From Chelativorans sp. YIM 93263 (GTDB lineage Bacteria > Pseudomonadota > Alphaproteobacteria > Rhizobiales > Rhizobiaceae): a stretch of DNA of 64,000 bases. The stretch covers positions 1 through 64,000 of the forward strand of contig NZ_JAKCWP010000011.1 in assembly GCF_028767125.1 (NCBI RefSeq). The letters run 5' to 3'. The notes under the pieces were generated by a model that saw only the letters and a list, made by a program, of their open reading frames with translations, searched no databases and was not told where the DNA came from. Made by a program: the position numbers and the translations under genes. Numbering within the stretch: the first letter of the stretch is position 1; each line of letters begins with the position of its first letter. Positions 1 through 64,000 of this stretch are shown piece by piece.

Positions 1-145
1 TTGACAAGCCCCGGCGGACCACCGCGCGGGAACGAATAGGCGTGTGGGATTCGTAAGAAACTTCCACCCCACTCAATGGAAGGCGCGGCCTCACGATCGA
101 CCTCCCATCTACAAGAGCAGGAACGACGAGACGACAGGAGATCAA

Positions 146-1615
146 TCAGGCTTGCGAATGCCGTCCGGAGTTGAAGACGTCGACGCCCAGTTCGCGAATT
201 TTCTTGCGCAGAGTGTTTCGATTCAGCCCCAGCAATTCCGCTGCCCGGAGCTGGTTTCCCTGAGTTGCCGTCAGTGCGGCAAGGATCAGCGGATATTCCA
301 CTTCCGATACGATTCTCTGGTAGAGGCCCACGGGCGGGAGGTCGTCACCGAAGCCGCGGAAATAGCGCTGGAGATACTGCTCGACCGCTTGCCCCAGCGG
401 CAAATCTTCCGGAAGGGTTGCGGCGTTCGGCTCCAGGTCGGAAAATCCGGAGCCGCTCAGCTCGTTGACGACGATTTCTTCCGAGATTTCTTCCTGCGGA
501 TAAAGCGCGGCAAGCCGCCGGACGAGATTTTCCAGCTCGCGCACATTTCCCGGCCACGAATAATGCATCATCGCATCGAGGCCCGCCCTGTTGATGCGCT
601 TGGCCTGAAGGCCTTCCCGCTCCGCCAGACCGAAGAAGTGGCGGACCAGGTCCGGGATATCCTCCGCGCGCTCGCGCAGCGGCGGCAGGCGCAAAGGCAC
701 GACGTTGAGCCTGTAAAACAGATCCTCGCGGAAAAGCCCCTGATTGATCAGCGTGCGCAAATCCTTGTTGGTCGCAGCCACGATGCGCACATCAGTCTTG
801 ATCGGCGTGCGTCCACCCACGGTGGTGTATTCGCCCTGCTGGAGAACGCGCAGAAGTCGCGTCTGGGCCTCCATCGGCATATCACCGATTTCATCGAGGA
901 ACAGCGTGCCGCCATCTGCCTGCTCAAACCGGCCGGAGGAGCGATGCTGAGCGCCGGTGAAAGCACCTTTCTCGTGACCGAAAAGTTCGGACTCGATGAG
1001 GTCTCGCGGGATCGCCGCCATATTGATCGCCACGAAAGGACCGTCCTGCCGCCGGCCGAAATCATGCAGTGCCCGCGCCACAAGCTCCTTGCCGGTGCCC
1101 GACTCGCCATTGATCATGACGGTCAGATCCGTCTGCATCATGCGCGCAAGCATGCGGTAGATGTCCTGCATGGCGGGCGAACGGCCGATAAGCGGCATGG
1201 AGTCGGGAGCGTCCTCCGCCTTCGGCTCGGACTTCCTGGCTTTCTTCGGCTCCGAAAGCGCCCGGCCAACAATGCCCAGAAGCTCAGTCAGGTCGAAGGG
1301 TTTGGGGAGATACTCATAGGCCCCGCCCTCCGAGGCGCGGATCGCCGTCATGAACGTGTTCTGCGCGCTCATGACGATCACCGGCAGATCCGGCCGCGTT
1401 TTCTGGATGCGCGGCAGCATGTCGAAGGCATTCTCGTCCGGCATCACGACGTCGGTGATGACGAGATCGCCCTCGCCCGCCGCAATCCAGCGCCACAGCG
1501 TGGCGGCGTTGGAGGTCACGCGGACGTGATGGCCGACGCGCGAAAGCGCCTGGTTGAGAACCGTGCGAATGGCCGCGTCGTCGTCGGCGACGAGAATGCT
1601 GCCCGTTGTGCTCAT
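146..1615 (-). CDS. ntrC: Nitrogen regulation response regulator NtrC
   Basis: Sigma-54-dependent transcriptional activator of the Ntr system; phosphorylated by NtrB under nitrogen limitation it turns on genes such as glnB-glnA. At 489 aa it is full length. An N-terminal receiver domain carries the phospho-acceptor Asp in [10 protein letters not shown] central AAA+ domain has the Walker A motif GESGTGKE, the sigma-54 contact loop GAFTGA and the Walker B motif [10 protein letters not shown]-terminal Fis-type helix-turn-helix contains [16 protein letters not shown]. Its start overlaps the end of ntrB by four bases, so the two are translationally coupled. In related genomes ntrY-ntrX follow; here the 145 bases downstream of the stop contain no recognisable gene start before the window edge. 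The sigma-54 promoter before glnB in this window is a probable target. Confidence 0.97.
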
Positions 1616-2763
1616 GACCTGGAATCCGCTCGTTTTCGGTTAGCGGCGCGGGGGCCGGCGGGCTCATGCCAGGCGGGCATCAGAATGCGGAAAGTCGTGC
1701 CGCGCGAGGACGAGTCGCATTCCACGATGCCGCCGTGGGCGCCGACGATCTTGGCGACCAATGCCAGGCCAAGGCCCGAGCCGTTCGTCTTGCTGGTGAT
1801 GAAAGGATCGAAGATGATCGATCGGATATCCTCCGGCACCCCCGGCCCGTTGTCGTGCACGCAAAATTCCAGAGGCAGCGAGACGCGCTCGCTCGTACCA
1901 GGCACCGAGAGGCGAATGCCAGGACGGAAAGCGGTGGTGAACCGGATTTCACCATCGCCTTTTCTTCCAATGGCTTCCGCCGCGTTCTTCGCCAGATTCA
2001 GGAAGACCTGGATAAGCTGGTCCCGATTGGCAAAGACCGGCGGCAACGAGGGATCGTATTCCTCCACGATCTCGATATCGCGGGCGAAACCGTTCCGCGC
2101 GATCGCCTTCACGTGGTCGAGAACGACATGGATGTTGATCGGCTCGCGCTCAACAGGTCGCTCATCCGAGAACACTTCCATGCGGTCGACCATCGCGACG
2201 ATGCGGTCCGTTTCTTCCGTGATCAGCCGCGCCAGGCCTCGGTCCTCGTCCGAAACCACATTGTCCAAGAGCTGTGCCGCGCCGCGAATCCCCGACAGCG
2301 GATTTTTGATCTCATGCGCCAGCATGGCGGCAAGCCCCGTGACCGACCGGGCTGCACCGCGATGGGTCATCTGCCTGTCGATCTTCTCCGCCATCGTGCG
2401 CTCCTGCAGCATGATGACGGCTGCATCGGGTTTCTCGGTGACGGGAGCGACATAGATGTCGACGATCCGATCGGGCCCGAGACGCGGAGAGGAAAGGTCG
2501 ACCCGGTACTCGTTGAAGGCCGAACGCTGTTCGCGCACCTGCTCCAGGAGCGATAGCAGCGGGCTGCCGAAAGGCACGAAATCGGCCAGTCGGCTGCGTG
2601 CTAACATCGTCGCCCCGAGTCCAAAAAAGCTCTCGGCCTCCACGTTGGCAAAGACAATATGCCCCTCGCTGTCCACCATGATCACCGGGAGCCCGATTGC
2701 GTTGATCACGGCCTGCGCGAGTTCCGTTTTGGCGCTGCCGGCTGCCGGCGTGCCTGCCATCAT
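1612..2763 (-). CDS. ntrB: Nitrogen regulation sensor histidine kinase NtrB
   Basis: Cytoplasmic histidine kinase/phosphatase that controls NtrC and is itself controlled by PII protein (GlnB, encoded in this window). The 383-aa protein has no membrane segment. It opens with a PAS domain (about residues 12-115), then a dimerisation/phospho-acceptor helix with the His in [13 protein letters not shown], then an ATPase domain with N box [11 protein letters not shown]1 box DNGPGVPE and G2 box GSGLGLAL. It overlaps ntrC by 4 bp downstream and dusB by 4 bp upstream (dusB ends at 2760), giving a tightly coupled dusB-ntrB-ntrC operon typical of Rhizobiales. Two methionines stand at the start; the second would shorten it by one residue only. 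Confidence 0.96.
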
Positions 2764-3809
2764 GCCACCAACCTTTGTTCGCCGGAGATTTCATCAAAGG
2801 CCTCCGGCAACTGCCGCAGAACCGCAGCAGGCTCCGTACCGGTCATGATCGCGCGGCGCACTTCGGCATCCGCACGGCCGAAACGGTCCATGTACCAGCC
2901 CAGATGCTTGCGCGCGTGGCGCATGCCCTGGCCGGGGCCGTAATGGGAAAGCATGTCCTCGTAATGAGCGGAAATGTAGTCGACCAGCGCGGCGGAATCC
3001 TGCGGCACGCCCGGTGCATCGTTGCCGGCGGCAAAATGGGCGAGCATGCCGGCCTTCCACGGCGCGCCATAATGAGCCCTGCCGATCATCACCGCGTCGG
3101 CGCCGGACTGGGCCAGCATAGAGGCGGCCTGCTGTGGTCCATCGCCATCGCCGTTGGCGATTACGGGAATGGAGACCGCCTGCTTGACCCGCGCGATCGC
3201 CTGCCAATTCGCCCTGCCCTTGTAAAACTGGCAGCGCGTACGTCCATGGATCGTCACCATCTGCACGCCGGCCTCCTCCGCCCTCTGCGCGATCATCGGT
3301 GCGTTGAGGCTATCCTCGTCCCAGCCGAGCCGCATCTTGACGGTGACCGGTACCCGAACCGCCTTGACCACCGCCTCGATGAGCGAAAGCGCATGGTCCG
3401 GCTCGCGCATGAGTGCCGATCCCGAGTAGCCGCCCGTTACCTTCTTTGCCGGGCAACCCATGTTGATATCGACGATATCTGCGCCGGCATCGACTGCGAT
3501 CCTCGCCGCTTCGGCCATCCAGCGCGCTTCCCGGCCGGCGACCTGCACCATATGCACGTCGATGTTGGGCCGGCGGATGCGGCGTGCACTGTCCGCCCTG
3601 CCCTTCGCCAACTCGCCGCTCGCCACCATCTCGGAGACCACGAGCCCGGCGCCGTGAGCATGTGCCCGCAGGCGAAACGGCAGATCGGTGACGCCCGACA
3701 TTGGAGCCAGAAAGACGCGATTGCGCAGTGTGACCGGGCCGACCTTGAGCGGCCTCGCGAGCTTTTCCACATTCTGATTAAAAGAAAGGCACCCGTTCAT
3801 TGTGCCCAA
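2760..3809 (-). CDS. dusB: tRNA-dihydrouridine synthase DusB (NifR3 family)
   Basis: FMN enzyme that reduces uridine to dihydrouridine in tRNA; the family was first named NifR3 because of its place upstream of ntrBC. 349 aa, TIM-barrel type: FMN-site segment [13 protein letters not shown] near residue 35, the active-site segment [18 protein letters not shown] with the catalytic Cys, and the phosphate-binding stretch VIANGDGDG followed by [16 protein letters not shown]. First gene of the dusB-ntrB-ntrC operon, overlapping ntrB by 4 bp. A second, distinct paralogue (dusA) lies at 56924-57931. In many rhizobia ispDF sits just upstream; here that position holds only about 260 bp of non-coding DNA with a palindrome. 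Confidence 0.95.
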
Positions 3810-3963
3810 TTTCTATACACTATGGATTTGCAACGCAACGTCTTTTCCCGCTGTTCCCTGCCTGTAAGCCCCAGGCGGTGCTTTACGTGGCGCACCCGCT
3901 ACGCTATTGCGATCACCGCTTCAAACGGAGTCTTGATGTCCAAACAGTCGGAGACCTGCTGAG

Positions 3964-3987
3964 GCCCTGATCCCGAAGGATCAGGGC
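3964..3987. repeat. Perfect 10-bp palindrome, possible REP-type element
   Basis: Ten-base arms around a CGAA tetraloop; the left arm reads GCCCTGATCC and the right arm is its exact reverse complement. It lies in the non-coding stretch between dusB and the YjhX gene. No T-run follows on either strand, so it does not look like a simple terminator. Its form resembles the short palindromic intergenic repeats of Rhizobiales genomes; I did not find a second copy in this window, so that reading is an inference. Confidence 0.5.
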
Positions 3988-4071
3988 GAAAACCGGAGCC
4001 CCGCGCAGCCTTGGCTGACGCGGCATCTGTATTGGCGCGCCTGCGCCACGGTTTTCCAGGACTTCGAACGA

Positions 4072-4329
4072 ATGGATATCTCACGCGCGGAACAGCGCAT
4101 CCTCCACATTCTCGCACAAGGGGGCCGCATCGATGTCGAGAAGGACGAGCGCGGCCGGATAGCCCAACTCCACTGCGTAACGCGTGACGGCTGGTACTTT
4201 CCCGGCCTCAATGTGAGGCTCTTTCGTAAAATCAAGCGAAAGAAGGCCATCGTCTCCCAGAACGGCGGGCCTTATCGAATCACGCAACGCGGGCTGAGGC
4301 TCGTGCGCTCCCAGCTCGACAACCGCTGA
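4072..4329 (+). CDS. yjhX: YjhX family protein (UPF0386, TopAI-type toxin homologue)
   Basis: Small basic protein of 85 aa. The opening SRAEQRILHILAQGGRI, the middle LFRKIKRKKAI and the ending YRITQRGLRLVRSQLDNR are the conserved blocks of the YjhX/UPF0386 family. In E. coli the family member (TopAI) is a toxin that binds topoisomerase I and is countered by the acetyltransferase-like antitoxin YjhQ. No YjhQ-like gene is visible nearby: the next gene, convergent, is a CBS-domain protein. Solitary copies are common in alphaproteobacteria and their role is not established, so toxicity should not be assumed. Start chosen at the only ATG that gives the family N-terminus. Confidence 0.85.
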   Translation: MDISRAEQRILHILAQGGRIDVEKDERGRIAQLHCVTRDGWYFPGLNVRLFRKIKRKKAIVSQNGGPYRITQRGLRLVRSQLDNR

Positions 4330-4340
4330 AAACGTGACGA

Positions 4341-4362
4341 GGTCGCCGCCCAAGCGGCGGCC
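4341..4362. terminator. Hairpin between convergent genes, probable terminator
   Basis: Nine-base arms (GGTCGCCGC / GCGGCGGCC, one G-T pair) around CCAA, placed between the stops of yjhX (4329) and the CBS gene (4371). The tail is only weakly T-rich (CTCCTTC), so function as a terminator is inferred from position and stem strength. Confidence 0.5.
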
Positions 4363-4370
4363 TCCTTCAC

Positions 4371-4802
4371 TCAGGCGCTGGCTATGTAGGTGCGAATATC
4401 CTCGGCCTCGCGTTCCACTTCTTGGATTCGGCGTTTGACCACATCGCCGATCGAAACGAGGCCGGCAAGTCGTCCGTTATCCTCTACCGGGAGATGTCGG
4501 AAGCGGCCTGCCGTCATCATCTGCATGACATCGTTCACAGTGTGGCTTTCACGGCAAACCTGCACGTCAGCCGTCATGATCTTTGAGACCGGCTGCTCGA
4601 GCACGATAGCGCCTTTCCGGCCGATCGCGCGCACAATATCGCGTTCCGATAGAATGCCGTCGATGCGCATCTTGTCATTCGTGACGACTACGGCGCCAAT
4701 GCCGTGGTCGGCAAGAAGCGCAGCGGCTTCTGCTAAGGTCTTGTCCGCGGGGATGGTGGTTACCGCGCGGCCCTTTTCATCCAGGATGGCCTTCACCGTC
4801 AT
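4371..4802 (-). CDS. CBS-domain-pair protein
   Basis: 143-aa soluble protein made almost wholly of two CBS domains (about residues 8-65 and 72-130), forming a Bateman module. Landmarks are GIGAVVVTND and GILSERDIVRAIGRKG in the first repeat, and FRHLPVEDNGRLAGLVSIGDVV in shortened form in the second. Such stand-alone pairs usually bind adenosine nucleotides and act as energy or redox sensors on partner proteins; the partner is not evident here. It lies about 80 bp downstream of the rhomboid gene on the same strand. Substrate and partner are unknown. Confidence 0.9.
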   Translation of the reverse strand: MTVKAILDEKGRAVTTIPADKTLAEAAALLADHGIGAVVVTNDKMRIDGILSERDIVRAIGRKGAIVLEQPVSKIMTADVQVCRESHTVNDVMQMMTAGRFRHLPVEDNGRLAGLVSIGDVVKRRIQEVEREAEDIRTYIASA

Positions 4803-4880
4803 CGCGATCTCCTATCGCTTCCAATTTCCCGGTGTCCGGGATGACCGATGGTGCGCCGAGCCGACCGGCTTTGCAAGATG

Positions 4881-5621
4881 TCACACGGGATAGTGGTGTT
4901 CGGGCCGTTTACGGTCGAAAGCGTGAATAAAAAAGAAGCCAACGAGAAAACCGCCGATATGGGCCTCCCAAGCGATCCGCGGGCTGTCTCCGATGCCGGA
5001 GGTAAGGCCGACAACAAGATTGACCGCCATCCATACGACCAGGAACACCACCGCTATGCGCGAGCGGAACACCATTGGCAGCGGAAGAACCGGGCCTGCG
5101 AAGGCTGCTCTCCCCTCTGTGCGGTCGATGCGGAAGCCGAACCGGGCGGCCGCCCCCATCATTCCCGAGATGGCACCGGAAGCGCCCACGAGCGGCAATA
5201 TATCATACGGATGAAGGATGAAATGAAGAAAGACGGCGGCAAGCACCGTCGCTCCCCAGAAGAGCAGGAACCGTGCCGTGCCGATTCGATTTGCCAACGG
5301 AGAGCCAAAGGCGGCAAGCCAGATCATATTGATCGCCAGGTGAGCCACTCCCCCATGCAAAAAGGCGTAAGTAAGCGGGCTGAGAAACGCATAAATATCG
5401 AGTGGCAGGCCACTGGTGTAGCGCATGGGTATGAACGCAAACCGCGCCAGCACCTCCACGTTGCCGGACGGGCTCAAGACATAGACACGCACCAGGTGAA
5501 CGGCCACGCAGACCGCGATCAGGAGCGTCACCACCCCCGGCATGTTGAAGATGGGTTCGCGGCGGCGCGGTTCGGTTTCTAAGTCCGTCTCTTCGTCGTG
5601 GGAGGAGTTGGTCTCGGTCAT
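4881..5621 (-). CDS. Rhomboid family intramembrane serine protease
   Basis: Membrane protein of 246 aa. After a charged cytoplasmic N-terminus rich in Asp/Glu, about six hydrophobic segments follow. The catalytic Ser lies in GASGAISG and the partner His in AHIGGFLVG, with the family segment FLHGGVAHLAINM before them; these are the rhomboid active-site signatures. The longest reading frame runs up to 5726, but the start at 5621 (MTETNSSHDEE) gives a normal N-terminus and I use it. Rhomboids cleave membrane-anchored proteins; the substrate here is unknown. Confidence 0.9.
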   Translation of the reverse strand: MTETNSSHDEETDLETEPRRREPIFNMPGVVTLLIAVCVAVHLVRVYVLSPSGNVEVLARFAFIPMRYTSGLPLDIYAFLSPLTYAFLHGGVAHLAINMIWLAAFGSPLANRIGTARFLLFWGATVLAAVFLHFILHPYDILPLVGASGAISGMMGAAARFGFRIDRTEGRAAFAGPVLPLPMVFRSRIAVVFLVVWMAVNLVVGLTSGIGDSPRIAWEAHIGGFLVGFFFIHAFDRKRPEHHYPV

Positions 5622-5960
5622 TCGGTCTGCCGCCTGCGGATTTGTCAGAGTGCTGCGGTAACAGAGATAGGGACAAAACAGAAGCCGCCCAGCGTTTCCG
5701 CTGGACGGCTTTCGGTCGAGCCCCACTGCTTAACCTTGGAACCGCGGGCGCTGCCGTCGGTTATCGTTTTGTTTACCGTAGTATGTGGCAGCGATTATCC
5801 GTTCATGCAACGTCAACCTTTTGTTAACCCTAACAAACCGTTCCCGTGCAAAAGGCGGATCAAGACTGGCACAGAACCTGCTTCTTCGGTCATCTAGAGT
5901 GAGTGGGACCTCTCCTGTTCGCTTTTGAAACGGGAACGCAGTCACAATGGACAGGCAGGC
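5622..5960. other. Non-coding intergenic region, 339 bp
   Basis: Divergent spacer between the rhomboid gene (minus) and the PAS gene (plus). I see no convincing reading frame in it. It holds an imperfect hairpin at 5683-5710 and an AT-richer part around 5760-5860 that should carry the two promoters; no operator can be named. Confidence 0.6.
5683..5710. other. Imperfect 12-bp hairpin upstream of rhomboid gene
   Basis: Arms AGCCGCCCAGCG and CGCTGGACGGCT pair with one mismatch around TTTC. It sits about 60 bp before the rhomboid start. On the minus strand the stem is followed by TCTGTTTTG, so it could act as an attenuator in the leader, but a simple structured leader is equally possible. Confidence 0.35.
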
Positions 5961-6587
5961 ATGAATCAGGACGGATCAATGGCTCTGTTCCAATATTGGA
6001 ACAGGCTACGCGGCAGGCGGCCCGCGCCGCTGCGAACAGAGATCGAACCCGCCGAGATCAAGCAATTGCTCGCAGACACATTTATTCTGGAGCGCGGGGA
6101 TCATGGCGAGACAGCTTTTCGCCTGGCCGGCACACGCATGTGCGCAATCTATGGCAAAGAGCTAAAAGGGCATCTCTTCCCGTCCTTGTGGGCTCGGAAA
6201 GATACACAAGCAATCAATCGGCTTGTCGATCACGTGTCGAAGGACAACGCCGTTTGCGTCATTGCCTACGAGGGTGCGACACGTGACAGCCGGATCAACA
6301 ACTTTGAAATGATTTTGTTGCCGCTCGCGGGCAAGGGTGAGCGCCCACGCTTTCTGGGCACCGTTCAGCCGCTCATGAAACCGTTCTGGCTCGGCGCCGA
6401 TCCAATCGTGGAAAACAAGATCGGTAGCTTTCATTTTGTGAACCCGGAAGAGATGGTGGCTGCACCCCTCCGTTCGACCATCAATAGCCCTTCCCTTTCG
6501 CCGGATGGCGAATTGATGGCCGCGGAAACTGAACAAGGACGTCGCATTCGGCATCTGGTCGTCTACCAGGGCGGACGAGCCGGATAG
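5961..6587 (+). CDS. PAS-domain protein (PAS_5 / DUF1488-unrelated alphaproteobacterial type)
   Basis: 208-aa soluble protein matching the alphaproteobacterial PAS_5 family. Recognisable parts are PLRTEIEPAEIKQLLADTF, FRLAGTRMCAIYGKELKG and FEMILLPLAGKG, which form one PAS fold over about residues 20-150. There is no kinase, cyclase or DNA-binding output domain, so it probably works through a partner. It is followed, 160 bp on, by a double-PilZ protein on the same strand, a frequent pairing in this order that suggests a link to cyclic-di-GMP signalling (inference). The start at the ATG of 5961 is preferred over an upstream TTG at 5925. Confidence 0.75.
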   Translation: MNQDGSMALFQYWNRLRGRRPAPLRTEIEPAEIKQLLADTFILERGDHGETAFRLAGTRMCAIYGKELKGHLFPSLWARKDTQAINRLVDHVSKDNAVCVIAYEGATRDSRINNFEMILLPLAGKGERPRFLGTVQPLMKPFWLGADPIVENKIGSFHFVNPEEMVAAPLRSTINSPSLSPDGELMAAETEQGRRIRHLVVYQGGRAG

Positions 6588-6753
6588 ATCTCGGCCGAGG
6601 TTGAATATCGGATTTCCACGCGACCTTCCTCTCATGAGGCTGGTGCGAACCTCCCGTTCAGACCAGCGCATTACGCGATCTTAACCGTTGTAAAGATAGG
6701 CTGCTGCCGATTGCCAGTGGACAGGCTGCGCAATCGGAAAGTGGAACGTTACG

Positions 6754-7362
6754 GTGAATCCTGCGGTCATGAACCCGATCCCCCCACGCCCGGAAAGGCG
6801 CAGATTTCAGCGCGTAGAGGTCACGATTCACGGTCGTTACATGTTGCAGGACCGCTCTGAGTACCCCTGTCGGGTGACGAACATGTCGCCCGGTGACCTC
6901 TCAATGACAGCTGAAAAGACCGGTGCCGTAGGTGAGCGCGTGGTAGCCTATCTGGACCATGTCGGGCGTATCGAGGGTGTCATCACGCGTATGACGGATG
7001 ATGGCTTCGCCATGACCATAAGCGCCTCGGAACGAAAACGGGACAAGCTTGCGGCTCAATTGACCTGGCTTGCCAACCGACATGAGTTGAACCTTCCGGA
7101 AGACCGCCGCCACGAGCGTATTATCCCGAACAATCCGCTCACCACTCTTCGACTGCCGGACGATCAGCAATATCGCTGCCGGATCGTCGACCTTTCCGTC
7201 TCCGGCGCGGCAATCCAGGTCGATGTCAAACCGGAACTCGAAACCCCTGTGTTTCTCGGGGCCGTGCGCGGCCGGGTGGTCCGACATCTCGATAACGGTA
7301 TTGCCGTCGAGTTCGCTGTCATCCAGGAACACGACGCGTTGCAGGACGGCATACCCGTCTAA
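6754..7362 (+). CDS. Double PilZ-domain protein (cyclic-di-GMP receptor type)
   Basis: 202 aa with two PilZ domains in tandem. The first (about residues 14-100) has the Arg motif RRRFQR and the segment NMSPGD; the final Gly of the usual (D/N)xSxxG pattern is replaced by Asp, so its cyclic-di-GMP binding is doubtful. The second (about 115-200) has RRHER and a canonical DLSVSG and should bind. No signal peptide or other output domain is present, so it presumably acts by protein contact. It follows the PAS gene. The start is GTG at 6754; an in-frame ATG at 6769 would trim five residues. Confidence 0.85.
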   Translation: MNPAVMNPIPPRPERRRFQRVEVTIHGRYMLQDRSEYPCRVTNMSPGDLSMTAEKTGAVGERVVAYLDHVGRIEGVITRMTDDGFAMTISASERKRDKLAAQLTWLANRHELNLPEDRRHERIIPNNPLTTLRLPDDQQYRCRIVDLSVSGAAIQVDVKPELETPVFLGAVRGRVVRHLDNGIAVEFAVIQEHDALQDGIPV

Positions 7363-7646
7363 TCCAACAGCCCAACACCTCGTTCGACATATTCCTCCCA
7401 CTTCCATGGCCATCCATGGTGGCAGGCGTCGATCATATCGCGCTTTCCTTAAATTTGATTCCCATATGGGATTCAGGAAAGATTTACCATGGTAATTCGC
7501 AATAACTATTGCAGTTAATCCACCGTTTAATCTCGTTTTCCCGAATGGTTATCAACTTGTATAAAATTTGATCTTATTTCTACTTCTGTTTTTTGCGCGG
7601 TATAAATTCAGAGATGCCATTGTCGCTTCCGAACGGGGAGACGACA

Positions 7647-8255
7647 ATGAATAAAGCGAAGACCAGTCCGCGAGTGGCGACGTTTGCGTTTCTGCTTTCA
7701 GCCTTTGCGGCAAATGCCCAAGCGGGTACGGATTTCATGGCCACAGGCGGAATTACCTCGCAACCTGTAGGCCATTACGAATTTTGTCAGCGTCATCCCG
7801 AGGAATGCAGTCGGACTACGTGGCGTGTATCGCCCGTCAACCTGACGCCGGCGCTGTGGGAAACGATTGTCGAGGTCAACAACGCGGTAAACAGATCGGT
7901 GATGCCGCGCACGGACATGGAACTTTGGGGTATCGAGGAGTACTGGTCCTATCCCGATATCTACGGCGACTGCGAGGATTATGTTCTGGAGAAACGTCGT
8001 CGGCTGATGGAAGCCGGCATTCCAGGCAGCAACCTGCTGGTTACCGTGGTTCTCCAGCCGAATGGCGACGGGCACGCGGTCCTTACCGTCAACACGCATA
8101 TGGGCGACTATGTGCTCGATAATATGGAGGCGCGCGTCCTGCCATGGTCCGAGACGCCTTACGAGTATCTCAAGCGCCAGTCAGAGCACCATAGCGGCAA
8201 ATGGGTAAGCATCGAACACGGTCGCGACGTGCTCGTCGGCAGCGTATCCCAATAG
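7647..8255 (+). CDS. Transglutaminase-like cysteine protease (BTLCP, LapG-like fold)
   Basis: 202-aa exported protein. A signal peptide (residues 1-24) ends at AQA. The mature part carries the Cys-His-Asp set of the bacterial transglutaminase-like cysteine proteinase family: Cys in YGDCEDYV, His in GDGHAVLTV and Asp in DYVLDNM. The best-studied relative, LapG, is a periplasmic protease that releases surface adhesins when cyclic-di-GMP is low; no LapD-like partner is in this window. The start at 7647 has a GGGGAG ribosome site. AT-rich DNA (about 7440-7620) precedes it and should hold the promoter. Confidence 0.85.
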   Translation: MNKAKTSPRVATFAFLLSAFAANAQAGTDFMATGGITSQPVGHYEFCQRHPEECSRTTWRVSPVNLTPALWETIVEVNNAVNRSVMPRTDMELWGIEEYWSYPDIYGDCEDYVLEKRRRLMEAGIPGSNLLVTVVLQPNGDGHAVLTVNTHMGDYVLDNMEARVLPWSETPYEYLKRQSEHHSGKWVSIEHGRDVLVGSVSQ

Positions 8256-8310
8256 GAACATCGGAAAACCCGGTCGAGTCCCCACCTCCCCGTCCCCAAC
8301 GACCGGGTCA

Positions 8311-8345
8311 GGAGCCGGCCCTTCCCCGGGCCGGCTCCGCTTATT
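8311..8345. terminator. Strong hairpin terminator between convergent genes
   Basis: Perfect 11-bp arms GGAGCCGGCCC / GGGCCGGCTCC around TTCCCC, then GCTTATTT. It lies between the stops of the BTLCP gene (8255, plus) and the carbonic anhydrase gene (8365, minus), so it probably ends the plus-strand transcript and may serve both. Confidence 0.7.
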
Positions 8346-8364
8346 TCAGGTAAAGGAGCTGTGC

Positions 8365-8895
8365 TTACGACCTGAGGGCAAGGCCCCGGCGAAAGCGCCG
8401 GTCGTTTTCGACATAATGGGTGGCAGAAGCTCGCAGGTTGGCGATTGCCGCATCGTCAAGCTCGCGTATCATTTTGGCAGGTGAACCGACGATAAGAGAC
8501 CGGTCTGGAAACGTCTTGCCTTCCGTCACCAGTGCGCCCGCACCAACCAGGCTGTCACGGCCGATCCGGGCGCCGTTCAAGACAATGGCGCCCATTCCGA
8601 TCAGAGAATTGTCTCCGACCGTGCAGCCATGCAGCATTGCGCGGTGCCCGATCGTGCAACCCCGCCCGACCGTAAGCGGGTAACCCATGTCGGTGTGCAT
8701 GATCGTGTGTTCCTGCACATTGGTTTCATCGCCGATTGTGATCGGCTCATTGTCGCCGCGCAGGACCGAGCCGAACCAGATGCCCACAGCGCGACCGATA
8801 TGAAGGTGCCCTATGAGCGACGCGTCCGGCGCGATCCAGACCGTTTCCTCATCTGCAAATTCCGGAGCTACATTGTCGAGTGTATAAATCGGCAT
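8365..8895 (-). CDS. Gamma carbonic anhydrase family protein
   Basis: 176-aa left-handed beta-helix protein built of hexapeptide repeats ([23 protein letters not shown] and others). The zinc-ligand histidines of the gamma carbonic anhydrase family are present: EHTIMHTD and [10 protein letters not shown]. The family includes YrdA/PaaY-like proteins; only some have carbonic anhydrase activity, because a catalytic Glu varies. Acts in the cytoplasm as a trimer. First gene of a run of minus-strand genes but not tightly coupled to the next one. Confidence 0.9.
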
Positions 8896-8972
8896 GGAAA
8901 CGGCCTCTCCCGAGTGTCAAAGACCAGGATACGGCGCGATGCACAATCGCGGCAAGGCGAACGGACGTTTGA

Positions 8973-9227
8973 TCAGTCGAGATCGATGTCCAGGATCGCC
9001 ATGGAGAAATTGTAGGAAAGCTCGCCCTCCTCCTCGTCACGAAAGATGATACCAAGGAACTCGTCACCAAGGTAGAGCTCGCAAGAATCGTCCTTGCGCG
9101 GGCGCGCCTTGACCATCAGGGAGGCGTTCTGGAACGTGCGTTTGAAATACGCGTCGAGCTTTCTGAGTTCTTCCGGCTTCAACAAACTTCTCCGCTGTTC
9201 GGGGGGTGGCCGCAGCGCTTCTGACAC
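8973..9227 (-). CDS. DUF3126 family small protein
   Basis: 84-aa acidic protein with the conserved blocks KLDAYFKRTFQNASL, KARPRKDDSCELYLGDEFLG and ELSYNFSMAILDIDLD, which match the alphaproteobacterial DUF3126 family. Function is unknown. It lies 69 bp downstream of cysE on the same strand, an arrangement I recall as common in Rhizobiales, so it may be co-expressed with cysE. No signal peptide or membrane segment. Confidence 0.88.
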   Translation of the reverse strand: MSEALRPPPEQRRSLLKPEELRKLDAYFKRTFQNASLMVKARPRKDDSCELYLGDEFLGIIFRDEEEGELSYNFSMAILDIDLD

Positions 9228-9296
9228 GGGGGCGGCGCGGCTGTAAAGTCCGCTGGCTGCCCTGCCCCACGAAAACCCCGGCTTTCCACCGCTAGG

Positions 9297-10118
9297 TCAT
9301 TCTCCTCCCTGCAAGAGCTGATCCATCGCGCGTGAGGGTTCCTCGCATCCAGCTTCCCCGATAATGCGCGCCGGCACGCCGGCCACCGTCTTGTTCGCCG
9401 GCACCGGTTTGACCACCACTGAGCCGGCGGCCACCTTGGTGCAGTGGCCGATCTCGATATTGCCGAGGATTTTCGCCCCAGCGCCGATAAGCACACCGTG
9501 GCGGATCTTGGGATGGCGGTCCCCCATTTCCTTGCCCGTCCCACCCAGGGTCACATCCTGCAGAATGGAAACATTATCCTCCACCACGGCGGTTTCGCCA
9601 ACCACCAGGCCGGTCGCATGATCGAGGAAGATGCCTTTGCCGATCTTTGCTGCCGGATTGATATCCGTCTGGAACACGGAGGAAGAGCGGCTTTGCAGAT
9701 AAAATGCGAAGTCGTGCCGGCCCTGCTCCCAAAGCCAATGGGCCAGCCGATACGTCTGGATGGCGTGAAAGCCTTTGAAATACAGAACGGGCATGATGAA
9801 CCGGTCACAGGCCGGATCGCGGTCGTAGTAAGCCTGGATGTCGACGCGCACCGTCGTGCTCCAGTCCGACGTGTCGTCACGCATGGCCTGGAAAGTCTGC
9901 CGGATGAGATCCGCGCTGACATCCTGATGGTCGAGACGCTCGGCCACCCGGTGGATCACCGCATCTTCGAGCGCTTTATGATTGAGGACCGTCGAATACA
10001 AAAACGCGGCGAGGAGCGGATCTTTCTCCACTGCCTCCTGAGCCTCGGAGCGGACGGCGGACCAGATGGGATCCATCTGTTGCGGCGCATCGGGGCGAAG
10101 GGCGTGTCTGGCCGTCAT
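9297..10118 (-). CDS. cysE: Serine O-acetyltransferase
   Basis: Makes O-acetyl-L-serine from serine and acetyl-CoA, the first step of cysteine synthesis. 273 aa, the usual length: an N-terminal helical domain (about 1-140, with WSAVRSEAQEAVEKDPLL) and a C-terminal hexapeptide left-handed beta-helix. The acceptor-binding Asp-His stretch FLDHATGLVVGETAVV and GDRHPKIRHGVLIGAGAKILG are typical of CysE. Feedback inhibition by cysteine is a family property. DUF3126 follows. Confidence 0.96.
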   Translation of the reverse strand: MTARHALRPDAPQQMDPIWSAVRSEAQEAVEKDPLLAAFLYSTVLNHKALEDAVIHRVAERLDHQDVSADLIRQTFQAMRDDTSDWSTTVRVDIQAYYDRDPACDRFIMPVLYFKGFHAIQTYRLAHWLWEQGRHDFAFYLQSRSSSVFQTDINPAAKIGKGIFLDHATGLVVGETAVVEDNVSILQDVTLGGTGKEMGDRHPKIRHGVLIGAGAKILGNIEIGHCTKVAAGSVVVKPVPANKTVAGVPARIIGEAGCEEPSRAMDQLLQGGE

Positions 10119-10222
10119 CAGGCTTCTCCATGCTGCGAACGTACCGGCTCACATGAACATAGAATACCCGGCCGCTCGATTGAACCGCAAATTACTTGAA
10201 CAATCATCAAGCGAAATTGATT

Positions 10223-11092
10223 TCAGGCCGCTTTATCGCCCGTGAGAAAATCAAGCACCGCCTCGGAAAAGGCGTCGTTGCGGTCACCGGCGACCATATG
10301 GCCGGCGCCGCGAACATCGACATAGGAGGCTGTGGGAGTGCGATCGACAAACTCGCGCGCGTACTCCTCCTGGACCAGCTCCGATTGGACGCCGCGCACC
10401 AGCAAGACTGGAAGGGCGAGATTCGGAAGGGCCGCCATGATCCTCTCCATGAACGGGGCTGAGCCCTGATCGATGTTCTGTTCGCCCTTGATGAATGCAG
10501 GATCCCAATGCCAGCGGTAGCGCCCGTCCGCATCCAGGCGCAGATTCTTGCGCAGTCCCTCCAAAGAGCGCGGCCGCCGGCGGTGCGGAAGATAGGCGGC
10601 AACCGCGTCGGCAGCCTCGTCCAGCGTGGCAAACCCCTCCTCCATTCGGGCCCCCATGAATTCCTGGATGCGCGCAACGCCCTCCGGATCCATGCGAGGC
10701 GTGATGTCGACGAGGACGAGAGATTCCAGAAGGTCTGGCGAACCGATCTGTGCCGCAAGGGCGGCAAGCCCGCCAAGGGACGCGCCGACAATCGATGGGC
10801 GTACCCTGAAATGCTCCTCTACTTGCAGGGCGACGGCGTTCGCATCTTCTGCAAAATGGGCGAATGTGTAATTACCGCTCACGACCCAGGCGCTTTCGCC
10901 GTGGCCGCGCTGATCGACCGTGATGGCGCGCATACCGTGCCCGGCCAGGCGCTGGGCCGTGGTGTCCCATGCGCGGCGGGTCTGGCCGCCGCCGTGGAGG
11001 AAGATGACGGGGTGGCCCTTTCCATCCCAGATCGTGCCCACCAGGCTGTTGTCTTCGGCCCCGGTAAACGCGATCGTTTCCGCGGCAATCAT
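10223..11092 (-). CDS. Alpha/beta hydrolase
   Basis: 289-aa cytoplasmic alpha/beta-fold hydrolase. The oxyanion segment is FLHGGGQTRRAWD, the nucleophile Ser lies in GASLGG, and the late His is in GAGHMVAGDRND. Substrate cannot be read from sequence; it resembles general esterase/epoxide-hydrolase-like members. Translation starts at the ATG that overlaps the stop of the upstream hydrolase (ATGA), so the two are coupled; a longer frame to 11323 exists but lies wholly inside the neighbour. Confidence 0.85.
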   Translation of the reverse strand: MIAAETIAFTGAEDNSLVGTIWDGKGHPVIFLHGGGQTRRAWDTTAQRLAGHGMRAITVDQRGHGESAWVVSGNYTFAHFAEDANAVALQVEEHFRVRPSIVGASLGGLAALAAQIGSPDLLESLVLVDITPRMDPEGVARIQEFMGARMEEGFATLDEAADAVAAYLPHRRRPRSLEGLRKNLRLDADGRYRWHWDPAFIKGEQNIDQGSAPFMERIMAALPNLALPVLLVRGVQSELVQEEYAREFVDRTPTASYVDVRGAGHMVAGDRNDAFSEAVLDFLTGDKAA

Positions 11093-11844
11093 AGCGGATT
11101 CTCTTCCAGGAACTGGAGTGCCCGTTTCTTGAACGACTTGTCGCCGACCGACAGCATGTGATCGCGGCGCTCTATGGCGAATGCCTCGCCGTGCGGCAGG
11201 AGTTCGGCGAGCGTCTCCGGCGCGCCGGCAATGTCGTCCTTCGTGCCGACGGCGACGAGGGCCGGCTGGGTTATGCGACCCATCTGCTCCGGCGTAAGAA
11301 GTTCGCGCGAGGTGGATATGCAAGCGGCGAGTGCGCGGCGGTCGCTCTTCGTCTGGTCCGCGAAGTCGCGGAACATGCGGCCGCGCTCATCCGGGATAGT
11401 CTCGGGATCTTCCGCCAAGAGCGCGTCGGCGATCGTGTCCCAGGCGCCAACACCCTCGACCATACCCGCCCCCAAGCCGCCAAAGATGGCCGTGGCAACG
11501 TTGCCGGGGTATTCCAGTGCGAGAAACGCGGTGATACGCGCGCCCATGGAATAGCCCATGACGTGGGCTCGTTCAATCTTGAGGTGGGCGAGGAGTGCGG
11601 CCGCATCACCGGCCATTCTGGATGGGGTGTAGTCGTCGGGTTCGTGGCTTTTCGAGGACTGTCCGTGACCGCGATTATCCAACGCGATCACCCGGTATCC
11701 GGCATCCGTCAATGTCTTCACCCAACCGGGCGTGATCCAGTTGACGAGGTGGTTTGAGGCGAAGCCATGGATGAGAAGAATCGGATCGCCCTTGCCCTCA
11801 TCAATGAAGGCGATGTCGAAGCCCTCGTTCGTAAAAGTCTGCAT
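11089..11844 (-). CDS. Alpha/beta hydrolase
   Basis: 251-aa alpha/beta hydrolase with LLIHGFASN, the ALDNRGHGQS strand, nucleophile elbow GYSMGA and a C-terminal His in RRDHMLSVGD. It is a different subfamily from the hydrolase it overlaps by 4 bp. The pair is likely co-translated; a shared pathway is inferred, not shown. The DUF192 gene lies 27 bp away on the same strand, downstream of it a different unit. Confidence 0.86.
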   Translation of the reverse strand: MQTFTNEGFDIAFIDEGKGDPILLIHGFASNHLVNWITPGWVKTLTDAGYRVIALDNRGHGQSSKSHEPDDYTPSRMAGDAAALLAHLKIERAHVMGYSMGARITAFLALEYPGNVATAIFGGLGAGMVEGVGAWDTIADALLAEDPETIPDERGRMFRDFADQTKSDRRALAACISTSRELLTPEQMGRITQPALVAVGTKDDIAGAPETLAELLPHGEAFAIERRDHMLSVGDKSFKKRALQFLEENPL

Positions 11845-11871
11845 GCTCGCCGGTGTCCCCTGCCAAAACAG

Positions 11872-12348
11872 TCAATCAGTCGCCCCGGCAACGGCATCGA
11901 TCAGCGGATGGCGCAAGCGGGTGCCGACCTCGATGCCGGATTTCTGCGCGGTTCCGGCCTTCAATTCAAGGACAAACTGGGCCTCGACCGGCGGAGCAAT
12001 AGCATCGGTCGAAAATGGCTCGCCCTGTTCGATCGCCCGGACCATCCCGTCCTCGCCGATAAACAGGAGGTCGAGCGGCATGGGCGTATTCTGCATCCAG
12101 AAGCTGCGGCGCCGGCTGTCATCGAAGAAAAACAGCATGCCGCGATCATCGGGCATGTCGCGGCGGAACATCAGCCCCCTTGCTCGCTCAGCCGGTTCCC
12201 TTGCGATTTCTATCGAGAACGCCTTTCCGTCATCCGCCGCTTCGGCGACCAAGGGATCGGGATGCACCGGCAGGCGCATTGGCTCTTGCGCCTGCGCGCT
12301 CGCCGTCAGCAAGGTGAAGATAGCAACAAGATGAAGGATGTAGCGCAT
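11872..12348 (-). CDS. DUF192 family exported protein
   Basis: 158 aa with a signal peptide ending at AQA (about residue 20). The mature part shows DUF192 hallmarks: ERARGLMFRRDMP, GMLFFFDD, FWMQNTPMPLDLLFI and ELKAGTAQKSGIEVG. Function of the family is not settled. The start at 12348 is chosen because it gives a clean signal peptide; the open frame continues upstream into the cold-shock gene. It follows the double cold-shock gene by about 80 bp on the same strand, an order common in Rhizobiales. Confidence 0.9.
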   Translation of the reverse strand: MRYILHLVAIFTLLTASAQAQEPMRLPVHPDPLVAEAADDGKAFSIEIAREPAERARGLMFRRDMPDDRGMLFFFDDSRRRSFWMQNTPMPLDLLFIGEDGMVRAIEQGEPFSTDAIAPPVEAQFVLELKAGTAQKSGIEVGTRLRHPLIDAVAGATD

Positions 12349-12430
12349 TGCCAGCTCCGATACGGGCAGAGAATGCTTCTGATTACCCGCTGCAGAAGGA
12401 ATATGCCAGCCCAGCACTGTGCGCGGGGAC

Positions 12431-13027
12431 TTAGTGTGAGACCGGCAATGTTCCCAAGTCAGGATGGACTTCAGCCGCCATGAGACCTTTCTCACCACGC
12501 CCATAACGCACGAGCACGACCTGGCCGGGGCGCAACTCGGTGACGCCGAAGCGGCGAAGCGTCTCCATATGGATGAAAATATCTTCCGTCCCTTCACCGC
12601 GCGTGAGAAAGCCGAAACCCTTCTCGCGGTTGAACCACTTGACGAGCGCGCGCTCCAAACCGCTTTCAGGAGTCACGCTAACATGGGTGCGCTGTGTCTG
12701 GTCCTCGGCGGGGTGCGTTGCCGTGGAATTGTCCATCGACAACACTTTGAACGCCTGCATCCCCTTCTCGCCCTGCTTTGCGAGGCAGACGACGCGGGCG
12801 CCGGTCAGCGCAGTCTGATATCCGTCGCGCCGGAGGCAGGATACGTGAAGAAGAACATCCCCTGTTTCCGGCCTATCGGGTAGAACAAACCCGAATCCCT
12901 TGGCGACATCGAACCACTTGATGTTGCCGGAGACCTCGATCAGCTCCGACCTATCCTCCGTCTTCCCAGCTCCCCGGGCCAGTTCACCCCCAGCAAGCTC
13001 ACGCGCTGTCGAGGAATTATCCCCCAT
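12431..13027 (-). CDS. Double cold-shock-domain protein
   Basis: 198 aa with two cold-shock domains. The first (about 30-98) has KWFDVAKGFGFV (RNP-1) and DVLLHVS in the RNP-2 position; the second (about 128-195) has KWFNREKGFGFL and DIFIHMETL. The linker is hydrophilic. Proteins of this type bind single-stranded RNA/DNA and are usual in alphaproteobacteria, where one member (CspD-like) acts in stress or stationary phase; which role applies here is unknown. Followed by the DUF192 gene. Confidence 0.92.
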   Translation of the reverse strand: MGDNSSTARELAGGELARGAGKTEDRSELIEVSGNIKWFDVAKGFGFVLPDRPETGDVLLHVSCLRRDGYQTALTGARVVCLAKQGEKGMQAFKVLSMDNSTATHPAEDQTQRTHVSVTPESGLERALVKWFNREKGFGFLTRGEGTEDIFIHMETLRRFGVTELRPGQVVLVRYGRGEKGLMAAEVHPDLGTLPVSH

Positions 13028-13222
13028 CAGATCTTGCCTTCCCTAGTCCGCCGGACTGATTCTATTTCCGAAGGATAGCATCGTAGGTTCATGAGTTAGC
13101 AAGACCTGTCCGGGGGGTTTTCAACAATACCCGGATTCATCTCCCGGTTTCGGTCAAGGGAACCGTTGCCGGGAGCGGTATTTGCGCTCTATCTTGCCGC
13201 AGACCGAAATGAAGGAGCTGTT

Positions 13223-13663
13223 ATGCGTTATCTGCACACAATGGTCCGTGTCCGCGACATCGACGAATCGCTCGATTTCTACTGCAACAAGCTCGGACTC
13301 GTGGAAAAACGGCGGATCGAAAACGAAAAGGGCCGCTTCACACTGATCTTCCTTGCTGCACCAGAGGACGTGGAATCCGCCGAGGCCAACAGGGCTCCCC
13401 TGGTCGAGCTAACCTATAACTGGGACCCCGAGGAATATCAGGGCGGACGCAATTTCGGCCATCTCGCCTATGAAGTGGACGACATTTACGAGGCGTGCCA
13501 GCGGCTGATGGACGGCGGCGTGACGATCAACCGGCCGCCCCGGGATGGCCACATGGCATTCGTGCGGTCGCCGGATGGCATCTCCATTGAGCTTCTGCAA
13601 AAGGGCGAAGCCAAACCCAAGGCGGAACCGTGGGCCTCGATGGAGAATACCGGGGCATGGTAG
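13223..13663 (+). CDS. gloA: Lactoylglutathione lyase (glyoxalase I, VOC family)
   Basis: Converts the methylglyoxal-glutathione hemithioacetal to S-lactoylglutathione. 146 aa with the two VOC halves. Metal ligands are visible: His in LHTMVRV, Glu in ELTYNWDPE, His in [10 protein letters not shown] and Glu in ISIELLQ. The segment [10 protein letters not shown] is the family start. The ATG at 13223 has an AAGGAG ribosome site six bases upstream. pccB follows about 100 bp downstream on the same strand. Confidence 0.93.
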
Positions 13664-13764
13664 GGGATTAGGATAAATAAAGGACCAGGCATTAGGGCGT
13701 GGGGCCACCCTTTCTCTGTTACCCTACCGCCCTGTTGCCATACTGCCTTAACCCGGGGAGGAAC

Positions 13765-15297
13765 ATGAAAGAGGTTCTGAAGGAGCTTGAAAGGCGTCAC
13801 GCTGCCGCACGCATTGGCGGCGGAGAAAAGCGGATTGAACAGCAGCACGCCAAGGGAAAGCTGACAGCTCGTGAACGGCTGGAGGTTTTTCTTGACGAGG
13901 GCTCCTTCGAGGAGTTCGGCATGTTCGTCGAACACCGCTCCAGCGGTTTCGGCATGGAGAAGACCAAGATCTCGGGCGACGGTGTCGTCACCGGTTGGGG
14001 AACGGTCAACGGCCGCACCGTCTTTGTCTTCGCGAAGGATTTTACCGTCTTCGGCGGCTCGCTGTCGGAGGCACACGCCGAAAAGATCATGAAAATTCAG
14101 GATATGGCGCTGCGAAACCGGTCGCCGATCATTGGGTTCTATGACGCCGGCGGTGCGCGTATCCAGGAGGGCGTGGCCGCGCTCGGCGGCTATGCAGAAA
14201 TTTTCCAGCGCAATGTGCTTGCCTCGGGCGTGATTCCGCAGATCTCCGTCATCATGGGCCCGTGTGCTGGCGGGGATGTCTACTCTCCGGCCATGACAGA
14301 CTTCATCTTCATGGTGCGTGACAGGTCCTACATGTTCGTGACCGGACCGGATGTGGTCAAGACGGTCACCAACGAAACAGTGACAGCCGAAGAACTAGGT
14401 GGCGCCCGCGTCCACACCACGAAATCTTCCATCGCGGACGGCGCCTATGACAATGATGTCGAGGCGCTTTTGCAGATGCGCCGGTTAATTGATTTCCTGC
14501 CTGCCTCGAATACGAGCGAGATTCCGCAAATCGAATCTCACGCTCCCGTCGAGGACATGGACCGGTCCCTCGATCGGCTGGTTCCCCCCAACGCAAACCA
14601 GCCCTATGATATCAAGGAAGCGATCCTGAAGACCACGGACGAAGGCGATTTCTTCGAAATTCAGGAAAGCTTCGCCAAAAATATTGTTACCGGTTTTGGC
14701 CGGGTGGAAGGCCGGAGCGTGGGGTTCGTTGCAAACCAGCCCATGGTGCTTGCGGGCGTGCTCGACTCGGACGCCTCGCGAAAGGCGGCGCGCTTCGTAC
14801 GCTTTTGCGATTGCTTCAATATCCCGCTCGTTACCTTTGTGGATGTGCCTGGATTCCTGCCAGGGACCGGCCAGGAATATGGCGGCCTGATCAAGCACGG
14901 GGCCAAGCTCCTTTTCGCCTATGCGGAGGCCACCACACCCAAGATTACGGTGATTACGCGCAAAGCGTTCGGCGGTGCGTACGATGTCATGGCATCCAAA
15001 CACCTGCGCGGCGACGTGAACTATGCCTGGCCGACGGCGCAGATTGCCGTAATGGGCGCCAAGGGCGCGGTTGAAATCATTTTCCGCAAGGACATCAATG
15101 ATGCGGAAAAGATTGCCGCGCACACACGCGATTATGAATCGCGCTTCCTCTCGCCTTTTGCCGCCGCCGAGCGGGGCTATGTGGATGAAGTGATCATGCC
15201 TCGCTCAACCCGCCGCCGTATAGCGCGCGCCCTGCAAATGCTGCGCAACAAGGACCTCCACAACCCCTGGAAGAAGCACGACAATATTCCGCTTTAA
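13765..15297 (+). CDS. pccB: Acyl-CoA (propionyl-CoA) carboxylase beta subunit
   Basis: Carboxyltransferase subunit that moves CO2 from biotin to propionyl-CoA, giving methylmalonyl-CoA. 510 aa, full length, with two crotonase-fold halves; typical parts are [61 protein letters not shown] and [14 protein letters not shown]. The ATG at 13765 is preceded by GGGGAGGA. The biotin-carboxylase alpha subunit (pccA), often nearby in relatives, is not in this window. Three small genes and pncB follow instead. Confidence 0.95.
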
Positions 15298-15376
15298 CGA
15301 CGGATAGCGCCAAGGCCGCTCCACTTGCGGCTTCACTCAAGTCCATCGGCTTCGAACATTTCTCGGGGCTCGTTTT

Positions 15377-15616
15377 CTATCCGCTTTTACCGTTCGCGGT
15401 GGAATCCGGGCGGTCGAAAACAACCGGGGCATTGAGCGCCAGAGCAGTCGCCAAAACCTGGCCTTCCAGTTCCTTCAGGCTAACACCTTTCTGGCCATGT
15501 TGCTCGTGCATCTTCATGGCAATGGCAGACACGTTGACAACGCCTTCGCGTTTCAACGCCTCTTTTACGGTCGCGTGAAGATCGAGCGCCAGTTCGCCCG
15601 AATGCCGCCTTGCCAT
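15377..15616 (-). CDS. Hypothetical small protein, 79 aa
   Basis: I do not recognise this family. The 79-aa product is soluble and helical in appearance (LDLHATVKEALKREGVVNVS, KELEGQVLATALALNA). A GGAGG ribosome site lies six bases before the ATG, which supports expression. It is convergent with pccB and divergent from the ribbon-helix-helix gene. No signal peptide, membrane segment or metal motif. Confidence 0.65.
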   Translation of the reverse strand: MARRHSGELALDLHATVKEALKREGVVNVSAIAMKMHEQHGQKGVSLKELEGQVLATALALNAPVVFDRPDSTANGKSG

Positions 15617-15752
15617 GAAACCTCCATACCCGTGCCGCGAAGAGCATAAGACAACATAACGCGGGGCGCAATTATTTTTCTTTTATTTTCAATTATTTAG
15701 CCATTTTCTCACGTCGCGTCGTTTGATGAGCATGAGGCACTTACTCATTTTG

Positions 15753-15777
15753 ATGTCTTGACTAAATATTGAGACAT
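15753..15777. promoter_or_regulatory. Inverted repeat in divergent spacer, candidate operator
   Basis: ATGTCT and AGACAT form a 6-bp inverted repeat with centres 19 bp apart, in an AT-rich spacer (15617-15835) between the 79-aa gene and the ribbon-helix-helix gene. Ribbon-helix-helix proteins often bind such repeats in their own promoter; this link is inferred. Confidence 0.35.
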
Positions 15778-15835
15778 GATCATCTTCTTTCGTTGCTCTT
15801 AGCCTGACGGTAGAAAGCGTCTAAAGGAGGGGTAA

Positions 15836-16069
15836 GTGACCGCACTTGAGCGCGCGGAACGTTTGCAAGTAATGCTCAACGAGGATGAAATGCAGGCTCT
15901 AGACGATTTCCGGTTCGAGAATCGGATGCCAAGCAGAGCGGCGGCGGTGCGCGAACTGCTACGTCGCGGTCTCTCGTCCGGGGGCTTTCTTAAGGCGGCC
16001 GCCGGCGCGAAATCTCAAGACTTCGGGGTTATAGGGTCAGCAGTTTATACGGAGAGCTCGAACGACTGA
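15836..16069 (+). CDS. Ribbon-helix-helix DNA-binding protein
   Basis: 77-aa protein whose first 50 residues fit the ribbon-helix-helix fold: RLQVMLNEDEMQALDDFRFE then MPSRAAAVRELLRRGL, as in CopG/MetJ-type regulators and some antitoxins. The start is GTG, set by an unusually strong ribosome site (AAAGGAGGGG, 15823-15832). No toxin gene is adjacent, so a plain transcriptional regulator is more likely than an antitoxin. AT-rich upstream DNA may hold its operator. Confidence 0.8.
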   Translation: MTALERAERLQVMLNEDEMQALDDFRFENRMPSRAAAVRELLRRGLSSGGFLKAAAGAKSQDFGVIGSAVYTESSND

Positions 16070-16136
16070 AAACAAGCGGGCGCCAATGCCCGCTCGCAGC
16101 ATTTCCGGCAGCTATATTGCGATAGCTCAATCGGGT

Positions 16137-16478
16137 TCAGAAGAGACGCGGCGGCACGAAGAGACAGATCGTACGCGAGTCGTCTTCTCCGGCTATCGAA
16201 CACCAATGATAGATGCCATCCGGCGAAATCCGAACACGGCGGTCATCATAGTCTACCACTTCACCAGTTGGACCAATCTCATATCCCTCTGGGCCCTCTT
16301 TCACCATACTCGCCGGAACCTCCCGGCAATCCTGATTGGAGCAACAGGCGTGAGGGTACACCCAGCCGGATGCCGCCTGGTGCGCGCCTGCCACGGACGA
16401 TATGGCAGGAATGACAAACGGTATAAGAAAAACCACGGCGACGCCGCGGGACGACCGTGTTGAGCAGGAGCCTCGCAT
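16137..16478 (-). CDS. Exported cysteine-containing hypothetical protein
   Basis: 113 aa with an N-terminal signal peptide (hydrophobic VAVVFLIPFVIP, cleavage near AGA about residue 32). The mature part has the pattern YPHACCSNQDCREVP, then VRISPDGIYHWC and CLFVPPRLF, with five cysteines; I know this as a conserved Rhizobiales exported family of unknown function. The cysteines suggest disulfides in the periplasm or metal binding. GAGGGA before the ATG supports the start. Convergent with the ribbon-helix-helix gene. Confidence 0.75.
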   Translation of the reverse strand: MRGSCSTRSSRGVAVVFLIPFVIPAISSVAGAHQAASGWVYPHACCSNQDCREVPASMVKEGPEGYEIGPTGEVVDYDDRRVRISPDGIYHWCSIAGEDDSRTICLFVPPRLF

Positions 16479-16714
16479 GGCTATCCCTCAAGGTTGTCCT
16501 CCCATCGTGATCTTGTCCGACGATCTATAGAGAATCCGGACCGCGCGGCAATTTAACGCACCCTGGTCCGCTTTGTTCCACTGCCCGCGGGAATGCCGTC
16601 CGGTTGTTCATTGACATTTTGCGTCGGCGGGTGTGGGTTTCACCAGCAGAGAGCCGATGGCTACAGCCGGTCCGGTTTCTACTGGCCGGAGCGGATCAAC
16701 AAGCCGGATGAGTC

Positions 16715-18019
16715 ATGACAAAAACAGACATTGCCCGCCGGGTTTATAACCACACCTGGAAGCTGGACCCGATCATCCGTAGCCTTCTGGACACGGATTT
16801 TTACAAGTTCCTGATGCTGCAGATGGTCTGGGGGCTTTATCCTGACGTCAACGCGACATTCTCGTTGACGAACCGCAATAAGCAGGTCCGGCTGGCCGAC
16901 GAGATCGATGAGGGAGAGCTGCGCGAACAGCTCGACCATGCGCGGAACCTGCGATTTACCAAGAAGGAGATGATCTGGCTGGCCGGTAACAGCTTCTATG
17001 GCCGCAAACAGATCTTTCAGCCCGAGTTCCTGAAGTGGCTTGCTGATTTCCGCTTGCCCGAATATGAGCTTCGCCGGCGCGACGGTCAGCTCGAGCTGAG
17101 CTTTCACGGAAGGTGGATGGAAACCACAATGTGGGAGATTCCGGCGCTGGCCATCATCAACGAATTGCGTTCACGCGCCGCGATGCGCCATCTCGGACCG
17201 TTCGCGCTGGATGTTCTTTACGCGCGCGCCAAGGCCAAGGTCTGGTCGAAGGTGGAGCGGCTGAAGGAATACCCTGATCTCAGGATTTCCGACTTCGGCA
17301 CCCGCCGCCGGCATTCATTCCTATGGCAACGCTGGTGCGTGGAGGCGCTGAAGGAGGGCATCGGTGCCTCTTTCACCGGCACCTCGAATGTGCTGCTCGC
17401 CATGGACTCGGACCTGGATGCTCTGGGTACCAATGCGCACGAGTTGCCCATGGTTCTCGGTGCATTGGCAGAGAATGACGATGAACTGAAGGAGGCCCCG
17501 TATCGGGTACTGGAGGATTGGCAGAGCTACTATGGCGGCAATCTGCTGATCGTTTTGCCGGATACCTTTGGGACCGACGCCTTCCTGCACAAGGCGCCGG
17601 ATTGGGTGGCCGACTGGACCGGCTTTCGCCCGGATAGCGCCCCCCCGATCGAGGGCGGAGAGCGCATTATCGAATGGTGGAAGGAGCGCGGCCGCGATCC
17701 CCGGGAAAAACTGCTGATCTTTTCCGATGCCCTGGATGTCGAGACCATCATCAAAGCATTTCAGCATTTTCAAGGGCAGGTGCGCATGGCCTTCGGGTGG
17801 GGCACCAATCTCACCAACGATTTCGAGGATTGTGCGCCGGAGAAAATCGACCGGCTGAAGGCAATTTCACTGGTCTGCAAGGTCAGCGATGCGAATGGCC
17901 GGCCGGCGGTGAAACTTTCCGACAATCCCGAGAAGGCAATCGGACAGCCCAAAGACATCAAGCGTTATCTCGATGTGTTCGGCCAGCAAAATCGTGTGCG
18001 TCATCCGGTAGAGGTGTAG
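16715..18019 (+). CDS. pncB: Nicotinate phosphoribosyltransferase
   Basis: Joins nicotinate to PRPP to give nicotinate mononucleotide in NAD salvage. 434 aa, the usual length for the proteobacterial type. Family segments: [17 protein letters not shown] near the N-terminus, [10 protein letters not shown] with the His that is phosphorylated in the catalytic cycle, [10 protein letters not shown], and [11 protein letters not shown]. It ends 14 bp from the convergent cckA stop. nnr in this window also serves the NAD(P) pool (repair of hydrated cofactors), but the genes are not linked. Confidence 0.96.
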
Positions 18020-18033
18020 CACGGGCGGCCGGC

Positions 18034-20619
18034 TCACCCCTCTTTTTCAAGCATCTCTTTTACAACGGTTGCGAGCTGCTTGAGCGAGAACGGCTTTGGC
18101 AGGAAGCCGAAGATCGCGTCTGAAGGCAAGTTCTTGGCAAAGGCGTCTTCCGCATACCCGGAAACGAAGATGAATTTGATGTTCGGCTGGACCTTGCGCA
18201 ACTCCCCGAGAAGCGTGGGACCGTCCATCTCCGGCATGACCACGTCGGAGACCACGATATCGACTTTGCCATCGAGCTCATTGAAAATTTCCAGCGCTTC
18301 CGTGCCGGAGCTCGCCTCGTGCACCTCATAACCGCGGGAGGACAGCGCTCGCACGCCACCCATGCGCACTGCATCCTCGTCTTCCACCAGCAAGACGCGG
18401 GCCGAGCCGGACAGATCCCGGTTGGGGCCGGCAAGCTTCTGACCGTTCTCCGCCTCCTGGTTCGCCGCCTCCTGCTCGGCCTCGGTGGGAATATAACGCG
18501 GCAGGAAAATGCGGAATGTCGTCCCCTCGCCCATTGCGGAGTCGCAATAGATGAAACCGCCGGTCTGCTTCACGATGCCGTAAACCATTGAAAGACCGAG
18601 GCCGGTTCCCTTTCCGATCTCCTTTGTGGTGAAGAAGGGTTCGAAGATTTTCTTCTGCGTCTCCGCATCCATGCCCGTGCCGGTGTCTTCCACCTCCACG
18701 ACCGCGTAATCGGTCGGTGCCAACCCAGGATAATCCAGCTGCACGGCCTCGTCAGCCGTCACGTTGCGCGTGCGGATTGTCAGCGCACCACCTTCCGGCA
18801 TGGCGTCGCGGGCGTTGACAGCCAGATTGACGATCACCTGCTCGAATTGGCCGAGATCCACTTTCACCGGCCATAGGTCACGGCCGTGCTCGACCTGGAG
18901 CTTCACCTCGTTGCCGACCAGGCGTGAAAGCAGCATGCGCAGATCGGCAAGCACGTCCGTCAGGTTGAGCACTTCCGGCCGCAACGTCTGTCGCCGCGAG
19001 AAAGCCAGAAGCTGGCGTACGAGCGAAGCCGCGCGATTGGCATTCTGCTTGATGTTCATGATGTCCGGGAAAGACGGATCGGACGGCCGATGATTGGTGA
19101 GCAACAGGTCCGAGGCCATGATGATGGCCGTCAGCACGTTGTTGAAATCGTGCGCAATCCCGCCGGCGAGTTGACCGACCGCCTGCATTTTCTGACTCTG
19201 CGCCATCTGCGCTTCGAGCGCTTTCTGCTCCGTCGTCTCAACGGCGTAGACGATCGCGGCTTCCTCAGCGCCCTCGCTCGCTCCACCGCTGTGGTCGGCC
19301 ACGGCGTTGACGTAAAAGCGCATGTGGCGCTCTTCGTTGTCCGGCAGAACAGTGTCTATCGGCGCAATCTCGGCCTGGTGCTGCTTGGCCTTCTCCAGGG
19401 CAACGGCAAAGCCTTCGCGGTCACGCTCATGCATGACGGAATCGAGGCGGATGCGACGGTCGAGCGCGTCGCGGTCGACGACGCTGGAAAACAAGGAGAG
19501 GAACGGCGCGTTAGTGCGCAGGATGCGGCCATTGCTGTCCACGCTCGCAATCGCCATGGGGGTTGAGTTGAAGAAGCGTGTGAAGCGGACCTCGGAGGCG
19601 CGCAGATCGGCCGAGGCATCCTCGCCCTCCGTGCGGTTGAGCACGATGGTGCGCGTCGGGCCCGGCGTGCCGTCGCGGGTTGCCGTGACCCGGTGCATGA
19701 AGCGCACCGGCAAGATCTCGCCGTTGATCGTGGCGAGATCGAGATCGATGACAGCGTTGCGTGTCGTGCCCTCTTCCGCCTTGACCGACTGGATCAACGC
19801 CATGCCGTCGCCAGCGATGATATCGGGGAGCTTCAGCGCGCCCGGCACGAAACTGGCAAGGTCGACCCCAAGCCACTCTGCAAGCGTTGCGTTGATGTAT
19901 GTGACACGGCCATCGGCATCGGCCGCGAAAAAGCCGGCGGGCGCATGATCAAGGTGATCGATCGCCTTCTGCAGGTCGAGAAAGAAGCGCTCCTGCTCGG
20001 CACGCTCGTCTGATATATCCGTGATTGACCAGGCGGAAAGCGGCTTGCGTCGGCCCGGTACCTTGAAGCTGCGCGCCCAGGCGCGATACCAGCGCGCGCC
20101 CGGCTCCGCGCCGGGGCGGATGGGGCGGGAAAGGCGAAATTCACCGTCGCCGGAGCGCCCGTCGCGCAAACCGGCGGCCAGCCGTTCGATTGTGGGTGCT
20201 GCTTCGGAATTGTCGGACAGCATTGACTCGACCGTCTTCACGTCCGCAGCGGAGGTCGCACCGGTCAATTCCGCATAGGCGCGATTCGCATAGAGCGGCC
20301 GGCCCTTCCTATCCGTGACCAGAAGCCCCTCGTCCATCGAATCGATGAACGCCCTGGAGAGTTCGTCGCCGGTGGAGCGCGGGGCAATCTGTATGAAACC
20401 GATTGCGCTGGCGAAAAGATACCCGACCCCGATCATTGCCAGAACACCGAGAATCCCGAGCAGGAAGTCCTCACCCAGCCTGTCGTGGAAAAGCGCGAAC
20501 ACGAGTGCCGAGCCGGTAAGTACCGCGATGAAGATGATCAGCCGTGTGATAACACCGGGCCGCGTCCCCTGATCGATGACGGGTGCAGAGTCCATTTCGC
20601 CGCCATTTTGATTGGCCAT
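18034..20619 (-). CDS. cckA: Cell cycle histidine kinase CckA
   Basis: Hybrid kinase/phosphatase at the head of the CckA-ChpT-CtrA phosphorelay that controls the cell cycle in alphaproteobacteria. 861 aa from the chosen start. Two membrane helices (about 22-43 and 52-75), then PAS domains (first around residues 88-200, further ones to about 470), the phospho-acceptor His at about residue 490 in GGIAHDFNNVLTAI, an ATPase domain with FEPFFTTKEIGKGTGLGLSM, and a C-terminal receiver with Asp at about 792 in VVSDVVMPEMDG. The reading frame extends to 20859, but MANQNGGE at 20619 precedes the membrane segment at normal distance. Divergent from the FliO-like gene. No ctrA, chpT or divL lies in the window. 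Confidence 0.94.
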   Translation of the reverse strand: MANQNGGEMDSAPVIDQGTRPGVITRLIIFIAVLTGSALVFALFHDRLGEDFLLGILGVLAMIGVGYLFASAIGFIQIAPRSTGDELSRAFIDSMDEGLLVTDRKGRPLYANRAYAELTGATSAADVKTVESMLSDNSEAAPTIERLAAGLRDGRSGDGEFRLSRPIRPGAEPGARWYRAWARSFKVPGRRKPLSAWSITDISDERAEQERFFLDLQKAIDHLDHAPAGFFAADADGRVTYINATLAEWLGVDLASFVPGALKLPDIIAGDGMALIQSVKAEEGTTRNAVIDLDLATINGEILPVRFMHRVTATRDGTPGPTRTIVLNRTEGEDASADLRASEVRFTRFFNSTPMAIASVDSNGRILRTNAPFLSLFSSVVDRDALDRRIRLDSVMHERDREGFAVALEKAKQHQAEIAPIDTVLPDNEERHMRFYVNAVADHSGGASEGAEEAAIVYAVETTEQKALEAQMAQSQKMQAVGQLAGGIAHDFNNVLTAIIMASDLLLTNHRPSDPSFPDIMNIKQNANRAASLVRQLLAFSRRQTLRPEVLNLTDVLADLRMLLSRLVGNEVKLQVEHGRDLWPVKVDLGQFEQVIVNLAVNARDAMPEGGALTIRTRNVTADEAVQLDYPGLAPTDYAVVEVEDTGTGMDAETQKKIFEPFFTTKEIGKGTGLGLSMVYGIVKQTGGFIYCDSAMGEGTTFRIFLPRYIPTEAEQEAANQEAENGQKLAGPNRDLSGSARVLLVEDEDAVRMGGVRALSSRGYEVHEASSGTEALEIFNELDGKVDIVVSDVVMPEMDGPTLLGELRKVQPNIKFIFVSGYAEDAFAKNLPSDAIFGFLPKPFSLKQLATVVKEMLEKEG

Positions 20620-20807
20620 TCGCTTTCTGCCTGTCATGCCACCGCAAGGAGGCCCCAACTCTCTTCCCGCATATATCAGGGCTGTCACAGTGTGCAAGTT
20701 CGCGAGACCGGCCGGCCACAGCTCATCCGCGCGATGCCTTTTTATTTCCGTCTTGCCGTGTAACAAGCCGCTCCGTACTCTTTTATACAGCTGTTTGGAG
20801 AACCGCG

Positions 20808-21521
20808 ATGAGTGAACTGTTGGCGGGTGAAGGATATCTGACCGCGCTGCTTTGGACATTTGGCGCCCTTGCCCTTCTCGTCATCCTTCTTGTTGCGGTG
20901 CGCAGGATGCGCGGGTTCAACACAGGTTCGTTGATCTCCGGCGGGCGCGGGCGGTTGCCCCGCCTCGGTGTCGTCGAGGCCGCAGCCGTCGACAATCAGC
21001 GCCGCCTTGTACTCGTGCGGCGCGATAACGTGGAGCATCTGATTCTGATCGGTGGGCCGAGCGACATAGTCGTCGAGCCACAGATACAGCAGCCGCAGCC
21101 ATCCCGGCAGGCGCCCAAAGCTGCCGCACAAGTTGCACCTCCGGTTCAGCGGAGCGACCCCGCACCCGCTCGGCCGGCGCAGCCCCCCGCCCAGCAGTCT
21201 CCAGCTGCGCCTGCAGCCACTGCGAATAGTCCCGAGCGACGGGAGCCGAGCTTTACGGGTCAAACGCAACAGCGCGAGGCGCCCGTTACCCGCTCATCGA
21301 CCGCCGCCCAGGCGGCGACACCCTCACAAGCACAAAAACGGGTCGGCATGGAGCAAGAGCCTGCCGCTCCCGAGAGCAAAGAGGAGGTTTTGTTGAGGCA
21401 CGTCGACTTGTCGGTTGACGAGATCAAGAGCGTCGCGTCGAACGGAGGCACAGAGCCTTCGGTCGACGACGAAATGAGCCGGCTTCTGGACGAGATCTCG
21501 GAGCTGAAGGACAGAGGCTGA
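20808..21521 (+). CDS. FliO/MopB family protein
   Basis: 237 aa: one membrane helix near the N-terminus (LLWTFGALALLVILLVAV), then a small domain with RLGVVEAAAVDNQRRLVLVRRDNVEHLILIGGPSD, which is the FliO signature, then a long Pro/Ala/Gln-rich disordered tail. FliO proteins help assemble the flagellar export gate. There are no other flagellar genes here; the placement beside cckA is common in Rhizobiales, so a flagellar role is uncertain. TTTGGAG precedes the ATG at 20808. Confidence 0.8.
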   Translation: MSELLAGEGYLTALLWTFGALALLVILLVAVRRMRGFNTGSLISGGRGRLPRLGVVEAAAVDNQRRLVLVRRDNVEHLILIGGPSDIVVEPQIQQPQPSRQAPKAAAQVAPPVQRSDPAPARPAQPPAQQSPAAPAATANSPERREPSFTGQTQQREAPVTRSSTAAQAATPSQAQKRVGMEQEPAAPESKEEVLLRHVDLSVDEIKSVASNGGTEPSVDDEMSRLLDEISELKDRG

Positions 21522-21530
21522 CGCCCTGCC

Positions 21531-22895
21531 CTACTTCCCGGCTTTCTTTGCTGCCTCGAGTTTCTCGCGCATTTCGCGGCCGCGCCCTTCCTTTGTCGCC
21601 TGGCGCGCCCGGCCAAAAACGAGCGCGTCGTCCGGAACATCGTCGGTAACGACGCTGCCCGATGCCACGTAGGCCCCTGCGCCGATCGTCAACGGCGCGA
21701 CCAGAGATGAATTCGTGCCAATAAAGGCTCCGGCTCCGATTTCCGTGCGATGTTTGTTGAAGCCGTCATAATTGCAGGTGATCGTGCCGGCGCCGATATT
21801 CGCTTTCTCGCCCACCACGGCGTCACCGATATAGGCTAGGTGGGGCACCTTCGCGCCCGGCTCGATTCGCGACTTTTTCACCTCGCAGAAATTGCCGATC
21901 TTGGCGTTCTCCATGATCCGGGCCTGCGGCCGCAGCCGCGCGAACGGACCGATTTCCGCGCCCGCTTCGATCACCGCACCTTCGAAATGGCAAAATGCGT
22001 GGATCTGCGCACCTTCGCCGACGCGAACGCCCGGCCCGAACCAAACGTTCGGCTCGACAACGGTATCGGCGCCGATGTCTGTGTCATAGGAAAGATATAC
22101 GGTTTCCGGCGCGATCAGCGTCACGCCATCGAGCATCAATTGGAAGCGCCTTCTTGACTGCCAGATGGCTTCGGCCTCGGCCAATTCGGCGCGGTTATTG
22201 ATGCCTAGCGCATCCTCGAAGGAGGCTTCCACCGCAGCGACCGACAGCCCCTTCTGATTCGCGACTTCCACAATATCCGTGAGATAATATTCACCCTTGG
22301 CGTTCTGATTGCCGATGCTATCCAGCAGGTCGATCGCATGCCTGCCGGCAATAGCCATCATGCCTGCATTGCAGAATGTGATCCGCCGCTCTTCTTCCGA
22401 GCAATCCTTGTCCTCCCGAATCGCCGCCAACACACCCTTATTCTCGATCAAGCGCCCATAGCCATTCGGCCGGTCTGTGCGGAATCCCATAATGGCAACA
22501 TCCACGCCGCCGGAAAGACGCGCACGCAAGGCGGAAAGCGCTTCCGGCGCAACCAGAGGCGTGTCCCCGAACATGACCAACACATCATCATAGCCGCGTT
22601 CGATGGCGGGCCGTGTGGCAAGTACCGCATGCGCGGTGCCAAGGCGCTCTTCCTGGGTAAACGCTTCAGGTATTTCATCACCGTCCGAGAAAGCCGCCAC
22701 GGCCGCGCGGACGTGCTCAGCGCCGCTGCCGATTACAACGGCCAGCGCGTCGGCGCCCGCCGCCCTTGCGGTGTTCATCACATGGCCTACCATCTCCAGC
22801 CCGGCGATTTTATGCAGCACCTTCGGCAGGTTGCTTTTCATGCGGGTGCCCTCGCCGGCGGCGAGAATGACGGCGAGGCAGCTACGTGTCGTCAT
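21531..22895 (-). CDS. glmU: Bifunctional GlcNAc-1-P uridylyltransferase / GlcN-1-P acetyltransferase
   Basis: Makes UDP-GlcNAc for peptidoglycan and lipopolysaccharide. 454 aa. The N-terminal pyrophosphorylase domain starts with [20 protein letters not shown] and includes MFGDTPLV; the C-terminal left-handed beta-helix acetyltransferase has [18 protein letters not shown] and the conserved Lys-His in FNKHRTEIG. Convergent with the FliO-like gene, 9 bp apart. glmS is not next to it. Confidence 0.97.
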
Positions 22896-22963
22896 GAGTA
22901 TCTGGTCCGTACGTCTCTTGCAGAATCAAGTTGATCTGTAGCACTGCGCCGCGCAGGCTCCAA

Positions 22964-23701
22964 TCAGCCAAGCCGGCCGAGAGCGGGAAATGCCTCCAAA
23001 AGCCAGAACGCCATACTCTCCATTCCTCCAGTCAGGAACAGGACACCGGCGAGGACCAGAAGGCCGCCCATTACTTTTTCCACCCGGCCCAGGTGCACCC
23101 GGAAACGCTTCAAAAACCGCATGAACGCGTCGGAAAACATTGCCGCAATGAGGAAGGGTATGCCTAGCCCCGCTGAATAGACACCCAGCATCAACGCCCC
23201 CTCACCCACTGTGTCGCGCCCGCCCGCCAGCGTCAGAATCGGGCCAAGGACCGGGCCGATGCAGGGCGTCCATCCGAAAGCAAAGGCAAGCCCCATGACA
23301 TAAGCCGCTCCCAGACTGGCTGGATGGCCGCCAGCTTGAAAGCGTGCTTCGCGCGACAGGAACGGGATTCGTATGATCCCCAGGAAGTTAAGCCCCATCA
23401 AGATGATAACGACACCGGCAACCATCGCAAGCTCGCGCTGCCAAGCGCGCAAGATCGCACCCATTGTGGAAGCCCCTGCCCCCAAAGCGATAAAGACGGT
23501 CGAAAACCCGATCACGAACGCAAGTGCTGCGGCCAGAAGGGCCAACCGCGTGTTGCCCGGTGTCTCGGCCTTGCGGAAATCATCCACCGAAACGCCCGCC
23601 ATATAGCAAAGGTATGGCGGGACCAGAGGCAACACACATGGGGATAGAAATGAAATCGCACCCGCAAACAGCGCGCTCGTATAGCCGATATCAATCGCCA
23701 T
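22964..23701 (-). CDS. ccdA: Cytochrome c biogenesis protein CcdA
   Basis: Inner-membrane thiol-disulfide transporter that passes electrons from thioredoxin to periplasmic partners in cytochrome c maturation. 245 aa with about six membrane helices and the conserved cysteine helix SFLSPCVLPLVPPYLCYMAG; the second conserved Cys is in GWTPCIGPVLGP. Same strand as glmU, 68 bp upstream of it. No thioredoxin-like partner gene is adjacent. Confidence 0.93.
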   Translation of the reverse strand: MAIDIGYTSALFAGAISFLSPCVLPLVPPYLCYMAGVSVDDFRKAETPGNTRLALLAAALAFVIGFSTVFIALGAGASTMGAILRAWQRELAMVAGVVIILMGLNFLGIIRIPFLSREARFQAGGHPASLGAAYVMGLAFAFGWTPCIGPVLGPILTLAGGRDTVGEGALMLGVYSAGLGIPFLIAAMFSDAFMRFLKRFRVHLGRVEKVMGGLLVLAGVLFLTGGMESMAFWLLEAFPALGRLG

Positions 23702-23908
23702 ATACCCTTTTCCTGCCGTCGTACTCTCGGCTCACATATAACCGCGGGGCGGCACATGCTCCAATCACCATCTCGTGGCATACCGCCGCAGCGCCATCGT
23801 CCTCCCAAAAAACCTCAACCGACCGACAATCCGCGCCTTTTCCAGTTGACCAAAGAAATCCACCTCACTATGTTCCGCCGCACTTCAAGAGGCCGACACG
23901 CCTTGCTC

Positions 23909-23984
23909 GAGCGCGTAGCTCAGTTGGTAGAGCAACTGACTTTTAATCAGTAGGTCCAGGGTTCGAGCCCCTGCGCGCTCACCA
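23909..23984 (+). tRNA. tRNA-Lys (anticodon TTT)
   Basis: Folds as a full cloverleaf by hand: acceptor GAGCGCG / CGCGCTC, D stem GCTC / GAGC, anticodon stem ACTGA / TCAGT with loop CTTTTAA (anticodon TTT), T arm CAGGG-TTCGAGC-CCCTG, discriminator A and an encoded CCA. 76 nt. I see no integrase or repeated tRNA end on either side, so it does not appear to be used as an integration site. Confidence 0.97.
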
Positions 23985-24201
23985 GAAGATCGAGAAATAC
24001 AACATTTTGGCTTTGGGAGCGGCGGAGACAATCTGCCCGCTGCTCATCCGTGCTAAGCCCGCCATTGCGAGCGCCTGGGCACGGTCGCCCATTGCCTCCG
24101 CCTAGCACAACCAATCTCTCTCCCATGACCCTAGTCGCTGTTTGCGATCGGAACTCTGCCTTTCAGGAGCCGTTTTCATTCCTTTAGCAAAGGGGCTCAT
24201 G

Positions 24202-24678
24202 ATGACGGATCCACTCTTCTTCGACAGTTGGATGGGGCTTCTGCGAACGCTGATTGTCGGTTCGGCCGCCTATTTCCTGCTCATCCTGTTGCTCAGGGCT
24301 TCGGGCAAGCGCACCTTGAGCAAGATGAACGCGTTCGATTTTGTAATCACCGTGGCATTGGGCTCGACGCTTGCGACGGTGCTTCTCAACAAGAGCGTTC
24401 CCCTCGCGGAGGGTGTCATAGCACTTGCGCTGCTTATCTATCTGCAGTGGGCCATCACGTGGAGCTCGGTGCGTTTCGATCGAATCCAGGGAGTGGTGAA
24501 GGCTGAGCCAACTCTACTGGTCAGGGATGGAGAATACCTGGAAAATGCAATGCAGCGTCAACGCGTGACACGAGAAGAGATATTGGCCGCGGTGAGGCAA
24601 AGCGGCAAAGCTGAAATTTCCGCAGTCGATTTGGTCGTGCTTGAGACCGACGGGTCGTTGAGCGTCATTCCGCGTTAG
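24202..24678 (+). CDS. DUF421 family membrane protein (YetF-like)
   Basis: 158 aa. Three membrane helices in the first 90 residues (YFLLILLLR, FVITVALGSTLATVLL, EGVIALALLIYLQWAI), then a cytoplasmic DUF421 domain with PTLLVRDGEYLENAMQRQRV, EEILAAVRQSG and DLVVLETDGSLSVIPR. The conserved RASGKRTLSKMNAFDFVITV marks the YetF/YcaP-like family. Function is unknown; B. subtilis members affect sporulation. AAAGGGG upstream supports the start at 24199 or 24202 (two Met codons). Confidence 0.88.
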   Translation: MTDPLFFDSWMGLLRTLIVGSAAYFLLILLLRASGKRTLSKMNAFDFVITVALGSTLATVLLNKSVPLAEGVIALALLIYLQWAITWSSVRFDRIQGVVKAEPTLLVRDGEYLENAMQRQRVTREEILAAVRQSGKAEISAVDLVVLETDGSLSVIPR

Positions 24679-24902
24679 CCGCTGCGCCAGATGCTCGCCT
24701 CGTATTATCGATGTACAGCCAGCCCAGCGAGAGCGACGGGACGGCCACTTTCAGTCAGCAAGGTTCAGAGGCGAGCCCCTGCGCGTTTTCGAGAGCTTCG
24801 GGCTGGGTTTCTTCTGAACTCCCCAGTATCGCTGGAACATATGCATGGACCCGACGTTCGCTTCGTGGAGCCGGCGGCGCCGGTTATAAATCGGAGATTG
24901 GG

Positions 24903-24980
24903 ATGATACGCGGACTGATTCTTTGGCTTCTGGGTGTGCCACTGGTGGTCATTATCTTGCTTTATCTGTTTGTATTTTAG
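24903..24980 (+). CDS. Putative 25-aa membrane peptide
   Basis: Short frame ATG to TAG coding 25 residues, almost all hydrophobic after an Arg at position 3 (start MIRGLILWLLGVP, end LLYLFVF), so one membrane helix. A GGAGA ribosome site stands 7 bases before the ATG, and the gene has its own space between the DUF421 gene and nnr. Similar short peptides are annotated in other Rhizobiales genomes as hypothetical proteins, from memory. Its role is unknown. Confidence 0.5.
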   Translation: MIRGLILWLLGVPLVVIILLYLFVF

Positions 24981-25003
24981 GCCCGTGGACGGCGGGTAGA
25001 GCT

Positions 25004-26512
25004 TCACGGCTCGCCGAGACAGCGCCTGATCGCTTCCGGCAATTTTTCCGGCAAATCCTCTGCAATGAGTCCCGGACCGACAGTTCCTCCGGCATCAGCG
25101 TGCAGAAAAACTGCGGCGCAGGCGGCCTCGAATGCCGGCATGCCCTGACCGAGCAGACCGGCGATCATGCCTGATAGAACGTCGCCGGAACCGGCGGTCG
25201 CGAGATAAGGCGTGGCGTTGGCGTTGATAGCGGCGTGTGCGTCCGGCGCGGCAATGACGGTATCGCTGCCCTTCAGCACTACGATAGCCTTCGTGCGCAC
25301 GGCAGCCTGACGCGCCTTGTCCAACTTTGAGAGCTGTTCGTCGGCCGCAAGATCCGGAAACAGCCGTGCAAACTCGCCCATATGCGGCGTCAGAACCAGT
25401 TTTGCCGTGCTGTTTTCAGCGGCCGCCGTCAGCTGCTCGGGTGCGGCGGCGTAGGCCGTAATTCCATCGGCATCGAGCACGAGATGCGCAGGCTTATTCT
25501 CTCCGCCGGGTTTCAGTGTCATCTCGGCAAAGACGCGCACCTTTTCGACCACGCCAAAACCGGGGCCAAGTACAATCGCGGCGGGGTGGCGCTCGCGCAG
25601 GAAAGCCGAAAAGTCGTTTTGGTCCTCCGTTCGGTGCAACATGATTGAGGTGAGATGCATCGCATTCACCGCAAGCGCAGCGGATGGGGAAAGCAGGGTG
25701 ACAGCCCCGGCGCCGATCCGTGCCGCGCCAAGTGCGGCAAGGCGAGCCGCTCCGGTTGTCGTCGGGCCTCCCGAAAATACGGCGACATGCCCACGCTGAT
25801 ATTTGTGCGTATCGGCCGCGGGGCGCGGAAAGGATGAGCTCCAGAGCGCCGGTGTGTTTTCAAAGCAGGTCGGGCGGGCCGACGTCAGAACCTCCGCGCG
25901 GATTCCGATATCAGATACAACCGTTTCGCCACAGAAGTGCCTGCCAGGCTGAAGGAGGTGACCGGGTTTCTTGCGGAAAAAGGTAATCGTAAGCGTGCAG
26001 GGTGCGGCGATGCCGAGCACGGCCCCGCTCTCCCCCGAAATGCCGGATGGAAGATCGACCGCCACGATCGGGTCTTTGCTCGCACCCGCCTTCTCCAACG
26101 CCTGCGCGTACCCCCCCTCCACAGACCGGGACAACCCGGCGCCGAAGAGCGCGTCGACAATAACTCGGCCTGCTTCCGGTTCGAAGGTTTCAAGCGCGCG
26201 AGGTTCAACCGGGCAAGCAGCGGCGGCGCGCCCGGCGTCTGTGCCCTGGCGGGGTTCTGCCTGACGCCAAAGGCGAACATTCACGCCGCGCTCGTGCAGC
26301 ATGCGCGCGACCACGTAGCCGTCACCGCCATTATTTCCAGGACCACACAGAATATCGCAGCCTGCCGCCTCGGGATAACGGGCGAGAATCTCCGCTGTCA
26401 CCTCGGCGCCGGCGTTGTGCATCAGCCCGTAACTGTCGAAAGGGCCCGTTTGCGCGGCGAAGCGATCGGCCCAGCCCATTTCCCGAGGGGTCAATATCTC
26501 GTGCATGGTCAT
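25004..26512 (-). CDS. nnr: Bifunctional NAD(P)H-hydrate epimerase / ADP-dependent dehydratase
   Basis: Repairs hydrated NADH and NADPH (NADHX, NADPHX). 502 aa, both domains fused as usual in bacteria. The N-terminal epimerase (about 1-215) has LCGPGNNGGDGYVVARML and the Asp in IVDALFGAGLSR; the C-terminal ribokinase-like dehydratase (about 230-500) has VLTPHMGEFARLFPD and TAGSGDVLSGMIAGLLGQG. The start is divergent from glnB, with about 280 bp of control DNA between. Confidence 0.95.
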   Translation of the reverse strand: MTMHEILTPREMGWADRFAAQTGPFDSYGLMHNAGAEVTAEILARYPEAAGCDILCGPGNNGGDGYVVARMLHERGVNVRLWRQAEPRQGTDAGRAAAACPVEPRALETFEPEAGRVIVDALFGAGLSRSVEGGYAQALEKAGASKDPIVAVDLPSGISGESGAVLGIAAPCTLTITFFRKKPGHLLQPGRHFCGETVVSDIGIRAEVLTSARPTCFENTPALWSSSFPRPAADTHKYQRGHVAVFSGGPTTTGAARLAALGAARIGAGAVTLLSPSAALAVNAMHLTSIMLHRTEDQNDFSAFLRERHPAAIVLGPGFGVVEKVRVFAEMTLKPGGENKPAHLVLDADGITAYAAAPEQLTAAAENSTAKLVLTPHMGEFARLFPDLAADEQLSKLDKARQAAVRTKAIVVLKGSDTVIAAPDAHAAINANATPYLATAGSGDVLSGMIAGLLGQGMPAFEAACAAVFLHADAGGTVGPGLIAEDLPEKLPEAIRRCLGEP

Positions 26513-26701
26513 CTCCCGAGCACCATATTGCCGGCTAGATGGGCGGCCGTAAATGCGAACGCCACTCTGCCTATTATTTTTGCATGATGCACATATTATG
26601 ATCAGGCGTTAGACTGCGCTGTCCGCTACCGGTGCCATCCAGGCATCCAAGAACCAAACCGGTTGCCCCGCCGGCGCGGAAAGAGAACGGGACAATGCGC
26701 T

Positions 26702-26723
26702 CAACCGGCCAGTGAGCCGGTTG
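26702..26723. promoter_or_regulatory. Inverted repeat overlapping the glnB sigma-54 promoter
   Basis: Perfect 8-bp arms CAACCGGC / GCCGGTTG with a 6-base loop. The right arm overlaps the -24 element of the sigma-54 promoter at 26721. It could be a binding site that hides the promoter or may be chance; no family is assigned. Confidence 0.4.
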
Positions 26724-26737
26724 GCATGGTTCCTGCA
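26721..26737 (+). promoter_or_regulatory. Sigma-54 promoter of glnB-glnA
   Basis: TTGGCATGGTTCCTGCA fits the -24/-12 consensus TTGGCACGGNNNTTGCW at all but two positions, with GG and GC ten bases apart as required. It ends 60 bp before the glnB start, so transcription should begin near 26748. Activation by NtrC, encoded at 146-1615, is the known pattern for glnB-glnA; I could not pick out a convincing NtrC site upstream by eye. Confidence 0.85.
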
Positions 26738-26775
26738 TAGGAATGAACGAAGCGGGATCGAACCCGCTTTTCTAG

Positions 26776-27135
<360 letters not shown>

Positions 27136-27189
27136 CCCGGCCAACCGACCGATTGCCGAAAGAATATCAGCGACAGGGGTTTTTAATAC

Positions 27190-28599
27190 ATGACCACAGC
27201 ACAGGACCTGATCGAGAAGATCAAGGATGAAGAGATCAAGTTCGTCGATCTGCGTTTTACCGATCCCAAGGGGAAGATGCAGCACGTGACAATGGACGCC
27301 GGTGAGGTTGACGAGGACATGTTCGCCGACGGCGTCATGTTTGATGGTTCCTCAATCGCCGGCTGGAAAGCTATTAACGAGTCCGACATGGTCCTGATGC
27401 CGGACACGGAAACAGCGCATGTGGACCCGTTTTATGCGCAGTCCACATTGGCCATCGTCTGCGATATCCTCGATCCCGTCTCGGGCGAGGCCTACAACCG
27501 CGACCCGCGCGGCACGGCCAAGAAGGCGGAAGCCTATCTGAAGGCCGAAGGAATTGGCGATACGGCCTTTTTCGGACCAGAGGCCGAATTCTTCATCTTC
27601 GATGACGTCCGCTACAAAGCAGATCCTTACAACACGGGCTTCAAGCTCGATTCCACCGAGCTTCCCTCCAATGACGATACGTCTTACGAAACAGGCAATC
27701 TGGGCCACCGCCCGCGGATAAAGGGCGGATATTTTCCGGTTCCGCCGGTCGACTCCGCTCAGGATATGCGTTCCGAAATGCTTTCCGTCCTGACCGAAAT
27801 GGGCGTGACGGTCGAGAAGCACCACCACGAGGTGGCGGCCGCGCAGCACGAGCTAGGCATCAAGTTCGATACTTTGACGCGCAACGCCGACAAGATGCAG
27901 ATCTACAAGTATGTGGTTCACCAGGTCGCGAACGCCTACGGCAAAACGGCCACCTTCATGCCCAAGCCGGTCTTTGGGGACAACGGATCGGGCATGCATG
28001 TGCACCAGTCGATCTGGAAAGAGGGCAAGCCGACTTTTGCCGGCAACGAGTATGCCGGGTTGTCCGAGTCCTGCCTTTACTATATCGGCGGCATCATCAA
28101 ACATGCCCGGGCACTCAATGCCTTCACGAACCCGACCACCAACTCCTACAAGCGTCTGGTGCCCGGCTTCGAGGCGCCGGTGCTGCTCGCCTATTCGGGG
28201 CGGAACCGCTCGGCTTCCTGCCGCATTCCGTTCGGTTCTTCGCCGAAGGCCAAGCGCATGGAGGTCCGCTTCCCCGATGCCACCGCGAATCCCTACCTTG
28301 CTTTCGCAGCCATGCTGATGGCCGGCCTCGACGGCATCAAGAACAAGATCCATCCGGGCGATGCCATGGACAAGGATCTTTACGATCTGCCACCCAAGGA
28401 ACTGAAGGACATTCCGACGGTTTGCGGCTCGTTGCGCGAAGCGATGGTAAATCTCGACCAGGATCGCGGCTTCCTGAAAGCCGGCGGCGTATTCGACGAT
28501 GACCAGATCGACGCATATATCGAGCTCAAGATGGCCGAGGTGCTGCGCTTCGAGATGACACCGCATCCGGTCGAGTTCGATATGTACTATTCCGCGTAA
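27190..28599 (+). CDS. glnA: Glutamine synthetase type I
   Basis: Forms glutamine from glutamate, ammonia and ATP; the main ammonia-assimilating enzyme. 469 aa, dodecameric GSI type. Visible: [11 protein letters not shown], the metal-binding [18 protein letters not shown], and the ATP-site stretch [16 protein letters not shown]. The Tyr that GlnE adenylylates lies in [12 protein letters not shown], so it should be switched off covalently when nitrogen is ample. Co-transcribed with glnB and closed by a strong terminator at 28631. Confidence 0.98.
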
Positions 28600-28630
28600 G
28601 CGATCCGAACTCGATTTGAAAGCAAAGGAG

Positions 28631-28660
28631 AACCCCGGGGCTGTCCCCGGGGTTTTCTCT
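28631..28660 (+). terminator. Intrinsic terminator after glnA
   Basis: Perfect 10-bp stem AACCCCGGGG / CCCCGGGGTT with a CTGT loop, followed by TTCTCTT. It lies 32 bp after the glnA stop and ends the glnB-glnA unit. Confidence 0.88.
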
Positions 28661-28727
28661 TGGATGACCTGTTGCTGCAGGACGCAGATGCGCTTGGGGC
28701 TCAGAGCCGAGAAACCGTGGCCGGGCC

Positions 28728-29327
28728 TTACATCACCTCAATCGACCAATTGACGATTTGCGCCGCGGCGATCCTAAAAGCCCGGTCAAGCGCCATGATG
28801 AAGGCCTGATCGCCGTTTCCGGTGACCGGCGCGGTGGCAACAAAATCACGAGAAGCGCGCAGGACACCGTTGCGGTCGTTCAGGACTCGCGCAAAGAGTT
28901 CGACATGGGCGTATCCACTCTCGACCTGGATTTCGAACGCGCGGATATCGATGATGACCTGGTAGTCGATCGCCAAGCCCTCGCCGGGTCTGCCGACGCC
29001 GCCGAGACGATTCGAGCGTTGATAGGTCTCGATAAGGCTGCTCTGCACCAGGTTCGGCAGCCTGTCCGACCAGCGCGCCCCTCTGAGAAGTTGAATAGAC
29101 CCACTCGCGGTGCGTATCGCGATGTCCTGGCCGTCTAGAATTTGCAGGGCCTCGGGCTCCCGCACGAGAATCTGCGTGCGGGTGAGCCGCCTGCCCTCCT
29201 TTGAGGGCGTCGCGGCTGTGATGTCGTATGCGTCAACCGGCGGCGGCCCAAAGCCTGGGATGGCGGCGCATCCGCTGAGCAACAGTCCCGCGAGCATCAA
29301 TCCGCAACTTGTACTCTTCAGACTCAA
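28728..29327 (-). CDS. ABC-type transport auxiliary lipoprotein
   Basis: 199-aa lipoprotein: signal peptide with lipobox LLSGC at about residue 20. The rest fits the ABC_trans_aux (PqiC-like) family, with DAYDITAATPS, ILVREPEALQILDGQDIAI, GARWSDRLPNLVQSSLIETY and a C-terminal helix ending IVNWSIEV. Probably sits on the outer membrane as partner of the MCE-type transporter encoded just upstream. Last gene of the mlaE-mlaF-mlaD operon, 73 bp after mlaD. Confidence 0.88.
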   Translation of the reverse strand: MSLKSTSCGLMLAGLLLSGCAAIPGFGPPPVDAYDITAATPSKEGRRLTRTQILVREPEALQILDGQDIAIRTASGSIQLLRGARWSDRLPNLVQSSLIETYQRSNRLGGVGRPGEGLAIDYQVIIDIRAFEIQVESGYAHVELFARVLNDRNGVLRASRDFVATAPVTGNGDQAFIMALDRAFRIAAAQIVNWSIEVM

Positions 29328-29400
29328 ACTTCAGATCCCCCAGGAAACGGATCGTCGCCCAACGTGCCCCACATCTTCTTGCGAGGCTGATGCGACCTTG

Positions 29401-30774
29401 TCAACGCCGGTTCCGGCCGTCGTAACGGCGGACATCGCCTTCCCCACCCGTAATAATTCTTTGCGGATTTTGCTCGAATTCAGTAATTGCGCGTTCAATA
29501 CGCATGATCGATCGGCGACTCTGGTTCACCAAAGCCTCAACATCGCCCAGGCCCTGGCCGGAGAAGCGCTCGAGATTGTCTGCGATCGTCCCCACCCTTG
29601 CGTTCAGCGTCTCAGCGACATTGCGAAAAGCAGTCAATGTCTCGCGCGCCTCGGTCATCAGGTCGCCACCGTCACCCGAATCCATCATGTTGTCTACCTT
29701 CGCGATCACGTCGTTAACGCGAACGGAAGCGCGGTTAAGCTGCTCCGCGAGTTGCTCCGCATTGGTGATGAACTGATCAATATCTTCGGATCGCCCGCTC
29801 ACTGTCTGGCTGACTTTGGCAATATCTGTCGAGGCGCGATTGATCTCCGCACTCGCCTGCTCGAAATTGCGCACGGCCGTCGAGACGCTTTCCGGGTCCA
29901 CCTCCCCGATCAACGTATCAACCCGGTTAAGCGTCTGGTTGGCGTTCTGCGAGAATGAATTGATGGAGGTTACGGTCTCCTCCACGCCGGTCATGACCGC
30001 TTCCAAACGTTCGCTTGTCGTGGACATTTGCCGGGTAAAATTATCCACGTTATCCACAATCTCCGAAACCTTATCGCGATCGACAGCGCTTACCAACTCC
30101 TCTGCCACCTGGAGTGTCGAATCAAGCCGGTTCGAAACTCCGGTGATCGTGTCGGAGAGGTCCCCCACGCTTTTAAGGAAGTCATCGATGCCGTCGGAGT
30201 TATCCGCCAGCGCCTTGGTGACCTGCTCGACGTTGTCGAGCGTGGCCGTGAGCGGACCCCGGGCAGTTGAGACAAAACCCTCCAAGTTTCCGATAAGCGA
30301 ATCCGCACGTGTCAACAAGCTCTGCGCTGTCTGCAGCAGATTGGAAACAGCGGAAGGGCTGGCGTTGATAACCGGGATGGTATCGTTCTGCTCCGCCTGC
30401 TCGAGGAGATTTTGCTCTTGGGGGTTTCCCCCGCTCATCTCAATGTTGGCCTGTCCGGTGAGCCCCGCCAGCCCGACATCGGCCTTTGTGGAATGCGTGA
30501 TCGGGGTTTGCCTGTTGACCTCGGCATCGGCGATTGCAACGCCGGGGTTGTTGACGTCGAGATAAACGCGTTGGATGTTGCCGACGTTCACTCCATTGAA
30601 CAGTACGGCGCTGCCCCGCCCGAGGCCCGAGGCCGAGCCGGGAATGCGGAAACGCACCTGCGCCATTTCTCCACGCTCACCAATTCCCGCTGTCCAGTAG
30701 ATAAAACCGAACGCCGCAAGAACGGTGAGGATCGTGAAAAGTCCAACAAGGACGTAATTGGCTCTGGTTTCCAT
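29401..30774 (-). CDS. mlaD: MlaD family MCE-domain protein
   Basis: Periplasmic lipid-binding part of an Mla-type phospholipid transporter. 457 aa: an N-terminal membrane anchor (about 5-28), the MCE domain (about 38-115) with IPGSASGLGRGSAVLFNGV and VGLAGLTGQANIEMSGG, then a long coiled-coil tail of some 300 residues with repeated DxxxxxVxxVxxxL helices. That tail is longer than in E. coli MlaD (183 aa) and could bridge part of the periplasm as in long MCE proteins. 10 bp after the ATPase gene. Confidence 0.92.
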   Translation of the reverse strand: METRANYVLVGLFTILTVLAAFGFIYWTAGIGERGEMAQVRFRIPGSASGLGRGSAVLFNGVNVGNIQRVYLDVNNPGVAIADAEVNRQTPITHSTKADVGLAGLTGQANIEMSGGNPQEQNLLEQAEQNDTIPVINASPSAVSNLLQTAQSLLTRADSLIGNLEGFVSTARGPLTATLDNVEQVTKALADNSDGIDDFLKSVGDLSDTITGVSNRLDSTLQVAEELVSAVDRDKVSEIVDNVDNFTRQMSTTSERLEAVMTGVEETVTSINSFSQNANQTLNRVDTLIGEVDPESVSTAVRNFEQASAEINRASTDIAKVSQTVSGRSEDIDQFITNAEQLAEQLNRASVRVNDVIAKVDNMMDSGDGGDLMTEARETLTAFRNVAETLNARVGTIADNLERFSGQGLGDVEALVNQSRRSIMRIERAITEFEQNPQRIITGGEGDVRRYDGRNRR

Positions 30775-30784
30775 GAGTTATCTT

Positions 30785-31627
30785 TCACTCGCCCCCAGGT
30801 TGCACGATTTGGCGCGCTCGCTTGCCCCGGAAATAAGATTTAACCCAAGGTTCTTCACTATGCATCATGTCCTCGACCGTTCCTTCCACGAGAACCCGCT
30901 TCTTGCCAAGCACAGCTATGCGGTCGCACACACTGAGCAAGCTGTCGAGGTCATGCGTCACCATATAGACCGTCAAGCCCATGGTATCGCGCATTTTTCC
31001 GACAAGTTCATCGAATTCGGCGGCACTAATGGGGTCGAGGCCTGAAGTTGGCTCGTCCAGAAACACGATATCCGGATCGAGGGCGAGCGCTCGCGCCAGC
31101 GCGGCGCGCTTGATCATGCCACCGGAGAGCTCCGACGGGTATTTGTGCGCGGCCTCGCGCGGCAGGCCCACAAGCTCGATCTTCAGAAGCGCTAACTCGT
31201 TCATGAGTTCGCGTGGCAGATCGGTGTATTCGCGCATGGGCACCTGCACGTTCTCCAGCACGGTAAGCGCGGAAAAAAGTGCGCCGTGCTGAAAAAGCAC
31301 CCCTTGGCGCATGTCGATGCGGATACGTTCTGCATCGCTCAGGTCGGAAAGCTCCTCGCCGAACATGCGGATCGAACCGCTCGCCTTGGGAACAAGGCCA
31401 AGCACGGTGCGTAAAAGTACCGACTTGCCAGCGCCTGACGCCCCGACAAAACCGAGTATCTCGCCGTGATAGACATCGAGCGACAGATTCTCCAGCACCG
31501 TCGTCGTGCCGAAACGCACCGTGACATCGCGCGCGCGCAGGATCACCTCCGCGGCATCGCGCCCGGTCGTCTCGTGCTCTCGCGTGTCCATTTCGTTCTG
31601 TATGCCTCCCCCGATGCCGTTGGTCAT
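30785..31627 (-). CDS. mlaF: MlaF family ABC transporter ATP-binding protein
   Basis: Cytoplasmic ATPase of the Mla-type lipid transporter. 280 aa with Walker A GASGAGKS, Q-loop LFQHGALFSALTV, signature LSGGMIKRAALARAL, Walker B DIVFLDEPTSGLDP and the switch His in VTHDLDS. The SGGM-K variant of the signature and the DPIS after Walker B are typical of the MCE-linked ATPases. Overlaps the mlaE stop by one base (TGATG). Confidence 0.95.
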   Translation of the reverse strand: MTNGIGGGIQNEMDTREHETTGRDAAEVILRARDVTVRFGTTTVLENLSLDVYHGEILGFVGASGAGKSVLLRTVLGLVPKASGSIRMFGEELSDLSDAERIRIDMRQGVLFQHGALFSALTVLENVQVPMREYTDLPRELMNELALLKIELVGLPREAAHKYPSELSGGMIKRAALARALALDPDIVFLDEPTSGLDPISAAEFDELVGKMRDTMGLTVYMVTHDLDSLLSVCDRIAVLGKKRVLVEGTVEDMMHSEEPWVKSYFRGKRARQIVQPGGE

Positions 31628-32823
31628 CAGAAGTCGATCGCCGCATAGAACATCGCAAAGAGTCCGTCGACGACAATCACCACGAAAATTGCCTTCACGA
31701 CCGACGCTGTTACCCGGTTGCCGAGGGACTCGGCGCTTCCGCCCACCTTCATCCCCTCCACCGACGCAATGATGCCGATAATCATCGCCATGAATGGTGC
31801 CTTGATCAGACCGGCGAAAACCGAAGTTAGGTCGATCGCGTCGTGCAACCGGCCGATAAACGCGCTGGGAGGTATTCCGGAATAACTCCAGGCGACCCCC
31901 ATGGCGCCGGCAAGTGCTGCAAAGTTGGCAATGATCGTCAGGCAGGGTAGCGCCACCACCAACGCCACAAGGCGCGGAAACACGAGCACGCCGATGGGAT
32001 TGAGTCCGATCACCGTGAGCGCATCGACTTCCTCGCGCATTTTCATCGAGCCGATCTCGGCCGTGATCGCGCTACCCGAACGACCGGCGATCATGATCGC
32101 CGTCATCAGGACGCCGAGTTCGCGCATGATGAGAATGCCGACAAGATCGACGACGAAAATTTCCGCACCGAAATAGCGTAGCTGGAACGCACCCTGCTGG
32201 GCGATAATGGCGCCCACAATGGCCGACATCAGCACGATAATCGGTATTGCCCCGACGCCCATGCGATCGATCTGGTTCGTGATCGCTGCGGGGTTGACCG
32301 CCTGCTTGTGTCCGAGCTTCATCTGCGCGCCGCTGATCGTCGCACCGAGAATATGAAGCCCGTAGAACAGATCGTCGCGAAGATCATACATCGAGCGACC
32401 GAGCGTCTCCAGAAAACGCGTCAAGCTGAAACGCCCGCTGGTGGCAGGTGGGGGCTTCGGCTCCTCGGCAGTCGGCGCGACGGCATCGAGCAGTATGGAC
32501 GTTGCTTCGGACTGGCCAACGATGTCGACCGATGCGCCGCGTTGCTTCTGGGCGGTGACCAGACGCGCTACAAGCCACGCACCGGCCGTGTCCAACTGTT
32601 TCACAGCTCCAAGATCAAGACGCAGGTCGCTGATATTGCGGCGCGTCAGAAGATCGCGCATCGCATCATCGATGTGACCCACCGTTCGCGTTGTCCAGAC
32701 TCCGGAAAGCTGGCAGTTCAACGCGCCTTCCTCCTCCCGCACCTCCAGGTGCGGAGCATTCGGATCCTCGGGCGTGGCCTTACGGCCTCTCTTTTTGTGC
32801 GCCTTGAACACCATAACCAACAT
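31627..32823 (-). CDS. mlaE: MlaE family permease with N-terminal STAS domain
   Basis: 398-aa inner-membrane permease. The first 120 residues are a STAS-like domain (LNCQLSGVWTTRTVGHIDDA, LDLGAVKQLDTAGAWLVARL), which stands in for the separate MlaB subunit of E. coli. The permease part (about 140-398) has five membrane helices and the family stretches GVGAIPIIVLMSAIVGAIIA and AGRSGSAITAEIGSMKMREE. First gene of the operon mlaE-mlaF-mlaD-lipoprotein. Start taken at MLVMVFKAHKK; a Met three codons on is equally possible. Confidence 0.93.
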   Translation of the reverse strand: MLVMVFKAHKKRGRKATPEDPNAPHLEVREEEGALNCQLSGVWTTRTVGHIDDAMRDLLTRRNISDLRLDLGAVKQLDTAGAWLVARLVTAQKQRGASVDIVGQSEATSILLDAVAPTAEEPKPPPATSGRFSLTRFLETLGRSMYDLRDDLFYGLHILGATISGAQMKLGHKQAVNPAAITNQIDRMGVGAIPIIVLMSAIVGAIIAQQGAFQLRYFGAEIFVVDLVGILIMRELGVLMTAIMIAGRSGSAITAEIGSMKMREEVDALTVIGLNPIGVLVFPRLVALVVALPCLTIIANFAALAGAMGVAWSYSGIPPSAFIGRLHDAIDLTSVFAGLIKAPFMAMIIGIIASVEGMKVGGSAESLGNRVTASVVKAIFVVIVVDGLFAMFYAAIDF

Positions 32824-32919
32824 CCTTAAAGCGGAGCGTGTAAGAAGAAAACCAGCTTCCTGTCGAAAGCTTTGCATAGCCGCCGGCATTTGCTGACGGC
32901 GCCAAGTCGAGGATCCATC

Positions 32920-33906
32920 ATGCCGCGCACAATATCCGTCGAGATCGAGCGTTTCCCCATTGCCGGCGTGTTCAGGATTTCACGCGGTTCGCGCACCCAG
33001 GCCGAAGTTGTAACCTGCACGATTCTCGAAGGGGCGACTGCCGGGCGCGGAGAATGCGTGCCCTATCCGCGCTATGGAGAAACCCTTGAGAGCGTGACGG
33101 AGCAAATCGAGGCGATGCGCAGCTCCATCACTGAAGGTATTACCCGGCAATCCCTGCGCGAGACCATGGCGCCGGGTGCGGCTCGTAACGCGATCGACTG
33201 TGCGCTGTGGGATCTGGAAGCCAAGCTGAGTGGTAAGCGGGTGCAGGCGATGATCGGGGGTGGCGAGCCTGCGGCACTGATTACCGCCCAGACTCTTTCG
33301 ATTGGCTCACCTGAGGAAATGGCCGAAGAAGCGCGCAAGCATGCCGCACGAAAACTCCTGAAGATCAAAGTCGGCGTGGGAGATGAAGATGCCGCTCGAA
33401 TCGCGGCCGTCGCCAAAGCGGCACCGAACAGCCGCCTCATCGTGGACGCCAACGAGGCCTGGAACGTGGAAAACTTGGAAGAGAACCTGAAAATCGCGGC
33501 CGAACTCGGCATCGCGCTCGTCGAGCAGCCCCTCCCTGCAGGTGAGGACGCCATTTTGCGCGAGATCACGCACTCGGTGCCGATCTGCGCCGACGAGAGC
33601 CTGCATACGGCGGAGGACCTTTCCTCGATGCGCGGCCTCTATGACGCGGTCAACATCAAGCTGGATAAGACAGGTGGTCTGACAGAAGCGCTCATTTTGC
33701 GAGACCGAGCACGCGAGATGGGATTTTCGGTCATGGTTGGCTGCATGGTCGGGACCTCATTGGCCATGGCGCCGGCGGTGCTGCTCGCCCAAAACGCCGA
33801 TTTTGTCGATCTCGACGGCCCACTCCTGCTGGCGCGCGACCGCACACCCGGCCTCGCCTATGCGGATTCGTTCGTTTCCCCGCCGGACGCTGAGCTTTGG
33901 GGGTGA
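32920..33906 (+). CDS. dgcA: Dipeptide epimerase / N-acetyl-D-Glu racemase family (enolase superfamily)
   Basis: 328 aa, muconate-lactonising subgroup of the enolase superfamily. Catalytic Lys in LKIKVGVGDE, metal ligands Asp in LIVDANEAWN, Glu in LVEQPLPAGED, Asp in ICADESLH, and the second catalytic Lys in VNIKLDKTGG. The match is to L-Ala-D/L-Glu epimerases (E. coli YcjG type), which act in recycling of murein peptides; alphaproteobacterial members are named DgcA. It is convergent with murI, 28 bp apart, so two genes handling glutamate stereochemistry meet. Divergent from the mlaE operon. Confidence 0.88.
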   Translation: MPRTISVEIERFPIAGVFRISRGSRTQAEVVTCTILEGATAGRGECVPYPRYGETLESVTEQIEAMRSSITEGITRQSLRETMAPGAARNAIDCALWDLEAKLSGKRVQAMIGGGEPAALITAQTLSIGSPEEMAEEARKHAARKLLKIKVGVGDEDAARIAAVAKAAPNSRLIVDANEAWNVENLEENLKIAAELGIALVEQPLPAGEDAILREITHSVPICADESLHTAEDLSSMRGLYDAVNIKLDKTGGLTEALILRDRAREMGFSVMVGCMVGTSLAMAPAVLLAQNADFVDLDGPLLLARDRTPGLAYADSFVSPPDAELWG

Positions 33907-33934
33907 TGAATCGGCTTCCGCAGGGCAGCCGTGC

Positions 33935-34759
33935 TCAGGCAGTGGCCGCCTCGCCTACCAGCGCCAGGCCGAAACCCGAAACCAGGCGGCGAAGGCTCGC
34001 CGGCGGCTTCCGCGACGTGAAGTAAGCGACATCCGGCGCTTTACGCGGCCCCGGAGCCGACAGCGATTCGGCCAGGGTCAGCGCGCGGCGGGCGATCGCC
34101 TCGGAGGTGTCGATCCAGTCCACCGGCCATGGCGCAGTCTTGCGCAAGCGGTTTACGAGAAAGGGATAGTGTGTGCAGGCCAGCACCACTATGTCCGTGC
34201 GCCGGCGCCCCTCCTCCACGAAGCAGGGGGCGATTTCAGCCCGTACCGCGTCCTCATCCACAAAGCCTTCGCGCATGTACTGCTCGGCCAGACGAGCAAG
34301 ATTCTCGCTGCCGACCAGGCGAACGTCGCATTTCGCGGCATACGTATCGATGAGATCCCGCGTATATTGCCGCTTCACCGTGCCGGGTGTGGCGAGCACC
34401 GAGACCAGTCCGGAGCATGTACGCTCGGCCGCCGGTTTCACGGCAGGGACGGTGCCGACGAATGGCTGTCCGGGGAAAGCATTGCGCAGGTCGCCAATCG
34501 CCAGCGTGGACGCCGTATTGCATGCGATAACGATCAGCGAAGGTGAGAAACGGGCAATCAGATCTCCGAAGAGCGAGATGAGCCGCGTACGCAGCGCCCC
34601 TTCTTCCCATGCCCCATATGGAAAGGCCGCGTCATCGGCCACATAAACATAGGAATGTTCGGGCAAGAGTATGCGCGCCTCTTTGACCACGGAAAGGCCG
34701 CCAATGCCTGAGTCAAAGAAGAGGATCGGGCGTACCAAAGGGCTCGGCACAGCAATCAT
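33935..34759 (-). CDS. murI: Glutamate racemase
   Basis: Makes D-glutamate for peptidoglycan. 274 aa. The acid/base Cys pair is visible in VIACNTAST and [11 protein letters not shown], and the N-terminal Asp-Ser in [11 protein letters not shown]. The start at 34759 overlaps the stop of the upstream methyltransferase gene by one base (TAATG), so the frame that continues to 35035 is discarded. Confidence 0.95.
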
Positions 34760-35535
34760 TATCTCTCTCCGCCCTTCGGCCTCTTCGGCGAAAACTTTTC
34801 CAGCGACGTCAAAACACCCCGCAACACGGCAAGTTCTTCCACGGTGAAGCCCGGCCGGGTGAACAACGCGCGCAGATTGTCCATCATCTTCGGCTTTTTG
34901 TCGTCGGTGCGGAAGTAACCGCGCTCTGAAAGAACCCGGTCCAAATAATCCATCAAATTGTTGAGATGCTCCTTCGTGGCCGGTGTCTGCCGGGGCAGCG
35001 TGGGTGCTGCGCCCTTCTCTCCCGTCTTCAACCATTCATAAGACATAAGCAGCACCGCCTGTGCGATGTTGAGCGAAGCAAAGGCCGGATTGACCGGGAA
35101 GGTGACGATCTCGTCGGCCATCGCCACTTCCTCGTTGGTCAGCCCCCAGCGCTCGCGCCCGAACAGGATCCCGGTCTTCTGCCCGCCGGTGTGGCGTGCG
35201 CGAAGCTCCGCCGCTGATTCGACCGGCTCCCGCACGGGCTTGAAATTGTCCCGCGGGCGCGCGGTCGTCGCATAGATGAAATTGAGATCCGAGACAGCGG
35301 TTTCCAGATCGTCATGGACCGTGACGGCATCGATAATGTGGTCGGCGCGGCTGGCGGCCGCCCTCGCCTTTTCATTGGGCCATCCATCGCGCGGATTGAC
35401 GAGCCGCAGCTCGGCTAGGCCGAAATTGGCCATGGCGCGCGCAACCATACCAATGTTTTCGCCTAATTGCGGCTCGACGAGGATGACCGTCGGCCCCTCG
35501 GCGAGCATTTCGCGCTCTTTGTCCGTGCCTGCCAT
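34759..35535 (-). CDS. trmJ: TrmJ-like RNA methyltransferase (SPOUT, TrmH family)
   Basis: 258-aa SPOUT methyltransferase, probably 2'-O-methylation of nucleotide 32 in tRNA. Motif 1 is [20 protein letters not shown], shortened here to its core NIGMVARAM; motif 2 [15 protein letters not shown] and motif 3 [19 protein letters not shown] form the knotted cofactor site. A C-terminal helical extension (about 170-258) is typical of TrmJ. Translationally coupled to murI. Divergent from icd. Confidence 0.85.
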
Positions 35536-35678
35536 GGGCTGCTGTTAGCGCTTTCCACGATTCCGGTAAAGCACCGGACCGTCGCCTTTGCCAATGCGTT
35601 GGGTAGTGCTATAGGGGCGCCACTTCCACAGTCAGGTTTGGCGGCGCGGCCGCCTTTGTGTCGAGAAAGAGGTAGATA

Positions 35679-36890
35679 ATGGCTAAAATCAAGGTGGATA
35701 ATCCTGTCGTCGAGCTCGACGGCGATGAGATGACTCGCATCATCTGGCAGTTCATCAAGGAAAAGCTGATCCATCCTTATCTCGACATCGACCTGAAGTA
35801 TTTCGATCTCGGGATCGAATCGCGCGATGCCACGGACGACCAGATCACGGTCGATGCCGCGAATGCCATCAAGGAGCACGGCGTCGGCGTGAAATGCGCC
35901 ACGATCACGCCCGACGAGGGCCGCGTCGAAGAATTCGGCCTTAAGCGCATGTATCGCTCGCCCAACGGCACGATCCGCAATATCCTGGGTGGCGTTATTT
36001 TCCGCGAGCCCATCATCTGCAAAAACGTGCCGCGGCTCGTGCCGGGCTGGACGCAACCGATCATCGTCGGCCGTCATGCCTTCGGCGACCAGTACCGCGC
36101 GACCGACTTCAAGTTCCCGGGCAAGGGCAAGCTGACGATCAAGTTCATCGGCGAGGACGGGCAAACGATCGAGCACGAAGTGTTCGACGCACCTGGCTCC
36201 GGCGTGGCCATGGCCATGTACAATCTCGACGAATCCATCCGAGACTTTGCGCGGGCCTCGTTCAATTACGGCCTGCAGCGCGGATATCCGGTTTATCTCT
36301 CCACCAAGAATACGATCTTGAAGGCCTATGACGGTCGCTTCAAGGACCTCTTCCAGGAGGTTTACGAGCAGGAGTTCGAGGACAAGTTCAAGGAAGAAAA
36401 GATCTGGTACGAGCATCGGCTGATCGACGACATGGTCGCCTCCAGCCTGAAATGGTCGGGCGGTTATGTCTGGGCCTGTAAGAACTATGACGGCGACGTT
36501 CAGTCTGACACCGTTGCCCAGGGCTTTGGCTCCCTCGGTCTTATGACCTCCGTCTTGATGTCGCCGGATGGCAAGACTGTCGAGGCCGAGGCGGCGCATG
36601 GGACTGTGACGCGCCACTACCGCCAGCACCAGAACGGTCAGGAGACCTCCACAAACTCGATCGCCTCGATCTTCGCGTGGACGCGCGGGCTTGCCCATCG
36701 CGCCAAGCTCGACGACAACGAGGCGCTTGCAAAATTCGCCGACACTATGGAGCGGGTGTGCATCGATACGGTGGAATCCGGCTTCATGACGAAGGATTTG
36801 GCGCTGCTCATCGGCCCGGACCAGCCCTGGCTCTCCACCACCGGCTTCCTCGACAAGGTGGATGAGAACCTTCAGAAGGCGATGGCCTAA
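35679..36890 (+). CDS. icd: NADP-dependent isocitrate dehydrogenase
   Basis: TCA-cycle enzyme that oxidises isocitrate to 2-oxoglutarate, the carbon skeleton sensed by PII. 403 aa, the dimeric type shared by alphaproteobacteria and eukaryotes rather than the E. coli type. Visible: [18 protein letters not shown] at the start, the substrate-binding [19 protein letters not shown], and [20 protein letters not shown] in the cofactor region. GAAAGAGGT precedes the ATG. Confidence 0.97.
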
Positions 36891-37332
36891 TTAAAAAGTG
36901 ACTTGCGAGCCGTCTCTTCGGAGTCAACTAAAGTGCCCATGCCCGCATTGCGCGGCTTGCCTCATCGAGAAGGACGTCGACCGCTAACAGGGTCGACGTC
37001 TTCGCAAAAACGGCGTTTGAGAGGTCTATGTCGAAGGTATCTCAAAGCCGAAGAATGGAGAGCCCCCAATAAAGGACAGAGTGACCTCGGGCCTCGTTCA
37101 AGCAAACGTTGTCTCCAAACGCTTTCCGAGATTAAGGCCGGGCGCACGATGCCTGCCGGTGAAGCATTGAGCCTGCCGACCCGCACGCCGCGTCGACGTT
37201 CGCTTACTTCCTCAAGTCAGAGGAAGGGCGACGTACAGCTGTGAAACAGAATCCTGGACCTTGCCGCCCGGTGGGATGGCATGTCCGGCGCGGCCCGGCT
37301 TTATAGCGACTGAGCAAAGTTCCTGATTTTCT
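36891..37332. other. Non-coding region between icd and alaS, 442 bp
   Basis: Space between convergent genes with no frame I trust; the longest, 36903-37244 plus, has no ribosome site and no family resemblance. It contains one long hairpin at 36969-37003. Nothing else is recognised; it is unusually long for a tail-to-tail spacer in this compact window. Confidence 0.6.
36969..37003. other. Long hairpin downstream of icd
   Basis: GACGTCGACC pairs perfectly with GGTCGACGTC around an 8-base loop, and three more outer pairs form beyond a single bulged G. It starts 79 bp after the icd stop. There is no T-run, so Rho-independent termination is not clear; it may stabilise the icd 3' end. Confidence 0.45.
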
Positions 37333-39996
<2,664 letters not shown>

Positions 39997-40240
39997 ATCC
40001 AACCTTTGCGAGAAGCCTGCTTTCTGGCATGCCGAATTCAGGCGGTTCGGATTCTTCTGATCACCCTGCGCGGGCCGGTTTCCAGACATCCGTGATGGAT
40101 GGAAACCAGCGGCGTTTTAGCGCCGACGCCCGACCCTGTCCAGAAAAGGCATCCCGGAACCGCATAATGCACCGAACGGCAATAGGCAAAGGCTCTGACG
40201 GACCACCGGCAGCGCGATCCGCTAAAGGTCAGGTGTCCGG

Positions 40241-41335
40241 TCAGGAGCCGTTTGTCCCATCGGCTGCCGGATCCTCTTCCCTACTGGCTTCCTCAAGAAA
40301 CCGGTCCGCGATCAGACCCGCATTCTGACGCAAGGTCGTCTCGATCTCACGGGCGGTCTCCGGGTTATCCCGCAGGAACTGTTTAGCGTTCTCGCGCCCC
40401 TGCCCCATCCGCTGGGAATTGTAGGAAAACCAGGCACCGGACTTCTCGACCGTGCCGGCCTTCACGCCCAAATCGATGAGTTCACCGATCTTGGACACCC
40501 CCTCGCCATACATTATGTCGAACTCGACCTGCTTGAATGGCGGGGCCAGCTTGTTCTTGACCACCTTGACACGGGTCTGGTTACCGACCACCTCATCGCG
40601 ATCCTTCACCGATCCGATCCGACGAATATCAAGCCGCACGGAAGCATAAAACTTCAGAGCATTGCCGCCCGTCGTCGTTTCCGGCGAGCCGAACATGACG
40701 CCGATCTTCATACGGATCTGGTTGATGAAGATCACCATGGTGTTGGAGCGCGAAATGGAAGCGGTCAGCTTCCTAAGCGCCTGGCTCATAAGGCGCGCCT
40801 GCATGCCTGGCAGGGAATCGCCCATCTCGCCCTCGATCTCCGCGCGCGGCGTCAGGGCCGCGACCGAATCGACCACGATAACGTCCATCGCGCCGGAGCG
40901 AACCAGCGTATCGCAAATTTCAAGTGATTGTTCGCCCGTGTCGGGCTGAGAGATCAAAAGGTTCTCCAGATCCACGCCCAGCTTGCGGGCATAGATCGGG
41001 TCGAGCGCATGCTCGGCATCGATAAAGCCGCAGATGCCCCCCTTCTTTTGCGCCTCGGCCACAACATGGAGCGCCAGCGTGGTCTTGCCCGAACTTTCCG
41101 GCCCGTAAATTTCGACGATGCGCCCGCGCGGCAAGCCTCCCACGCCAAGAGCGATATCGAGTCCCAAAGATCCGGTCGGGATCGTCTCAATCTCGACCAC
41201 CTGATCCTTTCCGCCGAGGCGCATGATCGAACCCTTGCCGAAGGAGCGTTCGATCTGCGACAGCGCCGCGTCCAGTGCCTTGGACTTGTCCACCGAGTTT
41301 TCCTCTATAAGCCGCAATGAATTCTGAGCCATCAT
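40241..41335 (-). CDS. recA: Recombinase RecA
   Basis: Recombination and SOS co-protease. 364 aa. Walker [14 protein letters not shown], Walker B segment [19 protein letters not shown], the DNA-binding loop [20 protein letters not shown], shortened here to [11 protein letters not shown], and [12 protein letters not shown] in the C-terminal domain. The start has two Met codons (MMAQNS). An SOS box lies 123 bp upstream at 41458. Confidence 0.98.
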
Positions 41336-41457
41336 ACATTACCCCTGCTCGTCAATGGAGGCAGCTTTCGCAATCCGCCGATATTTTTATGTACCTCTTT
41401 TGTTCCGTTTTGGCAATAGACTTCATGTTATTGATTTACAAATGTAAAGTTCCTCAC

Positions 41458-41472
41458 GTTCCAGTTTCGTTC
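41458..41472 (-). promoter_or_regulatory. LexA (SOS) box upstream of recA
   Basis: On the minus strand GAACGAAACTGGAAC, that is GAAC-N7-GAAC, the direct-repeat SOS box of alphaproteobacteria. It lies 123 bp before the recA start, in the only spacer upstream of recA. No other site of this form was noticed in the window. Confidence 0.8.
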
Positions 41473-41563
41473 GAACGGCGTCATTTCCACAAGAATGCGA
41501 GCCTCTCGCTGTGGTAAAGCATTTTTGGAACTTCCAAGGCCGAAGATGACGGTGCTCCTGAAT

Positions 41564-41594
41564 CAAAAACGCCGGCTCTCGGGAGAACCGGCGT
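41564..41594 (-). terminator. Intrinsic terminator after gltA
   Basis: Arms of 12 bp with one mismatch (ACGCCGGTTCTC / GAGAGCCGGCGT on the minus strand), followed by a run of five T. It begins 23 bp after the gltA stop and separates gltA from recA. Confidence 0.85.
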
Positions 41595-41616
41595 CTCAAC
41601 ACAGTGCTGTGTCCAT

Positions 41617-42906
41617 TCAGCGTTTGGCGATCGGCACATAGTCTCGCTGGGTTGCACCCGTGTAGAGCTGGCGCGGGCGGCCGATCTTTTGATTCGGATC
41701 TTCGATCATCTCCTTCCACTGGGCGATCCAGCCGACGGTGCGTGCTAGGGCGAACAGCACCGTGAACATGGTGGTCGGGAAACCCAGCGCCTTCAGCGTG
41801 ATGCCTGAATAGAAATCGACATTCGGATAGAGCTTCTTCTCGATGAAATACTCGTCCGTCAGCGCGATGCGTTCCAGTTCCATCGCGATGTCCAGTTGCG
41901 GATCGTCCTTGATCCCAAGCTCGCCGAGTACCTCGTGACAAGTCTTCTGCATGATCTTGGCACGCGGATCGTAGTTCTTGTAGACGCGATGCCCGAAGCC
42001 CATCAGGCGGAAGGGATCATTCTTGTCCTTGGCGCGCTCGATGAATTCAGGGATGCGCTCGACCGAGCCGATCTCCGACAGCATGTTGAGCGCAGCCTCG
42101 TTTGCCCCTCCATGGGCCGGGCCCCAGAGGCAGGCAATGCCGGCGGCGATGCAAGCGAAGGGATTGGCACCGGAGGAGCCGGCCAGCCGCACCGTCGAGG
42201 TCGAAGCGTTCTGCTCGTGATCCGCGTGCAGGATAAAGATGCGGTCCATGGCGCGCGCCAACACCGGATTGACCTTGTATTCCTCACATGGCACCGCAAA
42301 ACACATATGCAGAAAGTTCGCCGCATAGGACAGCTCGTTGCGCGGATAAACGAAGGGCTGGCCGATGTGATATTTGTAGGCCATGGCCGCAATGGTCGGC
42401 ATCTTGGCGATCATGCGGATAGAGGCCACCATGCGCTGGTGCGGGTCGGAAATGTCCGTGGAGTCGTGATAGAATGCCGACAGCGCGCCGGCCACACCGC
42501 ACATGATAGCCATGGGGTGGGCATCACGACGGAAGCCAGTAAAGAACCGCGACATCTGCTCGTGCAGCATAGTGTGTCGCGTCACGCGGTGATCAAAGTC
42601 CTCTTTCTGGGTCTTGGTCGGCAGTTCGCCGTAAAGAAGCAGATAGCAGATCTCTAGAAAATCGCCGTGCTCCGACAACTGCTCGATGGGATAGCCCCGG
42701 TGCAGGAGAGTGCCCTCGTCACCGTCTATATAAGTGATTTTCGATTCGCAGCTTGCGGTCGATGTAAAACCCGGATCGTATGTAAACGCTCCCGTATCCT
42801 TGTAGAGCGAAGCAATGTTGATGACGTCGGGGCCGACGGTTCCCCTCAGAACTTCGTATTCGTGATTTTCGCCGCCAAGTTCCAGTTTTGCAGTTGAATC
42901 GGCCAT
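41617..42906 (-). CDS. gltA: Citrate synthase (type II)
   Basis: Condenses oxaloacetate and acetyl-CoA. 429 aa, the length of the NADH-regulated hexameric proteobacterial type. Active-site His residues in [13 protein letters not shown] and [14 protein letters not shown], and the catalytic Asp in [11 protein letters not shown]-terminal beta-rich domain (residues 1-60) as in E. coli GltA. Has its own terminator; not in an operon with recA. Confidence 0.97.
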
Positions 42907-43118
42907 CGCAAATCACCTCTCTGTCTTGAAACTCGGGGGGCGGAGTACCCTCGCCACGGGGAACGTGGCGGCCAGCCGCAATGTGGCACCTAGCTAGCGC
43001 ATTTGGACAGTCGTGCCAAGCTTGTCAGGCACGGGCGTTGCATCAAACACCCAAGTTTGAGCGGGAGGAATCCGATTTTGTTCGCATCTGCGCTGACAAA
43101 TCAAAGCCTTGCGGGGCG

Positions 43119-44484
<1,366 letters not shown>

Positions 44485-44586
44485 GTGCAGTCCTGAAAGA
44501 GAAATGCCGTAAAAGCACCGAAAATTCGTTGGGGCGGAGATAATGGCTGGTCACAAGCTGTCAACGGGACAAAAGGAAACATCTGT

Positions 44587-44934
44587 TTAGCGCAGGCCCC
44601 CGGATATGAACGCGCATACGGCCTCGCTTCGCGCGATCAGGCGCTCCAGTGCCGCTGCCGATCCAGGCGATGTTTCGACCGCGGCTGCCGCGTCAGCGAG
44701 AGCGAATGCGCCGATCGCCCGACTCGCACCGACCAGGGAATGCGCCATCCGTAAACGCTCCCCTTCGGACGAGTCGGTCAGGGTTTCGCGCACGGCACGC
44801 ACCTGCTCGGCGAACAATCCAAGAACCTCCCGCTCGAGCGCGGTATCGCCTTGCGTCTGTCGCGCGAGCTGCGCGAGATCGATCGGCAGTGCGCTTTCCA
44901 CTGCTTTCAAGCCGCTGTTTACGTCGGTTGTCAT
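44587..44934 (-). CDS. Hpt-domain phosphotransfer protein
   Basis: 115-aa protein that is essentially one Hpt four-helix domain. The phospho-acceptor His is residue 65 in MAHSLVGASRAIGAFALADA, in the normal HxLxG context. No kinase or receiver gene adjoins; CckA in this window uses ChpT, a different fold, so the partner is unknown. Divergent from the GPR/RgsE-like gene with about 220 bp of shared control DNA. Confidence 0.85.
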   Translation of the reverse strand: MTTDVNSGLKAVESALPIDLAQLARQTQGDTALEREVLGLFAEQVRAVRETLTDSSEGERLRMAHSLVGASRAIGAFALADAAAAVETSPGSAAALERLIARSEAVCAFISGGLR

Positions 44935-45157
44935 GATCTTCCTCTACCCTGCCGCTTTCGCCCCGCGCTCCTCGCCGCCTGTGGACAACGCGTTAACACG
45001 GATATTCCAATTTCAGCCTTCTAACCAGCTAGACGTTAACCTTATGTTTAAACTTCTGGACATCGCGCTGCACACCTGTTTCCATGCAATGCCTGTGCCA
45101 CTACGATACGGTTAGCGAGGTGTGGGCATAATCGGGTCACGATGATCCTGTTTCGGT

Positions 45158-48100
45158 ATGGCCCCGAATGTAATGGGTGACGGCGGCATGGCGCGTAATA
45201 CAGTAAAGAAAAAAGAGCCTCAGGACGATTTTGCGAAAGAACTCGAAGAAGCCCTGATGGAGGATCCCGTCTCGAGCAGCGGCGGGGACTTGGATATTGC
45301 GGCTTCCATCGAAGACCTGGAGATTCAGATTTCAGCGGCGGCAGAGGAACTCGCCCGTGAGGGACAGGGCGAGACCTATGACACCGACGCCTCGGCCGTG
45401 CCGGATGCGTGGGCGGAAACCAGTGATGCGCCAGCTGAGTCCCACATACCGGAGACCGCGAAAAAAGCCGAAACCGCGGAGCAGAACCTTCAGCCCGTCG
45501 ACACGACATCCGAGACCTCGTTCACCTTCCCCCCGCCCGCCAATGACGACAGCCAGGGTAATCTTCATCGTTTCGCGCATACGATAGACCAGCGCGCGCC
45601 GCGCACCGCGTATTGGGTGGCAGCCGGTGTGTCTGCACTCTGGATTGCGGCTGGCCTCGGCCTTGCGCATCTACTTTACGGTCCTGAAATCTGGCAGATC
45701 AGTTCGTTGGGTGAGCTTGCGGCTGCGCCTTATGCGCTCGGTATGGCAGTCGGGATTTTCGTGCCCGTAATCCTCTTCTGGGGTTTTGCCGTTATGGTGC
45801 GCCGCGCGCAGGAAATGCGCCAGACTGCACAGCACATGGCGCAAATGGCCATTCGTCTGGCCGAGCCGGAAAATCTCGCGCAGGACCGGGTCATGACCGT
45901 TGGACAGGCGGTCCGCCGCGAGGTCCAGGCCATGGGCGACGGAATCGAGCGTACCTTGGCGCGCGCAGTCGAGTTGGAGACGCTCGTCCATACGGAAGTG
46001 AACGAGCTCGAGCGCGCCTACTCGGAAAACGCGTCCCGGATCCGCATTCTCGTGGACAGTCTTGGCGCGGAGCGTGAAGGCATCGTAAGCCATGCCGAGC
46101 GCGTGCGCGCGTCGATCACCGGTGCCCACGAGGTCCTGAAGGAAGAGCTTGATTCGGCCGGCGAGCAAATCCGCGTGAACGTGGACGACGCCGCCCAGCG
46201 GCTTTCAGGCTCGTTGAGCCAGTCCGGCGATTCACTTGCCAGGCTTCTGGACACTCGCATTGCTTCGCTCGGCGAGACCGGAGATTCATTCGTCGAGCGG
46301 ATCGACACCTCCAGTGAGAAAATCAGCCGGGCACTGGACGAGAAAGCCGAAAGCCTTTCGCAGCGAATCACCACCTCGGGTGACGGAATCGCCTCCCTCC
46401 TGGATACTCGCATTACCGCACTGACAGACCGGACTGACGAAGCGAGTCGCACGCTGACGGATGTGTTCGATGCACGGGTCTCCTACCTCACGACATCTGT
46501 CGATCAGGCATCCGAGAAGGTGAATTCCTTGTTCGAGACGCGCCTGACGCAGCTGGAACATTCCCTATCGGAGCGCGGTCAGGCACTTATTTCTGAATTC
46601 TCAACTCGTGCTGAAGCTCTCGACACCGGAATCGAGAAGCTTGAGAGCGCGCTCGAAGCCCGTGCGCGCAGCATCAATGACTCACTGGTCGAGCGCACCC
46701 GCGAAATCGCCGAAAGTTTCGTTCGCGGCCGCCAGGAAATTTCGTCGGCCATCGATCTGGGCAAGAGCACGATCGAGAACGATCTCTCCGCCCTCGTCTC
46801 CTCCACTTCCAACATACTTGAGGGCAAGGCGGACGAGTTCGCCGGCCGTCTGCGTGAGAGCCAGATCGAGCTTGGCAATCGCCTGAACGAAAACCTGGAG
46901 AACTTCGAGACCATGCAGACGCGCATGGAGAATGCCGTCGAGCGCCAGGCGGAAAGCTTCGCGCATAGCCGCGAACGCCTCTCTGGTTTTCTCGAGAACG
47001 ACATTCAAAAGCTCGAAGAAATCCATCACAAGTTCGAGGGCCGAGTCGAAGGACAGCTCGAGCAGCTGGCGCAGACGCGCAACCGCTTCGGCGAGGCAAT
47101 CGAGGCTGATATCGCGCGCCTCAACGAGGCCTTTGACGCCCAGTCCGGAGTTATCGAGGAACGCACCCGCACAATGGAGCAGGCCCTGGCCCTGGGCGTA
47201 GATAATGTGCGTCAGACGCTGGAAAACAGCGCCGGCGTCGTCGCCGGGGCCCTGCGCGACAAGGTCCTGGAGGCAACCACCTCCCTCAGCACCGAAACCG
47301 AAAAAGTTCTGGATGGCGTGGACCAACGCATTATCGGCCGGGTCGAGAACACTGCCAGGACACTTGGCGAGCAAGTGGAGTCCATCGACATCACCTTCGA
47401 AACGGCGGCACAGCGCATTGCTGAGCGCGCGGACGGCTTCCGCCAGGATTTCTCCGATATCGATCAGCGCATGGCGGCCCGGCTTACCGAAGCCTCGGAA
47501 ATGCTCAACAGCCGCGCCGAAGGTGTCGCACGGGTCTTCGAGGATGCCGACCAGCGGATCGCGGCGCGTGCGAGCCAGACATCGGCCGAGCTCGATTCAC
47601 GGACATCGGCAATTGCGGACACGCTTGCGGAGATCGAAACACGTCTGCGGTCCACCACCGAATCCAGCACCCTGGCCGTTGCCGAGCAATTGGCCGATAT
47701 CGAGAGCCGGCTGCGCTCCGGTACCGAGTTCACCACGGCGGCACTCGCCGAAAAGCTTACCGAAATCGAAGCGCAGCTGCATTCTGCCGCGCGGTCCAGC
47801 ACATCGGCGATCGTAGAAGGCGTGCAGGAAGTGGAAAAGCGTCTGGAGGCCAGTGTCGGCCAGACCCGGGCCACACTGGATCGGGGCCTGGGCGAAGCCG
47901 AGGCACGCCTCAAGACCGGCGCCGAGCAGGCGGCACAGCAGATCGGCCAACAGCTCGCCCGCAGCCAAGCGGATCTGGTGTCTACAGCCGACACGGTCGG
48001 GCAGACGTTCGCCGCCATCAACGACCATATCTCCAGGCGCACCACCGAATCCATGCAGACGGTTGAGGAGCGGACCCGCGAGTTCAACGAGGTTCTGGCC

Positions 48101-49720
48101 GGCCGCACCTCGGAGATCGGGCGCATTCTCGACGAGACCGCCCGCCCGCTCGTGGAGCGTTTCGAGGCCAGCGGCGGCGAGCTTCAGCAGAACATCGAAG
48201 CCATCACGCAACGAACCGAAGAACGCTTGCGCAAGGAAAACGCCGCGCTCATCAACGCCTTGAACAGCCGCACGAGCGAGACGATCAAGGCGGTAGAGCA
48301 GGCCCGCGAAACCGTGGCAACCGACATCAACCAGTTGCTGGTTCAACTCAACGAGTCCGGTGACAATCTGGGCCAGATGGTCGAAAGCGCTGCGGGCAAC
48401 CTGCGGCAGGTGGAAGAAAACCTCACCAAGACGACCCAATCCTTCGCCCAGAATGCGGGTAAGGCCGCGGAGACTTTCGCTAATTCTGCGAACCTCATCA
48501 ATGCGAATTCCGGCCGGCTTTCCGAATTCTCCGAGAAAACACTGCGGGAGATCTCATCGATCTCCAGCCGCTTCGAAGACCACAGCCGGCTTCTCGAAAG
48601 CGCGTCGGACCTATTGGAGAAGGCGCAGTCGAGCCTTACCGAGACGCTGGATGGGCGCCAGGAATCGCTCGAAAAGCTTGCCAATGGACTAGTGGCAAAA
48701 TCCGAGCAGATCGAGCAGGTCATGCAGTCATTCGAGGGGCTTCTAGAAGGCGCGTTCGAGACGGCGGAGGACCGCACTCGCAAGTCGGCGCATACGATTC
48801 GCGAGGCGATCAGTCAGGTCGTGGATACGGCGACCAACCGCTTTGCGGGCGCGACCGACGACATCCGTCGTAGCGCGGCGGAAATTCGCTCCGAGCTGGA
48901 GAAAACTCGAACCGACGTCACACGCGGCATCGTCGAACTGCCGGAAGAAGCTAAGCAGTCGACCAGCGCCATGCGGCACGCGATCACCGAGCAGATCAAC
49001 GCGTTGAAGGAACTCTCGGATATCGTGGCCAAGTCCGGGCGCCTGCACGACGTGGGAACCAGCATCCATCCTGCTGAACCGACCATGACCGGAGAAACCC
49101 GCCCCGCAATGGCTGTCGGCGAGACGGTTGCGCCGGCGCCGGCGGCCCCCGCTCCCAATGCCGGACAAGGGAAGCCGGTGCCCGCCGCCAACTACGCGAA
49201 TCAGCAGCCAGCGCCGGCCCGGAACAGTGCGCAGCAACCGGTGGATAAGTCTGGTTCGGTTGGGGGCCCGGCCGGCGGCGGCTGGATTCGCGACCTCCTG
49301 CGCAGTGCATCGCGCGAGGAAGGAAATGACCAGCACGAAACCCCTGGGGCCGTTGCGAACGATCGCTCCGCTCTGCACGTCGTCGAGTCGCTCAATTCGC
49401 TCTCGGTCGATATCGCTCGCGCTATTGATCACGACGCATCAATCGAGTTGTGGGAGCGTTACCGCCGCGGCGAGCGCAACGTCTTTACGCGTAGACTCTA
49501 TACGCTCAAAGGGCAGCAGACGTTCGATGAGATTGAGCGTAAATACCGGGAAGACGGCGAGTTCCGCAAAGCCGTCGATCAGTATTGTCGCGACTTCGAA
49601 AAGTTGCTTTCAGATGTTTCGAAATCCGATCGCGACAACATTATGAGCCAGACGTATCTCTCCTCTGATACCGGCAAAGTCTACACAATGCTGGCACACG
49701 CGAGCGGCAGATTAACTTAG
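45158..49720 (+). CDS. rgsE: GPR/RgsE-like growth pole ring protein (apolipoprotein-like coiled coil)
   Basis: 1520 aa. In order: a disordered acidic N-terminus (1-145), two membrane helices (about 150-174 and 192-214) that put the bulk in the cytoplasm, then about 1100 residues of continuous charged helix (to about 1310), a Pro/Ala-rich linker (about 1315-1380) and a conserved C-terminal segment (about 1405-1520, with RYRRGERNVFTRRLY and LKGQQTFDEI). The helix shows 22-residue repeats near 392-480 (units starting ALDEK, LLDTRI, VFDARV, LFETRL), the period of apolipoprotein A helices. This matches the published design of Agrobacterium GPR and S. meliloti RgsE, which form a ring at the growing pole and are needed for unipolar growth; GPR is longer (2115 aa). 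Homology is inferred from architecture. Starts at 45173 or 45188 are possible. Terminator at 49771. Confidence 0.72.
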   Translation: MAPNVMGDGGMARNTVKKKEPQDDFAKELEEALMEDPVSSSGGDLDIAASIEDLEIQISAAAEELAREGQGETYDTDASAVPDAWAETSDAPAESHIPETAKKAETAEQNLQPVDTTSETSFTFPPPANDDSQGNLHRFAHTIDQRAPRTAYWVAAGVSALWIAAGLGLAHLLYGPEIWQISSLGELAAAPYALGMAVGIFVPVILFWGFAVMVRRAQEMRQTAQHMAQMAIRLAEPENLAQDRVMTVGQAVRREVQAMGDGIERTLARAVELETLVHTEVNELERAYSENASRIRILVDSLGAEREGIVSHAERVRASITGAHEVLKEELDSAGEQIRVNVDDAAQRLSGSLSQSGDSLARLLDTRIASLGETGDSFVERIDTSSEKISRALDEKAESLSQRITTSGDGIASLLDTRITALTDRTDEASRTLTDVFDARVSYLTTSVDQASEKVNSLFETRLTQLEHSLSERGQALISEFSTRAEALDTGIEKLESALEARARSINDSLVERTREIAESFVRGRQEISSAIDLGKSTIENDLSALVSSTSNILEGKADEFAGRLRESQIELGNRLNENLENFETMQTRMENAVERQAESFAHSRERLSGFLENDIQKLEEIHHKFEGRVEGQLEQLAQTRNRFGEAIEADIARLNEAFDAQSGVIEERTRTMEQALALGVDNVRQTLENSAGVVAGALRDKVLEATTSLSTETEKVLDGVDQRIIGRVENTARTLGEQVESIDITFETAAQRIAERADGFRQDFSDIDQRMAARLTEASEMLNSRAEGVARVFEDADQRIAARASQTSAELDSRTSAIADTLAEIETRLRSTTESSTLAVAEQLADIESRLRSGTEFTTAALAEKLTEIEAQLHSAARSSTSAIVEGVQEVEKRLEASVGQTRATLDRGLGEAEARLKTGAEQAAQQIGQQLARSQADLVSTADTVGQTFAAINDHISRRTTESMQTVEERTREFNEVLAGRTSEIGRILDETARPLVERFEASGGELQQNIEAITQRTEERLRKENAALINALNSRTSETIKAVEQARETVATDINQLLVQLNESGDNLGQMVESAAGNLRQVEENLTKTTQSFAQNAGKAAETFANSANLINANSGRLSEFSEKTLREISSISSRFEDHSRLLESASDLLEKAQSSLTETLDGRQESLEKLANGLVAKSEQIEQVMQSFEGLLEGAFETAEDRTRKSAHTIREAISQVVDTATNRFAGATDDIRRSAAEIRSELEKTRTDVTRGIVELPEEAKQSTSAMRHAITEQINALKELSDIVAKSGRLHDVGTSIHPAEPTMTGETRPAMAVGETVAPAPAAPAPNAGQGKPVPAANYANQQPAPARNSAQQPVDKSGSVGGPAGGGWIRDLLRSASREEGNDQHETPGAVANDRSALHVVESLNSLSVDIARAIDHDASIELWERYRRGERNVFTRRLYTLKGQQTFDEIERKYREDGEFRKAVDQYCRDFEKLLSDVSKSDRDNIMSQTYLSSDTGKVYTMLAHASGRLT

Positions 49721-49770
49721 GCTTAGGAAAACTCAGCCGATACAAGGGCGCGTTCCTGAGGCGACTAAGG

Positions 49771-49802
49771 ATCCCCGGCATCTCGCCGGGGATTTTCATT
49801 CT
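49771..49802 (+). terminator. Intrinsic terminator after the GPR/RgsE-like gene
   Basis: Perfect 9-bp arms ATCCCCGGC / GCCGGGGAT around ATCTC, followed by TTTCATTCT. It lies 50 bp after the stop and 68 bp before the luxR-type start. Confidence 0.85.
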
Positions 49803-49869
49803 AGTACAACAACTAGGGTGAGACGCTCTTGAAAATTGTCGCGTTGCCGCGCATTCTCAAAATAGAACA

Positions 49870-50610
49870 ATGGGGGACAAGATGCAGTGGGGTCATATGC
49901 TTGTCCGGCCGGACTTCCCGGACGTAATTGACACCGTCTCACGTATGCCAACCAGCGAGAGCGCCATCCTCTTCATTCGTGACACACTCGGCTTCGATCA
50001 CGTCACCTATCAACTCGCCCTTAGTCGTCCGCGCAATGCGCCCTTCATTCGCAGCAGCTACCCGGCTCAGTGGATCTCGACATATCTGCTTCGCGGCTAT
50101 GTGGACGTCGATCCGATCGTGAAAAAAGCATTCTCCTCCACCCAGCCGTTCGCGTGGCACGAGTTGAAGTTAAGCCCGAGCGAGTTGGAGTTTATGGCCG
50201 ATGCGCGGTCCCATGGTGTCGGCGACAAAGGCTATACGATTCCGATCACGGATCGTTTCTCTCGCCGCGCCGCACTCACGCTGGCAACAAGCACGACAAT
50301 CGAGGACCTGACGGCATTTATCGCCTCAAGCGCGACGAGCCTGGCCCAAATTGCCCACATTGTTCACCACAAGGCTCTGCAGGAGTTTTCGCCGGATGCA
50401 TCAGCTCAGGCGCCCGTTTTGGCGCCGCGTGAAGCGGAGTGCCTACTGTGGACCGCACGAGGCAAGGAAGCAAAAGCCATCGCAGCCATTCTCAATCTCT
50501 CAGAATATACGGTGCGCAGCTACCTGAGAACTGCACGCCAGAAGCTTGAATGCAAAACGCTTTCTCAGGCGGTCGCGAAAGCGATTCAGCGTGAAATAAT
50601 CAACCCGTAG
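49870..50610 (+). CDS. LuxR family regulator with intact acyl-homoserine-lactone site, no luxI nearby
   Basis: 246 aa: autoinducer-binding domain (about 20-170) and a C-terminal LuxR helix-turn-helix (about 180-240, [20 protein letters not shown] and [17 protein letters not shown]). The five pocket residues that define AHL receptors, W57, Y61, D70, P71 and W85 in TraR, appear here as W68, Y72, D81, P82 and W96, all shifted by exactly 11. No synthase gene lies in the window, so it is a solo on present evidence. Its last 11 bp overlap the end of glpK on the other strand. Confidence 0.9.
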
Positions 50611-52099
50611 CCCTGCTCAGCGTCCGGCTGACGGCATCGCGCCACCCCTTCATCTTCTGCTCCCGCTCGGTCTCGGCCATGTTCGGCATAAATTGCCGAT
50701 CGAGCGCCCAGCTTTTCGAAAATTCTTCCGCTCCCGGCCAGGCCCCCACGCGAGACCCGGCGAGCCAGGCAGCACCCATGGCGGTTGTCTCGAGGATTTT
50801 TGGCCGGTCGACCGGCGCGCCCAGAATGTCGGCCAGGCATTGCATGGTCCAGTCGCTCGCCACCATGCCGCCATCCACGCGCAAAACCTTGGTCTCCTCA
50901 CCGTCCGGCCAGTCCTTGCGCATTGCGTCCAGCAGATCGCGGGTCTGAAAGGCTACCGATTCCAACGTGGCGCGGGCGAACTCTGCAGGTCCCGTGTTGC
51001 GTGTCAGCCCGAAGATCGCCCCGCGGGCCGCCGTATCCCAATGCGGCGCTCCCAGTCCGACGAAAGCCGGGACAAGGTAGATATCCTGGCTTGGATCCGC
51101 CTTTTCCGCGAGAACGCCCGAATCCGAAGCCTTCCCGATGATCTGCAGCCCGTCGCGCAGCCACTGCACCGCAGCGCCCGCCACGAAGATGGAGCCTTCG
51201 AGTGCATAGGTATTCTTGCCGTTCAGGCGATAGGCGATGGTCGTCAGCAGCCGGTTATTCGAGCGAACCAAAGTCTCACCCGTATTCAGCACGGCGAAAC
51301 ATCCTGTGCCATAGGTAGATTTGAGCATGCCGGGCTCGAAACATGCCTGTCCTATCGTCGCCGCCTGCTGGTCGCCTGCAACGCCGAGGATGGGGATTCC
51401 GGCGCCGAAGAGCTCCGGATCGGTAACGCCAAAGTCATCGGCTGTATCCTTGACCTCCGGGAGAACCCGCCGGGGCACCCGGAGGATGGACAGCAACTCG
51501 TCGTCCCATTCGTTCGTTGCGATGTTGTAGAGCAAGGTCCGTGATGCATTCGTCGCGTCGGTCACGTGCGAGCGGCCACCCGTCAGGCGCCAGATCAGAT
51601 AACTGTCGATGGTGCCGGCCAGAAGCTTGCCAGCTTGTGCCCGCTCGCGCACGCCCTCCACATTGTCTAGAAGCCAGGAAAACTTGGTTCCGGAGAAATA
51701 GGGGTCGAGAAGCAGGCCGGTCTTGGCTGTAAAAGTTTCTTCCAGGCCGTCACGCTGCAGATCTTCACAGAGCGCGGCTGTGCGCCGGTCCTGCCAGACG
51801 ATGGCGTTGTGCACCGCCCTGCCCGTCTCCTTGTCCCAGAGCACGACGGTCTCGCGTTGGTTGGTAATCCCAATGGCGGCAATATCACGCGCTCCCAGCT
51901 TCGCCTTGGCGAGTGCGGCGTTCACGGTGGAGACAACACCGTTCCAGATGTCTTCGGGATCGTGCTCAACCCATCCGGATGCGGGAAAATGCTGGGGAAA
52001 TTCCTCCTGGCCGCTTCCGACCGCCCGCAGATTCTCGTCGAAAATAATGGCGCGAGTCGATGTCGTTCCCTGATCGATAGCCAATACAAAGCCGCTCAT
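50600..52099 (-). CDS. glpK: Glycerol kinase
   Basis: Phosphorylates glycerol to sn-glycerol-3-phosphate. 499 aa, usual length. FGGY-kinase signatures: [13 protein letters not shown] at the N-terminus, [16 protein letters not shown], and [22 protein letters not shown]. Last gene of glpR-glpD-glpK; no glpF facilitator gene is present. Tail-to-tail overlap with the luxR-type gene could allow antisense interference. Confidence 0.97.
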
Positions 52100-52155
52100 G
52101 ATCCCTCTCCCCAGAAATGAACCTCAGAAGACACCGGCGAAGCGCCCCCGTAATC

Positions 52156-53721
52156 TCAGGACGCGCCGGCCCGGCGTTTCGCCGTCGTAGCCGAATTGCC
52201 GCCACGCTTCCCGCCCGCTTGCGGTCGCAGTTCACGCATGAATTCCTCCACCGTCGCTGCTTGGTCAGTCGTCAGCCGCAGGCCGCGCTTTGTGCGCCGC
52301 CAAAGGATATCCTCGCCCGTGCGCGCCCATTCGCCTTCGGCAAGATAACGCAGCTCCGCCTCATATACATCTGCACCGAAGTGCCGGCCCAGATCCTCCA
52401 GACCAGTTGCATCTCCAAGAATGTCCCGCGCACGTGTCCCGTAGAGACGGACGAGACGGCGCGCGTATTTCTCTTCGAGGAAAGGGTAACTGCGCCGTGT
52501 CCTGGAAACCGCCGCTTCGAATTCCCCTGGCGCAAAGTCGCCGCCGGGCAGAGGTTCACGCGCCGTCCAGGGCTCGCCACGAACGCCAAGTTGCTCGCCG
52601 ACCATCTCCAGGGCGGATTCGGCCAGGCGGCGAAACGTCGTGATCTTACCGCCGAAGACGTGGAGCACGGGGGCTCCGGCTTCAGCGTCGACCGTCAGAA
52701 CATAATCCCGGGTGGCTTCCTGCGCCTTACAGGCGCCGTCGTCGAACAGCGGTCGCAAACCGGAATAACTCCAGACCACGTCCTCGATCCGCACGGGCTC
52801 CGCGAAATATTCACTGGCGCAGGTGCAAAGATACTCGATCTCCTCCCGGTCGATCCGCACCTCGGCCGGATCGCCCTTAAAATCCTTGTCGGTCGTGCCT
52901 ATGAGTGTGAAGTCTTCCTCATAGGGAATCGCGAAAATGATGCGCCCATCCGCGTTCTGAAAGAAATACGCGCGCGGATCGTCGAACTTTTTGCGAATGA
53001 CGATATGGCTTCCCTTCACCAGCCGTACATTGTGTATGTCCTTGTGTCCGAGCGCCTCCGCGATCACATGGTCCACCCACGGGCCGGCGGCATTGACCAC
53101 CATCCGGGAGCGCAATTCGCTCTCGTCTCCGGTTTCCAGATCGCGAAGCGTCAACACCCAAGTGCCCTCCTCGACGCGCGCGCCAACGACCTTCGTTCGG
53201 GTACGGATATCCGCACCCTTGTTGGCGGCACTCATGGCATTCAGCACCACCAGACGCGCATCCTCAACCCAACAGTCGGAATATTCAAACGCGCGCCGAT
53301 ATACCGGCTTCAGCGGCTTTCCCGCAGGATCGCTGCGCATGTCGAGCGTGCGCGTGGGCGGAAGAAGCTCGCGACCTCCGATGTGGTCGTACAAGAACAG
53401 CCCGAGGCGAATGAGCCAGCCGGGCCGCAACCCCTTGTGCAACGGTAGAATAAAGCGCATCGGGCGGATGATGTGCGGCGCGTTGTGCCACAGCACCTCC
53501 CGCTCCATTAGCGCTTCGCGGACAAGCCGGAACTCGTAATATTCCAGATACCGAAGACCGCCGTGAATGAGCTTGGTCGAAGCCGAGGATGTGCCGCTGC
53601 CCAAGTCGTTCATCTCCGCCAACGCCACAGTGTAGCCGCGTCCGGCAGCGTCGCGCGCAATACCGCACCCGTTGATACCCCCGCCGATAACGAACAGATC
53701 GTAGATGCGGTCGTTGGCCAA
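52156..53721 (-). CDS. glpD: Aerobic glycerol-3-phosphate dehydrogenase
   Basis: Membrane-associated FAD enzyme that oxidises glycerol-3-phosphate to dihydroxyacetone phosphate and feeds electrons to quinone. 521 aa. FAD motif DLFVIGGGINGCGIARDAAG, then SSASTKLIHGGLRYLE, GLRPLFDDG and VFGGKITTFRRLAE, all standard for GlpD. 56 bp upstream of glpK. Four phased CGAA repeats lie just before it. Confidence 0.97.
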   Translation of the reverse strand: MANDRIYDLFVIGGGINGCGIARDAAGRGYTVALAEMNDLGSGTSSASTKLIHGGLRYLEYYEFRLVREALMEREVLWHNAPHIIRPMRFILPLHKGLRPGWLIRLGLFLYDHIGGRELLPPTRTLDMRSDPAGKPLKPVYRRAFEYSDCWVEDARLVVLNAMSAANKGADIRTRTKVVGARVEEGTWVLTLRDLETGDESELRSRMVVNAAGPWVDHVIAEALGHKDIHNVRLVKGSHIVIRKKFDDPRAYFFQNADGRIIFAIPYEEDFTLIGTTDKDFKGDPAEVRIDREEIEYLCTCASEYFAEPVRIEDVVWSYSGLRPLFDDGACKAQEATRDYVLTVDAEAGAPVLHVFGGKITTFRRLAESALEMVGEQLGVRGEPWTAREPLPGGDFAPGEFEAAVSRTRRSYPFLEEKYARRLVRLYGTRARDILGDATGLEDLGRHFGADVYEAELRYLAEGEWARTGEDILWRRTKRGLRLTTDQAATVEEFMRELRPQAGGKRGGNSATTAKRRAGAS

Positions 53722-53750
53722 TCATTCCTCCTGGAGCTGCTCCGAACTAC

Positions 53751-53790
53751 AAAACGAAACTAAAACGAATGTAATTCGAATGCAAACGAA
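53751..53790. promoter_or_regulatory. Phased AAACGAA repeats upstream of glpD, GlpR operator
   Basis: CGAA occurs four times at 53755, 53766, 53777 and 53787, three of them within AAACGAA, spaced 11, 11 and 10 bp, that is on one face of the helix. It sits between glpR and glpD, 30 bp before the glpD start. The same word flanks the inverted repeat before glpR, which supports a GlpR (DeoR-type) operator. Confidence 0.7.
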
Positions 53791-53808
53791 CAGGAAGTCG
53801 CACCCCTG

Positions 53809-54570
53809 TCACCGGGCTTCGATGAGATTGACGCCCGCCTCACGGCATACGGCCTTGAAATCATCCGCCGGGCAACGATCGGTGATGAATGTATGCACCT
53901 GGGAAACGTGGCCGATGCGCACTGGCGCACTGCGCTCGAACTTCGTGGAATCAGAGACGAGGATCACGTGCCGCGCGTTGGCGATGATGGCTTGCGCGAC
54001 CTTCACCTCGCGGAAGTCGAAGTCGAAAAGCGCGCCGTCCTCATCTATCGCGGACACCCCGATGACGGCGTAATCCACCTTGAACTGTCGGATGAAATCG
54101 ACCGCTGCTTCCCCGACAATCCCGCCATCGGAGCCGCGCACCATGCCCCCCGCGATTATAACCTCAAATGCAGGGAAGACGCGCATCCTGTTGGCAACAT
54201 TGATGTTATTCGTAATCACCAAGAGATCGTTGTGATTGAGCAGCGCATCACTCACCGCCTCGGTAGTGGTTCCGATATTGATGAACAGGGAAGCCTGATC
54301 GGGAATTATGCCAGCAGCGGCACGCCCGATGGCCCGCTTTTCCTCCGCGGCCAATTCGCGGCGGGCCTCATATTCCATGTTCTCAACACCGGAAGGCAGC
54401 AACGCGCCACCGTGAATACGCGTCAGCAGACGCTGCTCGCATAAGTCATTGAGGTCCTTGCGAATTGTCTGCGGCGTCACCTGAAAGCGCTCAGCCAAGT
54501 CATCGACCGCCACCCGGCCGGTTTCCTTGGCGATCTGCAGAATTTCTTCGTGGCGTGGTGATAGAAGCAC
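53809..54570 (-). CDS. glpR: Glycerol-3-phosphate regulon repressor, DeoR family
   Basis: 253 aa: N-terminal DeoR helix-turn-helix (RHEEILQIAKETGRVAVDDL, FQVTPQTIRKDLNDLCE, HGGAL) and a C-terminal sugar-phosphate-sensing domain with FINIGTTTEAV and VSDSTKFERSAPV. Represses glpDK and is released by glycerol-3-phosphate. First gene of the glp set, 87 bp from glpD. Candidate sites lie before glpD and before glpR itself. Confidence 0.94.
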   Translation of the reverse strand: MLLSPRHEEILQIAKETGRVAVDDLAERFQVTPQTIRKDLNDLCEQRLLTRIHGGALLPSGVENMEYEARRELAAEEKRAIGRAAAGIIPDQASLFINIGTTTEAVSDALLNHNDLLVITNNINVANRMRVFPAFEVIIAGGMVRGSDGGIVGEAAVDFIRQFKVDYAVIGVSAIDEDGALFDFDFREVKVAQAIIANARHVILVSDSTKFERSAPVRIGHVSQVHTFITDRCPADDFKAVCREAGVNLIEAR

Positions 54571-54584
54571 GGCCGACCCCCGAC

Positions 54585-54617
54585 TTTCGTTTCTCCTGCG
54601 TTATAGCAGAAACGAAA
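54585..54617. promoter_or_regulatory. Inverted repeat before glpR, probable autoregulatory operator
   Basis: TTTCGTTTC (54585-54593) and its exact complement GAAACGAAA (54609-54617) with 15 bases between, starting 15 bp upstream of the glpR start. The half-site equals the repeated word before glpD, so one protein probably binds both. Confidence 0.7.
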
Positions 54618-54735
54618 ACCTCGGAAAGCAGGAACGGATGGGCACTCTCCCCAACTCGTATCGTATCGAGTGCTGTCTTCGGACAAGCTAATGAGTAGCG
54701 TCGGTCAAACCGCGGGAACACGATCCACCCCTGCT

Positions 54736-55035
54736 TTACTCATCACTCCGCAACGGACGGCGGGGAGCCGCCGTCGGCTCCGGTTGAACGCCGAACCTGC
54801 CCGCACTCGGCTCATAAGAGCGCTTGAGAAGGCTTTCTGCCGATTCGCAGGAGACGATCCCGTCAAGGAGCTTCAAAGCGCGTTCGGCGACTCGGGCACG
54901 CCCAATCTCGCCACCCGCGGGCACGGGGCAAGGCAAACGCACCGATACCGATTCTCCACGATCTCCGACAAAGACCACGTTGGCCCAGGCACTGTTTCCG
55001 CCTTCGCGGGATATGATCGTGTCAACGACGCGCAA
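54736..55035 (-). CDS. Hypothetical protein, 99 aa
   Basis: Soluble protein with a compact-looking core (TIISREGGNSAWANVVFVGD, SVSVRLPCPVP, RARVAERALKLLDGIV) and a basic, Pro-rich tail. The start is TTG at 55035, backed by GGAGG eight bases upstream. I do not recognise a named family, though the core resembles small conserved Rhizobiales proteins. First gene after a 60-bp gap from the membrane-protein gene; same strand. Confidence 0.6.
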   Translation of the reverse strand: MRVVDTIISREGGNSAWANVVFVGDRGESVSVRLPCPVPAGGEIGRARVAERALKLLDGIVSCESAESLLKRSYEPSAGRFGVQPEPTAAPRRPLRSDE

Positions 55036-55095
55036 TTCCCTTCCTCCGTCCTTAAGAGTAAAACGGGGAAGATCGGCAGTCGTTCCGACGATTGT

Positions 55096-55308
55096 TCATT
55101 CTGTGGGAGTTGTTGGTTGGGTCTCTTCGGGTCCCGGTGGCGCGGAAAAATTGGCATCCGGCCCACCGGATGTGGTTTCCGGTGCGGTGGGGTATCCGAG
55201 GTCGAAAAGAAGGAATAGCACGAGCACTATTGCTGCCAGAGCCATCGAAATGATCAGCACGCGTCTGTCCGTCCGCTTGCCTTTTGGCTCCCGATTATCG
55301 TCCGTCAT
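55096..55308 (-). CDS. Small single-pass membrane protein, 70 aa
   Basis: Charged cytoplasmic N-terminus (TDDNREPKGKRTDRR), one membrane helix (VLIISMALAAIVLVLFLLF) and a short Pro/Thr-rich outside tail (APPGPEETQPTTPTE). AAGGGG stands before the ATG at 55308. Function unknown. It follows the DUF2188 gene by 11 bp, so the two are probably one unit. Confidence 0.65.
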   Translation of the reverse strand: MTDDNREPKGKRTDRRVLIISMALAAIVLVLFLLFDLGYPTAPETTSGGPDANFSAPPGPEETQPTTPTE

Positions 55309-55319
55309 ACTGCCCCTTC

Positions 55320-55673
55320 TCAAGATGGTCGCTGCGCGACGTTCACTTCCGGGCGGTCTTCACCCGACTCCATCTCCTCGTGCCAGCGGCCTTGCGGGTC
55401 CTGATACTGGATGTGCTCGTCGGCACCGGCGCTCTCATGCGCTTCCGCGGCTTGTTCAGCAGCCCGCAGAGCTTCCTCGCGTGAAGCATAGCTTTCCGAG
55501 AATGCACCGCCCATCTTGTAGGCCCAGCCGCCATCGTGCTCGACCACTTCATAAGTCACCCGGGGCACCGGATTTCCTCTCCTGCCTCTGTAGGCGCGAC
55601 CGCCCGAGGACGATTCCCTCCGGTATATATGCCAAACGCCGTAAGCGGCCAGCGCAACCCAAAACAGGCGCAT
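55320..55673 (-). CDS. DUF2188-domain protein with N-terminal hydrophobic segment
   Basis: 117 aa. A short hydrophobic start (LFWVALAAYGVWHIY) is followed by a basic stretch and a DUF2188 domain (about 38-100): YEVVEHDGGWAYKMGGAF, SYASREEALRAAEQAAEAH and IQYQDPQGRWHEE. DUF2188 occurs in small proteins of unknown function in many bacteria. Start at 55673 chosen over an upstream Met that lies in the deacetylase leader. Confidence 0.8.
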   Translation of the reverse strand: MRLFWVALAAYGVWHIYRRESSSGGRAYRGRRGNPVPRVTYEVVEHDGGWAYKMGGAFSESYASREEALRAAEQAAEAHESAGADEHIQYQDPQGRWHEEMESGEDRPEVNVAQRPS

Positions 55674-55843
55674 TGTTATTCTCCTTGCGGCTGTGAACGA
55701 AGCCTTCTCGCACCAACGGTTGTCAAAGCCGCATGTTCCGGCGCGTTCTGCCGATTTTCGATGCCAACGGCCACCGCCGGGCCGTTGACGCAATCGTTAC
55801 GAATGACGGTTATCGAGAGGGTCCTGGAAATGCTGGTTCTTTG

Positions 55844-56902
55844 ATGATTTCACGACACACCGCGAAACGTGTTTTGCGCACATCTGCCATCCGCGCGGGC
55901 ATGGAAACAATCGCATTGAGCGGAGCGGGCACGTTCTGGCGGCGCACGGCCGGGCGTGGCATTATTTTCACGCTTCATCACGTGCGGCCGGCAGGTGACC
56001 ACGCGCACGGTCCGAACGCCTTGCTCTCGGTTACGCCTCGCTTTCTGGAGCAGACCATCGCGACCTGCCTTGATCGGGGACTCCTTCCCCTACCCCTGGA
56101 AAAGCTGCCGGAACGCCTTGCCGATCCGCGGGATGAGCAGCGCTATTTCTGCATGACGCTGGACGATGGCTATCGCGACAATGCCACGTTCGCAGCGCCG
56201 ATTTTCCGCCGCTATGAAGTGCCTTACACGATCTTTCTCACACGAGGATTCATCGAGCGGAGCCGCTCAATGTGGTGGGAAACCGTCGAGGCTCTGCTGG
56301 GGAAGGAGACGGCTTTGACCTTCGACTTCGGTGATGGCGAGCAGACGGTGAGAGCCGAAACGAAAGCACAGAAGTTTGCCCTGTTCGACCGCTTCAGCCG
56401 CTTCGTCAGCGGGACGGAGGAGGACGAGGCGGTCGAGCGAATCGACGGCCTGGCGCGGGGTTGCGGGATCGATCCCCTCGCCCTTGTCGACCAGCTCACG
56501 ATGAATCCCGAGGATCTGAACGTGCTGCAGAAAGAAGATCACCTGGCTCGTTTCGGAGGCCATACGCTCACACATGTGAACCTCAAACGCGTTAGCGTGG
56601 AGCGGCTGAAGCGGGAGATCACCGGGTCAGCACAAGCGCTGGAACATCATGTCGGGTACAGACCGACGACATTTGCCTACCCATACGGCTTTGCGGCAGC
56701 GGCGGGAGAACGCGAATTCGATGCCGTTAGGGCGGCAGGCTTTTCCGTCGGCGTGACGACCATGCCGGGCCTGCTCGACCCCACGTCGCTCAACCGCCCG
56801 ACCGGCCTCCCCCGCGTTTCGCTGAATGGCCTTTATCAGCGCAAGCGCTACGTCGGAGCGCTGCTCTCGGGCATTCCCTTCAAATTCTCGGGATCCGGGT
56901 GA
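55844..56902 (+). CDS. Polysaccharide deacetylase (NodB homology domain)
   Basis: 352-aa carbohydrate esterase family 4 protein. The catalytic Asp pair lies in MTLDDGYRDN, the metal His pair in GGHTLTHVNL, and a further motif in TFAYPYGFAAA. There is no clear signal peptide, so it probably acts in the cytoplasm. Substrate is an N-acetylated polysaccharide or glycan precursor; which one is not evident. Convergent with dusA, 21 bp apart. Confidence 0.9.
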   Translation: MISRHTAKRVLRTSAIRAGMETIALSGAGTFWRRTAGRGIIFTLHHVRPAGDHAHGPNALLSVTPRFLEQTIATCLDRGLLPLPLEKLPERLADPRDEQRYFCMTLDDGYRDNATFAAPIFRRYEVPYTIFLTRGFIERSRSMWWETVEALLGKETALTFDFGDGEQTVRAETKAQKFALFDRFSRFVSGTEEDEAVERIDGLARGCGIDPLALVDQLTMNPEDLNVLQKEDHLARFGGHTLTHVNLKRVSVERLKREITGSAQALEHHVGYRPTTFAYPYGFAAAAGEREFDAVRAAGFSVGVTTMPGLLDPTSLNRPTGLPRVSLNGLYQRKRYVGALLSGIPFKFSGSG

Positions 56903-56923
56903 AGGTGGTCGCAGCCGTGCTTC

Positions 56924-57931
56924 TCAAGCCGCCCGAGCCGACACGCTAAGGTCGACCGCGGCAAAGGCGCGCCGCAGGACTTCGGGGCTGGCGCCCGGCT
57001 TCGTCGCGTCGGTGGAAAGGATCTGCCGGTATCGTCGCGCTCCCGGAAGCCCATGGAAGAGCCCGACCATATGGCGGGTCACGTGGGACAGGCGCCCGCC
57101 GGAGGCTATGTGCTGTCCTGCATAGTCGGCCATCGCCTCAATGACGGCTTCGAAGTCGGCCGGGACTGCACCCGCGTTGTAAACCTCGCTATCGATCGAA
57201 GCCAGGAGAGCCGGCGTGTGATATGCCGCGCGGCCGAGCATGACACCATCCACGCACTTCAGATGTCCGGATGCCTCATCCAGCGTTTGAACGCCACCAT
57301 TAATGCCAATGAACCGATCGGGGTGCGCCGCTTTCAGCCGATAAACGCGATCGTAGTCAAGCGGCGGGATATCCCGGTTCTCGCGCGGGCTCAGCCCCAT
57401 GAGCCAGGCCTTGCGGGCGTGAACCCACAACGCTTCGACCTCGGCTGAGAAGACGCTTTCAGCCAGGCGGTCCAACGCTTCCTCCGGATCCTGCTCGTCT
57501 ACACCGATCCGGCATTTGACCGTGACCGGGACCGATACGGCCTGCCGCATAGCCGCGACGCACTCTCCCACCACGTCCGGCGTCTTCATCAGGCAAGCAC
57601 CGAAAGTTCCTGACTGCACACGATCGGAGGGACAGCCGACATTGAGGTTTATCTCGTCATAACCGAAATCGGCGGCAATGCGTGCGGCCTCCGCGAGTTT
57701 CCGAGGCTCGCTTCCGCCAAGCTGCAGTGCTACCGGGTGCTCGGCTCCGCTGAACCCGATCAGCTTGTCGCGGTTGCCATGGATCACAGCATCAGCAACC
57801 ACCATCTCCGTATAAAGCAGCGTACGCCGAGTAAGCTGGCGGTGAAAGAACCGACAATGGCGGTCCGTCCAGTCCATCATGGGCGCAATGGCTAATATTT
57901 TCTCTTTGTTTTTCAATGTTTTATGATACAT
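56924..57931 (-). CDS. dusA: tRNA-dihydrouridine(20/20a) synthase DusA
   Basis: Reduces U20/U20a in tRNA, FMN-dependent. 335 aa. IAPMMDWTDRHCRFFHRQL at the N-terminus, NLNVGCPSDRVQSGTFGACL with the active-site Cys, and GVMLGRAAYHTP. The first 13 codons (MYHKTLKNKEKIL) are strikingly AT-rich against the GC-rich remainder, and the normal sequence resumes at AIAPMMDW. dusA is a known target of a family of integrases that insert at this 5' end and supply a new start; the DNA upstream here looks like what is left of such an element. Confidence 0.95.
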   Translation of the reverse strand: MYHKTLKNKEKILAIAPMMDWTDRHCRFFHRQLTRRTLLYTEMVVADAVIHGNRDKLIGFSGAEHPVALQLGGSEPRKLAEAARIAADFGYDEINLNVGCPSDRVQSGTFGACLMKTPDVVGECVAAMRQAVSVPVTVKCRIGVDEQDPEEALDRLAESVFSAEVEALWVHARKAWLMGLSPRENRDIPPLDYDRVYRLKAAHPDRFIGINGGVQTLDEASGHLKCVDGVMLGRAAYHTPALLASIDSEVYNAGAVPADFEAVIEAMADYAGQHIASGGRLSHVTRHMVGLFHGLPGARRYRQILSTDATKPGASPEVLRRAFAAVDLSVSARAA

Positions 57932-57980
57932 TCTAGCCAGATCACATCATGAACAAACGCGCACTGGTTTGGACCAACTG

Positions 57981-58055
57981 CACGGGTTTGTAGCTCGTTT
58001 GATCTCTCTGTGCACGGAAATCGCACGGAGTAAAAGGATGCAAGGGCCATGGCAA
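57981..58055. repeat. Imperfect direct repeat, copy A
   Basis: About three-quarters identical by eye to 58923-58996. The shared core is CTGTGCACGGAAATCGCAC at 58008-58026. It ends in ATGGCA, the same spot where copy B enters the recombinase-like frame, but here the frame stops after five codons. It begins 50 bp from the dusA start. Confidence 0.6.
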
Positions 58056-58124
58056 TTTGGCCCTGAGAAAGCGTCGCCATAGACTTTTTCCTAATCTGCG
58101 GATTTGCATGCTCGGATTAGATTT

Positions 58125-58868
58125 CTAATATTTCCAGCGCTCAAGAAGCGTTCTCATACCCTCGGTAATAGATGCATGGTGGGGAACGGCACTGCGAAGA
58201 AAGATGAAATGCGCCTGTAACTTCCAGTCCTTCAGTTGAAGTTCGCCTTGGCAAATTCGGCCAAGCGGATCTGCGCAGAAGATGAAGAGATCTTCCTTAT
58301 CGCTTTGTGCGAACCACCGTAGCGCACCTTCTCCGCGGATGAGCGTCAGGCCATACTCCTCGCGTAGTTCGGGATCATCGTAGAGCCTCAACGAGCCCTT
58401 TATCATTTGGTCAACTGTCGACTCTCCCAGTTCATACCCAGGCCCGTAATACTTTATTGCCGTGACCTTTATGGCCGACTCATCTGGTCCGGGGTTCGGA
58501 CGCCCCGTTTCCGCAGGGCTGAATTCCGGCCTGAACCAGAGGTCACGCTCGGGCGCTTGAAGGTCCGGTATCCAATACTGGATACCGACCGAGCTTCGAT
58601 CCGGATCGCAATTGAGATGCGTTGAGAACGGTCGTGGGTGTATATACGCCCACGGTATCCGAAACTTCAAAGGGCCAAGGTGACGGGCGACCGGGTGCGA
58701 GGGGTCGATGAGGCGCTTGCGCGCCCGCTCCTTCTGCATGTCCGGTCCGGTGCAAGGCAGTCGGTAGACATCCGCGGACGTCTCCACCTCCTGAGCGTAC
58801 GACATAAACACGCCGAATAGCAGGAAGAAGGATGCGAGCGCTGATTTCGTCAGTTCTGTCCGAGCCAC
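58125..58868 (-). CDS. Orphan exported hypothetical protein, 247 aa
   Basis: I do not recognise this family. A signal peptide (SALASFFLLFGVFMSYAQ, cleavage near residue 25) is followed by about 220 residues without membrane segments; landmarks are RIPWAYIHPRP, QYWIPDLQAPERDLWF, YYGPGYELG and LFIFCADPLGRICQGELQL, with a Cys pair that could form a disulfide. The start is GTG. It is the only intact gene in the decayed element before dusA, so it is likely foreign cargo, perhaps an envelope or effector/immunity protein; that is a guess. An ending helix (ITEGMRTLLERW) closes it. Confidence 0.7.
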   Translation of the reverse strand: MARTELTKSALASFFLLFGVFMSYAQEVETSADVYRLPCTGPDMQKERARKRLIDPSHPVARHLGPLKFRIPWAYIHPRPFSTHLNCDPDRSSVGIQYWIPDLQAPERDLWFRPEFSPAETGRPNPGPDESAIKVTAIKYYGPGYELGESTVDQMIKGSLRLYDDPELREEYGLTLIRGEGALRWFAQSDKEDLFIFCADPLGRICQGELQLKDWKLQAHFIFLRSAVPHHASITEGMRTLLERWKY

Positions 58869-58922
58869 CAGGTGTCCCCAAGTATAGGAGGCTTGTTACA
58901 GCCGTCAGATCGCCGCCGATTG

Positions 58923-58996
58923 CACCAGCTTGTACCCCATTTGCTCTTTCTGTGCACGGAAGTCGCACATTTGAAGGACTGAACGAGGCAATGGCT
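58923..58996. repeat. Imperfect direct repeat, copy B
   Basis: Second copy of the sequence at 57981-58055; its core CTGTGCACGGAAGTCGCAC (58950-58968) differs from copy A at one base. It forms the leader and first codons of the recombinase-like frame at 58991. Two such leaders suggest two related insertions at dusA. Confidence 0.6.
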
Positions 58997-59167
58997 ACGA
59001 CTGTTCGAACTAAGGAGGGAAACTGGAGGATACAAGTCCGACGGAGTCCGGTTATGAGGGCTCACAACACCCGATGCTTCGTTTGCTCGAACAAGGCATA
59101 CCAAAACTGGCAGCATAAGCGCAGGAAAACAGCACAGCCAGCATTCCGTAACAAACATGCTTTATGA
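58991..59167 (+). pseudogene. Truncated tyrosine recombinase (integrase), N-terminal 58 codons
   Basis: The frame opens MATTVRTKEGNWRIQVRR, the usual start of the arm-binding domain of phage/island integrases (MATxxRxxxGxWxxQVRR), and continues with a stretch ending NKAYQNWQHKRRK that fits the helix after it. It stops at codon 59 before any core or catalytic domain. No continuation in other frames was recognised before the CYTH gene. Read as a remnant of a dusA-type integrase. Confidence 0.55.
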
Positions 59168-59223
59168 AGGGTGCAGTTATGGCCATGCGGTGTGTGTGGA
59201 TCGGACCTGAGAGGAATGTCTTG

Positions 59224-60681
59224 TTGGCACGCGAAATCGAACTGAAGCTAGAGCTCACGCCGGCAGCGGCCGATGCACTGATCAAATCGGATCAGTTCCC
59301 CGCCGCGCCCTCCGTTCTTCGACAGCGCACGGTCTACTTCGACACCCCCGCCCGTGACTTGTCAGGGGCTGGCTTCCAGATCAGAATCCGCGAAGCGGGC
59401 GGACTACGCATCCAGACAGTGAAGGCGACCGGAACCGAAACAGCCGGACTGTTTGCCCGTCCGGAATGGGAGCAGCCGATCGAGGACGATAGCCCGGTCA
59501 TCGACGACACGACACCACTCAGGGCGTTGCTGGGTGCGAAGGCGCATGAGATCGGACCCGCCTTCGAGGTCCATGTCGAACGGCGGACCTGGAATGTCAC
59601 GCAGAACGGAACCGTGATCGAGCTGGTGCTGGACCGTGGCGAAATCGTCGCCGGCGAACGGCGCACGCCGGTGTGCGAGATCGAACTGGAGTTGAAGAGC
59701 GGATCGCCCTCGGACTTGTTCGCTTTTGCCCGTCGAATTGACGCTATCGTGCCGCTGAAACTTGGGGTACTCAACAAGTCCGAGCGTGGCTACCGGCTGC
59801 TTGGGCCGGCCATTCGCACAGTCAAAGCCGAACCGATTGCCCTTTCCTTGGATATGACGGCCGCGGCCGCGTTCCGTCACATCGCGGGTGCCTGCCTGCG
59901 CCAGTTCCGGCTGAACGAGGTGCTGCTCGATTTCAACAACGCCGAGGCTCTGCATCAGGCGCGTGTCGCGCTGCGCCGGCTACGCTCGGCCTTTACGATC
60001 CACAAGCCGATGCTGGAGGACGGCAGGTTCGACCATTTGCGGCAGGAGTTGCGATGGCTGGCCAGCGCGTTGGGCGAGGCGCGCGACCTCGACGTACTGA
60101 TTGCGCGCAGTAACGGCGAGGAGGTTCGTGCCAAGCTGGAGGCGGCGCGGGCCGACGCTTACGATCAGGCCCGGATGGCACTGGCTTCGCCACGGGCCCG
60201 CTCGCTCATGTTCGATCTCTCGGAATGGCTCGCACTCGGCGAATGGCTGATGCTCCCATCGGGCGAAGAGGTTCGCGAGCAGCCGGCGCGGGACTTCGCG
60301 GCCATGGCGCTCGACCGTTTCCGCCGCAGGGTGAAGAGGAGCGGTGGGGACCTGGCCGACATCGATGACTCCGCCCGCCACGAGCTGCGCAAGGACGCCA
60401 AAAAGCTACGCTATGCGACCGAGTTCTTTGCCGCGCTCTTCGACCGCAAGCGTCAAAAGCGACGGCACAAGAAATTCCTCAGCGCGCTCGAAGCCTTGCA
60501 AGACCATCTCGGCGCGTTGAACGATCTTGCGACAGCTCCCGAACTTCTGGCACGGCTCGGTCTTGACAATGATCCTGCTGCGGCAGCGCTGCTTGAGCCA
60601 GGCAAAAACAGGGCGGAGCTGATCGAGGAAGCGGCCGAAGCTCACGACATGTTTGTCGACGCCAAGCGTTTCTGGCGCTGA
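59224..60681 (+). CDS. CYTH-CHAD domain protein (triphosphatase / polyphosphate-linked)
   Basis: 485 aa from the chosen start. An N-terminal CYTH domain (1-200) begins with the signature REIELKLEL (ExExK) and is expected to hydrolyse triphosphate groups; a C-terminal CHAD domain (about 215-470) of helical repeats has conserved His in LHQARVALRRLRSAF and RHELRKDAKKLRY and tends to bind polyphosphate. E. coli YgiF has the same order. The frame also offers ATGs at 59164-59185, but TTG at 59224 gives the family N-terminus and has AGAGGA upstream; the longer form would read into the remnant element. Confidence 0.9.
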   Translation: MAREIELKLELTPAAADALIKSDQFPAAPSVLRQRTVYFDTPARDLSGAGFQIRIREAGGLRIQTVKATGTETAGLFARPEWEQPIEDDSPVIDDTTPLRALLGAKAHEIGPAFEVHVERRTWNVTQNGTVIELVLDRGEIVAGERRTPVCEIELELKSGSPSDLFAFARRIDAIVPLKLGVLNKSERGYRLLGPAIRTVKAEPIALSLDMTAAAAFRHIAGACLRQFRLNEVLLDFNNAEALHQARVALRRLRSAFTIHKPMLEDGRFDHLRQELRWLASALGEARDLDVLIARSNGEEVRAKLEAARADAYDQARMALASPRARSLMFDLSEWLALGEWLMLPSGEEVREQPARDFAAMALDRFRRRVKRSGGDLADIDDSARHELRKDAKKLRYATEFFAALFDRKRQKRRHKKFLSALEALQDHLGALNDLATAPELLARLGLDNDPAAAALLEPGKNRAELIEEAAEAHDMFVDAKRFWR

Positions 60682-60842
60682 GCGAGTCACGGGACGTGCT
60701 CGTGACCATCCGCGATCAGCACCTTGTGACCCGATTTTCGTGGCAGTCGACCAGGTCGAGACCGCGGAGGAGGTTTTCTGCGACAGCTAGTTTGTCGCTT
60801 TCGACAGTTGGACCTTTTTCGATTGCGGATCGTTGAAGGCAA

Positions 60843-61718
60843 ATGCAGGTACTTTTGCTCCACAACCCCACCGCGGGCATGGCTGATCACCGCAAGGACG
60901 AACTCATCGCAGCGCTCGCGGCGAAAGGCATGGAGGTTTCCTATTGCTCTACCAAGGATGATGATTTTCCTGATTGTCTTTCACGGAATGTCGATATGGT
61001 GGTGATCGCCGGGGGGGACGGAACGGTAGCGAAAGCCGTCACGAATCTACCCGATCGCACCCACCCTCTGGGAGTTATCCCGCTGGGGGGGTCCAACAAC
61101 GTCGCCACAAGCCTCGGCTTTGATCGCGGGGAAATGCTGGACGGCGACTGGCCCAAGGGCACGACGGCTAAGAAGTTTCATATTGGATGTGTACGCGGAC
61201 CGTGGGGCGAAAAGAGCTGTCTCGAGGGCGTGGGTTTCGGTGCGTTGGCGGCGTCGCTCGACACCAAGGCACCGCCTGCGAACAGTGCGCGTGAGAAACT
61301 CTTGAACGGGCGCCGTCTGTTCGCCAACGCACTGGCCCAAATTGAACCGATCGATGTCGACGTGATTGTTGATGGCGATGTGGTGGCTGGGCGTTGGCTC
61401 ATGGCGGAAGCACTGACCATGAGCCATTCCGGCCCTCGCCTTCCGTTGGCTCCGCAAGCCAAAGGACTAGAAGGACAGTTTTCTGTCCTCCTGCTGGAAG
61501 CAGATCGAAGAGCGGATATGCTTGAATGGCTCAATAAACCGGAACGGGCCGAGCCGCCAGCGCGTGTAATGGCGGGACGCAGCGTCTCGTTCTGTCTGGA
61601 TCATAAGACCCCCTTGAGGATCGACGACAGCACCAAAAAGGCCAAAGGACATCGGATTGAACTCGAGATCGAGGACGAACCACTGCGTATTCTGGTGCCG
61701 AATGGTTTGCAGAGATGA
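60843..61718 (+). CDS. Diacylglycerol-kinase-catalytic-domain protein (lipid kinase-like)
   Basis: 291 aa with the DAGK/NAD-kinase fold: LLHNPTAG at the N-terminus, VVIAGGDGTVAKAV with the GGDGT motif, and GVIPLGGSNNVATSLG in the position of GGTxN. It could phosphorylate diacylglycerol, sphingosine-like lipids or another acceptor; substrate cannot be read. 12 bp separate it from the next gene, so the two are likely one unit. It starts at an ATG 160 bp after the CYTH-CHAD gene. Confidence 0.85.
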   Translation: MQVLLLHNPTAGMADHRKDELIAALAAKGMEVSYCSTKDDDFPDCLSRNVDMVVIAGGDGTVAKAVTNLPDRTHPLGVIPLGGSNNVATSLGFDRGEMLDGDWPKGTTAKKFHIGCVRGPWGEKSCLEGVGFGALAASLDTKAPPANSAREKLLNGRRLFANALAQIEPIDVDVIVDGDVVAGRWLMAEALTMSHSGPRLPLAPQAKGLEGQFSVLLLEADRRADMLEWLNKPERAEPPARVMAGRSVSFCLDHKTPLRIDDSTKKAKGHRIELEIEDEPLRILVPNGLQR

Positions 61719-61730
61719 GGTGACCCTAGC

Positions 61731-62591
61731 ATGCCGAATCTCCACGAGGCCGACACCGCTCCGCCGCCCGACCGAGCCGTGCTGGACGAGATCGAACAGC
61801 TCGCGGTCGAGCTAGCGCAACTTGCCGCAGCTGAAATCCAGGGGGCGCTGGGGACGCTGCTGACGGTTCGCTACAAGGGCCTAGATGAGGGACTTGAAAC
61901 GCTGCGCGATCCCGTTTCCGAGATCGATCAGCGCGTCGAAAGGATCATGCGCATGCGGCTCAACGAGCGTTTCCCAGATCACGACTTTATAGGCGAAGAG
62001 TATGACGACCGGCCGGGCCGTGACCATGATTTCGTCTGGGCAGTCGACCCCATCGACGGCACTACGAACTTCGTCAACGGGTTTCCGCTCTTCGCTGCGG
62101 CCATAGGTGTTCTCCACAGGGGCAAACCGGTTGTGGGAGCGACATGGTGCTCAACCAGCCACGCTCTTCGACCGGGTATTTACCACGCACAAACCGGCGG
62201 CACCCTTCGGTTCGACCAGGAGGTCGTGGAACCGACCGTTAACCCAACCGTCCGCAGACGGTTGGTGGGCCTCCCGCAAATTCCGTCACAGATCGGGCCT
62301 CGCGACAGCCGAAAGACCGGCTCGGCAGCAATCGAACTCGCATTCGTTGCCGCCGGAATGCTTGAGGCCTGCCGCATCGATACTCCCAACATCTGGGATG
62401 TGGCTTCAGGGGTCGCGCTTGTCGAAGCCGCTGGCGGTTTAGTGGCTACCCGCATGGAATCGGGTTGGCAGTCCTTCGACCGGTTCGTGGCTTCCGAGCA
62501 GGAAGGCAGATCCGACCTGCGGCTTTGGAAGCAGCCTATTCTTGCCGGTCGGCTCGACCGCGAGGCTCTGATCGCGGCAGTGGGGATTTGA
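61731..62591 (+). CDS. Inositol monophosphatase family protein
   Basis: 286 aa, metal-dependent phosphatase of the IMPase/CysQ/SuhB superfamily. Metal sites: GEEYDD, WAVDPIDGTTNFVNG and NIWDVASGVALVEAAGG. The middle segment (about 130-195) is less like E. coli SuhB, so substrate is uncertain (inositol phosphate, 3'-phosphoadenosine phosphate or histidinol phosphate are possible). GAGGTGA precedes the ATG. Adjacent to the lipid-kinase-like gene, a kinase/phosphatase pair. Confidence 0.88.
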   Translation: MPNLHEADTAPPPDRAVLDEIEQLAVELAQLAAAEIQGALGTLLTVRYKGLDEGLETLRDPVSEIDQRVERIMRMRLNERFPDHDFIGEEYDDRPGRDHDFVWAVDPIDGTTNFVNGFPLFAAAIGVLHRGKPVVGATWCSTSHALRPGIYHAQTGGTLRFDQEVVEPTVNPTVRRRLVGLPQIPSQIGPRDSRKTGSAAIELAFVAAGMLEACRIDTPNIWDVASGVALVEAAGGLVATRMESGWQSFDRFVASEQEGRSDLRLWKQPILAGRLDREALIAAVGI

Positions 62592-62666
62592 AGCGCCAGA
62601 TCAATCATGTCCTGGCGGATCAGCAGGACCCGCCACCAGGATTGCTTCATCGAAATGGATGGGCTG

Positions 62667-64000
62667 TTAGGGATCGATCGGCGCCCCGGTGTCCAGCGCC
62701 AACAGGCTTTCGAGCTGCGCTGCCGCGCCCAGAAGATGCGCCTCGCCGCGCGGGCGGGCGACGATCTGCAGGCCCACGGGCAGGCCTTCGCGCGTGAATC
62801 CGCAGGGCAACGATAGCGCGGGCGCGGTGGTTAGGGAGATTGCATAGGCAATAGTCAGCCAGTCGATGTAATTGTCGAAGGTGACGCCAGCGCATTCGCT
62901 CACATAGCGCTGATCCACCGGATAGGGCGGGACGATGGTGGCCGGCGTCATAAGGAGATCGTAATCCTCGAAGAAGGCCAGCGTACGGGCGATGATCCGC
63001 CGCCGCTCCGTTTCCGCCTGCACGATTTCGGCGACGGAGAGTTTCAGGCCCTTCTCGATATTCCAGATCATCTCCGGCTTCAGGAGATCGGGGTAGTCTT
63101 GAAGCTTCTGCCCGTGGGCGGCAGCGAAATTTACCGCACGCAACGTCTGGAAAGCATGCTGTGCCTCGCTCAGGTCGGGATGCGCCTCTTCCACTGCCAC
63201 GCCAAGCTCGGTGAAGCGCCAGGCGGCGCGCCGGCAGATTTCCGCGACTTCCGGATCCACCGGCGTGATGCCCAGATCGGCGCTAAAGGCGACCTTCCTC
63301 AAGCGCGCCGGCTTTCGTGCCGCCTCCAGAAAGCTGACGCTCGTGCGCGGCAGCGACACGGGGTCGGACGGGTGCTCTCCGCACATGGCGTCGAGCAGCA
63401 GGGCGAGATCTTCCACCGTGCGCGCCATCGGGCCTTCGACGCTCAAAATATCGTCGACCCTGCTGCCCGGGTCTTTCGCCACACGGCCCGGACTTGGCCG
63501 CAGGCCGACGATACCGCAAAAGCTCGCCGGATTGCGTAACGAGCCGCCGAGGTCGGATCCATGCGCCACCCACGCCATGCCGGTGGCGAGCGAGACGGCA
63601 GCACCGCCGCTGGACCCTGCAGCCGAGCGGCCGGTGTTCCGTGGGTTGCGCGTGGCGCCAAAGACCTCGTTGAAGGTGTTGGCGCCGGCGCCGAATTCGG
63701 GTGTGTTGGATTTGGCATAGACGATGCCGCCCTGCCCTTCCAGATTCTGTACCAGAATGTCGGAGCGCTCCGGCACATAGTCCCGGAAGATGGGCGAGCC
63801 ATAGGTGGTGCGCACGCCCTCCACCTCTGTCAGGTCCTTGATGGGAACTGGAAGGCCGGCAAGGATCCCGCGCTGATCCACCGGCAGTTCCATCAGCCGC
63901 GAGGCATTCGCCCGTGCGCGGTCGAAGCATTGTGTCGGCAACGCGTTGACGACTGGGTCAACCTCGGCGATCCGCGTCTCCAGCGCTTCGATCAGATCTA
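62667..64000 (-). CDS. Amidase (amidase signature family), 5' end beyond the window
   Basis: Hydrolyses C-N bonds of amides. The frame stays open to the window edge; the last codons before it (LIEALETRIAEVDPVVNAL) are typical amidase sequence, so the true start lies outside. The Ser-Ser-Lys triad is present: Lys in PVPIKDLTEV, the middle Ser in AAGSSGGAAVSLATG, the nucleophile in GSDLGGSLRNPASFCG. Substrate unknown; it is not followed by gatB or gatC. Convergent with the IMPase gene. Confidence 0.93.
   Translation of the reverse strand, partial: DLIEALETRIAEVDPVVNALPTQCFDRARANASRLMELPVDQRGILAGLPVPIKDLTEVEGVRTTYGSPIFRDYVPERSDILVQNLEGQGGIVYAKSNTPEFGAGANTFNEVFGATRNPRNTGRSAAGSSGGAAVSLATGMAWVAHGSDLGGSLRNPASFCGIVGLRPSPGRVAKDPGSRVDDILSVEGPMARTVEDLALLLDAMCGEHPSDPVSLPRTSVSFLEAARKPARLRKVAFSADLGITPVDPEVAEICRRAAWRFTELGVAVEEAHPDLSEAQHAFQTLRAVNFAAAHGQKLQDYPDLLKPEMIWNIEKGLKLSVAEIVQAETERRRIIARTLAFFEDYDLLMTPATIVPPYPVDQRYVSECAGVTFDNYIDWLTIAYAISLTTAPALSLPCGFTREGLPVGLQIVARPRGEAHLLGAAAQLESLLALDTGAPIDP

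Follow-up and report, generated by a model that had tools for sequence, protein, structure and literature searches.

How polar growth proceeds in the absence of MreB is little understood, and the growth pole ring protein GPR is a leading candidate for its organiser. In two published reports, GPR of A. tumefaciens (Atu1348) and its orthologue RgsE of S. meliloti (SMc00190) localise as a ring or focus to the growing pole, their depletion leads to loss of rod shape, and they make two-hybrid contacts with TolQ and RgsA and weaker ones with RgsS (PMC8262873, PMC7327166). The lengths given there are 2115 residues for GPR (PMC8262873) and 2089 for RgsE (PMC7327166).

Here, we analysed the first 64,000 nucleotides of contig NZ_JAKCWP010000011.1 of Chelativorans sp. 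YIM 93263 (the window). As judged from its sequence, one gene in the window very probably encodes the single GPR/RgsE orthologue of this genome, a scaffold of the growing pole with an anchor, a rod, a linker and a docking block. The family is already known, and by identity the window gene is an ordinary, if shorter, member of it. The gene and its parts are as follows.

45158-49720, plus strand: gpr/rgsE orthologue frame, uninterrupted, 1520 codons from the start used in the first-pass annotation
45188..49720, plus strand: gpr/rgsE orthologue of 1510 residues, start 10 codons downstream of 45158, identified by matches in both directions
45515..46207, plus strand: conserved N-terminal block (profile A3) with the membrane hairpin and the rod start, from the profile and identity to relatives
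45617..45676, plus strand: membrane helix 1, residues 154-173, from hydropathy, a helix also in the structure model
45716..45808, plus strand: membrane helix 2, residues 187-217, predicted to continue into the rod, from hydropathy and the model
45845..49057, plus strand: helical rod, residues 230-1300, with a hydrophobic period of 3.645 residues and 11/18-residue units, from periodicity analysis
49064..49273, plus strand: Pro/Ala-rich linker, residues 1303-1372, from composition
49268..49717, plus strand: C-terminal block (profile A1), all-helical in the model, from identity, profile and model

Residue numbers follow the 1520-codon frame unless marked, while windows of local phase use the 1510-residue numbering. 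The first-pass annotation described a protein of 1520 residues; the frame does have 1520 codons, but the protein is probably 1510 residues long with ATG 45188 as the likelier start, because in the relatives L031, L032, L035 and L036 a conserved MAR(N/K) start follows only 2-5 codons after the frame opens. The frame of L033 opens 39 codons before this start and leaves the choice undecided.

Several lines of evidence bear out the earlier assignment to the GPR/RgsE family, namely matching N- and C-terminal blocks, one frame per named genome and reciprocal matches. When the protein was searched back into S. meliloti 4H41, A. arsenijevicii and A. tumefaciens CNPSo 675, all 23 matches listed fell in the single GPR/RgsE frame of each of the three genomes, with 46-56% identity at the N-terminal end and 50-55% at the C-terminal end. 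Profile A3 included S. meliloti 4H41, so that its match to RgsE is partly by construction; profile A1 did not include this strain. The repeat regions of the window protein and RgsE align at just 28-29% identity. A separate GPR/RgsE gene was sought in the genome itself (G000, 99.99% complete), and searches with the whole protein (E<=10) and with the C-block profile (E<=0.01) each returned one match, so that nothing there contradicts the assignment. One candidate for a second GPR-like gene, a PF01442 stretch on G000:C4 (E 0.0012) and the only other one found in the genome, was rejected as belonging instead to a 1211-residue PodJ-like protein, whose N-terminal part is coiled and which has a single hydrophobic segment plus Sel1-like repeats; by eye, this protein (L244 187-3822, minus strand) is probably a homologue of PodJ, another polar scaffold.

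The gene is widely conserved among relatives: whole-protein searches found it in 41/41 genomes of the relatives sample, own genome included, and the C-block profile in 149/151 genomes of the family sample, with a second C-block match reported in G019 and G110 that in G110 spans 18 positions. In G120, a miss in the family sample, the N-terminal 660 residues were found on one contig. Neither search detected a trace of gpr at E<=0.01 in G087 (2.6 Mb, 100% complete, 310 contigs), in which no true MreB was found either; the scaffold may have been lost from this genome, or its assembly may have a gap there. A scan of named genomes confirmed at least 534 stretches, of which 80 were kept.

The overall plan of the window protein is that of its described relatives. 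RgsE has the same end blocks, two membrane helices, an in-phase rod (period 3.654) and a linker, and the same plan was found in GPR, for which the comparison was made through the A. arsenijevicii and A. tumefaciens copies rather than C58. What differs is size. Named copies have 2089 (S. meliloti Ak57, the length in print for RgsE), 2094 (S. meliloti 4H41), 2115 (A. arsenijevicii, the length in print for GPR), 2120 (an A. tumefaciens MAG) and 2183 residues (A. tumefaciens CNPSo 675), and with 1510-1520 residues against 2115 for GPR and 2089 for RgsE the window protein is, as initially proposed, some 600 residues shorter. The difference lies between the end blocks, which are separated by 1021 residues here, 1617 in RgsE (about 600 more) and a median of 1723 in the named-loci copies (75/80 with both blocks). 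The ratio of window protein to RgsE, 1510/2089 = 0.72, is inside the +/-50% size filter described in PMC7327166.

At the N-terminus, hydropathy places hydrophobic segments at residues 154-173 and 187-217, in agreement with the two membrane helices predicted at first pass, and the block that contains them is 50% identical to Agrobacterium L094 and 54% identical to S. meliloti L154. An AlphaFold2 model of residues 120-400, built from the window and 29 named loci (mean pLDDT 79.1, pTM 0.34), contains a single helix at model positions 72-248, or residues 191-367, suggesting that membrane helix 2 runs into the rod. At the other end, the Pro/Ala-rich linker noted previously is 41% Pro+Ala (19% Pro) over residues 1303-1372 and, as in GPR/RgsE, places a proline-rich region before the C-terminus. 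The C-terminal block, rightly described as conserved, has 47-83% identity between the window gene and 16 relatives and 65-72% with 30 named Rhizobiaceae-type copies. In the best model (pLDDT 73.9, pTM 0.67), the final 150 residues of the protein come out as helical, and both structure models are of moderate confidence. Foldseek returned 91 matches to this fold at E<=10 and none at <=0.001 (best 0.42), and a profile comparison with solved structures gave no match below E 0.089. In L041, from a genome of 1.1 Mb, the linker region upstream of the C block contains long protein-level tandem repeats.

Between these ends lies a rod with just 3 prolines in 1071 residues (230-1300); the central helix of about 1100 residues in the first-pass annotation is thus a rod of about 1070. 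Residue-identity autocorrelation peaks at lag 22 (z 8.7), followed by 11 (5.7), 18 (5.1), 29 (4.8) and 51 (4.3). The 22-residue repeats seen earlier are genuine and greatly exceed chance expectation, but units of 11 and 18 residues describe them better. Hydrophobicity along the rod has one strong peak at a period of 3.645 residues with a power of 67.6, compared with 1.5 at 3.5, the hydrophobic period of coiled coils; in 500 shuffles, the 99.8% quantile of the maximum over the five tested periods was 7.9. The rod bears one straight hydrophobic stripe of period 3.65, not 3.5. The stripe holds its local phase within 78-167 degrees over 14 successive overlapping windows between 271 and 1095; near 1041-1205 the phase disappears, to return at about 60 degrees (all in the 1510 numbering). 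Rods of Rhizobiales copies have periods of 3.60-3.67 (named median 3.658), and those of non-Rhizobiales copies 3.57-3.63, mostly below the Rhizobiales values with overlapping ranges, while L203 is without a clear peak. At 0.15 nm per residue, the rod of the window protein would measure about 160 nm if fully extended, and that of GPR about 255 nm, taking the 1700 helical residues printed for GPR; the ring width printed for GPR is 200 nm (PMC8262873).

Rod length mostly changes in units that keep the phase of this stripe (11, 22, 29, 33 and 44 residues), whereas indels in the linker follow no such rule. Among 89 near-neighbour pairs drawn from 148 rods, we found 150 well-flanked rod indels, or 105 once merged. 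Exact multiples of 11 account for 48/81 merged indels of at least 4 residues, and 54/68 merged indels of 4-60 residues fit 11a+18b, as do 23% of the integers from 4 to 60. The pairs with an indel in this survey were realigned with a second aligner at four gap settings, which gave 39-43 multiples of 11 among 58-65 merged rod indels and a mean phase cosine of 0.88-0.89; in the neighbouring linker, with a flank rule looser than that of the rod (5/8 rather than 9/15 identical), only 2-3 of 16-20 indels were multiples of 11 and the phase cosine was -0.05 to 0.02. Short indels of 1-7 residues, 36/105 after merging, break the rule. Of the 105 unmerged inserted segments of at least 11 residues, 41 share 70% identity or more with the segment that adjoins them, so that tandem duplication is among the sources of length change. 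Repeat slippage, without selection for phase, could give rise to such sizes; yet indels of 29 residues, and of 18 in the window's genus, keep the phase though they are not multiples of 11.

Relatives in the window's genus align with the window protein at 46-63% identity (MAFFT), and here 9/14 well-flanked indels (18 five times, 44 three times and 58 once) are in phase within about 45 degrees at a period of 3.648. Indels of 116 (twice) and 145 residues, though multiples of 29, shift the phase by about 70-90 degrees, those of 16 and 334 residues are out of phase, and many poorly flanked gaps are irregular. Steps of whole helical units may be a reason for the large size variation of the rod, and the phase rule provides a reason for the tolerance of widely differing rod lengths. 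It also offers a cheap and sharp test of a giant rod by in-phase versus out-of-phase deletions. Of the GPR deletions put through an interference assay, one of 20 residues in domain A-IV-4 had the severest effect and was worse than loss of the whole surrounding domain (PMC8262873). We calculate that removing 20 residues turns the stripe by 164-175 degrees and removing 21 by -86 to -98 degrees, making it possible that a phase shift explains this severity. We regard this as a lead and not a demonstration, because a second 20-residue deletion, A-IV-1cc, complemented well and the abstract sizes the deleted regions at 21 residues (PMC8262873). We rejected phase as an explanation of the long published GPR domain deletions, because the shift computed for these hinges on the exact period; the 20-residue case alone is robust.

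Beyond the Rhizobiales, Emcibacterales and Rhodospirillales are reported to have more distantly related homologues of RgsE (PMC7327166). The N-block profile matched 27/192 genomes of the class (E<=1e-3) in one place each, comprising the own genome, 2 of the same order and 24 others. From 23 of these 24 the locus was extracted, and the C block was also found in 22/23, the exception being L209; apart from L209, C-block E-values among the first 20 of these loci were 1e-46 to 1e-10. Controls made from the first 20 non-Rhizobiales proteins, 20 reversed and 200 shuffled sequences, gave no match to either profile (E<=10), and of 148 rods (E<=1e-3) one was matched by the N profile and none by the C profile. 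By profile, then, both end blocks share single proteins outside the Rhizobiales, in a minority of the sample. The N-block profile misses some family members, since a hypothetical protein of Sphingomonas parapaucimobilis (NZ_CP155749, 774 residues) has the C block (E 7.8e-24) without an N-block match; it resembles the window protein in two hydrophobic N-terminal segments and a divergent Hpt-domain neighbour, and differs in its period of 3.574 and in a record labelled plasmid. When plasmid records were searched with a Caulobacterales-type protein, the whole protein had no match and its C block matched Sinorhizobium and Shinella only.

TipN of Caulobacter crescentus is a polar coiled-coil protein. 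It is the obvious candidate for their likely counterpart among the non-Rhizobiales proteins. The holdfast protein HfaA is present in 5/20 N-block genomes outside the Rhizobiales (frames of 691-1030 codons) and, among 14 control genomes, was matched in Caulobacter vibrioides only. Each of these HfaA-positive genomes has one protein with the N block, and the four that were extracted also have the C block; they differ from the window protein in having 335-586 residues between the blocks and periods of 3.57-3.60. In the parts of the literature accessible, TipN is credited with "similarity" to GPR (PMC8546619) and the relation is elsewhere termed "analogous" (PMC13170164); our literature search found no paper treating TipN and RgsE together.

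The window species is without a true MreB, its best match scoring 60 bits in a 642-residue frame compared with 425-508 bits for genuine MreB elsewhere. True MreB was absent from 47/49 Rhizobiales genomes tested and present in 25/26 others. Among genomes tested for MreB with both blocks in one frame, the median inter-block stretch was 1155.5 residues in those without MreB (n=32, counting G299, which may be incomplete) and 536 in those with it (n=23; Mann-Whitney p 5e-6). We do not claim that loss of MreB drives rod lengthening, because the division between the two groups is almost one of taxonomy and some Rhizobiales that lack MreB have short inter-block stretches (386, 544, 547, 582 and 614 residues).

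The surroundings of the gene are also partly conserved, with three features on its upstream side.

44164..44484, minus strand: 2Fe-2S ferredoxin gene, also next in the S. meliloti and Agrobacterium loci, from locus comparison
44587..44934, minus strand: divergent Hpt-domain gene directly upstream of gpr (Pfam Hpt 25.4 bits, cut-off 24.6)
45036..45050, plus strand: CtrA-like site, TTAA-N7-TTAA with one mismatch, in the shared gpr-Hpt intergenic region

Hpt and 2Fe-2S genes flank both S. meliloti rgsE and the window gene, whereas the downstream genes differ. A profile of the Hpt gene, built from 25 Rhizobiales loci and the window, found a divergent Hpt gene within 2.5 kb in 122/128 Rhizobiales loci (those with at least 900 bases upstream, including the profile-building loci and some named/unnamed duplicates) and in 10/22 other loci; S. 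meliloti and Sphingomonas parapaucimobilis are named examples, and in the latter the usual phospho-acceptor position is, by eye, apparently not His. In the literature that we could search on the growth pole ring and histidine phosphotransfer, we did not find the gpr-Hpt gene pair described. Together, the shared end blocks and the Hpt neighbour make the relation of GPR to TipN testable.

How might such a protein work? We suggest that the hairpin would fix it in the inner membrane, that membrane helix 2 would extend straight into a cytoplasmic rod, that the in-phase stripe could let rods join side by side, or with lipid, into a ring, and that the C-terminal domain on its flexible linker may recruit the envelope-building machinery. 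Alternatively, the rod could bind lipid in the manner of an apolipoprotein and collect it at the pole instead of being a protein-protein rod, a hypothesis in print for GPR (PMC8262873). PF01442 matches the whole protein above its cut-off (123 bits versus 90) with 7 stretches, S. meliloti L154 having 10. A period near 11/3 is typical of apolipoproteins, and that of the rod is close to it. The straight stripe fits a non-heptad coiled coil equally well, sequence being unable to separate the two, and PF01442 stretches also match unrelated genomes, below cut-off in 12/14 controls (E<=0.01), so that they are weak evidence of kinship or lipid binding; we rejected the profile as evidence of kinship and hold a lipid-gathering rod to be possible at most. 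The protein might instead be a generic TipN-like landmark that marks poles and builds no growth ring in this species. Both end blocks do occur together in nearly all of the extracted non-Rhizobiales loci, and because the genomes tested there mostly have MreB, Rhizobiales-type polar growth would not be expected in them. The window species, in contrast, has no true MreB, and its C block is close to those of named Rhizobiaceae-type copies, which makes a mere landmark improbable. Finally, the window protein matches NCBIfam ZorA_1 (E 2.9e-13), and the anticipated kinesin-like labelling of such genes is seen in the public record of S. meliloti Ak57, whose 2089-residue copy is annotated "kinesin". 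That it is a ZorA-like anti-phage tail protein or a kinesin-like motor is nevertheless refuted by score and domain content: the ZorA match reaches 49 bits against a cut-off of 190 and aligns best over positions 309-509 of the 619 in the profile; a motor domain is absent from the 8 Pfam families listed; and presence in every genome of the relatives sample is unlike a defence gene.

Returning to a growing-pole scaffold, we put forward, tentatively and as a speculation more likely to need revision than not, that GPR, RgsE and TipN might be one alphaproteobacterial scaffold family with a fixed anchor and C-terminal docking domain. The rod would be an evolvable ruler that changes by 11a+18b residues because the stripe must stay in register, the polar growth zone would take its geometry from the rod length, and the protein of the divergent Hpt gene would link the scaffold to a cell-cycle phosphorelay. 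What deserves following up is the phase rule, the sharing of the end blocks outside the order and the Hpt neighbour.

The CtrA-like site upstream of gpr is also found in the genus relatives L031 and L032, and exact TTAA-N7-TTAA occurs upstream in 24/104 loci, with 0.5 expected from base shuffles. The site is not universal, as S. meliloti L154, Agrobacterium L092 and L124, and L131 are without it even with one mismatch allowed. Just downstream of gpr lies a gene for a LuxR-type regulator with an autoinducer-binding domain (49870-50610, plus strand), which is beside gpr in two genus relatives as well.
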